Source of the DNA: a virus
Direction: 5' to 3' (one strand)
Length of the DNA: 45,238 nt
IMG/VR virus record: IMGVR_UViG_3300013010_002606
Span: 1 to 45,238 of that record
The position numbers and the translations under genes are program-made. Position 1 is the stretch's first letter. Each line of letters starts with the position of its first letter. The notes beneath the pieces were generated by a model. It was not told the origin of the DNA. It saw nothing but the letters and a program-made list of their open reading frames with translations, and ran no database searches. Below, one piece after another: positions 1 to 45,238 of the stretch.

Positions 1-249
1 CCTACAACAAGTGTTAGACCAGTAGCAAGACCCACAACATCTCCAAATAACTTTGATGGAATCTCAAATGATACTAAAGATGCGATTGACACAACTATAA
101 AGGCAGTAGTAAAAAAATCTAATATTAATAAAAAACCTAATGTAACTACATCAGTACCTAAACCAGTGGCACCTAAAAAGTCAAAAAATGATAGTTCAGG
201 AATGATCGATACTAAAAAAGTTTCTAAAGGCTCAACTAACAATGTTTAA
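1..249 (+). CDS. C-terminal end of a gene cut by the window edge
   Basis: Frame 1 is open from the first base to a TAA at 247-249, giving the last 82 residues of a protein whose start lies outside the window. The tail is rich in Lys, Thr, Pro, Ser and Asn and looks disordered (for example PKPVAPKKSKND). Nothing in it identifies a family. It is followed after 29 bases by another plus-strand gene with a good ribosome binding site, so the two are probably co-transcribed. Confidence 0.7.
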   Translation, partial: PTTSVRPVARPTTSPNNFDGISNDTKDAIDTTIKAVVKKSNINKKPNVTTSVPKPVAPKKSKNDSSGMIDTKKVSKGSTNNV

Positions 250-278
250 AGAAGTCAAACGACAAAGGAAGAATTATT

Positions 279-677
279 ATGAAAATTAATGATATTTTAA
301 ATGAGCAATCAAATGCCATTATTGAAGAAATTACACTTGAAGAGACACAAGATTTTCATGAAGAATTTGGTTATCTTGGCTATAGCGAAGACGATAGTGA
401 TTTATTTGAAGCGGAATATCAAGGGCGTACTGTTAAACTAAACAAACCTATGCGGGGGGATGTTAAAAAGTTCAAAGTATATGTAAAGAATGATAAAGGC
501 AATGTAATCAAAGTTAACTTTGGACATGGTGGCACAAGTGCGAAAGCAAAAGGTGAAAAAACTATGCGAATTAGAGTTTCTAATCCGAAAGCACGTAAGA
601 GTTTTAGAGCAAGACATAATTGTAAAAATCCAGGACCAAAAACTAAAGCAAGATACTGGTCTTGTAAGGCTTGGTAA
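279..677 (+). CDS. Small phage protein with basic Cys-containing C-terminus
   Basis: A 132-residue protein. The first 50 residues are acidic, and the rest is strongly basic, ending in an Arg/Lys-rich tail with two Cys (HNCKNPGPKTKARYWSCKAW). The ATG at 279 follows a good AAAGGAAG ribosome binding site. A comparable basic Cys-containing protein is at 40315-40599, so both may belong to the class of small virion or head-associated proteins seen in T4-like marine phages, or may bind nucleic acid. The role is not established. It lies in a plus-strand run that leads to a virion-like protein and small membrane proteins. Confidence 0.8.
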   Translation: MKINDILNEQSNAIIEEITLEETQDFHEEFGYLGYSEDDSDLFEAEYQGRTVKLNKPMRGDVKKFKVYVKNDKGNVIKVNFGHGGTSAKAKGEKTMRIRVSNPKARKSFRARHNCKNPGPKTKARYWSCKAW

Positions 678-704
678 GTAGCATACTACGAAAGGAAATA
701 GAAA

Positions 705-1559
705 ATGAATGATTATCAACATCCAAATTTAGATAGAAATCTGATGGGTATACAAAATTCAATGGAATACAATGCTGCAGGACTTCCTGCACTACGAGTA
801 ATTGGAAATAACTTTGGTTGGGGTATACAACTAGCAGACGGCGATATTGACGGCGTAAGCCATATTGAAAAGTTTGGTATGAACCTAGACGTAGACAGTG
901 ATAAAGAAACCATCTGGGACGGCGGCGGAATTTACACATACATTGAAACAGCCGAAACACTCACTGTAACAAGTGATAGCATAGAAGATGTTCTATCTGG
1001 CTCTGGTGCCAGAAGTGTAGAGATACAAGGCATGAATCAAGCAGGTGAAGTTGTTGTAGAAACAGTTAATGTTGGCGCAACCACCATTGGAGAATTTAAA
1101 CGTGTGTTTCGTGTTAAAGTAGTTTCAGTAGGCGCAAGCGGCGTTAACGAAGGAACTATCAGTATTACCAGTGACGATACTTCAACAGTGTTGGCTATTA
1201 TTGGCGTAGATGGTACTGGCGCAAACGCCGCTGGGCGTGGACAAACGTTTATGGCACAATATACAATTCCAGCAGGTAAGACAGGTTATATTACACAATG
1301 GACTGTTGGTGCTGGTAAACAAAATACAGATGCAATTGCAATGCTTATGACACGTGATCCAAATGCACCAGGCAACGGTGCGTGGAATGCACGTGATATT
1401 ATCACAGTGAGTGCAACAACATACGCTAAAAATTATAACATTCCAATTGTAGTAAATGCGGGTGATGACATTGAAGTCCGTGCTTATAGTAGTACAAACA
1501 ATTCACTAGTAAGTAGTACATTTTGTGTAATATTAATTGACAATCCAGTGGAGGAATAG
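705..1559 (+). CDS. Putative virion structural protein
   Basis: A 284-residue, Gly/Thr/Val-rich protein without signal peptide or membrane segment, predicted to be mostly beta structure. Its middle part has the pattern common in tail-associated marine phage proteins: stretches such as TVNVGATTIG followed by VSVGASGVNEGTISITSDD. The C-terminal 100 residues look like a compact beta sandwich (FMAQYTIPAGKTGYITQW). The ATG at 705 has an AAAGGAAAT ribosome binding site. No family was recognised; the virion assignment is inferred from composition and position. Confidence 0.75.
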   Translation: MNDYQHPNLDRNLMGIQNSMEYNAAGLPALRVIGNNFGWGIQLADGDIDGVSHIEKFGMNLDVDSDKETIWDGGGIYTYIETAETLTVTSDSIEDVLSGSGARSVEIQGMNQAGEVVVETVNVGATTIGEFKRVFRVKVVSVGASGVNEGTISITSDDTSTVLAIIGVDGTGANAAGRGQTFMAQYTIPAGKTGYITQWTVGAGKQNTDAIAMLMTRDPNAPGNGAWNARDIITVSATTYAKNYNIPIVVNAGDDIEVRAYSSTNNSLVSSTFCVILIDNPVEE

Positions 1560-1563
1560 TTCT

Positions 1564-1986
1564 ATGAATAATAAATTCAGCATAGGTGTTGTTATTACAA
1601 TTGTATTACAAGTGTCAGCATTTGTATGGTGGACAGCACAACAAGCACAAACGATTAACCAACTTAATGAACAAGTATCTGAACTTACAAGCCGTATGGC
1701 AGTTGAACAAGAAGTAAACTTACAGCGTGATGTATCGGACTTAAAAGACCAATACCGAGACCTTAAAGAAAAAACACTCGACGGTATCTTAGAAATTGAT
1801 AAAGTCAGATTAACAGAAGACAATCGATTAGGTGAATATATTGATCGCAGACTAGCAGAACTAATCGGTGAATTACAATCTACATTTGCTCAACATGAAT
1901 CGTGGATTGACGAAATCGACGACGACATTGCAAAACTTGATAAAAAGTTAAGTGACAGAATTAGAGTTATAAAAGAAAAACAATAA
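1564..1986 (+). CDS. Membrane-anchored coiled-coil protein (possible lysis accessory protein)
   Basis: 140 residues: a short basic N-terminus, one hydrophobic segment (about residues 5-22, ending FVWWTAQQ) and then a long heptad-rich coiled coil to the C-terminus. The start at 1564 is chosen because GGAGG at 1549-1553 lies 10 bases upstream; an in-frame ATG at 1537 would lie inside the preceding gene without a site. The topology (N-in anchor with periplasmic coiled coil) is that of inner-membrane spanins, and the endolysin lies just beyond. That role is inferred only from shape and position. Confidence 0.75.
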   Translation: MNNKFSIGVVITIVLQVSAFVWWTAQQAQTINQLNEQVSELTSRMAVEQEVNLQRDVSDLKDQYRDLKEKTLDGILEIDKVRLTEDNRLGEYIDRRLAELIGELQSTFAQHESWIDEIDDDIAKLDKKLSDRIRVIKEKQ

Positions 1987-1996
1987 GGGGAATAAT

Positions 1997-2185
1997 ATGT
2001 GGATATTATTATGGGTAGCATTGATTCCTAATACTCAACAATTGGCTACATACCAGCTGGGCACATTCGATTTAGAGAGTGCTTGCGGAGAGGCACTTCG
2101 TGATGCAATGGTATTAGTATCTGATAATATGCAAACAATAGATTGCATTTGGATAGAACCTCCAATTAAATCAAAAAAAAATTAA
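1997..2185 (+). CDS. Small secreted or membrane protein
   Basis: 62 residues beginning with a hydrophobic segment (ILLWVALIP) that could be a signal peptide or an anchor, followed by a short polar domain with two Cys. AGGGGAATAAT precedes the ATG. It starts 10 bases after the coiled-coil membrane protein and converges on the endolysin gene, overlapping its end by four bases. Being paired with a single-pass coiled-coil protein beside an endolysin makes a lysis accessory role possible, but no lipobox is visible and the function is unknown. Confidence 0.65.
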   Translation: MWILLWVALIPNTQQLATYQLGTFDLESACGEALRDAMVLVSDNMQTIDCIWIEPPIKSKKN

Positions 2186-3006
2186 AGACCCATTGCTTTC
2201 TGTGTGTTTACACCAACAATACCATCAGCAACTAATCCGTTATTTCTTTGCCAGTCCATAACTGTGCGCTCTGTACCTGAACCAAAGATACCATCAGAAC
2301 TTTCTCCCAATACTTTTTGCATAGCAGCAACATCACTACCACGGTCGCCTTTGCGCAGTGTTCGTTTCTTTGGTGTATAATGTCCACCTAAAACTTCTAA
2401 TGCATGTTCCCAGTGTTTTGTCCTGTCTTCTAATCCAATTGTTCCACCATTAATTCTTTTAGTCATGGTAACAATATCTTGGTCATCACAATAGCGATTA
2501 ATATTATTTGTATCCCAAAACCAACATGCACTTGCTAAAGCACCAATAGGTGTACGAACAAAATCAGTTGCATCTTCTGCACTCATATCTTCTGCTTTGC
2601 CAAATTGTGTATAATTATGTCGACCAGTAAGTTGCAGAATACCACCACCTCTAAAACGCCATCCGTCACCACTATCGGTATCACCATTATCCATTCTATT
2701 TGCGTAAATTACATTTGCAATTTTTTCTGGCTGTCTGTGATAATCATCAGCATTCCTACCAGCACGTTCAAAATATTTTGGAAATATTGAATTTAATGCT
2801 TTAGAACTATAGTTTAGATTTTCAGTTAACACAGTATAACCCGCACTTTCGTGTCCAGTTTGTGCAATAAATCCCGCTACTCTATTTTCTGTATCAATAT
2901 CCCATCTGGGTAATACTCTCTCCATGGCGTCAAACCATTCACTAGCATTAATGCGTGGCAACAATTCTGCGACATGTTCTACTTTAAAATCAAATTTAAA
3001 TCCCAT
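2182..3006 (-). CDS. Endolysin: GH19 glycoside hydrolase with C-terminal peptidoglycan-binding domain
   Basis: 274 residues in two domains. Residues 1-205 match the GH19 chitinase/lysozyme fold: the catalytic-type Glu53 lies in QTGHESAGY and is followed by the hallmark TENLNYSSKAL, then by the GGGILQLTGRHNY block. Residues 213-274 are a PG_binding_1 repeat (LRKGDRGSDVAAMQ and DGIFGSGTERTV). Known members cleave peptidoglycan glycan strands to release phage. There is no signal peptide, so export would need a holin. A clear GAAGGAGAT site precedes the ATG. It is followed in reverse by a nuclease gene and converges with two small membrane proteins. Confidence 0.93.
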   Translation of the reverse strand: MGFKFDFKVEHVAELLPRINASEWFDAMERVLPRWDIDTENRVAGFIAQTGHESAGYTVLTENLNYSSKALNSIFPKYFERAGRNADDYHRQPEKIANVIYANRMDNGDTDSGDGWRFRGGGILQLTGRHNYTQFGKAEDMSAEDATDFVRTPIGALASACWFWDTNNINRYCDDQDIVTMTKRINGGTIGLEDRTKHWEHALEVLGGHYTPKKRTLRKGDRGSDVAAMQKVLGESSDGIFGSGTERTVMDWQRNNGLVADGIVGVNTQKAMGL

Positions 3007-3007
3007 T

Positions 3008-3433
3008 TTATATCTCCTTCAATATAATAGATTTGTTTTCTATTAGAATTTCTCTGTTCCTTAGATGTTCTTTTTCGACATCATCTTTGTCTTGGCCATG
3101 ATAGCGAACAGCCAAATTCTTTTCAATCATTATTTCAGTGAATAGTTTATCATTAATACTAAAGTCACCAAGAATACGACCGAACTTTCCAGTTTTGTCT
3201 TTTGTAGTCATTATTATTTGTGTTGACCCAACAGGCATTAAATCTTTAACAAAGTCTTTTGCTAAATTACCAAATTGTTTTTCTACTAAGTCCCGAGTAC
3301 GGGTCTCAGGGGTGTCAATTCCCATAATACGAATACGCTCTTTATGTAACCATACTCCAAAACCTAGATCAATATCCACATCAACTGTGTCACCATCAAC
3401 TACTCTAAGTATTTTGCACCTATATCTATACAT
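3008..3433 (-). CDS. Thermonuclease-like (SNase fold) nuclease
   Basis: 141 residues matching the staphylococcal nuclease family. The N-terminal strand reads RVVDGDTVDVDID, followed by RIRIMGIDTPETR, which carries the Asp/Glu/Arg residues that bind calcium and phosphate in this family. A GKFGRILGD segment supplies the second Arg. Such enzymes cut DNA and RNA; in phages they may degrade host nucleic acid. No signal peptide is present, so it would act in the cytoplasm. The ATG directly abuts the TAA of the upstream Ala-rich gene, suggesting coupled translation. Confidence 0.9.
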   Translation of the reverse strand: MYRYRCKILRVVDGDTVDVDIDLGFGVWLHKERIRIMGIDTPETRTRDLVEKQFGNLAKDFVKDLMPVGSTQIIMTTKDKTGKFGRILGDFSINDKLFTEIMIEKNLAVRYHGQDKDDVEKEHLRNREILIENKSIILKEI

Positions 3434-3733
3434 TTACCAAAACTTCAATGCTTTGGTTGCTTTTTTAGCAGCATTATAAGCAGCATCTGCTGATTTTTCA
3501 ATCGTACCGGTAGTTGCTTTTTTCGCTGTTTTTGCAACTGCTGTTGCTTGCTTTTTAGCATCTTTAACACCTGCATCTGCTGCTGCTTTCGCCGCTGCGG
3601 CTGCTTCTACTGCTAATTGTTCATTTTTTTGTGCCGCTTTAGTTGCTGCTACTGCTGCTTCTGCGGTCGCTTTTTCAGCAGCCTTAATTGCAGCATTCAT
3701 TTTTTTATCCCAATCTTTTGGCATTTGTGACAT
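3434..3733 (-). CDS. Small Ala/Lys-rich helical protein
   Basis: 99 residues composed mainly of Ala and Lys in helix-forming runs (AAAAAKAAADAGVKDAKK), resembling histone H1-like or coiled-coil linker sequence. Its composition is close to the C-terminal half of the 585-residue fibre protein two genes upstream (AAKAAEDAAN type repeats), so the two may interact or share ancestry. A GGAGAAATAAA site precedes the ATG. DNA binding through the Lys residues is possible but not shown. Confidence 0.75.
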   Translation of the reverse strand: MSQMPKDWDKKMNAAIKAAEKATAEAAVAATKAAQKNEQLAVEAAAAAKAAADAGVKDAKKQATAVAKTAKKATTGTIEKSADAAYNAAKKATKALKFW

Positions 3734-3734
3734 T

Positions 3735-4319
3735 TTATTTCTCCTTAGTTTCTTTAATTTTAAAATTCATACTAATAACAATTCGTTTGTCATTGGTATG
3801 GTTCTTTGTAACAAAGTGACTTATCGTACTATCAAACATTACAAATTTGTTTGGCTCCGCTTTAATAGTTGTTTGTTCAGTTATATACGGATTTTGTTTG
3901 TATTGGAATACCAAGTCTCCACTTCTTGGAGGAACTTGTACATAATATGCTGCACTAACGTGAGCGCCTTCTGCATAATTTTCTTCTGATTCATGAGTAT
4001 GTAAATTAGTAGATTCATTTTTGCCATGCACCACTGACCAAAAAGCAGTGTTTGGATCTTCTGTACTACTAGTATTCCAACATAATTCAATTTCTGTGCC
4101 AAAAGCATCAAACCATTCTTTTTCTAAACTTGATGCGATTCTTTGTATTTGAGCGTTAAACTCAATTCTAACATCTTCTTTTCGTATATGGTCATCATCT
4201 TCTGCCATGAAGTTATTATTATAATAACTATTCATTATCATAGCAGAAAGCCCTAGTAGGTCTTCATTAAGAAATCCTACTAGATACTCTTGCTTGAAAA
4301 GTACAATCTTTTCAGCCAT
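3735..4319 (-). CDS. Putative 2-oxoglutarate/Fe(II)-dependent oxygenase-like protein
   Basis: 194 residues resembling the phage and bacterial 2OG-Fe(II) oxygenase family typified by TIGR02466. The likely iron ligands are in NLHTHE (His107/His109) and SHFV (His168), and Arg179 in NDKRIVISMNF sits where 2OG is normally bound. The block AAYYVQVPPRSGDLVF is characteristic of the core beta sandwich. Members hydroxylate proteins or small molecules; the substrate here is unknown. It lies one codon downstream of the S74 fibre gene, so modification of that fibre or another virion protein is possible, though only inferred. Confidence 0.78.
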   Translation of the reverse strand: MAEKIVLFKQEYLVGFLNEDLLGLSAMIMNSYYNNNFMAEDDDHIRKEDVRIEFNAQIQRIASSLEKEWFDAFGTEIELCWNTSSTEDPNTAFWSVVHGKNESTNLHTHESEENYAEGAHVSAAYYVQVPPRSGDLVFQYKQNPYITEQTTIKAEPNKFVMFDSTISHFVTKNHTNDKRIVISMNFKIKETKEK

Positions 4320-4324
4320 ATATA

Positions 4325-6082
4325 TTATCTAGTACCGTTTGGCAATAGAGAATAGTCAACCTGATAGAAACCATTTTCATGTAATGTAACTGCATTTGCA
4401 TACTTTGTTTCAAGTAGTTCTTGTGCCATTACACCTTTTTGTTTTACACTATCACCAACATAGTTATAAGTATAAACACTAAGACCATCAACTGTGCTAA
4501 CTAGTTTTACATTTTCTTTGAGGCGAGTATCACTGAAGAGTTTCTTAAATGATTTACCTACAGATTTTGCTGCATCCTTGGCTGCTTTTGCTGCGGCATT
4601 CGCTGCATCTTCTGCGGCTTTTGCTGCGGCATTCGCTGCATCAGTGATTGCCTTCGATGCATCATTAATTGCATTATTACAAGTATTGATAGCATCATTG
4701 CAACCTTTAATTGCTGTATTCGCATCATTCAGCATATTTTGTGCGCTGAATGTTTTTTCTGTCCAGTTAGCAACATCATTTGCTGCATTTGTTATTGCCT
4801 TACCTGTATCCTCAATAGCCTGTCCTGTGTCATCTACCGCTTTTTGTGCACTTTTATAAGTTTGTTCTGCTTGGTTCGCTACATCGTTTGCAAGTTTTTC
4901 AGCATCTTTGGCTGCTTTAATTGCTTCATCTTGTGCCTTATCGATTCCATCAGTTACGTGATCCATTGCATCTTCAATTGTTCCACCAGCATCAAGGATT
5001 GCTTGTGCACCATCTACTAGTGGACCAATATCAATATCAACATCAACATCAATATCTAATCCAACAAGTAATGCAGCCTTACCATCAATACCGAAACTGA
5101 TTGTGTCATCTTCATATGTAGCGTGTGCAGAACCTTGTACCCCAACTTGTGCGCCCACACTCACTTCAGTACTACCTGATACTTCGGCACCGCCCAAATG
5201 TGCTGACCCACTTGCTTCTGCACCTACACTAGCACCCGCAATGGCACCCGCTTCCACTGACGCACCGTGTTCGCCGATACTTGCACTTGCACCTGCTTCA
5301 GCATATGCTTCAGCATGTACATTCGCTTCACCGTCTGCGCCGGCATCTATTGAAATATCACCTAATGGCGTATCTAGGCCGACACTTGCATCTACTGATC
5401 CACTTGCTCCTGCTTCTGCACGTGCACTTGCGCCAACAGACGCAGCAGCCGTTGCATCACTGCCATCCCAGCCTCCACTCGCATTAGCGTGTGCTTCTGC
5501 TTCTGCACTTGCGTGTGCTTCTGCTTCGCCTTCTGCATCAGCGTGGGCTGTTCCTAATGGACCTAAATCTTGCTCTGCATGTGCTTCCGCAATTGCGCTT
5601 GCACTTGCTTCCGCACTTGCGTGTGCTTCTGCACCTGCTGCAAAGGAACTGCCATCTGATTGAAATCCTGCACTTGCGCCTGCCTCTGCACTCGCACTTG
5701 CTTGCGCACTACCGCTTGCTCCTGCCTGTTCGTTTCCCACTGACCCACCAGTTTCAACTGATGTACCTGCCGCAACATTAACGGTATATTGTGGTTTAGA
5801 AACTTTTAAAACATTCGCTTGTGCATTAGTAACAGCGGCCGTGGCAGCATTATAATCTGCCTCTGCTTGTTTTTCCGATGCCTCTGCTGCCGCATGGTCT
5901 GCCTCCGCTTTATCATGCGCTGCTTGTGCATCACGTTGCTGTTTTTCTGCAGATGCTTTTTTGGCTTCTGCGTCTGCTTTGTCTTTTTGCGCTTGTGCCT
6001 TATCTGCTTGCGCTTTATTTTTTTTGTCTTGTTCTTGGGCTTTTTGTTGTTCTGCCCGTTTTTTGTCGTCCTCGGCGCTCAT
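4325..6082 (-). CDS. Ala-rich fibre-like protein with C-terminal S74 chaperone domain
   Basis: 585 residues. Residues 1-95 are a charged Lys/Ala/Gln coiled coil. About 120-340 is low complexity with Ala at nearly every second position (ASAEASASAIAEAHAE), a silk-like pattern suited to extended beta structure. About 345-510 is a second, Ala/Asp/Asn-rich helical stretch. The last 70 residues (from FSDTRLKENVKLV) match the start of the Peptidase_S74 intramolecular chaperone, where cleavage is between Ser and Asp of SDxRLK in known members. The domain is short, as in many marine phage fibres. AAAGGAATAA precedes the ATG. Confidence 0.85.
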   Translation of the reverse strand: MSAEDDKKRAEQQKAQEQDKKNKAQADKAQAQKDKADAEAKKASAEKQQRDAQAAHDKAEADHAAAEASEKQAEADYNAATAAVTNAQANVLKVSKPQYTVNVAAGTSVETGGSVGNEQAGASGSAQASASAEAGASAGFQSDGSSFAAGAEAHASAEASASAIAEAHAEQDLGPLGTAHADAEGEAEAHASAEAEAHANASGGWDGSDATAAASVGASARAEAGASGSVDASVGLDTPLGDISIDAGADGEANVHAEAYAEAGASASIGEHGASVEAGAIAGASVGAEASGSAHLGGAEVSGSTEVSVGAQVGVQGSAHATYEDDTISFGIDGKAALLVGLDIDVDVDIDIGPLVDGAQAILDAGGTIEDAMDHVTDGIDKAQDEAIKAAKDAEKLANDVANQAEQTYKSAQKAVDDTGQAIEDTGKAITNAANDVANWTEKTFSAQNMLNDANTAIKGCNDAINTCNNAINDASKAITDAANAAAKAAEDAANAAAKAAKDAAKSVGKSFKKLFSDTRLKENVKLVSTVDGLSVYTYNYVGDSVKQKGVMAQELLETKYANAVTLHENGFYQVDYSLLPNGTR

Positions 6083-6109
6083 ATTACTATTATTCCTTTG
6101 CTTTTAAGA

Positions 6110-6247
6110 TTAATGTTCTTTGTATTTTCCATTAGTATCATAATATGCAGAATTATATATTGCCCAAGATATACTATTATGTATTTTGTGGTCTTGTGCT
6201 CTTAATTTTTTATACCATTGTGTGTAGAGTATAACACGTTTTTTCAT
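6110..6247 (-). CDS. Small hypothetical protein (45 aa)
   Basis: A reading frame starting ATGAAAAAACGT at 6247 encodes 45 residues (MKKRVILYTQWYKK... ending DTNGKYKEH) and stops with TAA at 6110. It begins 16 bases after the stop of the lipase gene and ends 27 bases before the fibre gene. Amino acid composition is natural (Trp, Tyr, His). Its start lies inside the spacer of an apparent sigma70 promoter, so either the promoter is fortuitous or the frame is only translated from upstream transcripts. No homology is recognised. Confidence 0.5.
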   Translation of the reverse strand: MKKRVILYTQWYKKLRAQDHKIHNSISWAIYNSAYYDTNGKYKEH

Positions 6248-6256
6248 TCTTGTCAA
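6228..6256 (-). promoter_or_regulatory. Sigma70-like promoter candidate upstream of the fibre gene
   Basis: On the minus strand TTGACA (6251-6256) is separated by 17 bases from TATACT (6228-6233). It would give a leader of about 140 bases to the fibre gene at 6082. It overlaps the start of the 45-residue frame. Confidence 0.5.
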
Positions 6257-6263
6257 CAACTTT

Positions 6264-7238
6264 TTACTTTTTCCATTCGCCTAGTAAACTTTCATCTTTT
6301 AAGTATTTTAATCTTTCAGACCATTTTACTTCCTCACCTTTTTTAATGATGTTATCAATATTTTCAATATAAGAATCCATAAAGTGATCCGGTAATTCTT
6401 TACCTATTTCATAGAATGAAAAACTTTCTCTTGCCGCAAATAACCAAAAACTATTTACACCAAAATTTAGACTATCCGGCTCTTCAAGGTAACAATACTT
6501 TCCATCATCTAATAGTTTGATTAGTTCACCCGTGTGTGCATATCTATGTATATGTGTACCGGATGGTGGAACAAGTGGAACAACATCTGTTTCATTCACA
6601 ACTCTTGTTAGTTTAATTTTACCCCGCATTTTGCGAATACCTTGCGATGATGTTACTTTAGGTTGACCAAAGTTTATACATTCTGATACCGTATGCCCTG
6701 AGTAATCCAAATACCAACTTACTATTAGTGCTTCTGCAGCACCTAAACTGTGCCCAGTTACATATGTAGACCAAGTTTTATCCAGTCTGGAAATCAAATC
6801 ATCAGCAATCATTTCTGCTGTTTTATGAAATCCTTTGTGCAACTCTATATCAAGTCTAAAGCTTTTGCTACGAAAGAAATTTATATCTTGCATTGCATTA
6901 TGTGAATTACAAGTGCCACGTATAGAAATATATTGTTTTTTATTATCTGGATCGAATAAAACAATGTATTTGATATCATTTATTTCATTAATATATACAT
7001 CATAATCTTTATACAATTCTTTGATTACATTGTTATCTTTCTTATATGCCGCTCTAGCGAATTGAGCAAACCATTTTATATTTTCCCAATCAACTTCGTG
7101 TGATTTTGTGAAACTTTGATTGAATTTATTCTCAAGCGAATAACGTTTGATCATCCACCTTCGAACTATTTTTGCAATTTTCGATATTATCCATCCTTGG
7201 ATAACCCATCTAATCATATATGATATAATAAAACTCAT
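6264..7238 (-). CDS. Class 3 lipase (alpha/beta hydrolase)
   Basis: 324 residues. A hydrophobic, amphipathic N-terminus (residues 1-30) may associate with membrane. The Lipase_3 core follows: oxyanion region ISIRGT, nucleophile elbow GHSLG (Ser164), then NETDVVPLVPP with the acid residue, and HIHRYAHTGE with the likely catalytic His. The complete triad suggests an active triacylglycerol or phospholipid hydrolase. Such a lipase could attack host membrane lipids or assist lysis; which applies is not visible. A TATTTATT late-type box lies just upstream at 7261-7268. Confidence 0.88.
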   Translation of the reverse strand: MSFIISYMIRWVIQGWIISKIAKIVRRWMIKRYSLENKFNQSFTKSHEVDWENIKWFAQFARAAYKKDNNVIKELYKDYDVYINEINDIKYIVLFDPDNKKQYISIRGTCNSHNAMQDINFFRSKSFRLDIELHKGFHKTAEMIADDLISRLDKTWSTYVTGHSLGAAEALIVSWYLDYSGHTVSECINFGQPKVTSSQGIRKMRGKIKLTRVVNETDVVPLVPPSGTHIHRYAHTGELIKLLDDGKYCYLEEPDSLNFGVNSFWLFAARESFSFYEIGKELPDHFMDSYIENIDNIIKKGEEVKWSERLKYLKDESLLGEWKK

Positions 7239-7260
7239 TATAGTACTCCTATACTGAGTC

Positions 7261-7268
7261 TATTTATT
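7261..7268 (-). promoter_or_regulatory. Late-type promoter box upstream of lipase
   Basis: Minus-strand AATAAATA, one base off the T4 late consensus TATAAATA, 23 bases before the lipase ATG at 7238. Confidence 0.4.
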
Positions 7269-7272
7269 ACAT

Positions 7273-8679
7273 TTAATATTTCATATCTTCATCAATTGGT
7301 CTCACATCATTTGATATCAAAACAGTATTTACTAATGTTCTTACACCAAATCCAACCGCACCGCCTGGAACAATATCATTGCCACTTTCATTCCATGCCA
7401 TGCCAGCAATATCCAAGTGTGCCCAATTACGATCTTTATCTACAAAACGATATAAGAATTCGGCAGCAGTAGTTGATCCACCACCTTTGCCACCAATATT
7501 TTTCATATCTGCAATCTTTGAATCAATCATTTTGTTCCAGTTTTTGCCCATTGGCATACGCCAATATGATTCGCCTGCTAACTCACCACCTTCAATAATA
7601 TCATTTCCAAACTCAGTAGAATTTGTAAATAGTCCAGCCATTTCATGCCCCAATGATACGATAATAGCACCAGTTAGAGTTGCAAGATCAATAATACGAT
7701 CTGGATCATATTCTGTTTGTACATAAGTCAATATATCGGCCAATACCAATCTACCTTCGGCATCTGTATTTAAGTTTTCAACTGTTTGTCCACTTAGTGA
7801 TGTAACAATATCGCCCGGCTTGATCGCATTACCATCTGGCATGTTCTCTACTAGTCCAACAATTCCGACTACATTGGCTTGAATATTTTGTGCGGCGATG
7901 GCATGCATTGCTCCTACAACCGCAGCACTACCGCCCATATCAAATTTCATATCACCCATGCCAGCACTTGGTTTGATAGAAATTCCACCAGTATCAAAGG
8001 TTACACCTTTGCCCACCAATGCAATCGGTCGTTCATCATCTCCGCCATTCCATTCCATTACAACAACATATGAATCTCTACGTGATCCTTGTCCCACACT
8101 TAGTAGCAAATCAAATCCCATTGCTTTCAATTGTGCCTCGTGATATACTTTTACTGTTACCCCCAATGGCATAAGTTTAGCACTAATAATATTTGCATAT
8201 GTTTCGGGATATAAAACATTGCCTGGTTCTGAAACAAGGTCACGTGCAAATGAAACACTTTTATGTATTGATACTTCTGGTACTGCATCGATGTGAACTG
8301 TTAGAGTTTCTGTATCTTTTTTAGATTTATATTTGTCAAACGTATATAATGCCAGATGTGCACCTTCATATATTGATTCATTAAAATCATTGTTAATTTC
8401 AAAGTACAAATTATCAACACGACTTTTCCATTGTTTTACTAACTTACCACCAAAGTTACGCCAATCATTTCCAGTTACTGTATCTGTTTTTACAACAATA
8501 ATCGCATCTACATTAATCTTAGATGGAAAAGATATCACCACTTCTCCAGTATCTTTTGTTGCTAGTGATTTTAGTCCACACACACTAGATACTACTCCAC
8601 TTGATTTTTTATCAAGTGCTTTATATTCCTTGGAATCATACAATACTACAATTGCAGAGTTGGGTTCATAAGAACTCAT
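7273..8679 (-). CDS. pepA: Leucyl aminopeptidase (M17 family)
   Basis: 468 residues, the usual length of cytosolic M17 aminopeptidases. All active-site blocks are present: GKGVTFDTGGISIKPSAGM (Lys224, Asp229, Lys236), the metal-binding region DMKFDMGG, and the signature NTDAEGR (304-310) with its Asp, Glu and Arg. Family members are hexameric metallo-enzymes that remove N-terminal residues from peptides, mainly finishing proteasome or Clp products. The ATG overlaps the stop of the HIT gene by one base. Located with ClpS, ClpX and Hsp20, it would recycle peptides to amino acids during infection; that link is inferred. Confidence 0.95.
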   Translation of the reverse strand: MSSYEPNSAIVVLYDSKEYKALDKKSSGVVSSVCGLKSLATKDTGEVVISFPSKINVDAIIVVKTDTVTGNDWRNFGGKLVKQWKSRVDNLYFEINNDFNESIYEGAHLALYTFDKYKSKKDTETLTVHIDAVPEVSIHKSVSFARDLVSEPGNVLYPETYANIISAKLMPLGVTVKVYHEAQLKAMGFDLLLSVGQGSRRDSYVVVMEWNGGDDERPIALVGKGVTFDTGGISIKPSAGMGDMKFDMGGSAAVVGAMHAIAAQNIQANVVGIVGLVENMPDGNAIKPGDIVTSLSGQTVENLNTDAEGRLVLADILTYVQTEYDPDRIIDLATLTGAIIVSLGHEMAGLFTNSTEFGNDIIEGGELAGESYWRMPMGKNWNKMIDSKIADMKNIGGKGGGSTTAAEFLYRFVDKDRNWAHLDIAGMAWNESGNDIVPGGAVGFGVRTLVNTVLISNDVRPIDEDMKY

Positions 8680-9119
8680 TATTTAAATCCTTTTTCTTTC
8701 ATTAATTGATTATGTTTTTCTATGTATTCATCTTTAAACTTTGGATGATTTGCATAATAATTTGCACCTTTACCACCAGTATGTGCAAGTCTCACACTAC
8801 CTGGAAAACCATCGACATCATCTTTGTGTCTAGGGATAAAATGAATATGAGGCCACATAACTGTTTGTCCTGCGGCTTCGCCCATATTCATACCAAAATG
8901 ATAAGCATCAATCTTGCCTTCATTTCTAAGAGCATCACCATATTCAATGGTTGCTTCTAATGCAAGTGTGATAAATTTTATATTATTTTGTCGAGGGACA
9001 AAAAGTAAGTGTCCATCACACACCGGCCATTTATCTTCATAAACTGCATAATAATATTCATTGCGAAGCCGAAGATGTTCTGATTGCTCAAAGGGGGTGT
9101 CTTCAAATTTTTCAATCAT
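8679..9119 (-). CDS. HIT-family nucleotide hydrolase/transferase-like protein
   Basis: 146 residues from the ATG at 9119, which overlaps the end of the nucleosidase gene by 8 bases; a longer frame up to 9182 is only a shadow of that gene. The fold signature DGHLLFVPR followed by GEAAGQTVMWPHIHFIPR is that of Hint/Fhit-like proteins. The first His of the HxHxH triad is Trp89 here, while the nucleophilic middle His (His91) and last His (His93) remain. Members hydrolyse dinucleoside polyphosphates or nucleotidyl-amino acids. The substrate is unknown. Confidence 0.88.
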   Translation of the reverse strand: MIEKFEDTPFEQSEHLRLRNEYYYAVYEDKWPVCDGHLLFVPRQNNIKFITLALEATIEYGDALRNEGKIDAYHFGMNMGEAAGQTVMWPHIHFIPRHKDDVDGFPGSVRLAHTGGKGANYYANHPKFKDEYIEKHNQLMKEKGFK

Positions 9120-9828
9120 GCCAGATATCCAAAACTGGCAATAAATGTGAAACAACCATCGCCGATTTTTTTGAACTATCATCTACGAATGTATCGAAAT
9201 CTGTATGCGAATCTTCTCCTGCGAGATCACTTAGTACTCTGACAACAATGAATGGCACATTACATTGGCAACATACTTGTGCCAAAGCAGCACCTTCCAT
9301 TTCGATAGCATCAGCATTAAATTGATTGTAAAACATTTCTCTAGTCTGCGAACAACTAAGATACGTATCGCCAGTTAGTATTGTTCCAAATTTTACATTT
9401 CTTCCCAAATGTGATTGTAAATATTTTCGCATTTCACTACTCATTTCAAATGAAATTGGATTAGTTGAATCTTCCAATGCTGGAAAACTTCCAGGTAAAC
9501 TAGAGTATACTTCTCCGTTTACTATGGCGCCATAATCATGTTGAATAAGTTTGTCTGCAATTATTACATCGCCGATGTTATAGTTTGGATTTAGTCCACC
9601 CGCAACACCACTAAACACGATACTATTACATTCAAAATGAGAAATTAATATGGTAGTTACAACTGCAGTGTTTACTTTTCCAATACCAGACTCAACTGCA
9701 ATGATATCAATATCATTAATCTTACCAATTTGAAATTTCTTTTTCATAACTGTTTTAGTTACTGGTTCATTATCCCATTCAATTTTTGAATATTCTTCTG
9801 GAATAGCGGAAATCATTCCGACTGTCAT
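9112..9828 (-). CDS. mtnN: 5'-methylthioadenosine/S-adenosylhomocysteine nucleosidase
   Basis: 238 residues, typical length. The family start GMISAIPEE (general acid Glu), the FSGVAGGL block, the MEG motif at 177-179 that binds the ribose, and RVLSDLAGEDS with catalytic Asp201 are all present. The enzyme splits adenine from MTA, SAH or 5'-deoxyadenosine, relieving product inhibition of SAM-using enzymes. In a phage it could support DNA or RNA methylation or interfere with quorum-related methyl metabolism. It is translationally coupled to the HIT gene. The corrinoid protein at 20908-21597 may belong to the same methionine cycle. Confidence 0.94.
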   Translation of the reverse strand: MTVGMISAIPEEYSKIEWDNEPVTKTVMKKKFQIGKINDIDIIAVESGIGKVNTAVVTTILISHFECNSIVFSGVAGGLNPNYNIGDVIIADKLIQHDYGAIVNGEVYSSLPGSFPALEDSTNPISFEMSSEMRKYLQSHLGRNVKFGTILTGDTYLSCSQTREMFYNQFNADAIEMEGAALAQVCCQCNVPFIVVRVLSDLAGEDSHTDFDTFVDDSSKKSAMVVSHLLPVLDIWHD

Positions 9829-9831
9829 TAA

Positions 9832-10566
9832 TTAATCCTCTTCAATATTATATTCTAGTCTATAACTTATTGCTAGGTGGCCCTGCATACTATTATTTAT
9901 ATTTTCATTATATACTACGACATCAGAAATGTCAACGTCTATATTACTTACTAACTTATCTAAATTTGATGGGATGTGGTCTGGTACATACCAAGTATCA
10001 TATTCATCTAAATGTGATTTGAAGCCATACTTATCTAACAGATGTTTGGTAGTTTCATCTTGCGGTGATCCAGGAATAGTATGAAAATCACCAGCAATAA
10101 TAGTAGGTCTATCTTTATAAAGATTTAATAAAAACTCAATATCTGATCTTCTATCTAAATCGTTTATAAGTATTGAATTATTATCATTATTATCTTGCGG
10201 ATAACAGGGCAAAAATGTAATGATATTTACATTGTCGAGTTGTGCCCGTAATGCTGTGCAGCCTTGAGATTTATTATTTTTACCAATTTCTATCACCTTT
10301 TCATAGGACGGCAAAATAACACTTTTCATCTTTGAAAATGGATGACCAATATGATTTTTTCCCATTGCAACACATAAATTGCCTACCCCAGGAGTAGATT
10401 CTAGTAAGAATAGTCTGCAATCTAATACATTTTCTATTTCTTTTTTTGCTTCCATTGGCACACGCTGTAATAGGAATACATCTGCATCTTTTGCTGCCCT
10501 GCGTAAATAGTCTATTCCGCGCTGCATTGCATCCATATTATATTGTAATAATTTAATACTGGGCAT
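9832..10566 (-). CDS. Endonuclease/exonuclease/phosphatase-fold protein with degenerate active site
   Basis: 244 residues. The N-terminal strand LLQYNMD and the central IIAGDFHTIPGS (159-167) place it in the EEP (DNase I/ExoIII) fold. Three usual catalytic positions differ: the metal-binding Glu of the QE motif is Arg35, the Asn of GDFN is His162, and the final SDH is replaced by GH (229-230). It may be inactive, or use other residues, or be a binding protein. The gene sits between ClpS and the nucleosidase with 4-base gaps, so it is in the same transcript. Confidence 0.7.
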   Translation of the reverse strand: MPSIKLLQYNMDAMQRGIDYLRRAAKDADVFLLQRVPMEAKKEIENVLDCRLFLLESTPGVGNLCVAMGKNHIGHPFSKMKSVILPSYEKVIEIGKNNKSQGCTALRAQLDNVNIITFLPCYPQDNNDNNSILINDLDRRSDIEFLLNLYKDRPTIIAGDFHTIPGSPQDETTKHLLDKYGFKSHLDEYDTWYVPDHIPSNLDKLVSNIDVDISDVVVYNENINNSMQGHLAISYRLEYNIEED

Positions 10567-10570
10567 TAAA

Positions 10571-10885
10571 TTATTCAGCAGGTTCTATACTAGTTGCAAG
10601 AGTAAAGCCATTGTTTCTGGCCGCGCGAGTGGTTTCCTCAACTTTTTGTTCTGCTATTTCCATATAGTACATACCAACAATAGCGTTTCCTTCTTGATGA
10701 ATTTTGGCTGCTAAATCGGTTGATGTTTCAGATGTATGATTAAATAGTTTTATTAATACTTCAATCACAAAATCAAATGGTGTGGTATCATCATTGTGCA
10801 TTAATACATAAAATCTTTTAGGGGCATTCAATTCTAAATCTATTTCATTAAGACTTGATGTTAATGTTTGTTCATCTGCTATCAT
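10571..10885 (-). CDS. clpS: ClpS N-degron adaptor
   Basis: 104 residues, standard ClpS length. The core runs from FYVLMHNDDTTPFDFV through LAAKIHQEGNAIVGMYYMEIAEQKV to ARNNGFTLATSIEPAE. The pocket residues that hold an N-terminal amino group are kept (Asn31, Asp32, Asp33, His63). The hydrophobic gatekeepers differ: the residue matching E. coli Met40 is Phe37 and the one matching Met62 is Ala59, so specificity may be altered, as in ClpS2-type proteins. Known ClpS proteins hand substrates to ClpA; no clpA is in the window. A hairpin and late-type box lie upstream. Confidence 0.94.
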   Translation of the reverse strand: MIADEQTLTSSLNEIDLELNAPKRFYVLMHNDDTTPFDFVIEVLIKLFNHTSETSTDLAAKIHQEGNAIVGMYYMEIAEQKVEETTRAARNNGFTLATSIEPAE

Positions 10886-10913
10886 AATTTATTATCCATG
10901 TTTTCGTGCTGAA

Positions 10914-10921
10914 TATTTATT
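10914..10921 (-). promoter_or_regulatory. Late-type promoter box upstream of clpS
   Basis: Minus-strand AATAAATA (one mismatch to TATAAATA) between the terminator after hsp20 and the clpS ATG at 10885. Confidence 0.45.
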
Positions 10922-10952
10922 AAAAAGAGAGAAATATTTCTATTTCTCTCTT
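10921..10952 (-). terminator. Rho-independent terminator after hsp20
   Basis: A perfect 12-base-pair stem (10925-10936 with 10941-10952) with a four-base loop, followed on the minus strand by TTTTTA. It lies about 20 bases after the hsp20 stop. Confidence 0.8.
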
Positions 10953-10970
10953 AATATTATATCACAATTG

Positions 10971-11387
10971 TTAACGAATTGCAATAGTTTTTGGTTGTTT
11001 TTCCTCTGGAACTTTACGTTCCAGTGATACAAATAATAGTCCATCTTCCATAGTTGCATCAATTACTTCAACATAATCTGCTAGTTTCCATTCACGTGAA
11101 AAAGCACGGTTTGCGATACCACGGTGAAGAAACTCACGGCCTTCTTGTTCAATATCTGGTTTTGATCCAGTGATTGTAAGTAGTCCTTCTTTAATCGTAA
11201 TTTCAATATCATCACGACTAAATCCTGCAAGTGCTAATGTAATTTGATATTTGTTTTCATCGATAGTTTCTACATTATATGGAGGATATCCTGTATTATC
11301 CAAACGATTGAAATCATTTAGTAGTCTATCAAAGCCCAATACTGAGCGATGAAAATCAGGTAAGTTTAGTGTTGTTACTCTTGTCAT
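10971..11387 (-). CDS. Small heat-shock protein (Hsp20/alpha-crystallin)
   Basis: 138 residues. The alpha-crystallin domain occupies about 36-130: PPYNVETIDENKYQITLALAGF, then IEITIKEGLLTITG, a FLHRGIANRAFSREWKL segment typical of IbpA-type proteins, and DGLLFVSLERKVP. The C-terminus ends PKTIAIR, matching the IxI tail that controls oligomer assembly. These chaperones hold unfolding proteins for refolding or disposal, and many T4-like marine phages carry one. The AAAGGAGAAAA site is strong. The 66-base leader holds a small inverted repeat (GAATC/GATTC) but no clear thermometer hairpin over the ribosome binding site. Confidence 0.94.
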   Translation of the reverse strand: MTRVTTLNLPDFHRSVLGFDRLLNDFNRLDNTGYPPYNVETIDENKYQITLALAGFSRDDIEITIKEGLLTITGSKPDIEQEGREFLHRGIANRAFSREWKLADYVEVIDATMEDGLLFVSLERKVPEEKQPKTIAIR

Positions 11388-11453
11388 TTTTTTTCTCCTT
11401 TAATAAGCAAGAATGTAGAATCCCAATAGGCGATTCCAGTTAAATAAGTGTTA

Positions 11454-11984
11454 CTATTCTTTAGCAACACCTGCAAGTTTTTGTAGACGACCGATGAAAC
11501 CTACGTCATCACGTTCACCTTCAAAAACAAATGTGTTTGACTTTTTGTTGTTTCGCAACTTGGTATACATTTCGCCTGCTTTGCCAGGACTTAATGTACC
11601 TACGTCAAACATCTCGCCACCAGATTTGTCATAGACTTTAGCGCCCTCTTTATCTTTAATAAGAACACCGTCTTGATTATAACTTGCACCAAGTTCAATC
11701 ATCTGTTGACGAAACTTTTCATCTGCTCCCTCTGGAGCAATAACGAAAAGTGAATCTTCTGCCACATGCACTTCTTCTGGAGTGCCTTGATTTTCAATCC
11801 AATAGCCATCCACAAAAAAGAAGCCATAGCCTAACTTGCGAATAGTTGCCGCAAGTTGCCGGTTACGTCTTACATTTTCTTCACGATCATACTCGCCGCG
11901 AAACGCTGTCAATAGAGCAATAGGTCTATCTGATTTTGCGTGTTGCCAAATGCGTGATAACGATGCTTCTTGTACTTGTGTCAT
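11454..11984 (-). CDS. Conserved phage protein, DUF3293-like
   Basis: 176 residues, soluble. It resembles DUF3293-type proteins of phages and bacteria: a start region with ALLTAFRGEYDREENVRRN, then LAATIRKLGYGFFFVDGYW and SLFVIAPEGADEKFRQQMIELG, a layout seen in that family. The function of the family is unknown. A TTGACA-N17-TATATT promoter lies just upstream and the ATG follows GGAGAAAAA, so it starts a new transcription unit behind the bS21 gene group. Confidence 0.75.
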   Translation of the reverse strand: MTQVQEASLSRIWQHAKSDRPIALLTAFRGEYDREENVRRNRQLAATIRKLGYGFFFVDGYWIENQGTPEEVHVAEDSLFVIAPEGADEKFRQQMIELGASYNQDGVLIKDKEGAKVYDKSGGEMFDVGTLSPGKAGEMYTKLRNNKKSNTFVFEGERDDVGFIGRLQKLAGVAKE

Positions 11985-12001
11985 TTTTTCTCCTAATAAT
12001 T

Positions 12002-12030
12002 AATATAATGTATTTATTACATTATGTCAA
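12002..12030 (-). promoter_or_regulatory. Sigma70-like promoter for the DUF3293-like gene
   Basis: Minus-strand TTGACA (12025-12030), 17-base spacer, TATATT (12002-12007). The spacer also contains AATAAATA (12011-12018), a late-type box, so the two signals overlap. Confidence 0.65.
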
Positions 12031-12032
12031 TA

Positions 12033-12269
12033 CTATACACCAATTTTTTCTGAAAAAAGTACAATATTTTTTGCTGGACCTATATTACACGGCAGATCAC
12101 CATATTCATCAATATAATGTTGAATGACCGCCTTATACCATAGTTGGCTATTATGATGCGCCTGTTTATTAAATCGCCAAATACCATTACTAGACCCATC
12201 CATAGTAAGCAGTGCCCTGGATGATTCTTTTTGTAATGTTCTTAAATCTAATGTATCTAAATCTATCAT
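12033..12269 (-). CDS. Hypothetical protein, coupled to the bS21 gene
   Basis: 78 residues, soluble, with Trp and His residues in the centre (GIWRFNKQAHHNSQLWYKAV). Its ATG overlaps the TGA of the bS21 gene as ATGA, so it is translationally coupled and ends the clpX-infC-rpsU operon. No family was recognised. Its place behind a ribosomal protein gene gives a hint of a translation-linked role but nothing more. Confidence 0.7.
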   Translation of the reverse strand: MIDLDTLDLRTLQKESSRALLTMDGSSNGIWRFNKQAHHNSQLWYKAVIQHYIDEYGDLPCNIGPAKNIVLFSEKIGV

Positions 12270-12520
12270 GTATTATCTTGTTGGCGTTTCATTTTTTGCC
12301 AACGTTTACGTCCAGCATCCCTAGCCTTACGTTTGATTTCGCTTGGCTTTACAAATTCTTTTCGTGTTCTAATTTCTTGTACTAGTCCTTCTTCAGTGCA
12401 CTTTTTTTTAAATCTACGAAACGCTTTTTCGAAGTTTCCATTTTTTACTTCAACTGTCATTCCAGACTTTGCATATCTGTCACTGTCGTTTCCTTTTACA
12501 TAGTGATTATTTTTAGTCAT
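12266..12520 (-). CDS. rpsU: Ribosomal protein bS21
   Basis: 84 residues. From residue 21 the sequence follows bS21: MTVEVKNGNFEKAFRRFKKK, then GLVQEIRTRKEFVKPSEIKRK and a very basic tail. The first 20 residues are an extension; an internal ATG at residue 21 is an alternative start at 12460. In bacteria bS21 sits on the 30S platform near the anti-Shine-Dalgarno end of 16S rRNA and aids initiation. Phage copies of bS21 are known, notably in SAR11 phages. The gene overlaps the end of infC by 8 bases, so the two initiation proteins are made together. Confidence 0.93.
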   Translation of the reverse strand: MTKNNHYVKGNDSDRYAKSGMTVEVKNGNFEKAFRRFKKKCTEEGLVQEIRTRKEFVKPSEIKRKARDAGRKRWQKMKRQQDNT

Positions 12521-13037
12521 TTTTTTGTATTAAACCTGTAATTCTATTGCCATTCAATTTTAATGGCTGTTCATATTTCCAGTTGGCCAGACTGCTAGAA
12601 ATCATTTCTATAAAATATGCCAGTACATCTTGTGCCTTGGCATTCTCGCGGCCGCGCATTTGTATTGTTATTTTAACTTTAGAACCATTGTCAATAAACT
12701 TTTGTGCTTGACGCATTTTAATTTGTAAATCGTGTACACCAATGCCAGGTCTAAATTTAACTTCTTTAACTTCAATCGCGTTAGCCCTAGCAGATTTTGC
12801 TTGTTCCTTTTGTCGCTTTTTAAGTTCGTAGTTATATTTATTAATACTTACAACACGGGCTACTGGAGGCGTTGCATTCGGCACAATAAGAACCAAATCA
12901 AGATCTTCATTTCTTGCGAGTTGTTGCGCATCCGAGTTTGACATTATACCAAGTGCCTCGCCATTAGTTCCTATGATGCGTAACTCGTTAGTAGTAATAT
13001 ACTCATTAATTTTTAGTGTGGATTTGTTTTTATCCAT
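12513..13037 (-). CDS. infC: Translation initiation factor IF-3
   Basis: 174 residues, essentially full length against the usual 175-180. The N-terminal domain (INEYITTNELRIIGTNGEALG ... NATPPVARVVS) is joined by the helical KKRQKEQAKSARANAIEVKE linker to a C-terminal domain with KEVKFRPGIGVHDLQIKMRQ and GRENAKAQDVL. IF3 binds the 30S subunit, blocks 50S joining and checks start codon and initiator tRNA. A phage copy could reset start-codon selection on host ribosomes. The ATG abuts the clpX stop (TAAATG) and the gene overlaps rpsU, forming a coupled trio. Confidence 0.94.
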   Translation of the reverse strand: MDKNKSTLKINEYITTNELRIIGTNGEALGIMSNSDAQQLARNEDLDLVLIVPNATPPVARVVSINKYNYELKKRQKEQAKSARANAIEVKEVKFRPGIGVHDLQIKMRQAQKFIDNGSKVKITIQMRGRENAKAQDVLAYFIEMISSSLANWKYEQPLKLNGNRITGLIQKND

Positions 13038-14294
13038 TTATAATTTTTGTTTAACCTTTTCTTGTTCATCGAATACCAATATAGGTTCTTCATTTCCTAA
13101 AATAAATTCATCTGTAATATGTACAGAATGTAGTCCTTGACTTGCCAATTTTGGCAATTTGAATTGTATCTGTAATAGTGATTTTTCAATTACACTTCTC
13201 AATCCACGAGCGCCTGTTTCATCTGTTGTTGCTTTTCTAGCAATCTGTTCTAACGCTGAATCTGAAATAATCAATTCTACGCCATCAAGTCTAAACAATT
13301 TTTTAAATTGTGCAACAATACTATTTTTAGGTTCAGTTAATACTTGTACTAACTGATCTTCAGTAAGAGCATCAAGTCCAACAATAATTGGAAATCTGCC
13401 CATAAATTCTGGGATGACTCCATATTTTATTACATCTTGTGCTTCTACTTGCTCACGAATATTTATCTTTTTAGTTGATTTATCATACACAACCGCACCA
13501 AACCCAATACCTGCATTAGATGTTACTCTACGTTCAATGACCTTATCAATGCCAACAAATGCACCGCCAACTACAAATAGAATTTTACTCGTATCAACTT
13601 CAATCATATCAGTGCCCGGATGCTTACGTCCTCCTCCAGGAGGGACACGAATTACTGAACCTTCTACAATTTTAAGTAAGGCTTGCTGAACACCTTCGCC
13701 ACTTACATCTTTTGTGATAGATACGTTCTCACCCTTCTTGGCTTTCTTATCAATTTCGTCAATATATACAATGCCATGTTCTGCGTTTGATACATCAAAG
13801 TCGGCGGCAATAAGTAATTTCTGTACCACATTTTCCACATCATCGCCAACATATCCACTTTCAGTAAGTGACGTTGCATCAATTTGTGCAAACGGCACAT
13901 CTAAAAATTTCGCAACTGTTTTAGCAAGTAATGTTTTACCAGTGCCAGACGGTCCCATAATCATTACATTAGATTTATCTAATTCAACCCCATCACTATC
14001 ATCTGCATGTATACGTTTGTAATGATTATAAACTGCAACACTCAGTACTTCTTTTGCTTCATCTTGGCCGATGATGTGTGCGTCTAAGAATTCTTTAATA
14101 TCTTCTGGTCCAGGAAGAGAACTCATATCAGATTCACTTGTACTGGCAAACGCTTGTTTTGTGTCGTGAATGATTTCATGGCATAAGTCAACACACTCAT
14201 TGCAAATAAACTGATTTGGTCCAGCAATGAGTGTTTTAACTATGTCTTTTTCTTTGTTACAAAATGAACAAGTATAATCTTTAGTATCAGTCAA
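13038..14294 (-). CDS. clpX: ClpX AAA+ unfoldase
   Basis: 418 residues, full length. The zinc-binding domain has Cys9, Cys12, Cys31 and Cys34. The AAA+ core shows Walker A GPSGTGKT (114-121), pore loop GYVG (147-150), Walker B IVYIDEID, the RKH loop (223-225) and the IGF loop (263-265) that docks ClpP in known ClpX, followed by sensor 2 (GARGLRSV). It should unfold substrates, classically ssrA-tagged proteins ending LAA, and feed them to host ClpP; no clpP is in the window. The start is TTG, with AGGTGAT upstream. It leads the clpX-infC-rpsU operon. Confidence 0.96.
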
Positions 14295-14306
14295 ATATCA
14301 CCTATA

Positions 14307-15671
14307 TTATTTTTTGTCTAACCAGCCCTTACGCTGTATCAGACTTGTGTTTCGATTTCGAGTTAATTCTTCTTCAGTTATCTCTTCTAGAATTTCTTCT
14401 ATATCAGTATCGTCTATATTTCGATTAATGTCAAGTTCTTTTTTGTCTTTTTTAGTAAAAATTACATCAAAGATTTCTTCCTCACTATTCGTATGGCGAT
14501 TTTGAAAACTATAGTTTGCTGCAATTAGTAACAATACGGCTAATGGATCAAAAACAAAAATGAATACGATGATTAACCAGCGAACTGCATCATCTATTGT
14601 ATTTCTTTCCGTATTACCATAAACTAGTTCTGCAATATATTTAATTGGTCCAATTTCTGCTTCTAACATACGCACTTCAGTTTCTAATTGAAATTTAGTA
14701 ACTAGTAATTCTGATATGTCACCCTCATATACTTTAATTAATTCTAATAATTCTGTAATTTTTGTAGTATTATCTATTTCAGAAACACGGTCTAATTGTG
14801 TCCGTAGCCGTGTAATAGTTTCTTGTGATTTTTCAACATCACGATCCGCAATAGAACGCAAACGCTTTATTTCAATTCTTGCTTGTTCTATAACTGATGT
14901 ATCAATACTTGTACGAATATCTTCCACAATATTAACTAGTCGTTGTTTTTCTAATTGTTGCAGTGATCGAAATTCATCAACTTTATTTGCAGTACGAGGA
15001 CCATAATTACCATCTGTCTTAACACCAACCAATGCTTGCAATTTTTTAATTTCATCATTTACAACAAATGATTGTAGATTTTCAAGTGTAATATCTATTT
15101 TTTTAATTTGTGTTAAGTATGAGTTGACTTGATCTTCTGAACCAGTTTGTTGGTCTAAGATAATAGCAAGTTGTTCATCTATTGCAGGTTGAACTCTTGC
15201 GTATGCTTGGTCCATACGTTGTTGTTCAGTATCAATCTGCGTTTGAATTTCATCTGTATTATTTGTATTCTGAGTTTCAAGTTTTTCAATCTTAATTTGG
15301 GAACGTGTGATAGTATCTTCATAACGAACTATATCATTATCTATACGTTCTATTCGTGCCTGCGATTGTAAACTCTCACTTGCTTGTTCTAAGTGAGCAC
15401 GTGACAAAAAGCCAAAAATGCCCATCGAAGTGATGAACATTAACACAACTACTGCAAATGTAAGATAAGATTTTATTAGAAACGGTGAACGTTTCCAATT
15501 ACGGTAGACCCAAGATGCGGCAACTAACTTACCTATTTCTAAAGATCCTGCCATGATAGCAACTGGTACTGCTGATGCGGCAAAAATAGCCATGAGTCCT
15601 GCAACCGAAAACCATGCCGCGACTGCCGCGATGGTTAGAGCGACTATGAACACCAAAAGTGGAAAAAACAT
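14307..15671 (-). CDS. Membrane protein with long periplasmic-type coiled coil
   Basis: 454 residues from the ATG at 15671, chosen because AAGGAGAG lies 7 bases upstream; a longer frame to 15707 lacks a site. There are three N-terminal hydrophobic segments (about 1-20, 28-45, 68-90), a coiled coil from about 95 to 360, and a C-terminal membrane segment (DDAVRWLIIVFIFVFDPLAVLLLIAA) followed by an acidic cytoplasmic tail. A PG-binding-like patch (GVKTDGNYGPRTANKVDEF) sits inside the coiled coil. Similar proteins occur in T4-like marine phages; the role, perhaps envelope remodelling or superinfection exclusion, is unknown. Confidence 0.8.
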   Translation of the reverse strand: MFFPLLVFIVALTIAAVAAWFSVAGLMAIFAASAVPVAIMAGSLEIGKLVAASWVYRNWKRSPFLIKSYLTFAVVVLMFITSMGIFGFLSRAHLEQASESLQSQARIERIDNDIVRYEDTITRSQIKIEKLETQNTNNTDEIQTQIDTEQQRMDQAYARVQPAIDEQLAIILDQQTGSEDQVNSYLTQIKKIDITLENLQSFVVNDEIKKLQALVGVKTDGNYGPRTANKVDEFRSLQQLEKQRLVNIVEDIRTSIDTSVIEQARIEIKRLRSIADRDVEKSQETITRLRTQLDRVSEIDNTTKITELLELIKVYEGDISELLVTKFQLETEVRMLEAEIGPIKYIAELVYGNTERNTIDDAVRWLIIVFIFVFDPLAVLLLIAANYSFQNRHTNSEEEIFDVIFTKKDKKELDINRNIDDTDIEEILEEITEEELTRNRNTSLIQRKGWLDKK

Positions 15672-15710
15672 TTTACTCTCCTTAATGATAGTTACAGTCC
15701 TCTTCATCTG

Positions 15711-15718
15711 TATTTATC
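15711..15718 (-). promoter_or_regulatory. Late-type promoter box before the coiled-coil membrane protein
   Basis: Minus-strand GATAAATA 40 bases before the ATG at 15671, with the GATAAATAC form repeated upstream of several virion genes in this window. Confidence 0.6.
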
Positions 15719-15742
15719 ATTTTAGAGAGTAAAATTCACATA

Positions 15743-16246
15743 TTACATATCTACATTTAAGTACACGGTGGTGCCTTTTTTAAACCACTGCTGTGTATAT
15801 AGACGAACTGTTTGTCCACCAATGTCAACAGTTACCATATTGTCACCGCGCACTTGTGATACTTTATTGGTGTATGTTGTTCGACATTGACGTTCTTGAC
15901 GATATCCTACAATAACAGTTTCGTCTTTACCTTTTTTATTAACTTTATCTGCACCAATAATTGCACCTAAAACGGTCATTGCATCTTTGCCACTACCGTT
16001 ACCGAATTGATTGCCGATTGCACCGCCGATAATTGCACCTACTAGAGCATCACCAGAACTTGCTTGTCCTGTTCGGCGTGTTTCATAAATTGGAACATCT
16101 ACTGTATTACATGTTTGAATTGGAACTTCCTGAACAACATCACGATATGTTTCCTTCATTCCAATCACAGTGCCGCGTACCTGTTCCGCATAAGAAACAG
16201 TTGCAGTCATTAAAAGTGCGGCAGTAATTGCCAATACATTTTTCAT
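15743..16246 (-). CDS. Exported glycine-zipper protein
   Basis: 167 residues with a clear signal peptide (MKNVLAITAALLMTATVSYA, cleavage after AYA-type site). The mature part contains the glycine-zipper stretch ALVGAIIGGAIGNQFGNGSG, as in SlyB/Rick_17kDa outer-membrane proteins, and two Cys pairs (QTCNT, RQCRTT). No lipobox Cys follows the signal. Such proteins insert in or bridge envelope membranes. Phage-encoded forms might protect or perturb the envelope. The ATG overlaps the stop of a 30-residue frame as ATGA. Confidence 0.85.
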   Translation of the reverse strand: MKNVLAITAALLMTATVSYAEQVRGTVIGMKETYRDVVQEVPIQTCNTVDVPIYETRRTGQASSGDALVGAIIGGAIGNQFGNGSGKDAMTVLGAIIGADKVNKKGKDETVIVGYRQERQCRTTYTNKVSQVRGDNMVTVDIGGQTVRLYTQQWFKKGTTVYLNVDM

Positions 16247-16335
16247 TTTTCAAGTCCTCTAATAATGCTTTCAAGTTTTTCTACCCGTTGTTCAAGTAGA
16301 ATAATTTTTCTTTCTAGTAGTTGATAATTATCCAT
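16243..16335 (-). CDS. 30-residue leucine-zipper-like micro-ORF
   Basis: ATG at 16335 three bases after the preceding stop, 30 codons, and TGA overlapping the next ATG as ATGA. The product (MDNYQLLERKIILLEQRVEK...) has regular Leu/Ile spacing as in a short coiled coil. The coupling to both neighbours supports translation, but the ribosome binding site is weak (AGGATC). Confidence 0.5.
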   Translation of the reverse strand: MDNYQLLERKIILLEQRVEKLESIIRGLEK

Positions 16336-16338
16336 CGA

Positions 16339-16725
16339 TTAAGATCCTGTTACAAGTTCAAGTGTGCCATCTTCACCGAATTCAAAGTCTTCGATATAAC
16401 GATGATGTGTTCCACTTTGCTTGATGCATGATTCAGCAGCAGCCCACAGTGCCTTGATTGAGCCATTTACTGCAAGAGAACTAACTTGCATCATTGTGTT
16501 GTTAGTACCATTACGCAAATCTGCATTAAGTTCTTCAACAGTTGCATCTGGACGAACAAACTCATAAGTTACTTTACGAACTTTATTAGAAAACAATGCA
16601 AATTCAGGCCCTTTTGTGCCGAATTCATACATACTCCAAACCGTTGACATGCCTAATTCTTGCTGCATTTCGTAGAAATGGTTCATTGAAACTGTGAATT
16701 CATCGTATTGCGCTTGATTTGTCAT
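16339..16725 (-). CDS. Hypothetical early-type phage protein
   Basis: 128 residues, soluble, acidic C-terminus, no recognised family. It is led by a strong TTGACA-N17-TATAAA promoter with a repeated spacer sequence also found before two genes near 28.8-29.1 kb, and by a CGAGGAAATA ribosome binding site. That promoter type marks early host-takeover genes in phages, so an early role is likely; the function is unknown. Confidence 0.75.
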   Translation of the reverse strand: MTNQAQYDEFTVSMNHFYEMQQELGMSTVWSMYEFGTKGPEFALFSNKVRKVTYEFVRPDATVEELNADLRNGTNNTMMQVSSLAVNGSIKALWAAAESCIKQSGTHHRYIEDFEFGEDGTLELVTGS

Positions 16726-16756
16726 ACTGTATTTCCTCGTTACTGTCTATACTTAC

Positions 16757-16785
16757 TTTATATAGTGATTCGTTCAGAATGTCAA
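16757..16785 (-). promoter_or_regulatory. Early-type sigma70 promoter (repeated family)
   Basis: Minus-strand TTGACA (16780-16785), 17-base spacer, TATAAA (16757-16762). The spacer end ACGAATCACTA is identical to that of the promoters at 28773 and 29083. Confidence 0.85.
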
Positions 16786-16794
16786 GTACTTTTT

Positions 16795-16983
16795 TTATGA
16801 TTCATCAATTAGAACACAATCTTCCTCTTCATCTTCGCTCAAGTAAATAGAATCAAAAAGGGATTTAGGAACAACACCCAATCCAACCTTAAAACGTGTT
16901 TGACAATAGTGTTCATAATCTACACACTCTTTGATTTCGGGCAGAAAAGATAATGAATGGGATGTGATAATTTCTTGTGTCAT
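16795..16983 (-). CDS. Small acidic hypothetical protein
   Basis: 62 residues, acidic at the C-terminus (SEDEEEDCVLIDES), with one CVDYEHYCQTRF segment. It has its own TTGACA-N17-TATAAA promoter and an AAGAAAGAGAA site. No family recognised. Small acidic early proteins of phages often bind host factors, but nothing here shows that. Confidence 0.7.
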   Translation of the reverse strand: MTQEIITSHSLSFLPEIKECVDYEHYCQTRFKVGLGVVPKSLFDSIYLSEDEEEDCVLIDES

Positions 16984-17014
16984 GTGATTCTCTTTCTTGT
17001 TAACTTATACATAC

Positions 17015-17043
17015 TTTATAGAAGGTTTAGTTTTGAATGTCAA
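17015..17043 (-). promoter_or_regulatory. Early-type sigma70 promoter
   Basis: Minus-strand TTGACA (17038-17043), 17-base spacer, TATAAA (17015-17020), followed by GTATGTATAAG, which closely matches the start region of the promoters at 16757, 28773 and 29083. Confidence 0.85.
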
Positions 17044-17131
17044 GTATTAATTAAGTTAATATATTATTATATTTTTCTTGTCTATATAGAATATATGAAA
17101 TCTGGAACTTTATTAGACATGTTTGTACTTT

Positions 17132-17470
17132 CTAATCATACTGATCTAATAAATGGGTTTTATCTTCAGTATAACCTTTGGCAGGATTGTGATCATCTGC
17201 GCCATCCAACGGATCTTTTTGATCTATAATTACTTCCCATTGTTCTGACCATTTGGCATTAATATCATATAATCGCTGCGTGAATAATGGATCTGTATCT
17301 GCTATAATTGCATCTGCCGGACACTCAGGTTCACAAACACCACAATCTATGCATTCATCTGGATTGATTACTAGCATTTCTTCACCTTCGTAAAAACAGT
17401 CCACTGGACATACTTCTACACAATCAGTATACTTACATTTAATACAATCTTGCGTTACTACATATGTCAT
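17132..17470 (-). CDS. fdxA: 7Fe-type ferredoxin (FdxA family)
   Basis: 112 residues, close along its whole length to the Azotobacter FdI/alphaproteobacterial FdxA family. Cys9, Cys17 and Cys50 fit the 3Fe-4S cluster, and Cys21, Cys40, Cys43 and Cys46 the 4Fe-4S cluster, with the free Cys25 also kept; the pattern includes CVEVCPVDC and [12 protein letters not shown]. The C-terminal tail (about 60-110) is the usual DUF3470-like extension. It carries low-potential electrons. Its partner is unknown; ribonucleotide reductase, oxygenases or host metabolism are candidates. The ATG overlaps the upstream TGA as ATGA. Confidence 0.95.
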
Positions 17471-17739
17471 TGTTGTTCACCGTTAATAATATTGTCTAAT
17501 GCATTAATTATTACAGTATAATGTAAGTTATCATCGCCCCAAGTTTCACAATGTTCTTTTCCTGCATTATCAGCAAGTTCTTTGCTACTATATACTCCAA
17601 GAAATTTATTAATACTAGAATTATTATTTTTATCATATGTATGAACTACATAGACATTTGTAGTTGTGTTCATTTCTTCTCTATCTTCCCTACTACGGCG
17701 TAGTATATAATTATGATATCTCTCTTGTTGAACAATCAT
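17467..17739 (-). CDS. Hypothetical protein coupled to ferredoxin
   Basis: 90 residues. The core [11 protein letters not shown] ... [25 protein letters not shown] resembles small phage proteins that carry a strand-helix unit, but no named family. The ATG at 17739 is about 25 bases after a predicted transcription start; an internal ATG at 17673 is an alternative. It ends in a 4-base overlap with the ferredoxin gene, so the two form an early operon. Confidence 0.7.
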
Positions 17740-17771
17740 TTTCTGTTACCTAATTTAAATTACTATGATCT

Positions 17772-17800
17772 ATAGTAAATTAAAAAATGCATATTGTCAA
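17772..17800 (-). promoter_or_regulatory. Sigma70-like promoter for the ferredoxin operon
   Basis: Minus-strand TTGACA (17795-17800), 17-base spacer, TACTAT (17772-17777). The -35 box overlaps the stop codon of the upstream gene. Confidence 0.75.
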
Positions 17801-18021
17801 GCACTTTTATCAAGTAACCACAATTTACTACAATAATAACATACCGACCATGGTTTACTATGTGTTACATTGATTGAAAATAATGGGTGGTCGTTGTTAT
17901 CACAGTATCCACTCCATTCATCTGTTAAGAGTACTTTTTCTTTTTTGTCTATCAAGTCTGCCTGTTTTGCATTTTTCTGTTCTTGTTCGATCTGGTTCAG
18001 ATTATATCTTTTTTTTCGCAT
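17797..18021 (-). CDS. Small protein with possible zinc-binding Cys residues
   Basis: 74 residues. A charged N-terminal half (KKRYNLNQIEQEQKNAKQ) is followed by a part with YCDNNDH and VCYYCSKLW, giving three Cys and a His that could bind zinc. It starts one base after the nucleotidyltransferase stop, so it is co-transcribed with it. Function unknown. Confidence 0.65.
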   Translation of the reverse strand: MRKKRYNLNQIEQEQKNAKQADLIDKKEKVLLTDEWSGYCDNNDHPLFSINVTHSKPWSVCYYCSKLWLLDKSA

Positions 18022-18022
18022 T

Positions 18023-18415
18023 TTACTCTAAACTTCCATCTTTTCGCATTTTTTTTCTAATTTTAGTGGCACTAATATCATGTATATCTGGTCCTAAATC
18101 GTGTTCTGTAAATGTGTATCCCACCCCTCTGCCATAACTTATATCAATAATGTTTGGTACTTTAGCAATTTCATAGTCATAATGCAATTTATATCCATAC
18201 TTTTCTAATTCAGATATGATATTAGTTCTTACATCATAGTAGTCCCAAGGATTATCATCTTGCCCTGGTCCAGCATCTTCACCTTGAACGTCCCTGCACA
18301 TAATGATAACTTGTCCAGTCAATTTAATTGATTGTTTGAACAATTCAGTATGCCCCACGTGCCATGGTTGCCATCTGCCTAGCATTTGTACTGTGGGTGA
18401 TTTAAAATTAAACAT
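18023..18415 (-). CDS. Cytidylyltransferase-like nucleotidyltransferase (NadM/NMNAT-like)
   Basis: 130 residues. The N-terminus GRWQPWHVGHTELF is the GxFxPxHxGH nucleotide-binding signature (His19 and His22), and the C-terminal ISATKIRKKM matches the ISxTxxR motif that contacts the phosphates. The protein is shorter than full NMN adenylyltransferases (about 170). It could adenylylate NMN in NAD salvage or transfer CMP/AMP to another phosphate; T4-like phages carry similar short proteins. Substrate not determined. Confidence 0.85.
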   Translation of the reverse strand: MFNFKSPTVQMLGRWQPWHVGHTELFKQSIKLTGQVIIMCRDVQGEDAGPGQDDNPWDYYDVRTNIISELEKYGYKLHYDYEIAKVPNIIDISYGRGVGYTFTEHDLGPDIHDISATKIRKKMRKDGSLE

Positions 18416-18482
18416 CTCAATGATTTTTCAATATTATATTAGTTGTTACAAGTATTATATGTGGCAATCTTTTATTATATCC

Positions 18483-18520
18483 AATAAAGTAAATTGGTCT
18501 GAACATTGTCCAGACCAATT
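18483..18520 (-). terminator. Rho-independent terminator after the phasin-like gene
   Basis: Stem of ten pairs (18492-18501 with 18511-18520) followed on the minus strand by the T-rich TTTACTTTATT, directly after the stop at 18528. Confidence 0.75.
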
Positions 18521-18527
18521 ATATTGG

Positions 18528-18878
18528 TTATTTGCCTTTGTTTACAAAATTGTAAAACTGTTGTGCGGCTTCAAGAATTTGTTCTGTTCCTGGAACTTCT
18601 GGCATTTCTACCTTCGTTACAACTTCATCATGTTCTTTGCGAACAGATGTTTCAAACATGCCATACTTTGCGTAGTAGTCTTGCCACATTTGTGATTGTG
18701 CCATTTCTAATACTTGAGTGCGAATTTCATAACCATTTTTATTAAAAGTTACTTTAGGAAGCGTAGGAGGTGTCATTTTTTGAAATGCTTCTGTAAATGC
18801 CTCTGGTTTCATTCCAGTGTTTTTATATAAATCGCTGAATTTTTCAGCCATCTCTGTCATTTGTTTCATATCGAACAT
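18528..18878 (-). CDS. Hypothetical helical (phasin-like) protein downstream of tmRNA
   Basis: 116 residues, mostly amphipathic helix (MKQMTEMAEKFSDLYKN ... EQILEAAQQFYNFVNKGK), reminiscent in composition of phasin-type helical proteins but without a firm family match. The AAAGGAGAACA site is strong. It is the first gene after the tmRNA and has no promoter of its own that I can see, so it is probably transcribed from the tmRNA promoter and ended by the hairpin at 18483-18520. Confidence 0.7.
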   Translation of the reverse strand: MFDMKQMTEMAEKFSDLYKNTGMKPEAFTEAFQKMTPPTLPKVTFNKNGYEIRTQVLEMAQSQMWQDYYAKYGMFETSVRKEHDEVVTKVEMPEVPGTEQILEAAQQFYNFVNKGK

Positions 18879-18955
18879 ATTGTTCTCCTTTGTGTGTGTG
18901 TGTGTTGTGTAACTATTCTGTTGCTAGGTCAGTTACCAACCCCCACGTGCTTAAA

Positions 18956-18997
18956 TTAAGCCGCTAATGCCATTTCTGGCGCACGATTGTTATTTGC
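18956..18997 (-). other. tmRNA proteolysis-tag reading frame
   Basis: Thirteen codons plus TAA encode ANNNRAPEMALAA. The resume codon GCA and the ALAA end are as in known ssrA degrons; the C-terminal LAA is what ClpX recognises in E. coli. The other frames hit early stops. Confidence 0.93.
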
Positions 18998-19082
18998 AAT
19001 TGTGTAGTTTATTCGCGGTAACGGCGCTTATATCCCGGTAACTCCATTCATCTATCTTGTCAGTCGATCCTATTTCAGCCCC

Positions 19083-19112
19083 ATAAGAAACACACTTATC
19101 TAAATGTGCTTA
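19083..19112 (-). other. tmRNA intervening segment removed during maturation
   Basis: Thirty bases lie between the CCA end and the mature 5' G. They fold as ATAAG/CTTAT plus CACA/TGTG, so they cap the acceptor stem as a hairpin. In permuted tmRNAs this segment is cut out to give two RNA pieces. Confidence 0.85.
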
Positions 19113-19180
19113 TGGTGGAGCTGCGCGGTACTGCCCCGCGGTCCTGTCCAATCATCAAATCACTTCAACGTTACATTCTA

Positions 19181-19209
19181 TTTATAACATATTTTGATAG
19201 TGTTGTCAA
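19181..19209 (-). promoter_or_regulatory. tmRNA promoter, with superimposed late-type box
   Basis: Minus-strand TTGACA (19204-19209), 17-base spacer, TATAAA (19181-19186). The -10 is part of TATAAATA (19179-19186), a perfect T4-late-type box. Over about 35 bases it is nearly identical to the promoter at 20292. Confidence 0.88.
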
Positions 19210-19213
19210 TAGA

Positions 19214-19241
19214 AAAGGCAGTGTGTCGATTCACTGCCTTT
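19214..19241 (-). terminator. Rho-independent terminator after the phosphate transporter
   Basis: Ten-pair stem AAAGGCAGTG/CACTGCCTTT with an 8-base loop, followed on the minus strand by TTTTCTATT. It ends where the tmRNA promoter begins. Confidence 0.85.
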
Positions 19242-19246
19242 AAATA

Positions 19247-20218
19247 TCAAAGTCCGTTAGGCACAATGATATAATGAATCATTAGCACAAGAGCCACTGA
19301 GGCACCTAAACCAACCATCATCTTGCCAAAGTCCTTAGCAACTAGTGGAAATACTGACTTCGTTTTCTTTTTACCAAAGTATGTTGCCATTGCAAGTTCT
19401 CTACCTGCAAGCAATCCCACGAATACCCAAGTTGTTGACATTGGAATATCGTTTAGTTCTTTGAAGAAGTATAAGCACAACCAATAGAACAAGTCAATCA
19501 GCGTTGCTGACCTCACGTATCTTGTGTTGTGTTTCTCTAATACAATCTGTTGTATCTTACCGCCGCGTTCTTTAAACATAAAGAACAAGCCTACTACAAA
19601 CACCGCACTGATAAACATCATTAGGTCAACTGGAATAACTCTTGGTAAGAACACTGCAATGTTGGCAATGTCATGACTCAGCCATGTCCACCATAAGCCG
19701 CCTGTGGCTACCCATTGTGCGATGCGCCAGTAGTTTTTGTTGCTTTCGCTAACTGGCTTTGTTTCATCATACCATTTGCCAAAGTATTTGTGCATTGCAA
19801 ACCATACTACATATGCAAAGCCTGCCGCTACACCATAGCCCATGATTGATTTCATAAGCATTTTCTCCAGTACAAATGTACTAGCAAATACAGACAATAC
19901 TAGGAATGATGTTGATACAGGTACACCCATTCTAGTTAGCGCAACTAGGATAAGAGGCGCTGCAGCATGATACCACTGTACTTCTTGCCACGGAATCTTA
20001 TTAAGTCTACCGTAACTGATGTCGCCACCATTTACAGTCCAGCCATACCATAGTGTGGCCAATAGGACAGCGGATGCCGCTATCCATAATGTTTTGTAGT
20101 TGAATCTCTCATTGTTTGATGCCATCCATGTACCGAGAGTTTGTACTGAATCATTGGCTATTACTGCATAGGCAGCAAGTAGGAACCCTACCAGGCTCCA
20201 TAGAGTGAGTGCGTCCAT
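19247..20218 (-). CDS. Pit-family inorganic phosphate transporter
   Basis: 323 residues with about eight to ten hydrophobic segments. The family signatures are present: ANDSVQTLGT (21-30, the GANDxxN-type motif), GVPVSTSFLVLSVF, and a second half with SHDIANIAVFLP and DIPMSTTWVFVGLLAGRE. It is shorter than bacterial PitA (about 500), as in other phage or compact PHO4 proteins, lacking the large loop. It would import phosphate across the inner membrane by H+ or Na+ symport, useful for DNA synthesis in phosphate-poor sea water. It has its own strong promoter and terminator and a GAGGAGAAAAC site. Confidence 0.92.
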   Translation of the reverse strand: MDALTLWSLVGFLLAAYAVIANDSVQTLGTWMASNNERFNYKTLWIAASAVLLATLWYGWTVNGGDISYGRLNKIPWQEVQWYHAAAPLILVALTRMGVPVSTSFLVLSVFASTFVLEKMLMKSIMGYGVAAGFAYVVWFAMHKYFGKWYDETKPVSESNKNYWRIAQWVATGGLWWTWLSHDIANIAVFLPRVIPVDLMMFISAVFVVGLFFMFKERGGKIQQIVLEKHNTRYVRSATLIDLFYWLCLYFFKELNDIPMSTTWVFVGLLAGRELAMATYFGKKKTKSVFPLVAKDFGKMMVGLGASVALVLMIHYIIVPNGL

Positions 20219-20291
20219 TGTTTTCTCCTCTGCTTGACGGCTTTACACCATCGCTCACGTTAAAGATAGGCTCGACATTGCCTACATCCTA

Positions 20292-20320
20292 TTTATAACA
20301 TATTTTTATAGTATTGTCAA
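20292..20320 (-). promoter_or_regulatory. Phosphate transporter promoter, twin of the tmRNA promoter
   Basis: Minus-strand TTGACA (20315-20320), 17-base spacer, TATAAA (20292-20297) inside TATAAATA (20290-20297). The sequence from -35 to beyond -10 differs from the tmRNA promoter at only a few positions. Confidence 0.88.
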
Positions 20321-20895
20321 ATGTTGAATTTATTTTTAATAATTTCAATCACTCTATCAGATAGAACTATCTCATAATGATTTCTATCTACTTCTGTATA
20401 TTCTATATCATCACGGCAAGTCATACTTTTACGAGTGACAATGCCATCATTTTCACCTGATATCCATGGTACATCGCCAACTGTTGTGACTACCTGAAGC
20501 CAATTACACGAAATATCAATATTACGGCTACCTCTGATAAATCTACTATGTGTTGTAATGTCACTAAACATTTCATATCCAGAAAAGAATTTCATTGTTG
20601 CTCCCCATACAGCAATCTCACTGCCGTTAAATGGAGTTGCTAGACTTACAACTTTTTTAATACTATCAAATTCGTTCTGTAAATATGTAGCATATACTCC
20701 ACCAAGACTATGTGCAATAACAAAAAATTCATCATCTATTTTGTTTAAAGTGTCTATCATTATAGCAAGATTATCTTTAGCAGAAGTTTTCTTATTATAA
20801 TTTAAATAGATAGGATTTTTGGATTTTAAAGACTTTTGTATAAACGCAAAACTTCGTTCACTGGCTGTCGCACCATGGATATATACTATTCTCAT
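20317..20895 (-). CDS. Alpha/beta hydrolase (lipase/esterase-like)
   Basis: 192 residues. IHGATASERSF forms the oxyanion region, VIAHSLGGVYA (Ser63) the nucleophile elbow, ISGENDGIVT the acid (Asp) turn and DRNHYEIVL the catalytic His. The order and spacing match PGAP1/lipase-like hydrolases of minimal size. It has no signal peptide. The substrate may be a lipid or ester; it is the second lipase-type gene in the window besides 6264-7238. Its stop overlaps the -35 box of the next promoter. Confidence 0.85.
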   Translation of the reverse strand: MRIVYIHGATASERSFAFIQKSLKSKNPIYLNYNKKTSAKDNLAIMIDTLNKIDDEFFVIAHSLGGVYATYLQNEFDSIKKVVSLATPFNGSEIAVWGATMKFFSGYEMFSDITTHSRFIRGSRNIDISCNWLQVVTTVGDVPWISGENDGIVTRKSMTCRDDIEYTEVDRNHYEIVLSDRVIEIIKNKFNI

Positions 20896-20907
20896 TTTGA
20901 CTACAAC

Positions 20908-21597
20908 CTAAATTGAATTATGTTTACGGTTCATAAACATTTTTGCTGTTTCAACTGCGACTGCTGCATCTCTACAATACGCATCTGCACCAATTGCTTT
21001 TCCAAATTCTTCATTTAGTGGTGCACCGCCTACTAGTATTGTATAATCATCACGCATACCTTTTTCAATCATTACATCAATAACAACCTTCATATAAGGC
21101 ATTGTGGTTGTAAGTAATGCACTCATACCTAATATATCTGGATTATGTTCTTCGATTGCATCAAGATAAGCCTGAACATCGTTATTAATACCAATATCGT
21201 GTACATCAAATCCTGCACCTTCCATCATCATACCAACTAGATTTTTACCAATGTCATGTATATCACCTTTGACTGTGCCGATTACCATAGTGCCAACTTG
21301 TGGTGCTCCTGTTTCAGCAAGTAATGGTTTTAGAATTGCCATGCCACCCTTCATTGCGTTTGCTGCTAGTAATACTTCTGGTACAAATAATATACCATCA
21401 CGGAAGTCTATGCCCACAATAGTCATTCCAGCAACCAGTGATTCTGTTAGTACACGATATGGTTCCCAACCACGTTCTAAAAGAATATTAGTACCTTCTT
21501 CGACTTCCTCTTTGAGACCATCATACAAATCGTCTCCCATTTGAATTACAAGTTCATCGTCCGATAACTCTGATAAAATAATTTCATCTTCATTCAT
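20908..21597 (-). CDS. Corrinoid (B12-binding) methyl-carrier protein
   Basis: 229 residues from the ATG at 21597; a TTG at 21615 is less likely. Residues 10-95 form the helical B12-binding_2 cap (LYDGLKEEVEEGTNILLERG). Residues 100-225 are the Rossmann B12 domain with the DxHxxG motif as Asp112-Ile-His114-Asp-Ile-Gly117; His114 would be the lower cobalt ligand. The rest (MSALLTTTMPYM, ILVGGAPLN, GADAYCRDA) follows the MtbC/MtaC and MetH module. No methyltransferase partner is in the window, so it may work with a host split methionine synthase or another corrinoid methyltransferase. Confidence 0.93.
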   Translation of the reverse strand: MNEDEIILSELSDDELVIQMGDDLYDGLKEEVEEGTNILLERGWEPYRVLTESLVAGMTIVGIDFRDGILFVPEVLLAANAMKGGMAILKPLLAETGAPQVGTMVIGTVKGDIHDIGKNLVGMMMEGAGFDVHDIGINNDVQAYLDAIEEHNPDILGMSALLTTTMPYMKVVIDVMIEKGMRDDYTILVGGAPLNEEFGKAIGADAYCRDAAVAVETAKMFMNRKHNSI

Positions 21598-21623
21598 AAT
21601 ATAATACTCTTTCAATTATCATA

Positions 21624-21631
21624 TATTTATA
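21624..21631 (-). promoter_or_regulatory. Late-type promoter box before the corrinoid gene
   Basis: Perfect minus-strand TATAAATA 26 bases before the ATG at 21597, overlapping the tail-fibre stop. Confidence 0.6.
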
Positions 21632-23672
21632 TAGTTTCATCCCATAATTTAAAATCATCAGATGGTTCATAAGTAATCGTGTCAGTCGTAATATTTGTTA
21701 TTTTACCAACAATGCCGTCTGATAATACTACTACCCCACCGATTAATTGAAGTGTATTAATATCAATATTGTTATTCGCAAAATATTGGTTATCTGATAG
21801 TATATGATTTTTTGAACCACTATCCCAAACACCACCAGTTAACAATTCAGGTTTGCCAGTCATTAAATTTGTTTCTTCGATGCCATTTTGATATAATCCC
21901 ACAATTCTTGAACCATTAGCCCCACCTGTTATACTAGTACTAGTATTAATTAAAATATTTTGAGTTTCATTTAATATTTTGTTACTATCCAAATTTGACA
22001 TAGCAGTTAGTTTTCCCAAATATACAATATCAGTTTCTTTTACTATAAATCTTTCGCCAGTGTCGGGGTTATTAACTTTTCTGATATATCCAATGCTATC
22101 TTGTATAGTTACTGCATTTGGTCCAGTGGATAAATCCCATCCAGCGCCATTCCATAGATAAACATTAGGAGTCTCGGCGTCTAAGATAGTTTCACCATCA
22201 ATGCCGCCATTAAATAATACATCAAAGTATGTTGATCCTCCCTGAGAGTGACTATAATAACCATACGGAGATGATCCCATGAATACTGCAAGTCTAGGAT
22301 CACTTGATAAATCTACTACGATCTCAGAAGAAATCTGATAGTTACCAGTGTCATTCCAATTTGTAGTATAGAATGTAATAATATCACCTTGGCGTTGAAC
22401 TTTAATTCTAGTTTCGTCTGGCTGCCAAACACTAGTAGTTGATCCCGCAGTCATATCAGTGCTTTGAATCATCCAAGTCGGTGCCCATGGGCCGTCTTCA
22501 GTGTAGAAAACACCCCAATGATTAGAAGGTTCTTGGCCGCCTTTAGTTCTGGCAGCGACTAGTGTTTTATTCACTGATCCATCTCTTGAAAATGCTGCAA
22601 TCAAACCAATAGTATCATTGTCTCCTGCTGCATCTGATCTAACAGTTGCTTGAAATACGTAATCGTCATATAAATCAGGAGACACAAACCCACCACCGTA
22701 ACTAGTATTAGTAGGCTGAACAATTCTTGTTGGATTTTGTGCCAATTGCCAATCTGCGGCTTGTCCACCCGGAGTTGTTCCTCCCGGATAATAATCGCTA
22801 CCGTCAAATCTATCCCATGAATTGAAAACGTCTGCTTGTGATGGGGGAGATATAGCATTAGTGGCAGCGATTGCCTCTGCCGCATCCCAGTACATATACG
22901 ATGGTTTTTCGGGTAATGGAGTAATATTAATGTATGCTGTGCCAGTTGCATTGTTACTACCATTAGTTACATTGTAATCAAACCCAGCTGGTTCTCCATA
23001 TAAACCAGTTGATATAAATTCAATCGTACTACCAGTTAATGTAACTGTGCCTCCAACGGGATTACCAACACTGAGAATTGACAATGGTTGTCCCTGTCCA
23101 TCGATATCATTAGTTACCAATTCTGCTGAGGAAGCTAATAGTGTTTCTCCCTGTCGTAAAGAGAATGTATCTGGCTGAGTGATGATTGGTGGTATCGCTA
23201 GGACATTCATTGCTACAGTTCCAGTTTCAGTTATATTAGAACTGTTTCTGACCGTGAATGAGAATCCTGCTTGGTATGTTGGATCCATTGTAGATGTGAA
23301 TTCTACATTAGATCCATTCAATACAACTGTTCCGTTAATAGGAGACTGCACTGATATCAATGTCAATGCATCAAGGTTTCCACTCCATTCATCTATACTA
23401 CCTGCTAAAATAGAGGCAACTGGTATAATCGTAGAATATGTAGTAATAACATCAAATGAATTTGTTGCCAATATTATTCTGTAATTTGAAAGTCCATAAA
23501 AATTAGAGAACGAGATAGGTTCGCCGGAAGTTTTGTCCAAAACATCACCCAGAGAATTTAGTAATTCAGTAAAATTTACATTTTGAAAATTAGAAAACTC
23601 TTCCGGTAATCTGCTACTAAATTCTGTAATTATGTCGGTTACAGATATCGGCCCATTAGATTGCAATGGCAT
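21627..23672 (-). CDS. Tail-fibre-like protein with cadherin-like and lectin-like domains
   Basis: 681 residues. The N-terminus (MPLQSNGPISVTDIITEF ... ISFSNFYG) is typical of virion attachment regions in marine phage fibres. Residues about 85-255 are two cadherin-type beta repeats (VNDIDGQGQPLSILSVGNPVGGTV type). Residues about 260-490 resemble a concanavalin-like lectin fold (WDRFDGSDYYPGG ... DYVFQATVRSD ... VFMGSSPYGYY). The last 190 residues are a separate beta domain. It likely mediates cell-surface binding. Its promoter box is GATAAATA at 23704, with a GGAGAATTTAC site. Confidence 0.82.
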   Translation of the reverse strand: MPLQSNGPISVTDIITEFSSRLPEEFSNFQNVNFTELLNSLGDVLDKTSGEPISFSNFYGLSNYRIILATNSFDVITTYSTIIPVASILAGSIDEWSGNLDALTLISVQSPINGTVVLNGSNVEFTSTMDPTYQAGFSFTVRNSSNITETGTVAMNVLAIPPIITQPDTFSLRQGETLLASSAELVTNDIDGQGQPLSILSVGNPVGGTVTLTGSTIEFISTGLYGEPAGFDYNVTNGSNNATGTAYINITPLPEKPSYMYWDAAEAIAATNAISPPSQADVFNSWDRFDGSDYYPGGTTPGGQAADWQLAQNPTRIVQPTNTSYGGGFVSPDLYDDYVFQATVRSDAAGDNDTIGLIAAFSRDGSVNKTLVAARTKGGQEPSNHWGVFYTEDGPWAPTWMIQSTDMTAGSTTSVWQPDETRIKVQRQGDIITFYTTNWNDTGNYQISSEIVVDLSSDPRLAVFMGSSPYGYYSHSQGGSTYFDVLFNGGIDGETILDAETPNVYLWNGAGWDLSTGPNAVTIQDSIGYIRKVNNPDTGERFIVKETDIVYLGKLTAMSNLDSNKILNETQNILINTSTSITGGANGSRIVGLYQNGIEETNLMTGKPELLTGGVWDSGSKNHILSDNQYFANNNIDINTLQLIGGVVVLSDGIVGKITNITTDTITYEPSDDFKLWDETI

Positions 23673-23703
23673 GTAAATTCTCCTAGAATAATGTTATCAA
23701 CAC

Positions 23704-23711
23704 TATTTATC
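23704..23711 (-). promoter_or_regulatory. Late-type promoter box before the tail-fibre gene
   Basis: Minus-strand GATAAATA 32 bases before the ATG at 23672, just downstream of a terminator. Confidence 0.65.
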
Positions 23712-23714
23712 AAT

Positions 23715-23738
23715 AAAAAGGGGAGCCAACGGCTCCCC
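23715..23738 (-). terminator. Rho-independent terminator after the outer-membrane barrel gene
   Basis: GGGGAGCC/GGCTCCCC stem (23720-23738) with a 3-base loop, followed on the minus strand by TTTTTATT. Confidence 0.9.
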
Positions 23739-23766
23739 AATTATACAATAAAACATTAAGTTATTA

Positions 23767-24534
23767 TTAGAACGAAAAACTAAGTGTGACTGATGGCGTA
23801 ACTTCTTCGTCATCCAAATCATAGTTAACGTCGGTTGATACGGTAACGCCAGAAAAATCTTTATCATGGCCGATACCAATATTTTCTAATGAATCATCTT
23901 CGTCGCCATTGATATATGCTGTGAAATTAGATACAGTTGTATCTAATTCATATGCCAATACATCGTCTTCATACGATGTAGTGCCGCCCATTGCAATACC
24001 TGAAACTTCAACAGTATCAAAACGTGCACCCCAGATATACTCTTCAGATGTACGATTATAATCCATTGATGCAGTTACATCTACAAGTGCTAAGTCAATA
24101 TTATATGCAAGTTGTACATTTGACACTTCAGTAACGTCAGTTGTGATGTCAGTGAAACCAACTGCAACTGATGCTGGCCCATACGATAGTGCTAATGATT
24201 CATCGATAGTTGGTTCTGAAATTGATGAAAAGTCAGATGTTGCTTCTACAAAAACACCATCTTGATCACCGTATGATACTGTTACGTCTGCAACCTCTGT
24301 ACCGACATGCCATTTATCCAGTGTGATTGCGCCGCCATCAACAGAGTCAATCTCTAGTCCAACATTAGCAGGACCTTCACCTGCTGCAACATCAACACTA
24401 ATTGTAGTAGTTGCTTCGTACTTATCAGTTGCTTTATTTTCAGCAACTTTCATTTCCACAGAAGCATCAACATCTGCAGCAAATGAAGTCGTAGCCATTA
24501 AAATAGCGGCTACTGTTGTTAGTAATAGTTTCAT
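23767..24534 (-). CDS. Outer-membrane beta-barrel protein
   Basis: 255 residues. Signal peptide MKLLLTTVAAILMATTSFAA, then alternating polar and hydrophobic strands throughout (VSYGDQDGVFVEATSDF, ALSYGPASVAVGFTDI, VDVTASMDYNR). The last strand ends VTLSFSF, with the terminal Phe that BAM recognises in outer-membrane barrels. It is acidic and porin-like, with about 12-14 predicted strands. A phage-encoded porin could alter permeability or block adsorption of rivals. It stands alone with its own promoter, leader hairpin, AAAAGGAAATA site and strong terminator. Confidence 0.85.
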   Translation of the reverse strand: MKLLLTTVAAILMATTSFAADVDASVEMKVAENKATDKYEATTTISVDVAAGEGPANVGLEIDSVDGGAITLDKWHVGTEVADVTVSYGDQDGVFVEATSDFSSISEPTIDESLALSYGPASVAVGFTDITTDVTEVSNVQLAYNIDLALVDVTASMDYNRTSEEYIWGARFDTVEVSGIAMGGTTSYEDDVLAYELDTTVSNFTAYINGDEDDSLENIGIGHDKDFSGVTVSTDVNYDLDDEEVTPSVTLSFSF

Positions 24535-24560
24535 TATTATATTTCCTTTTAAACAAAAAT

Positions 24561-24581
24561 ATGAGCAGATAAACTGCTCAC
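24561..24581 (-). promoter_or_regulatory. Leader hairpin of the outer-membrane barrel gene
   Basis: TGAGCAG TTTAT CTGCTCA stem-loop followed on the minus strand by TATTTTTG, between promoter and ribosome binding site. It looks like a weak attenuator or mRNA-stabilising hairpin. Confidence 0.55.
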
Positions 24582-24598
24582 ACTATTCTACTTATACT

Positions 24599-24627
24599 AA
24601 TATAATACATTTTTGCTTTATTATCAA
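24599..24627 (-). promoter_or_regulatory. Sigma70-like promoter for the outer-membrane barrel gene
   Basis: Minus-strand TTGATA (24622-24627), 17-base spacer, TATATT (24599-24604), about 65 bases before the ATG. Confidence 0.7.
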
Positions 24628-24678
24628 TAGGTTATAAAACTAATACTGACAATTGTATCATTTATATCACACCTTAAA

Positions 24679-24918
24679 TTATGCTTTTGTATTTTTCTTT
24701 GCCTTAGATTTAGTTTTGGTGGCTATCTTTTTTGGTTTGATAGTTGATATTATTTTTTTATCATACCATCCCCACCGTTTTAATAATGGTTCAATTGCAT
24801 GTTTAACCTGCGAATCATTCCAATTATATAACTTTTTAACATCAGTAAAAAGTTTATCTTTATCGTCATATATAGCCATCATATTAATAATGTTTTTATC
24901 TATATCGATCCAGTTCAT
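24679..24918 (-). CDS. Hypothetical basic small protein
   Basis: 79 residues. The first 55 form a small helical domain (KLFTDVKKLYNWNDSQVKHAIEPLLKRWGWYDKK), followed by a Lys-rich tail (KKIATKTKSKAKKNTKA) that could bind nucleic acid. The ATG overlaps the preceding TGA as ATGA, so it ends the epimerase/CDF operon. Family unknown. Confidence 0.7.
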   Translation of the reverse strand: MNWIDIDKNIINMMAIYDDKDKLFTDVKKLYNWNDSQVKHAIEPLLKRWGWYDKKIISTIKPKKIATKTKSKAKKNTKA

Positions 24919-25070
24919 TCAGATTTCCAGATAGTCCACGCACCATATGCAATTGCAGCATATGCAATTAAATCAACTGGTACGAGAAGCATTGCAAATC
25001 CAGTTGCGATTAGTGCTACTCCATCAAGTGTTGTACGTTCTTTTAGTCTGTTTTTAATCCAATTAATCAT
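24915..25070 (-). CDS. Small two-segment membrane protein (51 aa)
   Basis: ATG at 25070 preceded by GAGGAGAAAAAAA, TGA at 24915. After a basic N-terminus (MINWIKNRLKERTTLDG) come two hydrophobic segments (VALIATGFAMLLVPV and LIAYAAIAYGAWTIW). The frame overlaps both neighbours by 4 and 8 bases in an operon arrangement. Short proteins of this type (KERTTLDG ... AYAAIAYG) occur in T4-like marine phages. Function unknown; a partner for the exporter upstream or a holin-like role are both possible. Confidence 0.78.
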   Translation of the reverse strand: MINWIKNRLKERTTLDGVALIATGFAMLLVPVDLIAYAAIAYGAWTIWKSE

Positions 25071-25992
25071 TTTTTTTCTCCTCTGTTAATTTATTATAAA
25101 ATAATTCTTCGTCTGGACAATTATTATGTTCAATCTGAATAGTAGTATGTATTATTTTATAGTTATCGATTAATAGTTTCTTGGTATTATATATTGTATC
25201 ATCGCATTCGCCATCATCCAATATATTGATGTGCATAGCGGCTGAAATTTGTCCACTAGCCAATTCCCATATATGTACATGGTGTACATTATTAACATGA
25301 TCTACATTTGTCATAATATCTCTTATTATAACATCAATATCGATGTGTTCTGGTTTTCCAGTCATTAATATTCTAATACAATCTTTTAATAATTCCCAAC
25401 CACTTTTTAATATCAAACTGGCAAGAAGCACACTTATAATAGGATCAATATAATACCAATCTGTAAAGTATATTACAATACCACCTATAATGGCACCAAC
25501 ACTGCCTAAAATATCAAGTAAGATATGAAGTATCACTCCTCGCATATTAATATTATGACCATCATGATGATGATGTACTATTTTAAATAATATCAAATTA
25601 ACGATTAATCCAATAATCGCAATTGGTAGCATCCAATATATATCAACATGCTCAGGGTTTAGTATTCGATAAATTGCCTCATATATAATATATGCAAAAA
25701 GTCCTATCCACATAAGTGCATTTAAAAATGCTGCAATAACTTCTGCTCTCATAAATCCATATGAATATGTATCTGTTGGTGGTTTTCTACCAATCCAGAA
25801 TCCAAATACTGCAATAATCATTGCTAGTGCATCGGTTGAAAGATGTAAAGCATCACTCAATAACGCAAGTGAATTACTTATGTGTGCACCAAATAGTTCA
25901 ATGACAACAAATAATACTAAAATAATAATACTTATTTTTAATGCACGTTCTTCTTTACCTGCTGTTCTTATATGATACTGATTATGTTTCAT
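25063..25992 (-). CDS. Cation diffusion facilitator (zinc/cadmium-type exporter)
   Basis: 309 residues with six hydrophobic segments. The metal site of CDF proteins is visible: SNSLALLSDALHLSTDAL with the HxxxD pair His50/Asp54, and the second HxxxD in HILLDILGSVG. A His-rich loop (HHHHDGH) lies between segments 4 and 5, typical of zinc exporters of the ZitB/CzcD group. The cytoplasmic C-terminal domain (HHVHIWELASGQISAAMHI) is complete. It would export Zn, Cd or Co in exchange for protons. It is unusual in a phage. Its ATG overlaps the epimerase stop as ATGA. Confidence 0.94.
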   Translation of the reverse strand: MKHNQYHIRTAGKEERALKISIIILVLFVVIELFGAHISNSLALLSDALHLSTDALAMIIAVFGFWIGRKPPTDTYSYGFMRAEVIAAFLNALMWIGLFAYIIYEAIYRILNPEHVDIYWMLPIAIIGLIVNLILFKIVHHHHDGHNINMRGVILHILLDILGSVGAIIGGIVIYFTDWYYIDPIISVLLASLILKSGWELLKDCIRILMTGKPEHIDIDVIIRDIMTNVDHVNNVHHVHIWELASGQISAAMHINILDDGECDDTIYNTKKLLIDNYKIIHTTIQIEHNNCPDEELFYNKLTEEKKND

Positions 25993-26903
25993 TGGTTCTT
26001 CTTCATATTATATAATTCTCTAATACCATTTTCAATACTAATAGATGGCTGCCAGCCAAGAAGTTTACTTGCTTTTAATACATCAGCAAGTGTTTCACTC
26101 GCATAACCTTTAGGCTTCTCTTGGTATTCTACTTCTAAATTAGGAAAAAACTCTCGTAATATTTCAACAACGCGATTCACAGAAACGTTTTCACCCGTGC
26201 CTACATTAAAAATTTCACTCTTTACTTTAGACTCCATACTCGCAATACATGCACGTGCTACGTCACTAACATGTATGTAATCTCTTCTATACTCGCCATC
26301 ACCGTGAACAGTCAATGGAATATTTTCATTTGCCATACGATAAAATCTACTAATCATTAATCCATTATTATCATCTGATGGTTGTTCAAGTCCATATACT
26401 GTGAAAAATCGTAATACATTATAATTCAATCCAAAAACGTTTTTATATTGTTTGCATAATTGCTCACCAAATAACTTAGTCATTGCATAATAGTTTAATG
26501 GATCTGGTTTATGAAATGGTTTATGTGGTATAGGATTATTTCCATATATACTAGACGAACTTGCAAACACAAACTTACGAATACCTACAGCGTGTGATGC
26601 AGTAAGCATGTTACGTGTGCCTGTAACATTTATATCAAAATATAAATCAGGATCAATAAAACTATCTGGTATTCGCGTCTTTGCACCTAGATGAATAACA
26701 AAATCTTTGCCTGCGGTTGCCATTATACACTTTGCTGCACTTTGTATGTCGCCTTTGATATACTTTACCATAGTAAAATCAGCAGGCTTTTCTGCAATAT
26801 CTAAAACTGTTACTTCGTAACCCTTTCTTAATAATTGTCTGACAACTTCTCTGCCCACGAATCCAGCGCCACCAGTGACAAGAACTTTACCTTTTGCTAA
26901 CAT
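25989..26903 (-). CDS. NAD-dependent sugar epimerase/dehydratase
   Basis: 304 residues of the extended short-chain dehydrogenase family. The NAD site GGAGFVG is at 11-17, SSSSIYG supplies the catalytic Ser region and YAMTK the Tyr-Lys pair; NVLRFFTVYG and RRDYIHVSDVA follow as in UDP-hexose 4-epimerases. The product is probably a UDP- or dTDP-sugar epimerase used to build or change surface glycans, which fits the glycosyltransferase at 29119. It has a TTGCTA-N17-TATAAT promoter and leads an operon with the CDF exporter and two small genes. Confidence 0.93.
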   Translation of the reverse strand: MLAKGKVLVTGGAGFVGREVVRQLLRKGYEVTVLDIAEKPADFTMVKYIKGDIQSAAKCIMATAGKDFVIHLGAKTRIPDSFIDPDLYFDINVTGTRNMLTASHAVGIRKFVFASSSSIYGNNPIPHKPFHKPDPLNYYAMTKLFGEQLCKQYKNVFGLNYNVLRFFTVYGLEQPSDDNNGLMISRFYRMANENIPLTVHGDGEYRRDYIHVSDVARACIASMESKVKSEIFNVGTGENVSVNRVVEILREFFPNLEVEYQEKPKGYASETLADVLKASKLLGWQPSISIENGIRELYNMKKNQ

Positions 26904-26959
26904 ATTAATTCTTTCTTAATTTGTTTATTACACATATTTAGTCACTTAACATTTATATC

Positions 26960-26988
26960 ATTATAGCAGAATAATTTGCAAATAGCAA
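26960..26988 (-). promoter_or_regulatory. Sigma70-like promoter for the epimerase operon
   Basis: Minus-strand TTGCTA (26983-26988), 17-base spacer, consensus TATAAT (26960-26965), 57 bases before the ATG. Confidence 0.75.
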
Positions 26989-27055
26989 GTATTAATTGTA
27001 ATTGGCAAATTGTCACTATTGCACCAGACGCATACCGAGATTGCATAAAACACAG

Positions 27056-27084
27056 TTGTTTTTTGTGTTTTTTAGTGTTATATT
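27056..27084 (+). promoter_or_regulatory. Sigma70-like promoter for the DUF1127 cassette
   Basis: Plus-strand TTGTTT (27056-27061), 17-base spacer, TATATT (27079-27084). The -35 is weak. Confidence 0.5.
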
Positions 27085-27086
27085 AC

Positions 27087-27094
27087 TATAAATA
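27087..27094 (+). promoter_or_regulatory. Late-type promoter box for the DUF1127 cassette
   Basis: Perfect TATAAATA on the plus strand, three bases after the sigma70-like -10, 101 bases before the first ATG. Confidence 0.55.
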
Positions 27095-27100
27095 AAAGTG

Positions 27101-27194
27101 TAAGATAAGCGACCTCAGCTTATAAAAAATGAGTGGCACTGGGAAAGACTAGGGTATTGCTTCCCTCAAGCATCAGACAATTTGGAGAACCTAT
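27101..27194 (+). promoter_or_regulatory. Structured leader RNA with CCUC loops before the DUF1127 cassette
   Basis: Hairpin 1 is ATAAGC/GCTTAT (27105-27110 with 27118-27123) with loop GACCTCA; its CTCA can pair with TGAG at 27130-27133 after an A-rich linker, making an H-type pseudoknot. Hairpin 2 is GCTT/AAGC (27159-27171) with loop CCCTC, which can pair with AGGG at 27151-27154. CCTC in both loops is also complementary to the ribosome-binding GGAG at 27184-27187. The leader may control translation of the cassette. It recalls the CCUCC-loop 'cuckoo' RNAs tied to DUF1127 genes in Rhodobacter, but in a different order. Confidence 0.55.
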
Positions 27195-27383
27195 ATGACA
27201 CTAAATGTATTTAGTGCCGTAGCAAATCTTTTTGGAGGATTTGCTAGTAAGGCAACAAAACGCTCAGACTTGATGACTTGGGCAAAAACAGAATATGCAC
27301 GTGATTGGCAATTTGCTTATAATTACATGCTAGACAATGATGGCAAGGCGCCATCACACAGACACATACAAGGAATAAAGTAA
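27195..27383 (+). CDS. First small basic protein of the DUF1127-like cassette
   Basis: 62 residues (MTLNVFSAVANLFGG ... APSHRHIQGIK), amphipathic at the N-terminus and basic at the end. GGAG is 7 bases before the ATG. The stop overlaps the next ATG as TAATG. It has no clear family itself, but it opens a four-gene coupled set whose second member is DUF1127. It is the only plus-strand block between 2.2 and 45 kb. Confidence 0.75.
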   Translation: MTLNVFSAVANLFGGFASKATKRSDLMTWAKTEYARDWQFAYNYMLDNDGKAPSHRHIQGIK

Positions 27384-27619
27384 TGATTAACAAATTAATC
27401 GCAACACTCACAAACATTCGAAATACAATGGATTATAACAAAAAAGTACGTCAGACAATTAGAGAATTATCAGCACTATCAAACTATGAACTAAATGATA
27501 TCGGTATTTCACGTGGCGAAATTCATCATATTGCACACACATCATATAAAAAGTCAGTAACGGTCAAAGCCGATGATGTACGTGTTAGTATAAATGAAAA
27601 TTTGAGAGGATTTGTATAA
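27383..27619 (+). CDS. DUF1127 (YjiS-like) small protein
   Basis: 78 residues. The C-terminal half RQTIRELSALSNYELNDIGISRGEIHHIAH is the DUF1127 signature (helix-turn with NYELNDIGISR). In alphaproteobacteria these Arg-rich proteins are abundant; CcaF1 of Rhodobacter binds RNA and affects RNA turnover. The start overlaps the preceding stop by one base and the stop overlaps the next start (TAATG). A phage copy could affect host RNA fate, inferred from family knowledge only. Confidence 0.88.
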   Translation: MINKLIATLTNIRNTMDYNKKVRQTIRELSALSNYELNDIGISRGEIHHIAHTSYKKSVTVKADDVRVSINENLRGFV

Positions 27620-27792
27620 TGACAACATTAGTAATGGAATATACAATTAATCCTTTTTGGAACGCATTACGTGCATTTGCTCATGGCACATGGGCATTAA
27701 TGGAATCGATAGGTAGAGCAAGAGCCGCCGCTGAATTGCATCGCCTAGGTTATACAAAAGAAGCAAAACGCTTGATGTTGGAGATCAGATAA
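27619..27792 (+). CDS. Third small protein of the cassette (57 aa)
   Basis: ATG in a TAATG overlap. 57 residues, MTTLVMEYTINPFWNALRAF ... ending with EAKRLMLEIR. The C-terminal ARAAAELHRLGYTKEAKRLM resembles the helix of short DUF1127-type proteins and repeats the pattern of the fourth gene (AIRELRNKGLYREAQRI), suggesting duplication. Confidence 0.75.
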   Translation: MTTLVMEYTINPFWNALRAFAHGTWALMESIGRARAAAELHRLGYTKEAKRLMLEIR

Positions 27793-27926
27793 TGTGGAAT
27801 AGATTTATTAAAGCAATGGAATACCGTTCATACTGTATGGCAATTCGTGAATTACGTAACAAAGGCTTATACAGAGAAGCACAACGTATTAGTGAATACA
27901 AGTACAATATGTATCCTACTAATTAG
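27792..27926 (+). CDS. Fourth small protein of the cassette (44 aa)
   Basis: ATG in a TAATG overlap with the third gene; 44 residues (MWNRFIKAMEYRSYCMAIRE ... YNMYPTN) with the helix AIRELRNKGLYREAQRISEYK, similar in pattern to the third protein. It stops 14 bases before the convergent gene on the other strand. Confidence 0.72.
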   Translation: MWNRFIKAMEYRSYCMAIRELRNKGLYREAQRISEYKYNMYPTN

Positions 27927-27940
27927 TAGTATGACAAAAA

Positions 27941-28192
27941 TTAATTAGGACCAGCAATTAATTGTAGTTTGCGCATAATGCATTCTACATCTGCTGGGTC
28001 AAGATAAGGTATAACATCATCATCTGTATGTATACCAGGCAGTTGAACAAAATTATTATCCTTGAACACCGCGATTTCATAAGAATCTTTATCTGGTTCT
28101 CGGATCACACTCAAATCATATTTACCAAAAGATTGTTTGGCTTGAAAGTGTCGTGGATGTATCTCACTAAATTTCAAATCATAAAAATTCAT
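27941..28192 (-). CDS. Hypothetical protein
   Basis: 83 residues, soluble, with no recognised family; core DLSVIREPDKDSYEIAVFKDNNFVQLPG and a C-terminal PADVECIMRKLQLIAG helix. The start overlaps the SWIM-like gene by 14 bases. It is the last gene of an early-type operon (28741 to 27941) that converges with the DUF1127 cassette. Confidence 0.72.
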   Translation of the reverse strand: MNFYDLKFSEIHPRHFQAKQSFGKYDLSVIREPDKDSYEIAVFKDNNFVQLPGIHTDDDVIPYLDPADVECIMRKLQLIAGPN

Positions 28193-28400
28193 CTAACGTA
28201 TCCTCAAATTTTTCTTCGATTGATTTAATGTGTTTGCATTTTTTAAATGCTGGACAATCACAAGTAAATCCGTTGGGTTTCATTTCGATATTATATATGC
28301 CGCCCTTGCTACCAGTTGCAGTCCAAGTAGTTCCGAGTGCCCAATGATTTTTAGTATTAATCAGGTCACTGGGAAATATACGTGGTCCATACTTTGCCAT
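28179..28400 (-). CDS. Small SWIM-type zinc-finger protein
   Basis: 73 residues. CDCPAFKKCKHI gives Cys47, Cys49, Cys55 and His57, the CxCx(n)CxH pattern of SWIM zinc fingers, preceded by the usual strands (YNIEMKPNGFTC). SWIM domains bind DNA or proteins. The stop of the upstream gene overlaps its ATG as TAATG. The whole protein is little more than the domain. Confidence 0.82.
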   Translation of the reverse strand: MAKYGPRIFPSDLINTKNHWALGTTWTATGSKGGIYNIEMKPNGFTCDCPAFKKCKHIKSIEEKFEDTLDEFL

Positions 28401-28741
28401 TATACAGATTCAAATCCAAAGTTTGCTACAACTGAACGATTACCATCAGCATCTTCAATAATATTTCCAACTGAAATACTAGACATTTTTCCAAACCGCT
28501 CAATCCGATCTTCTGGTCCAATATTTCCTACTTCAAAAACATGATCCAGGCTATCAGCAATAATGTTTGCAACATGAGTATAACATTCATCGAATTTCAT
28601 AGCAGCCGCTTTAAAATTTCCAAATGTGGCATCTGCATATGCAGTTGCTTTTTCGTGGCAATTCCAGCCCTCTTTATTAACCAGTTCTACTAGTTTTTCA
28701 TCTAATTGAATTTGATAAACTTTGAAAACTTGTACTGACAT
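28400..28741 (-). CDS. Hypothetical early phage protein
   Basis: 113 residues, soluble, with a C-terminal beta part (ISVGNIIEDADGNRSVVANFGF). No family recognised. It leads the operon with the SWIM protein and has the strong repeated early promoter at 28773-28801, with an AGGAAATCTC site upstream of the ATG. Confidence 0.78.
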   Translation of the reverse strand: MSVQVFKVYQIQLDEKLVELVNKEGWNCHEKATAYADATFGNFKAAAMKFDECYTHVANIIADSLDHVFEVGNIGPEDRIERFGKMSSISVGNIIEDADGNRSVVANFGFESV

Positions 28742-28772
28742 ATGAGATTTCCTTGTTGCTATCTATACACTC

Positions 28773-28801
28773 TTTATATAGTGATTCGTCTAGGTTGTCA
28801 A
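28773..28801 (-). promoter_or_regulatory. Early-type sigma70 promoter (repeated family)
   Basis: Minus-strand TTGACA (28796-28801), 17-base spacer ending ACGAATCACTA, TATAAA (28773-28778). Confidence 0.88.
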
Positions 28802-29049
28802 GAAAAAAGTGGTTGCATTGTTTCGAAAACTTTATTGTAAGCATTTACTTCTGCTTCATAGTATTCATAAAAATCGGAGTCATCAGTGAAGTGCGCGTGG
28901 TCACAATTGTAACTAGCACAATGTTCATCCCATACGCGGTTCATCGCTTCCATGCCTTCAAGCAAATCACCACGACCGTACTGGGTCATTATTGTTTTGG
29001 CATCTTCATAGTTAGTATCAAACTTATAAAAACTAGGAATTCTAAACAT
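28798..29049 (-). CDS. Hypothetical early phage protein
   Basis: 83 residues, acidic, aromatic-rich (DDSDFYEYYEAEVNAYNKVFE), with two Cys and two His in CASYNCDHAHF that might bind metal. No family recognised. It has its own copy of the repeated early promoter; its end overlaps the next promoter's -35 box. Confidence 0.75.
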   Translation of the reverse strand: MFRIPSFYKFDTNYEDAKTIMTQYGRGDLLEGMEAMNRVWDEHCASYNCDHAHFTDDSDFYEYYEAEVNAYNKVFETMQPLFS

Positions 29050-29082
29050 ATTGTATTCTCCGTTTTTCTAACTTATACATTC

Positions 29083-29111
29083 TTTATATAGTGATTCGTT
29101 TAGAATGTCAA
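29083..29111 (-). promoter_or_regulatory. Early-type sigma70 promoter (repeated family)
   Basis: Minus-strand TTGACA (29106-29111), 17-base spacer ending ACGAATCACTA, TATAAA (29083-29088). Confidence 0.88.
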
Positions 29112-29118
29112 GTAAAAA

Positions 29119-29946
29119 CTAAGAAAAAATATTGTTTATATTACCTTCAAATATAAAATGACCAGTATGATCCAACTTCACTAATGGATCAAGCCATATC
29201 TTGCCTTCAATATTTTGCCAGCGACGACAAAACGCATAATCTTCTGATAGATATCTCTTTGTATCAGGTTCTAGATATGTATCAAAAAACAAGTATGTCC
29301 ATTTTGCAAATTCTGGATCCATATTCAAATCATTATTAAAATAAAGATCAGGATATTTGTCGATCATTTTCATAATTACTTCACGCTTGATTAGCATGAA
29401 ACCAGTAGCAGCATCTTTTAATTCTACAAGGCCATCTGCCATTTGTATTTTTGGTTCATCATCATCATCTAAATTTAATTTAAAATTAAGTGCATAGTTT
29501 GAACCAGATGAGTTTAGTAAGTTTGGATCAATTGATGTATTATTTACTACATTGTGTTTTATATTATTCCAGTTCAAATTCTTTTTAGGATATGCACCTA
29601 CAATAATATCTTTATCATGTTGCAGCATATGTAAGATATCAAGTGCATCAAAATTTATATCTGCATCAATAAACATCATATGTGTTGCGTCTGGATTAGC
29701 CATAAAGTATGCTACCATATGACATCTAGCACGGGACACTAGACTTTCATTCGCACTTGTAGTCAGGGAGTATGGTATTTCATTTTTTGTGAACATCATA
29801 TGAGCGCGAGTCCACGACCTAAAGAATGGTTCTGTTACTTGTCCTCCATAACAAGGAGTACAGTAATGAACATGTGTTTTTTTAATAAAGTCTAAATCAA
29901 TATCTTTTCTAAATTTTAGACAATGTTCTAATGCGTTATTATTCAA
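29119..29946 (-). CDS. Glycosyltransferase-like protein
   Basis: 275 residues. It begins with a strand-turn HVHYCTPCYGGQV and has the DxD-type metal and nucleotide-sugar motif in MMFIDADINFD, followed by IIVGAYPKK and a TGFMLIKREVI block typical of family 2/Anp1-like glycosyltransferases in T4-like marine phages. It may decorate phage DNA, capsid or host surface sugars; the acceptor is unknown. The start appears to be TTG at 29946 with a good TTGACA-N17-TATAAT promoter just upstream. Confidence 0.85.
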   Translation of the reverse strand: MNNNALEHCLKFRKDIDLDFIKKTHVHYCTPCYGGQVTEPFFRSWTRAHMMFTKNEIPYSLTTSANESLVSRARCHMVAYFMANPDATHMMFIDADINFDALDILHMLQHDKDIIVGAYPKKNLNWNNIKHNVVNNTSIDPNLLNSSGSNYALNFKLNLDDDDEPKIQMADGLVELKDAATGFMLIKREVIMKMIDKYPDLYFNNDLNMDPEFAKWTYLFFDTYLEPDTKRYLSEDYAFCRRWQNIEGKIWLDPLVKLDHTGHFIFEGNINNIFS

Positions 29947-29976
29947 TTTCTATCCGCTTCATTAATTTAAAATTAT

Positions 29977-30005
29977 ATTATATACGATTCAACTATATTT
30001 GTCAA
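29977..30005 (-). promoter_or_regulatory. Consensus sigma70 promoter for the glycosyltransferase gene
   Basis: Minus-strand TTGACA (30000-30005), 17-base spacer, TATAAT (29977-29982): full consensus. The -35 overlaps the upstream stop. Confidence 0.9.
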
Positions 30006-30679
30006 CCTTTTTGATCTTGTATCCAGTTCTTTGCCTGTGGCATTGATGGTGGCTTATTTAGAAACTTATCAATTGCTCTATCAACTTCTAAGAAATTTTC
30101 TTTACGTTCTGAATCTTCTAGTCCTCCAGAGTTATCAACAATATGAAAATCTCTAGCACCAAATAACTGTTGAAACTTCATAAGATTTTGTTGAACCGCT
30201 TGCCACATCTTGGATACTTGTTCTCTTGGTAGACTTCTAGGACGATTTTCATTACGTTCTTGTGCCACATCTTCACTCGTATTAACAAACAACATCATTG
30301 TTTCATAACCAAGTTCTTTTAATTGTTCGTTTGTTTGTTTAACTTTTGATACATCTTTACCAGTACCGTCGATAATAAGTCCTAGTCGACCGTCAAGATG
30401 TAATGTTTCTTTACGCTTTGTAATCTGTTTTGCACGATCACGAATTTCTTGTCCTTCATCGGAATAGATATCAGCAGGTGTTAATTGTTTGCCTGCTTTG
30501 CGCATCATGTATTCATAGATATCATCCGAGTTTATTGTACGTAGTCCTGTGCCACTTAACATCTTATTGGCAACAAAACTTTTGCCACTGCCTGGTCCAC
30601 CTGCTAAGAATATTGCTTTGAAAATATGAGGATCGTTGACACCCTCATCCATTTGTTTTATAATTTCATTAACACGCAT
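30002..30679 (-). CDS. P-loop kinase (zeta-toxin-like)
   Basis: 225 residues. The Walker A motif AGGPGSGKS (26-34) starts a small P-loop fold, with NSDDIYEYM and LIIDGTGKD following as in zeta-toxin and polynucleotide-kinase-type enzymes, and RNENRPRSLPREQV as the lid region. Members phosphorylate sugars of cell-wall precursors, nucleic-acid ends or small molecules. Many T4-like marine phages have this protein; the substrate is unknown. A GATAAATA box precedes it. Confidence 0.83.
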   Translation of the reverse strand: MRVNEIIKQMDEGVNDPHIFKAIFLAGGPGSGKSFVANKMLSGTGLRTINSDDIYEYMMRKAGKQLTPADIYSDEGQEIRDRAKQITKRKETLHLDGRLGLIIDGTGKDVSKVKQTNEQLKELGYETMMLFVNTSEDVAQERNENRPRSLPREQVSKMWQAVQQNLMKFQQLFGARDFHIVDNSGGLEDSERKENFLEVDRAIDKFLNKPPSMPQAKNWIQDQKG

Positions 30680-30708
30680 TTGTACTTACTCCAATAATTC
30701 TTTATATG

Positions 30709-30716
30709 TATTTATC
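30709..30716 (-). promoter_or_regulatory. Late-type promoter box before the kinase gene
   Basis: Minus-strand GATAAATA, 30 bases before the ATG at 30679, overlapping the stop of the virion gene. Confidence 0.6.
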
Positions 30717-32799
30717 TTGAACCTAAAACTGTTTGAGATTTTATTGATTCCCAAGATGTGATACTATTTGCTATTTTAGGAGAAACATTATTAATAATTC
30801 TAGTATGTCGTGGTTTTATACTGTTTATATAAAGTATACGCTTTTCTTCTTCTTTCACCGTATTAAAATCTGCACCTGGCGATTCATATGTTAGTTCTTT
30901 TCTTACCTTATATAGATCACGTAATGTTTTCTTATATTCAGAAAGTTCTTCGATAATTATTATTGCTTGTTTTTTTTGTCCAGTTTTGAATATAGTAGAA
31001 GCAGATTCAGTATATAGTCTAATGTCATTAATTGTATTCCGAATTAATGTTTGCTGTATAGTCACATCTCTTCCTATAGTAGGTCTCCATTGTGATTTAA
31101 ATACTTTAGAAAGAACCGATAATAGTGGCAACTTGTTACCTTTGTTATCAGTAGTTATATTATTGTCTGCAGTATTTTTAATATCTGCATCAGATGCGGC
31201 AGATAAAATTTGTGGATTAGATGCATCTCCTCTTTGGTCTGGCGAAACAAAATTAGGATCTGCGCCACCTTGTGAAATTCCAATCAAATCTTGAATACTA
31301 GGTAGCGAATCTAATTCTGGAATAGGTAATTGTGGTGTTTCTCCTCTAGACCTAGATACAATATTAGATGATGTTGCTGATATTGAATTACTACCAGTTA
31401 ATGGTTTTTTAACAACACGTTCTGATCCATCAGCCGTGGTAATGGTTTCAAATTCAGAACCTAATCCATTATTATCAGCATATAAGTCAAACAAGTATGC
31501 GTCTATTGGTTGATAGATACTCGCTGCTAGACTAAATGGCGATTGCGGAACTCCTGGCTGTGAAGATGCTGTATCTATTGCACTACTAATAATTGAATCA
31601 ACATCATTTGTAATCGCACGAGGATCGATAGAGGTAGGAATATTAAATCCAGCATTGCCCGTTGGCAAAGGAGCATTTAATAATGCAGCAGCATTTTTTA
31701 ATTCAGATGATCCTGTATTCATCAATACTGCTAATTTACATGGATCCAACATCGCGCCAGCCATTGCCATTGCTGCTAATTTTTCTGCTATCTGTGCTGT
31801 CATATTTGCAACATTTGCTATTTCACTAAATATTTGATCTGCCACGCTTGACACTGCGTTCATTGCACTTGCTGCCATATTTCCCAAATCGCCGAGAATG
31901 TCTTTAATGTTTGGCAATGATTCCATTACAGTAGACAATGCACTATTAACTGCACCAGATATACTACTTATTAATAAATTAATATTATCAGATATCGGTC
32001 CAACTAATCCTGAAATTATATTAGAAACTGTCCCAGAGATTTCATTAAAGAAATCCATGACACCAGACTGATTTAGTATATTTAAAAGTGATGATTTCGC
32101 ACTATCTAATATACTAAACGCACTATCAAAACTGCCTGACATAACACCCATTAATTCATTGAACAAACTACAACTATTATCTTGTTCGCTAAAAGACTTA
32201 TTAAGGCTTGATAAAGTATCGGCATCTTGTAATGTCTGTGGCAAATCTTGAACTTGTAGTTCTGTATGTGAATTTAAATTATTAAACATACTAATAGCAG
32301 CGGTTCCCAAAGTTGCACCAATCAATATCTTATCAAAATCTAATCCAGTTGCTGCCAGTATACCCGCAATAACTGTACTTTGAACAAGAATGCTGCCACC
32401 GTTATTGGTATCAGATAACAGATTAAAAGAATTGTTTGCATTATTTAATGGTACAACACCTGGACTTGTATTGTATTCCGTATAATTTGAAATACCATCT
32501 GTGGAAATTGTACTATACGGATTTGTAAAATTATTGGCTGTTAGTTCACTCGATATGATAGATAATGCGGTCTTTCTATTATATTGTTCTTCCGCAGCAT
32601 TTAACTCTGCTAACTGCGAAGGGGATAATTTTATTTTATTTGTTTCATCATAATACTCTACTGGCGTATTGACAGTTTCTCCCAATGACTCAAATATAAG
32701 ATTGTTTGCAGTAGGATTATTTGACCCCGTTAGACTGCCGCCGCCTTTTCTTATAAATTCTTGATATAGTCTTTCAAATTCCGCTTCGCTCATTGCCAT
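30712..32799 (-). CDS. Large virion protein next to the PAAR spike
   Basis: 695 residues from the ATG at 32799; a GTG at 32808 overlapping the PAAR stop (GTGA) is an alternative. The N-terminus AMSEAEFERLYQEFIRKGGG is helical. The centre (about 160-390) is a long Ala/Ser/Asn/Ile-rich amphipathic stretch (SSISGAVNSALSTVMESLP type), and the C-terminus is charged helix. The position directly after a PAAR tip and before early genes points to a baseplate or tail-tip component, possibly injected with DNA. No family recognised. Confidence 0.75.
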   Translation of the reverse strand: MAMSEAEFERLYQEFIRKGGGSLTGSNNPTANNLIFESLGETVNTPVEYYDETNKIKLSPSQLAELNAAEEQYNRKTALSIISSELTANNFTNPYSTISTDGISNYTEYNTSPGVVPLNNANNSFNLLSDTNNGGSILVQSTVIAGILAATGLDFDKILIGATLGTAAISMFNNLNSHTELQVQDLPQTLQDADTLSSLNKSFSEQDNSCSLFNELMGVMSGSFDSAFSILDSAKSSLLNILNQSGVMDFFNEISGTVSNIISGLVGPISDNINLLISSISGAVNSALSTVMESLPNIKDILGDLGNMAASAMNAVSSVADQIFSEIANVANMTAQIAEKLAAMAMAGAMLDPCKLAVLMNTGSSELKNAAALLNAPLPTGNAGFNIPTSIDPRAITNDVDSIISSAIDTASSQPGVPQSPFSLAASIYQPIDAYLFDLYADNNGLGSEFETITTADGSERVVKKPLTGSNSISATSSNIVSRSRGETPQLPIPELDSLPSIQDLIGISQGGADPNFVSPDQRGDASNPQILSAASDADIKNTADNNITTDNKGNKLPLLSVLSKVFKSQWRPTIGRDVTIQQTLIRNTINDIRLYTESASTIFKTGQKKQAIIIIEELSEYKKTLRDLYKVRKELTYESPGADFNTVKEEEKRILYINSIKPRHTRIINNVSPKIANSITSWESIKSQTVLGSR

Positions 32800-32804
32800 C
32801 TTAA

Positions 32805-33110
32805 TCACCCATTAATATATGTTTTGCCCGCACCAGATGCTACTTTAATTCCACAAGAATGAGAATCATTAACTCTACCGAGTGGTCTGCCATTAACATA
32901 AACATTCGGAGAACCTTGTACTAATGGGGTGACATGCGGAACACATGATGGAGGTGATCCCATTGGTATACCATGTGGAAAAGTTTTATCTCCTGTACGA
33001 TATGCAAGTTTACCTTCGATGATAACATTCTCACTGCCCATGCCACACTTTCCTGGTGCACACGGCGCATGCGCTGTTAACGTATCAGTTGTTCTTGCTG
33101 CTTGTGGCAT
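32805..33110 (-). CDS. PAAR-motif tail-spike tip protein
   Basis: 101 residues. It begins MPQAARTTDTLTAHAP and carries the PAAR repeats: CGMGSENVIIEGKLAYRTGD, SPNVYVNGRPLGRVNDSHSC and SGAGKTYING. These proteins form the sharp metal-bound tip on the gp5-like spike of contractile tails. The conserved His and Cys residues are present. It sits between an Sm-like protein and the large virion protein, a tail-baseplate setting that supports a myovirus. Confidence 0.92.
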   Translation of the reverse strand: MPQAARTTDTLTAHAPCAPGKCGMGSENVIIEGKLAYRTGDKTFPHGIPMGSPPSCVPHVTPLVQGSPNVYVNGRPLGRVNDSHSCGIKVASGAGKTYING

Positions 33111-33421
33111 TATGTAATTAGTCCTGGTGTATCTGGCACAACTAATCCGCTTGTTGCGGCTCTGTATGCATCGGTTGTTTCTTTATTTGTTTTTAGAACT
33201 GCTACTACTTTGTCTGCTTTAAATGACACTTCACCTTCCGCATCGCCAGTAATAGTGAATGGCTGAAATGCTGCGCCCTGTGGCCCAATTGCAATGGTAA
33301 GTGGTCGTGAAAGTACGATTGCGTCACTATTTTCACTAATTAATTTGCCCAATGCTTCTTGCCCACTCATTAGAGAAATGGTGACAATATCATTTACTTT
33401 GTATTTTGATTGTACTAACAT
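33110..33421 (-). CDS. Sm-like beta-barrel phage protein
   Basis: 103 residues. The N-terminal 50 (DIVTISLMSGQEALGKLISENSDAIVLSRP) have the strand pattern of an Sm fold, as in small phage proteins near baseplate genes. The rest is a beta-rich end. Its stop overlaps the PAAR start by one base. The ATG has GAGGATAAA upstream and a late-type box at 33445-33452. Function unknown; an RNA-binding role is not supported by the context. Confidence 0.7.
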   Translation of the reverse strand: MLVQSKYKVNDIVTISLMSGQEALGKLISENSDAIVLSRPLTIAIGPQGAAFQPFTITGDAEGEVSFKADKVVAVLKTNKETTDAYRAATSGLVVPDTPGLIT

Positions 33422-33444
33422 TTTATCCTCATTCTATTATGTTA

Positions 33445-33452
33445 TATTTATT
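33445..33452 (-). promoter_or_regulatory. Late-type promoter box before the Sm-like gene
   Basis: Minus-strand AATAAATA, 24 bases before the ATG at 33421. Confidence 0.45.
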
Positions 33453-33472
33453 CTTTTAATTAACTTATACTA

Positions 33473-33916
33473 TTACATATTTCTAAATTTCAACGTATCC
33501 AGGATAAATTCTTTGGAGAAACGTTTCAAAATATCGAAATCAGCGATTGTATCATTCATACTCTCAAGTATTCCACTACTTCTATTTAATATAAATCCAT
33601 CTACAACACATATAAGATAAATGTCGCCGTATAGTAAGTCGTGGATTAATAAAAGTTCAGGATCTTTATCAGGACATGCATGATGAACAGTGTAGAAACA
33701 CCCTAGTCCGTTTCCACTGTTAGTATAGAATTCTTCACTGATATATTCCCACACATCTGGCCAAATTGTTGGATTATCATAATTAAATCCATGACTATGA
33801 TAATCTAAACTTTTCCACCAATCAATTACGGCTTGCAAATTATCTTCTGTAAAGTTATTTTTAAGTTCTAATCTTCGTTGTCGCCACTCAAAGAGTAGTG
33901 TCGATTTGTCTTTCAT
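33473..33916 (-). CDS. Hypothetical phage protein
   Basis: 147 residues, soluble, with several Trp and the segments AVIDWWKSLDYHSHGFNY and DLLYGDIYLICVVDGFIL. It abuts the stop of the large tail protein (TAAATG), so it is coupled to a virion gene. Proteins of this kind appear in tail modules of T4-like marine phages; the role is unknown. Confidence 0.72.
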   Translation of the reverse strand: MKDKSTLLFEWRQRRLELKNNFTEDNLQAVIDWWKSLDYHSHGFNYDNPTIWPDVWEYISEEFYTNSGNGLGCFYTVHHACPDKDPELLLIHDLLYGDIYLICVVDGFILNRSSGILESMNDTIADFDILKRFSKEFILDTLKFRNM

Positions 33917-36109
33917 TTACATTGACCATCGTTTTATTGTATAACTAATCTCAGTTGTATAGGTTGCATCCTGTACAAAATAAATTTTTAAATTATCGCC
34001 TTTTTCTGTGGATGCTGATAAAGTTGAATTAATCAAATCATTTAGCATTGCTGTATAATTCCATAATGGATCACCAGATGAAATTATAACATCATCGCCA
34101 TCCTGTTTAGTGGCGCCTATGATACCAGTTGTATTCATTGCAGTGTTAAACCAATTATTGATCTCTAACTCAGTTTGATTTGCAACACGAATAACATCTT
34201 CTATAATAACATTGAATTGTATATTAGAAAACTCTACTTCTGGCGCTACTGGCGGTGCAGGCACCGCAGGCGGTGTTGGATATAATGGATTAGGATACAT
34301 CTCTGCTATTCCATCTGAATTTAAATCTTGCCACAACTCAGTGCTTTCGTCTGTTAATTTAACTTGATTTACACCGTGTGGATAACCATTAATTATTTTC
34401 ATAGTACCAGTGCGAAGAAATAAATTGCCTTCTGTTGTACTTTCTTGCTTTAATGAGTAATCAATGAATAACGAACTACATGATTCAAAATGATAGTTTA
34501 AGAATGTATCTGATGTGATATCAAATGTTTTCTTAAATAAACTGGATCGTTTGCCGCTATGATGAGAATATGATGAGAGATGCTGATCTGCAAATATTTG
34601 ATTATATGTATTCTCTGTTAATACTTCTACATTTTTGCGCGTTCTTGCATAGAATGGCGCAGTGAATTCTGGCACATCAATATATCCTACATTTGTTGTA
34701 TCTGCATAATCAGTATCAGATGGACTACCAATTAATGACTTTGTATAATAATATGCGCGGTGTGTGTTGCTATAATCATATAGTGTGAAATCATTTGAAC
34801 CGACTTGATCTTTTTCTTTAATATAAATGGTTGCAAGTCCAACTTCAGATGTTTCAGGTTCTGCATATGTCAACTGAAAGTCAAGTGTATTCTGAACTGC
34901 TATTTCTTCAGTTCTATAAGTTGGCAAAGTAGTGTCATCATATCTATAATAGTTATTAATTTCTTCTATTGTCATTGCGGATAAATCAGATCCAAGCGGA
35001 ACAGTTGCAATCCTAGGAGATAGCAAATCAAACTCTGATAATATAAGATTTAATCCGTTTGAAACATCTCTACTGTAATCAACATAATAATCATTGATTA
35101 CAAGTGACGATCCATCACTTCTAAGATTTGGAGTTGAAAGTGGAGTTACATCCAAGTCCTGTGTTTCAATATCAGTTGTATGAAATTGAAAATCTTGATC
35201 GCCGGAACCAAGATGCTGCCACGTGGTTTGTTTATACCAATAAGTAACTCTATCTGGACCAGTTACAACTGCCACATCACCATCTAATCCAAGACCAGCT
35301 AAGGGTGCATCAGTTGTATAATCAATATTAGCATTTGTTGGATGATAATTAAGAACATGATCAATAACTTCAGATGTCCATTCAGTACCAGTCCACTTGA
35401 ATAAACCAAAATTTGATTTTGTCATATATGTCGAAATATTATTTGGTGCAATATCTTGTGATGGCATCGCATCATTGTGCTTCATATACAATGAAGTTAC
35501 TGTTACATCTCTTACTGAATCATATGTTACCGATGTTACAATACCGTGAGTATAATCTTCAACCCCAATAACTTCTAATACTTCGCCGTCGCCATCCAAT
35601 GGACCAAGGGCAATTGCAGTGAACTGCACATTAATATCATTTGACACAGCCCCCATAGTTCTGTATTCAGTATTGCCAATATTTTTTATAATATATGTTT
35701 TTCCAGGATCAATTTCAGAAGATGGTATTCTGTTATCAGCATATTTGTATTCTTTTAGATATACTGTTTCGCCGACTGATAATTGTACATTACCTTTCCA
35801 TTCTACATTTTGCAAATAAAAATGCATTGCGTCAATTAGTGCATCAACATCTTGTACATTTCTTATTACTAAATCTTCATCAATTTTTAAACCAGGTTCA
35901 GGATTATCATCACTATCTAACCAAGTTTGTATAACTGCGTGTGCATTTGCAAATGCATCAAATTGAATTTCATCAATAGCATCGTCAATGCCAACGAACA
36001 ATTGATTAGTATCGGTAGTAAACCCCATTTCACCGGTGTCTAATGTATCAACGCCTATTTCCGACCGGAGGCCGCGTCTTAGTAGAATTTTTACGTTTGT
36101 TATTGCCAT
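33917..36109 (-). CDS. Tail-fibre or baseplate protein with fibre-attachment N-terminus
   Basis: 730 residues. The start MAITNVKILLRRGLRSEIG followed by TGEMGFTTDTNQLFVGIDD is the short repeat found at the N-terminus of phage major tropism and fibre proteins. The rest is predominantly beta, Thr/Asp/Tyr-rich, with a Pro-rich linker near 620 (YPTPPAVPAPPVAPEVEF). There is no signal peptide. A GATAAATA box at 36134 and a GGAGTTACACGAA site precede it. Likely a host-contacting or baseplate-fibre protein. Confidence 0.82.
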   Translation of the reverse strand: MAITNVKILLRRGLRSEIGVDTLDTGEMGFTTDTNQLFVGIDDAIDEIQFDAFANAHAVIQTWLDSDDNPEPGLKIDEDLVIRNVQDVDALIDAMHFYLQNVEWKGNVQLSVGETVYLKEYKYADNRIPSSEIDPGKTYIIKNIGNTEYRTMGAVSNDINVQFTAIALGPLDGDGEVLEVIGVEDYTHGIVTSVTYDSVRDVTVTSLYMKHNDAMPSQDIAPNNISTYMTKSNFGLFKWTGTEWTSEVIDHVLNYHPTNANIDYTTDAPLAGLGLDGDVAVVTGPDRVTYWYKQTTWQHLGSGDQDFQFHTTDIETQDLDVTPLSTPNLRSDGSSLVINDYYVDYSRDVSNGLNLILSEFDLLSPRIATVPLGSDLSAMTIEEINNYYRYDDTTLPTYRTEEIAVQNTLDFQLTYAEPETSEVGLATIYIKEKDQVGSNDFTLYDYSNTHRAYYYTKSLIGSPSDTDYADTTNVGYIDVPEFTAPFYARTRKNVEVLTENTYNQIFADQHLSSYSHHSGKRSSLFKKTFDITSDTFLNYHFESCSSLFIDYSLKQESTTEGNLFLRTGTMKIINGYPHGVNQVKLTDESTELWQDLNSDGIAEMYPNPLYPTPPAVPAPPVAPEVEFSNIQFNVIIEDVIRVANQTELEINNWFNTAMNTTGIIGATKQDGDDVIISSGDPLWNYTAMLNDLINSTLSASTEKGDNLKIYFVQDATYTTEISYTIKRWSM

Positions 36110-36126
36110 TTCGTGTAACTCCTAGA

Positions 36127-36816
36127 TTACATGTATTTATCAAAATACTCTTGAACCTTAGTAGCCCACAATAATGAATACTTATCGAATTCTTCACCTT
36201 CGACAACAAATTCTTGATAATTTCCAAGATTGTCTGCCTCGGCATCCCATCCAATCATCATAATGACAATTGTACGAATATCTGTTCCATACAACTCATT
36301 ATGTGCAGCGGCATATGCTGCACCTTGAAGAAAGTAATCATCAATCCACTGACGTTTTTTTGGTTTACGTGTAGTTTTAAAGTCGATGATTGCCTGCTGT
36401 CCTTTATAAACACCAATACAATCTGCAGTTCCAGCATATAGACCAGGATAATACAGAGGTACTTCTGTTCCCCATACTTCATTAATCTTACTAAGACCAT
36501 CTTTAATAACAATATCTGAAAGTTCTTTAGCCATTTGATGAATTAAATTTGATCCGTTAGGTCTATCTTCTTCTAGAATAAACTTTTCTAAGTGTAAGTG
36601 TACTTGCGTACCAATACCAGTAGCAAGATTCATGATACGATTTGCTTCTTCATTTCCAACGCGCTTGCGCCATTCATGTAGCGATGTTTTATCTGCAAGT
36701 GCACTCAAAACGGTTGTGACACTCGGTAATGGCTTACCTTCGGGTGTTTGGTAATGACGAGATCCGTCTACATTCACACGTGACAGAGGGGCATAGGTAT
36801 AAGTTTCTTTTATCAT
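36127..36816 (-). CDS. PD-(D/E)XK exonuclease, probably leaderless
   Basis: 229 residues from the ATG at 36816. The core PD-(D/E)XK signature is GTADCIGVYKGQQAIIDFKTT, with Asp in the D position and the DxK-type pair in DFK; the N-terminal LPSVTTVLS and GTQVHLHLEKFI blocks match MGME1/Cas4-like single-strand exonucleases. A longer frame to 36885 overlaps a terminator and promoter and is not the gene. The -10 TATAGT ends 7 bases before the ATG, so the mRNA probably starts at or next to the start codon. Confidence 0.9.
   Translation of the reverse strand: MIKETYTYAPLSRVNVDGSRHYQTPEGKPLPSVTTVLSALADKTSLHEWRKRVGNEEANRIMNLATGIGTQVHLHLEKFILEEDRPNGSNLIHQMAKELSDIVIKDGLSKINEVWGTEVPLYYPGLYAGTADCIGVYKGQQAIIDFKTTRKPKKRQWIDDYFLQGAAYAAAHNELYGTDIRTIVIMMIGWDAEADNLGNYQEFVVEGEEFDKYSLLWATKVQEYFDKYM
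36134..36141 (-). promoter_or_regulatory. Late-type promoter box before the large tail protein
   Basis: Minus-strand GATAAATA 25 bases before the ATG at 36109, inside the end of the exonuclease gene. Confidence 0.65.
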
Positions 36817-36822
36817 GACTTT

Positions 36823-36851
36823 ACTATACCATATCTTCGTTAACTTGTCAA
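36823..36851 (-). promoter_or_regulatory. Sigma70 promoter giving a leaderless exonuclease mRNA
   Basis: Minus-strand TTGACA (36846-36851), 17-base spacer, TATAGT (36823-36828), followed by AAAGTC and then ATG. Confidence 0.88.
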
Positions 36852-36882
36852 GAAAAAAGCGTAAGAGAAATCTCTTACGCTT
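36852..36882 (-). terminator. Rho-independent terminator after the HeH-like gene
   Basis: Twelve-pair stem AAGCGTAAGAGA/TCTCTTACGCTT (36857-36882) with a 2-base centre, followed on the minus strand by TTTTTTC. The -35 box of the next promoter starts directly after. Confidence 0.9.
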
Positions 36883-36907
36883 CAATATGTTATAATTTTT
36901 TAATTAA

Positions 36908-37396
36908 TTACATATGTTTTTTTAATTCTTTAATCATATCTGTTTTTGTACGTCTACGATCAAGTTGAACTCCTAAATTTTCATCTGCCCAAATATCAAT
37001 TTGTTTTTTAGTCATACTTTCGAAATCAACAATATCTGATACTTCTTTATTATTTTTAGTGTCTACAATTAAACTAGTTTCAGTTTTTTCTACAGTAATT
37101 GGAGTAACAGTTTCAACTACTGCATCTTTTACTTTTTCTTCAACCGCAATTGTAATTTGTTGCTTTTCGCTTTCAAGTTTTTTTGTATTCTCAATAGATA
37201 TACTTTTTTCAATTAATTCAGCATTCTGTCTTGCCAATTTATTTGCTAATGTCTCTCTCCGTCGTTCTGCAACTTCAGGAGATAAACGTTTGAGTGTTTC
37301 TTCTGTACTAGAAGTTTTAACATTATTAAGTATATCTTTCATTTCCGATTTAGAAACGACTTTCAGTTCTTTGTTACCTTTTATAATAAGTGGCAT
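36908..37396 (-). CDS. Hypothetical protein with C-terminal SAP/HeH-like motif
   Basis: 162 residues. A charged coiled-coil region (30-100) and an acidic-hydrophobic linker lead to the last 35 residues, MTKKQIDIWADENLGVQLDR then KTDMIKELKKHM. That is the helix-extended-helix pattern of SAP/LEM/Rho-N-like motifs, which bind DNA, RNA or protein. The TAATG overlap with the next-upstream gene couples translation. Likely a head or assembly protein because of its neighbours. Confidence 0.75.
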   Translation of the reverse strand: MPLIIKGNKELKVVSKSEMKDILNNVKTSSTEETLKRLSPEVAERRRETLANKLARQNAELIEKSISIENTKKLESEKQQITIAVEEKVKDAVVETVTPITVEKTETSLIVDTKNNKEVSDIVDFESMTKKQIDIWADENLGVQLDRRRTKTDMIKELKKHM

Positions 37397-37716
37397 TATT
37401 TCATTCTCCGTGAGGTTGCTTTAGTAGCAAGTTTTTTAACAATATCTTTAGAATCATCATCATTATTTGATGTGGGGGCAAATTCTAGATCAATACTGGT
37501 TAAACTTACATTACTAACATATTTACTTTTTGATAAAATATCAATCAAACTTTCGGCAGTGATTGCATGTCCTAAATCATTTAATTCACGTACCATTATA
37601 TCAGTACCAATAGTATTAATGTCATTCGCTTTTAAGCGAACAAGATATACGTTTATATCATTGATAAGTTGTGACTTATAATTTTCATTTTCGCTTAAAA
37701 GTGTTGAAATTTTCAT
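37396..37716 (-). CDS. Hypothetical conserved phage protein
   Basis: 106 residues, soluble. Its first 75 residues (INDINVYLVRLKANDINTIG ... LIDILSKSKYVSNVSLTSI) resemble a small helix-strand domain found beside head genes of T4-like marine phages; the tail is basic. It stops overlapping the HeH-like gene as TAATG. The function is unknown. Confidence 0.75.
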   Translation of the reverse strand: MKISTLLSENENYKSQLINDINVYLVRLKANDINTIGTDIMVRELNDLGHAITAESLIDILSKSKYVSNVSLTSIDLEFAPTSNNDDDSKDIVKKLATKATSRRMK

Positions 37717-37717
37717 A

Positions 37718-38839
37718 TTATGATCTCTTTGCTCTACCTAGAGGTTCATCATCTGGTCCAGATGCGGATTCATCTCCTGCCGCGAAATCTACTTCGACAT
37801 CATCTTCAAAATCATCTTGCATATCATCACCGATTACATCACCAGAAGACATATCATCTGCTGGAGTTTCACCGCTCAAAACTAGAACTGCGTCATTTAC
37901 GGTATCTTTTGTTGCACGTGCTTGACCTAGCAATCCTGCTACTGCATCATTTACCATATCTTTAAATGATGCTGCTTGATCAGCACCATGAGAATATACC
38001 ATTTCATCAGTAAGTGGTCCAAGTTGATCATTTTGTAGTTTGCCTAGTTTTTCAATCATGTCTTGTAATTCATCTACCATGCCACGTGCCGCCATCATAA
38101 CTTCTGCTTCTGCAGCATCACTTTCAAGTAATGTATTAAGTTGTGCTAGTAGACCTTCTTCTAATTTTTCTCTTTTCATTGTATATTCCTTTGGCTCTGC
38201 ATATGAATTTTCATATTTTTTAGCATTTGTTTCATATGATGGTTTTTCGCTCTCAGTTGCTTTTTCTGCTTTTGCAGCATGTACTGCTTTGCGTTGTGCA
38301 TCAGATTTATACTTACCTTCATTGATTGATTCGTAGTACTCATTTGCCATTTCTTTGCCGTACTTTTTAGAAAATTCTTCTTTTGACATTGTTTCTGAAT
38401 CATCAATAATCATATCACTCATGCGGCCTTCAACAAATGATTCATTCTTTAAGAATGCTGGCTTATCATCTTTTGTGCCCATCTTGCCGTCTTTACCAGC
38501 GGCCATTGGCATTTTATCTGACTTTGCTTTACTCTTTTTAGTAGTCTTGCCTTTTTTCTTTGCATCTTGATATGCTTTCAGACCAGCGGGTAATTCACCT
38601 TCAGCAACGTGTGCTTTTAGTAGTGATTTAATAGTTTCAATCATAAGCATGTTTTCGACATATGCACGATTCTGGTAGTCTGAAGTCATTTCTCGCTTTT
38701 GTGCTTCTAGTTGTGCTTTTGCTTCTCTTAGTGATTCTAGATCACCATCTACTTCGTACCCAAAATTGCTTTTCATATACTCATTCATTTTTGAAGAGAT
38801 CGCAACTGGATTAGAGTTGTAAAAAATTGTTTTTCTCAT
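37718..38839 (-). CDS. Putative head-assembly or scaffold-like virion protein
   Basis: 373 residues, strongly charged with coiled-coil segments. N-terminal helices (NEYMKSNFGYEVDGDLESLR) are followed by a Lys-rich linker (KKKGKTTKKSKAKSDK), a helical centre (LLAQLNTLLESDAAEAEVMM) and a very acidic tail (DDMQDDFEDDVEVDFAAGDE). Such alternation of basic and acidic parts is common in prohead core or scaffold proteins, but no named family was recognised. GATAAATA at 38873 precedes it; the start is the ATG at 38839. Confidence 0.72.
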   Translation of the reverse strand: MRKTIFYNSNPVAISSKMNEYMKSNFGYEVDGDLESLREAKAQLEAQKREMTSDYQNRAYVENMLMIETIKSLLKAHVAEGELPAGLKAYQDAKKKGKTTKKSKAKSDKMPMAAGKDGKMGTKDDKPAFLKNESFVEGRMSDMIIDDSETMSKEEFSKKYGKEMANEYYESINEGKYKSDAQRKAVHAAKAEKATESEKPSYETNAKKYENSYAEPKEYTMKREKLEEGLLAQLNTLLESDAAEAEVMMAARGMVDELQDMIEKLGKLQNDQLGPLTDEMVYSHGADQAASFKDMVNDAVAGLLGQARATKDTVNDAVLVLSGETPADDMSSGDVIGDDMQDDFEDDVEVDFAAGDESASGPDDEPLGRAKRS

Positions 38840-38872
38840 GGTATTTGCCCCAATACATAAAGTTTTATCATG

Positions 38873-38880
38873 TATTTATC
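38873..38880 (-). promoter_or_regulatory. Late-type promoter box before the scaffold-like gene
   Basis: Minus-strand GATAAATA 34 bases before the ATG at 38839. Confidence 0.65.
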
Positions 38881-38901
38881 TTTTTGGTTTCATTTTAAAA
38901 T

Positions 38902-39528
38902 TTACTTAAACGATTCATATATAGATTTAATACTACGTTTGGCACTTCCTGCTTCTGATTTTGCTCTAGTAAATCTTGCTTCCGCAATATTCATTTTACT
39001 AATATCCTTGCGCTTTTTTGCTTTTGCATATGTATTTTTATACTGAATAGCATCGAAATAAAATTGCTCAAATATTGCATTAGTTGCCATTATTTTTGTT
39101 AACTCTGTAGAATTTATTTTCTTTCCAGAATTCAAGTGTTTTGTAATAACATATGCAGTTTCATACAAGCAAATATTTTCAAATAATGTGTCGTTTGAAC
39201 GATTGTCTCTAATATCATAGTATCCATCTTCTGTCTTTTCAACTGAAAACATACCTACTTTTACACCATTATGCGTCTTGGTGGATTCATTCATTGTTGT
39301 CGCAACTTTTTTACTAACATTTTTACTTGCATTATTAAAGGAACTCAAAATGTTTTCCATTGCTTTGATATCTACAGTTTTAACACCGTGTGATACATCA
39401 ATTTGTCCAGAATTCTCCATTACTTGTTTTTCATGTGCTACTTGTTCTTTTAATGCAGTCTTATCACCGTTAAGTGCCTTCATTAAATTAGACATTGCAT
39501 TCACATCTTGTTGACTAGGTGCGGTCAT
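38902..39528 (-). CDS. Hypothetical phage protein
   Basis: 208 residues, mostly helical; N-terminal low-complexity half, then a compact segment (VKVGMFSVEKTEDGYYDIRD ... CLYETAYVITKHLNSG) and a basic C-terminal helix (AKAKKRKDISKMNIAEARF). A strong CGGAGGATAA site precedes the ATG. Neighbours suggest a head-assembly role, but nothing identifies it. Confidence 0.72.
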   Translation of the reverse strand: MTAPSQQDVNAMSNLMKALNGDKTALKEQVAHEKQVMENSGQIDVSHGVKTVDIKAMENILSSFNNASKNVSKKVATTMNESTKTHNGVKVGMFSVEKTEDGYYDIRDNRSNDTLFENICLYETAYVITKHLNSGKKINSTELTKIMATNAIFEQFYFDAIQYKNTYAKAKKRKDISKMNIAEARFTRAKSEAGSAKRSIKSIYESFK

Positions 39529-39539
39529 TTTATCCTCCG

Positions 39540-39734
39540 TTAATTGACTTTATATCCACGTAGTGTTGGTAATAACACGCCCTTATGTACTAATTTATCA
39601 GCGATAATTAACGAGCGTTCACTTAGTTGAGATTCATTAACATATTCATTTTCAGAAAAGAACTGGATTAATAAATCACTTTCTTCTTCGGTGATCATAA
39701 CATATATACCACCTAATACTTCCTGTAACTTCAT
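39540..39734 (-). CDS. Small winged-helix-like protein
   Basis: 64 residues with a short helix-rich layout, MITEEESDLLIQFFSENEYV then ERSLIIADKLVHKGVLL and a final strand, which resembles a small winged-helix unit. Strong AAGGAGTTTA site. Family not recognised. Confidence 0.7.
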   Translation of the reverse strand: MKLQEVLGGIYVMITEEESDLLIQFFSENEYVNESQLSERSLIIADKLVHKGVLLPTLRGYKVN

Positions 39735-39746
39735 TTTAAACTCCTT

Positions 39747-40307
39747 TTATTTATTGAGTTTATTTAATAGACTTCTAAATTGCACTGCTGTTTTTGGATT
39801 ACTCGCAAGTGCGTCTACAGATTTTGCTTGCTGTGCCATCGCAAAACGTTGAACCGGTGTTAATGCTTTACCTTGTTCAGCGCGATCTAGTGCCTTTGCT
39901 GCCTGTTGGCCACTAATGCCACCTAATGCCTTCTTACCTAGGCGTTGCATTGCTTGTGCTTTTTTGGCCATTGCAGATGCACTAGAATCTTGAGTAGGTA
40001 GATTGTCTTGTGCTTGTGCTTGCGATTGTTGCATGCCTTTCATTTCACCAGGAGTTAATGAGGTTCTTGTGCCTTGTGAACCGGTAGAATATGCCTCATC
40101 AATGCTAAAACCTAAAACTTCTTTTGCGGCGGTTGCATCTCTGTCACGCAATGCTCTCATTAATTCAACATACTTACCAAAATCAAGAGTTTTCATTCTA
40201 TCTCTAACATCGTCATCACTCGATCCAACTAAATCAGCAATACCAGTCAATCTCGTATTATATGTCTCCGCTAACATAACATTTTCTATACTATCTTTTA
40301 ATCCCAT
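39747..40307 (-). CDS. Hypothetical helical phage protein
   Basis: 186 residues. The N-terminal 70 residues are a folded helical part (DSIENVMLAETYNTRLTGIA ... FGKYVELMRALRDRDATAAK). The remainder is Gln/Ala/Lys-rich helix (MKGMQQSQAQAQDNLPTQDS). Similar Gln/Ala-rich proteins sit in the head genes of T4-like marine phages. An AGGTAGAG site precedes the ATG. Confidence 0.72.
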   Translation of the reverse strand: MGLKDSIENVMLAETYNTRLTGIADLVGSSDDDVRDRMKTLDFGKYVELMRALRDRDATAAKEVLGFSIDEAYSTGSQGTRTSLTPGEMKGMQQSQAQAQDNLPTQDSSASAMAKKAQAMQRLGKKALGGISGQQAAKALDRAEQGKALTPVQRFAMAQQAKSVDALASNPKTAVQFRSLLNKLNK

Positions 40308-40314
40308 TGATTCT

Positions 40315-40599
40315 CTACCTATTTAACATTTTTAATCGTTTACTTGCTGGATTCATTCGCTTAGTCATTTTTGATTTTCTAGCCATCCGTGACCCCATTT
40401 TTGCTTTAGTTTTTGCCAATGTAAATCGTTTTTTAACATTCACTGGCTTAAAGCATGCAGTTGGATTTGCAACTGTTTTGCCTTTTAATCTACCAGATGA
40501 ACAACGATATTTACGTACTACTTTTTTACCACTCCGAGCATAAACCAGTTTTGCCTCATAAAATTCTTCATCAGTTGTTACAATTTCTTCTATAAGCAT
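40315..40599 (-). CDS. Very basic Cys-containing phage protein
   Basis: 94 residues with about 30 Lys/Arg. KVVRKYRCSSGRLKGK and VANPTACFKPVNVKKRF give two Cys in a pattern like the C-terminus of the protein at 279-677. The rest is a Lys/Arg-rich helix ending KRLKMLNR. Such proteins could bind DNA in the head. GGTGATAT precedes the ATG. Confidence 0.75.
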   Translation of the reverse strand: MLIEEIVTTDEEFYEAKLVYARSGKKVVRKYRCSSGRLKGKTVANPTACFKPVNVKKRFTLAKTKAKMGSRMARKSKMTKRMNPASKRLKMLNR

Positions 40600-40847
40600 T
40601 ATATCACCTTAAACACAGAAGTCAATAATGCAATTAGCAATGTCCCAAATAATGTCGAACTTGCCCAGACAACTATCTTTTTTAACTCTGCAAATTGTTC
40701 CTTTGTATCTAATGTTTGACGTTCTACCAATGCTTCTAATCTTCCAATTGATTCATCCAATTTCTTGAATCTCTCATGATTAACAGCAACATGCGTTTCT
40801 AAGCTTTGCATTTCAAGTGCCGCTAACTGTGGTTCATTTATAGACAT
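40599..40847 (-). CDS. Tail-anchored coiled-coil protein (XhlA-like)
   Basis: 82 residues from the ATG at 40847, which follows GGAGAAGAAC; a longer frame to 40883 is less likely. Coiled coil (about 10-50: ETHVAVNHERFKKLDESIGRLEALVER) is followed by a C-terminal membrane segment (VVWASSTLFGTLLIALLTSVF). The layout matches XhlA/haemolysin-like proteins that assist lysis or anchor complexes at the inner membrane. Its stop overlaps the start of the basic protein gene by one base. Confidence 0.75.
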   Translation of the reverse strand: MSINEPQLAALEMQSLETHVAVNHERFKKLDESIGRLEALVERQTLDTKEQFAELKKIVVWASSTLFGTLLIALLTSVFKVI

Positions 40848-40873
40848 TGTTCTTCTCCACCAAATGTTATATG

Positions 40874-40881
40874 TATTTATC
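40874..40881 (-). promoter_or_regulatory. Late-type promoter box before the XhlA-like gene
   Basis: Minus-strand GATAAATA 27 bases before the ATG at 40847. Confidence 0.65.
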
Positions 40882-40911
40882 ATTTATATCTTAAAGAAAT
40901 ATATACCAATA

Positions 40912-40939
40912 AAAAAACCCAGTAAAAACTGGGTTTTTT
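40912..40939 (-). terminator. Bidirectional rho-independent terminator
   Basis: AAAAAACCCAGT/ACTGGGTTTTTT stem (40912-40939) with a 4-base loop and runs of T on both strands. Confidence 0.9.
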
Positions 40940-40959
40940 CTTTACATTCACTGCTTAAT

Positions 40960-41035
40960 GGGGTATCTCCACATTCTATTCTATTACATGAATGATTCCA
41001 AGACCATACTAGGTAGTGGGCGCTCAATAGAATGT
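40960..41035 (-). ncRNA. Possible structured RNA in the 3' region of the 41040-41429 gene
   Basis: About 100 bases between the stop at 41040 and the terminator contain no gene but form a long closing stem: ACATTCTATT (40971-40980) with AATAGAATGT (41026-41035), a perfect 10-pair match around 45 bases. It could be a 3' UTR-derived small RNA or just a stability element. It is not a tRNA. Confidence 0.4.
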
Positions 41036-41039
41036 AGAA

Positions 41040-41429
41040 CTATAATAATTCAGACATCTCAAATTCTATTGTAATAGGATCTAATGGTACACCATTAATA
41101 TCTACACCGTAGAATATTTCTTTAAGTAATGCAACATTATCACCGCTACGTTCAAATGCGTGTCCATGCTCTACCGCAAATTTAAAAATCATACCATTAC
41201 CAGTTAGAGTTGGTGCTAGTCCAGTAAGTGATACTGGAATAGGACTATTCATAATTACAGGTTGGGCTACCAGATTAATTAGATTACAAACATCATCAAA
41301 ATTTTGTTGTGACTGATCTAATATATTACCGGTTGATGTAATATCTAATGTTTTTAGATAGATAGTATAAAAATTCAGATTGCCAGATAGATTTTCGCTT
41401 GAACCTGCCGAGCCATGTATTCTTGTCAT
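41040..41429 (-). CDS. Putative virion protein
   Basis: 129 residues, beta-rich, with segments such as LNFYTIYLKTLDITSTGNI and FKFAVEHGHAFERSGDNVALL. Resembles small proteins of unknown function that sit among fibre genes in marine phages. GGAGAAATAA precedes the ATG; a GATAAATA box lies at 41488. Virion role inferred only from position. Confidence 0.7.
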   Translation of the reverse strand: MTRIHGSAGSSENLSGNLNFYTIYLKTLDITSTGNILDQSQQNFDDVCNLINLVAQPVIMNSPIPVSLTGLAPTLTGNGMIFKFAVEHGHAFERSGDNVALLKEIFYGVDINGVPLDPITIEFEMSELL

Positions 41430-41487
41430 ATTATTTCTCCGATTGAATTATTAAATTTTATGCAAATTGTGTGAGACGCATTAATAG

Positions 41488-41495
41488 TATTTATC
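41488..41495 (-). promoter_or_regulatory. Late-type promoter box before the 41429 gene
   Basis: Minus-strand GATAAATA 59 bases before the ATG. Confidence 0.6.
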
Positions 41496-41540
41496 AATAT
41501 ATCGTATCTTAAATATTTACAGTTAAAGTACTGTTTCAAT

Positions 41541-41567
41541 AAAAAAGCGTCCCGAAGAACGCTTTTT
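41541..41567 (-). terminator. Rho-independent terminator after the long fibre gene
   Basis: AAAAAGCGTTC/GGACGCTTTTT stem with a C(UUCG)G tetraloop read on the minus strand, followed by TTTTTTATTG, 22 bases after the stop at 41589. Confidence 0.9.
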
Positions 41568-41588
41568 AATTTTCATATATGTGAAAAT

Positions 41589-44500
41589 TTAACCTTTTAG
41601 TGGTAATGTTGGTGGTGTAAAGTTTGCGGTGTGTCTACCTAGACCTTTTGTAATTCTGAGATCCTGAACATAACCTTCTAAACCATTAAAGAAATGTCGT
41701 GATGTATAATTACTTGTTAGATTTGCGCCATCACTAAATGTTGAATTTTGACCGTACGTTGTTAATGTTTGACTAGTACCATTAACAAAAATTTCTATTA
41801 TACCATTTCTTCTTTGTACAGCAAGGTGTGTCCAAGTATTTTGAGTTGGCCAATAATTATTGACATATCTTCCTACAGTGTATGATCCATGTAGTCCATA
41901 ACTAAATGTTAATCCATTATAACCTAATCCATTATAACCATCTGGATAACAAGCAAATGACCATGTCACACCTGAACCACTAGTTTCTGCATTTATGAAT
42001 TGTTGTGCTCCACTACTAGTGAGATTTTCAGTTGGATATAACCAAAATTCAAAGGTGAAATCACCTGTTCCAAAATGAAAACCATCATCTACGGTGATAT
42101 AATCACCAGTTCCATCAAAATACATTGACTTAGTATCAGTAAACTTAACCTGAGTTGTTGAGCCAGTAGTATTTCCAAATAACGTTAAGTGGCTATCTGA
42201 TTGTGACTTATCTATGATAGAAGCATCTGTGCCTTTAATATGTATCTCTGTACCTGTTGAAGATAATGGAGCGGTAGGTGATGTAAAGTTAGATGTATAT
42301 ATCGCTTGACCTTTTATAACTTTAAAATCTGACACATAACCAACTAGATTCTTCGAAGATGGGCCCTGCTGACCATTGTCATGATGACTAGCTATACTAA
42401 AAGGGGCAGTTGTTCCGTAATCAAGACTGTCTGCATATGTTGAACCTTCTTGAGTGCCATCAATGTAAAGTTTCGTATTTCCACTTGATCTAACGAGTGC
42501 AATATGATGCCATTCTTGTGTACTAACAGGAGAACTTACAATACGATCAGCCCCAGCACTATAGAATCTAAGTGCTCTAGCCGATACCCAAAGATGTGCG
42601 GACACATCACCTGGAGGATTTGAAGTAGCGAATATAGTTGAACCATCACCGCCCCAAAAGGCTCCATGATCATCAAAATTAAACCAACCTTCCATTGTAT
42701 AATCGCCTGTGCCAAAACCAAAACTAGCATTTGTTGGTGTAAATATAGCAGCTCCACCACCTGGAAAATATACAGATCCGCCATGGTCGTTTGGATTATA
42801 TTCACGGTAGTCATATGGCGCGAATGGCATTATGGAAACGTCACCAGTTACTGTAATATCATGTGAGTTAGACGAACTATCTTTAATATATGGAAGAGAA
42901 CTGCTAATTAATAATTTGGTATTAGCATCAGATTCGAATGCCGATGTGGGTGGTGCAAAGTTTCCATCATATATTGCTGTGCCTTTTACATATCTAAAGT
43001 CTCGTATATATGCGTTTGCTGCCGCCTCGATTATAGCTTGGGAAATGCCATCGCTTACCCCACCAAGAGTAACATAACTAGATGAACTTGTAAGAAATTG
43101 AGAAGTGCCTATATTATATGTATCTTCGGCTACACCATTTACATATAGAGTTATGGTAGGACCACTTCTTTCAACTGTTAGATGATACCATGTATTATCT
43201 TCTACTGTTGTAGTAGAAGTTAAAATTCCTTCCCCCAACGCAAAGGCAGATAAAGAAAAAACAGTTGGCCGGTCAGCGTGCCTATCTAGAAAAGCTAAAG
43301 AAATACTGTCATTCCAATATGGACCGAAATTCCATACTCTAGGATAAGGTTGAGTTCTTGATACTGGATAATACCAACATTCTATTGTAAAATCATCTGT
43401 GCTAAACCCAAAATCCGCGTGAGTGGGTGATCTTAGATAATCTCCTCCAGTGCCATCAAAGTAAGTTGAATATCCACCACTTCTATATGGACTAGATGTA
43501 CCAACCCGTACATCGCCCCGCACAGTTATCGCATGATTATTAGTAGATGAATCTGTTACAGTACTATTATCAGAAGTTTCTGTTGCTGTTGCAAGTAATG
43601 TTGTATATCTACTATTAATAACGACGAAGGCGAGAGATATGGATGTATTTGCATTTACTGCGCCATTTGCCCCATCAGTAGCACTAATTGTTAACGTAAA
43701 TATACCTTCATCTGCTGAATTAGTACTTGGAGTAATTGTAAAAACATTATCTGTTTGTGATATTGTAGCGGTTGACCCAAGTGATCCAGATGTTATTGCA
43801 TAACTCCATGTAAGTGGGAATCCTTCTGGGTCAGTAGATACTGCAGTAATCACAGTCGGTGTCCCATCGATGGCAAGATTATATGCTGAAGTAACATTTG
43901 TAATTGCTGATGGCGCGTCATTCTGTACTGTTGCAATCAGATACCAACCAGTTCCTGTATACAAATATAACTTATCAGTTGAAGATATATATGCTTGATC
44001 TCCTGTACTCATTCCAGTTTTTGCAATTAATGCTGCCATATCTGCAAAAATTTCAGTAGATGATGCAGATCCTGTGGATGAAGTAGTTCCCGATAGTGTG
44101 GGAACTGACGAATATACTATTACAGAAAACGTGGCAGTTGAATCAGGGCTTCTCACATCACCGTTATCATCGTAAATAGAGATTTGAAATCCAGTAGTCG
44201 TTTTAGAAGTAACCATGATATTGGTATCATCTCTACCTTCTACATCACTAATAACTGCATAATTTGTATCTGGTTGCGAAGTTGTAAATGCAAAGTCCAT
44301 ACTTCCACTTGACGCATTCCAATTTGCCCAACTTATGTTTGTACCTGATCCATCTGATGTAGTATTGACATACGCAAATGCTGCTGGAGAAATTATTGTG
44401 GATAAATCATTAGTAGAGCCACTACTTCCACTTGATAAAGTAGTAAATGTGAATGTTCCTGCACCATCTGTAGTTAGTACTTGTCCTGATGTGCCATCAG

Positions 44501-44696
44501 TAATATTTAAATCAGTTAATGTACTAGCACCTCCGCCACTGCCATTACTAGTACCGATTACATGACCGCCTACGGTTGTACCATCATGTACGACTAATTC
44601 ATTTGTATCTGTGTTCACTGTTACTTCGCCGGCCGCCCCAGTGAATGATGCATGTTGTGCCGTGGTTCCACGCCTAAATTGTACAGCATATGCCAT
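41589..44696 (-). CDS. Long tail fibre with three LamG/concanavalin-like repeats
   Basis: 1035 residues. The N-terminus MAYAVQFRRGTTAQHASF with GEVTVNTDTNELVVHDG is the fibre-attachment repeat. About 260-355 is a cadherin-like beta domain. Then come three LamG-type lectin domains (about 360-590, 590-820 and 820-1035), each with the motif YFDGTGDYL or a variant, a (F/I)ExWxY-type strand, a WHxxVxR strand and a VKG-type end strand (DFKVIKGQAIY, DLRITKGLGRH). The triple repeat suggests binding of sugars or surface glycans. It is preceded by two tandem TATAAATA boxes and GGAGAATAGC. Confidence 0.88.
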   Translation of the reverse strand: MAYAVQFRRGTTAQHASFTGAAGEVTVNTDTNELVVHDGTTVGGHVIGTSNGSGGGASTLTDLNITDGTSGQVLTTDGAGTFTFTTLSSGSSGSTNDLSTIISPAAFAYVNTTSDGSGTNISWANWNASSGSMDFAFTTSQPDTNYAVISDVEGRDDTNIMVTSKTTTGFQISIYDDNGDVRSPDSTATFSVIVYSSVPTLSGTTSSTGSASSTEIFADMAALIAKTGMSTGDQAYISSTDKLYLYTGTGWYLIATVQNDAPSAITNVTSAYNLAIDGTPTVITAVSTDPEGFPLTWSYAITSGSLGSTATISQTDNVFTITPSTNSADEGIFTLTISATDGANGAVNANTSISLAFVVINSRYTTLLATATETSDNSTVTDSSTNNHAITVRGDVRVGTSSPYRSGGYSTYFDGTGGDYLRSPTHADFGFSTDDFTIECWYYPVSRTQPYPRVWNFGPYWNDSISLAFLDRHADRPTVFSLSAFALGEGILTSTTTVEDNTWYHLTVERSGPTITLYVNGVAEDTYNIGTSQFLTSSSSYVTLGGVSDGISQAIIEAAANAYIRDFRYVKGTAIYDGNFAPPTSAFESDANTKLLISSSLPYIKDSSSNSHDITVTGDVSIMPFAPYDYREYNPNDHGGSVYFPGGGAAIFTPTNASFGFGTGDYTMEGWFNFDDHGAFWGGDGSTIFATSNPPGDVSAHLWVSARALRFYSAGADRIVSSPVSTQEWHHIALVRSSGNTKLYIDGTQEGSTYADSLDYGTTAPFSIASHHDNGQQGPSSKNLVGYVSDFKVIKGQAIYTSNFTSPTAPLSSTGTEIHIKGTDASIIDKSQSDSHLTLFGNTTGSTTQVKFTDTKSMYFDGTGDYITVDDGFHFGTGDFTFEFWLYPTENLTSSGAQQFINAETSGSGVTWSFACYPDGYNGLGYNGLTFSYGLHGSYTVGRYVNNYWPTQNTWTHLAVQRRNGIIEIFVNGTSQTLTTYGQNSTFSDGANLTSNYTSRHFFNGLEGYVQDLRITKGLGRHTANFTPPTLPLKG

Positions 44697-44726
44697 TTGC
44701 TATTCTCCTAAACTATATTATATATG

Positions 44727-44749
44727 TATTTATATTATATGTATTTATA
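44727..44749 (-). promoter_or_regulatory. Tandem perfect late-type boxes before the long fibre gene
   Basis: Two TATAAATA copies on the minus strand (44727-44734 and 44742-44749) in a 15-base direct repeat, with the ATG at 44696. Confidence 0.8.
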
Positions 44750-44766
44750 TTATATGTAAAACAAAA

Positions 44767-44794
44767 AAAGACCCACCAATATTGGTGGGTCTTT
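44767..44794 (-). terminator. Rho-independent terminator after the 84-residue protein gene
   Basis: Perfect 14-pair palindrome AAAGACCCACCAAT/ATTGGTGGGTCTTT followed on the minus strand by TTTTG. Confidence 0.9.
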
Positions 44795-44820
44795 ATACTC
44801 TAATAAGTAGAGGTCATATC

Positions 44821-45075
44821 TTAGTAATCAAAATCTGCTGCTGCATAGTCGTCGCCCAGTGCTGCTGTTAGTGTAGCCGCTGTCCATGCGCCGTTATTTT
44901 CTACTGCAACGCGCTCTGCGCCGTCACCTAGAATTACAACAGTTGCACGTGTGCCTACTGTTTCAACAACATGTTTCGCAGAGATTGAACCTGCTACTTT
45001 TGTGATTGTGAAATGTACAAGTGATCCTGTTAGGAATTGACCTGCATCATATGATTCGTGTACTTTTGCTACCAT
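44821..45075 (-). CDS. Small phage protein, probably virion-related
   Basis: 84 residues, Ala/Val/Gly/Thr-rich, predicted beta (SLVHFTITKVAGSISAKHVV, TVVILGDGAERVAVENNG), acidic end. GGAGAAATAA precedes the ATG, and a GATAAATA box lies at 45124. Such proteins often form small virion or decoration components, but no family is recognised. Confidence 0.72.
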   Translation of the reverse strand: MVAKVHESYDAGQFLTGSLVHFTITKVAGSISAKHVVETVGTRATVVILGDGAERVAVENNGAWTAATLTAALGDDYAAADFDY

Positions 45076-45123
45076 TTTATTTCTCCATTAAAATTTGGTG
45101 AGACTTTATCATCTCTATACTTT

Positions 45124-45131
45124 TATTTATC
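45124..45131 (-). promoter_or_regulatory. Late-type promoter box before the 84-residue protein gene
   Basis: Minus-strand GATAAATA 49 bases before the ATG at 45075. Confidence 0.6.
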
Positions 45132-45154
45132 ATTTTTTTACGATTAGTTATATA

Positions 45155-45238
45155 TTACTTTCTTCTAGATTGAAATTTTGTTAGACCAGATTTTGTTGGT
45201 CTATCATATGTTGTCTTTGCCATTCGTTTGCCCAATTC
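45155..45238 (-). CDS. C-terminal end of a gene cut by the right window edge
   Basis: From 45238 the minus strand is open for 27 codons (ELGKRMAKTTYDRPTKSG then LTKFQSRRK) and stops with TAA at 45155. The tail is basic. The rest lies outside the window; an internal ATG at 45223 is too short to be a separate gene by itself. Confidence 0.6.
   Translation of the reverse strand, partial: ELGKRMAKTTYDRPTKSGLTKFQSRRK

Follow-up and report, generated by a model that had tools for sequence, protein, structure and literature searches.

The leader upstream of a tiny-gene operon in an uncultured marine phage belongs to a structured RNA family that is common to more than 100 phage contigs and follows a T4-type late-promoter motif. 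Base pairing is borne out by compensatory changes in its hexaloop stem, in the H-type pseudoknot adjoining that stem and in a further pseudoknot at its 5' end. Comparison with relatives strongly supports the conserved structured leader RNA of the original prediction, and the check proposed there, covariation across related phages, revealed compensatory changes. This RNA probably controls the timing or strength of tiny-gene translation late in infection.

The window, i.e. the whole stretch of 45,238 bases analysed (IMG/VR virus record IMGVR_UViG_3300013010_002606), carries genes of T4-like phage type such as tail-fibre-like and exonuclease genes, and searches with two test proteins found no cultured close relatives of this phage. 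Its tiny-gene operon (27195-27926) runs on the strand opposite to the neighbouring genes and consists of four overlapping ORFs (Table 1), which share TAATG at all three junctions (27381-27385, 27617-27621 and 27790-27794), as originally described, and are probably translationally coupled through this overlap. The four-ORF set and its gene order recur in related contigs. No terminator was found within the operon, and no intrinsic terminator releasing a separate short RNA was found at the locus. The earlier assignment of all four genes to DUF1127 holds for gene 2 alone, which matches PF06568 with 44.0 bits (Pfam cut-off 23.3), whereas genes 1, 3 and 4 match nothing in Pfam, PF06568 included, and neither gene 3 nor gene 4 aligned with gene 2 at the profile level (hhalign probabilities 0.2-0.5%); in each of the related contigs tested there is a single DUF1127 place. 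Gene 1, which also has no match in NCBIfam, is predicted by AlphaFold2 with modest confidence to be helical (mean pLDDT 69.6) and has 223 relatives in viral contigs by protein search, while relatives of gene 3 occur in bacterial-MAG contigs and in the cultured phage Melnitz.

Table 1 Leader elements and genes of the operon in the window.
Feature	Position	Strand	Basis or remarks
T4-type late promoter motif TATAAATA	27087..27094	+	sequence match
5' module, H-type pseudoknot	27105..27133	+	alignment A8
GGCA, then hexaloop hairpin CUGG-GAAAGA-CUAG	27135..27152	+	hairpin itself 27139-27152; 63 distinct homologues
Tail module GGUAUUGCUUCCCUCAAGCA	27153..27172	+	hairpin UGCUU/AAGCA, loop CCCUC
Shine-Dalgarno GGAG of gene 1	27184..27187	+	sequence
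Gene 1	27195..27383	+	62 aa, family with WAKTEYxxDWxxAY
Gene 2	27383..27619	+	78 aa, DUF1127 protein
Gene 3	27619..27792	+	57 aa, family with GRARAAAELxRxGYxxEAKxLM
Gene 4	27792..27926	+	44 aa, family MxxRFIKAMEYRSYCMAIRELR

The putative late promoter is a motif match that, as a string, is not above chance across the whole window; what makes it convincing is solely where it lies from leader to leader, with a TAAATA core preceding 109 of 112 distinct leaders and 50 of the 51 leaders found by gene 1 protein alone. Late promoters of the related phage Melnitz have been described as TATAAAT (PMC9004378). Transcription would start at about 27100, and the leader structure begins within ~5 nt of that expected start. 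In the 5' module, a stem (27105-27110 with 27118-27123) is followed by an A-rich connecting loop, and CUCA in the hairpin loop (27114-27117) pairs with UGAG (27130-27133). Both hairpins with CCUC-holding loops that had been predicted are present in the window leader (GACCUCA at 27111-27117 and CCCUC at 27163-27167), as is the GGAG ribosome-binding site of gene 1; a pseudoknot between GG (27153-27154) and CC (27164-27165) is probable in the tail. The conserved element ends within ~25 nt of the start codon, an ATG. Single-sequence folding gave no excess stability for the whole leader (z = +0.38), and hairpin 1 alone was more stable than its shuffles (z = -3.0). A leader peptide, encoded by a possible 21-codon GTG ORF (27133-27198) that overlaps the gene 1 start as ATGA, was considered as the cause of conservation and rejected: its start codon is absent in L041, L027 and L079 (L003 has ATG there), and tails differ by CCC/TCC, which is non-synonymous in its frame.

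Searches with the gene 1 and gene 2 proteins yielded related contigs that carry the same operon. Positions 27134-27175 show full or near identity across the nine sequences formed by the window and eight relatives, with the tail module identical throughout, whereas flanks and genes vary; L017, L041 and L079, more distant loci that were also retrieved by protein, have changed in sequence and kept the architecture. The tail pattern GGTATTGCTTYCCTCAAGC occurs in at least 119 stretches of IMG/VR viral contigs, for which a rough estimate predicts about one or fewer chance matches in such a collection, and nearly all matches listed lie directly 5' of a small-ORF start codon, mostly of the gene 1 family. 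Such a scan fixes the tail by construction, so it was repeated with gene 1 protein alone, and the best 80 of its 223 relatives yielded 51 distinct leaders; here and throughout, counts are of distinct sequences and not of independent events, as IMG/VR contigs overlap in origin. At least one NRNAGA hexaloop hairpin is present in 50 of these 51. As for the tail, 34 leaders have the canonical form, 6 a close variant, 8 GGTATCATGCTAACC and 2 GGATGCTTTCCC; one, L220, has no tail and lacks the element altogether. Hexaloop hairpins number 1.46 per leader versus 0.028 in dinucleotide shuffles (~50-fold) and have 35 different stem sequences.

Across leaders the order of elements is late promoter, 5' structure, one to four hexaloop hairpins (exact tandem repeats included), tail and Shine-Dalgarno. 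Many phages have the H-type pseudoknot RAGC-GACCUCA-GCUY-N8-UGAG as their 5' structure, and others an unrelated hairpin, as in L003 and L041, where a different hairpin without CCUC stands at the place of hairpin 1. Hexaloop hairpins have the loop NRNAGA with a G-C closing pair and GRCR just 5' of them, and the main hairpins lie directly 5' of an H-type pseudoknot made up of S1, the loop strand S2a, S1', the linker UUACAA(GU) and S2b; the last pseudoknot of a leader is its tail. The repeatable module comprises GRCR, a 4-5 bp NRNAGA hexaloop hairpin and the H-type pseudoknot, to which some phages add lone hexaloop hairpins or a second module. Among unpaired positions, the NRNAGA loop, GRCR and the UUACAA linker are fixed, with loop drift in some copies (GUAGCA in L026, L028 and L046; AAA as the loop of many second hairpins). 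Loop 1 varies in sequence, e.g. to CUUC, and tail loops occur as CCCUC, UCCUC, UCCUU, AACCU and AACCA. Some gene-2 leaders bear other simple hairpins, and upstream of gene 2 in L046, L049, L052 and L053 we observed a second leader-hairpin family with a covarying stem (CUAGCAGGUGCUAG, CUAACGGUUGUUAG), then ACUCGGAUCACAC.

The pairing evidence comes from alignments A8-A11, which were anchored by hand-chosen registers. In the hexaloop stem (A9, 63 distinct copies), 99.6% of cells are paired versus 63.8% in shuffles, 95 cells have changed on both sides versus a shuffle mean of 22.9, and the covariation score is 0.79 as compared to 0.15 in shuffles and 0.15 in the best slid register; shuffle controls leave relatedness in, and slid-register controls keep relatedness yet score far lower. 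The 5' pseudoknot (A8, 20 distinct copies) has constant spacing; pair 3 of its stem is A-U in 11 copies and G-C in 9, and pair 10-29 of the pseudoknot helix is C-G in 18, U-A in 2 and broken in none. Its loop-closing A-U is lost in 3 copies, in which both positions change together though not to a standard pair, and the outer two stem pairs of this module are poorly kept and should be taken as optional. In the seven gene-1-type modules (A10), 77 of 77 cells are paired and all three helices contain double changes, the pseudoknot helix occurring as GCU/AGC, GUC/GAC, GUU/AAC and GCA/UGC, while the second module type (A11, 21 copies) is 96.4% paired with 23 double-change cells versus 7.6. The original proposal that both CCUC loops could form pseudoknots with nearby bases therefore stands for hairpin 1, where A8 contains compensatory changes. 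Because the pairs of the window-type canonical tail hardly vary, we infer its pseudoknot (GG with CC, GCU with AGC) from the covarying modules to which it is homologous; in the window, the third pair of this pseudoknot is mismatched. A permutation test of the second-hairpin loop against the downstream linker gave 3.16 versus 2.91, above 200 of 200 permutations; many copies share sequence, which makes this test weakly informative, and fixed-register counts were therefore used.

R1, a covariance model of the hexaloop hairpin, has a single match in the window (27135-27157, E 5.5e-5), and in 13 large phage records (50-237 kb) with matches at E < 0.01 it marks one leader locus each. A second occurrence of the leader motif elsewhere in the phage genome was considered and rejected, with pattern matches falling within genes and R1 giving no second significant locus. 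The window leader has no match in Rfam 15 (which includes PreQ1, SAM types, Glutamine, manA and wcaG) even at E up to 10, and the leaders of eight related loci have none at E up to 1; relaxed thresholds gave chance matches only, apart from a genuine glutamine riboswitch in another part of L079 (RF01739, 49 bits, 87-140 on the minus strand, near the operon), a contig that is filed as a Flavobacteriales MAG and looks like a misbinned phage. Nothing similar to the leader DNA was found among cultured phages at the nucleotide level, and on four cultured-phage DUF1127 loci R1 gave a chance-level match only (E 0.94). The cultured methylophage Melnitz (L031, 2073-2659) has homologues of gene 3 and of the DUF1127 gene behind the TATAAATA motif with a different leader, and it is a possible laboratory system for the operon.

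Operons behind the RNA vary in composition. Of 103 operons, 91 carry a gene 1 signature and 55 a DUF1127 signature, while 34 have a DUF3563-like signature and no DUF1127 signature within 1.3 kb with the same RNA present; the RNA therefore follows the operon and gene 1, not DUF1127. The DUF3563-like gene occupies the DUF1127 position (PF12086, E 4e-9 in L085 and below the cut-off in L086). In L017, L049, L050 and L052 the RNA precedes gene 1 on its own. In L004 (about 4605-4829), L006, L078, L082 and L168, the place of gene 4 is taken by a protein resembling ATP synthase subunit c (PF00137, 48.8 bits, E 8e-13), for which no match was found in cultured phages. Downstream of the operon in L086, L096, L165, L187 and L050 are proteins that we take to be pseudoazurin or blue-copper-like (..IDMLNKR..ITWLPASKGHNVHFIAGPDGW).

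We favour, at roughly even chances, a model in which a cis-acting late leader binds a trans-acting factor, most likely a protein, and thereby controls translation or decay of the operon. The late transcript would start near 27100 with the structured RNA at its 5' end, the modules would provide a set of binding sites for the factor just upstream of the unstructured A-rich ribosome-binding region, and binding would turn translation or decay up or down for all genes of the overlapping operon, acting in cis as the leader pseudoknot of T4 gene 32 does. The element lies after the TAAATA core and directly before the Shine-Dalgarno of the first small gene, in support of a leader role, and this location right before the ribosome-binding site of a probably coupled operon makes control of translation or decay the simplest reading. 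Stems change while unpaired bases are fixed, which is the pattern of a recognized RNA, and the variable number of repeated hairpins suits an array of protein sites better than one aptamer. The single leader locus in each large record and the conservation of the operon behind it also speak for this model. Against a trans-acting factor, loop sequences drift in some copies and L220 lacks the element; moreover, tandem pseudoknot modules would also fit a metabolite riboswitch, each hairpin-plus-pseudoknot module being an aptamer and the tandem arrangement sharpening the response. Compact pseudoknot modules in tandem with conserved unpaired bases adjoining the ribosome-binding site, the leader-type RNAs manA and wcaG of marine T4-like phages (PMC2864571) and the glutamine riboswitches known in related marine phages (PMC9004378), with one near the operon in L079, all speak for a riboswitch, but lone hexaloop hairpins occur in variable number, no metabolic gene is consistently found downstream and no known aptamer matches, which leaves this reading quite unlikely. 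A small but real chance remains with a passive 5' stabilizer or translation enhancer that guards the late mRNA from 5'-dependent decay and keeps the ribosome-binding site open with no specific factor. Structure so close to the expected start site, the exchange of the 5' pseudoknot for an unrelated hairpin in L003 and L041 and the simple hairpins in some gene-2 leaders are all in line with it; a mere clamp, however, would need neither fixed unpaired NRNAGA, GRCR and UUACAA nor conserved pseudoknots.

Autogenous control by the DUF1127 protein appears improbable to us. Gene 2 encodes such a protein, over half of the operons carry its signature, and CcaF1 of Rhodobacter, after which this idea is modelled, binds RNA and helps to process sRNAs from its own transcript (PMC10253847). 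However, the targets bound by other DUF1127 proteins are sensor kinases, PhoR or SsrA, and for YjiS there is no evidence that it binds RNA (PMC12501420). Because about one-third of the operons carry DUF3563 instead, with the same RNA, autoregulation by DUF1127 is unlikely as the sole explanation, and the leaders in which the RNA stands before gene 1 alone also argue against it. Antitermination or polymerase-modifying leaders are exemplified by HK022 put and lambda boxB RNA, and tandem hairpins directly after a promoter, in an operon opposite in strand to its neighbours, could be read in the same way. We nevertheless regard such a function as very improbable here: the element reaches so close to the start codon that it suits translation better, the operon contains no terminator that we could find, and T4-type late transcription is not known to rely on antitermination elements. 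The originally proposed mechanism, in which free CCUC loops would, like the CcsR sRNAs, act as anti-Shine-Dalgarno sequences that target GGAG in cis or host mRNAs in trans, is barely tenable. CCUC is indeed in both loops of the window and its nearest relatives, but its claimed complementarity to GGAG has the wrong orientation (5'-CCUC-3' pairs with 5'-GAGG-3', and 5'-GGAG-3' with 5'-CUCC-3'). Loop 1 pairs in cis with compensatory changes and is therefore occupied rather than free for host mRNAs, tail loops vary to AACCA, hairpin 1 can be replaced by a hairpin without CCUC, and no terminator would yield a separate RNA. We also tentatively propose, as somewhat short of an even chance, that these RNAs represent an undescribed class of phage riboregulators with variable-number tandem hairpin-plus-pseudoknot modules, which would head late transcripts in a large group of uncultured marine T4-like phages, sense a phage or host factor or a metabolite and gate an operon of tiny proteins that possibly act on the host.

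Precedent for the favoured trans-factor model comes from T4, whose gp32 is a translational repressor of its own gene and binds a pseudoknot in the leader (PMC3014915). The gene 32 leaders of T4, T2 and RB69 share with the RNA described here an H-type pseudoknot upstream of an A/U-rich ribosome-binding region (PMC3014915), and the pseudoknot upstream of the ribosome-binding site is supported here by compensatory changes in A8, A10 and A11. The gene 32 leader differs in that it precedes the gene of a single-strand DNA binding protein, whereas the tiny proteins here are of other families, with no match of genes 1-4 to the gp32-type single-strand DNA binding family; nor has a counterpart of the hexaloop-hairpin modules been described for it (PMC3014915). 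The manA and wcaG motifs are likewise structured RNAs of leader type, nearly confined to marine sequence and T4-like phages and of unproven function (PMC2864571), and differ from the leader RNA in the genes downstream and in that the leader RNA has no match in Rfam 15. The CcaF1-CcsR (CIN1) system of alphaproteobacteria combines a DUF1127 gene with repeated homologous small RNA structures in one transcript (PMC10253847). There, four sRNAs lie downstream of the gene, whereas here the repeated structures form an upstream leader with the conserved loop NRNAGA, often with no DUF1127; the leader also holds CCUC and no CCUCC, in loops that vary among relatives. The close parallel drawn originally to the Rhodobacter CCUCC-loop sRNAs thus reduces to a loose analogy. 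The leader attenuator of duf1127-1 in S. meliloti likewise places a DUF1127 gene under mRNA-leader control (PMC12218461), a likeness in outcome only, as this attenuator needs a translated upstream ORF with C-rich codons, whereas no upstream ORF start is conserved here.

Structured leader RNAs in phages are few, and in a 2010 review of T4 the pseudoknot of gene 32 was described as perhaps the sole viral one with a use in translation autoregulation (PMC3014915). Here, a modular, covarying RNA without an Rfam match occurs in more than 100 marine phage contigs and marks an operon of tiny proteins, DUF1127 and DUF3563 among them, which points to a testable late-infection control circuit.

Elsewhere in the window, a protein at 19247-20218 resembles a phosphate permease by eye with no family match, and a link to phosphate is not claimed. 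At 18906-19213 on the minus strand lies a permuted tmRNA gene of alphaproteobacterial type (Rfam RF01849, 123 bits); phage tmRNAs of this type have been described before, in Melnitz and other phages (PMC9004378). Finally, host-type genes are present at 9112-14294, 20908-21615 and 25063-25992, and comprise ClpX, ClpS, IF-3, nucleoside phosphorylase-like, B12-binding domain and cation efflux genes.
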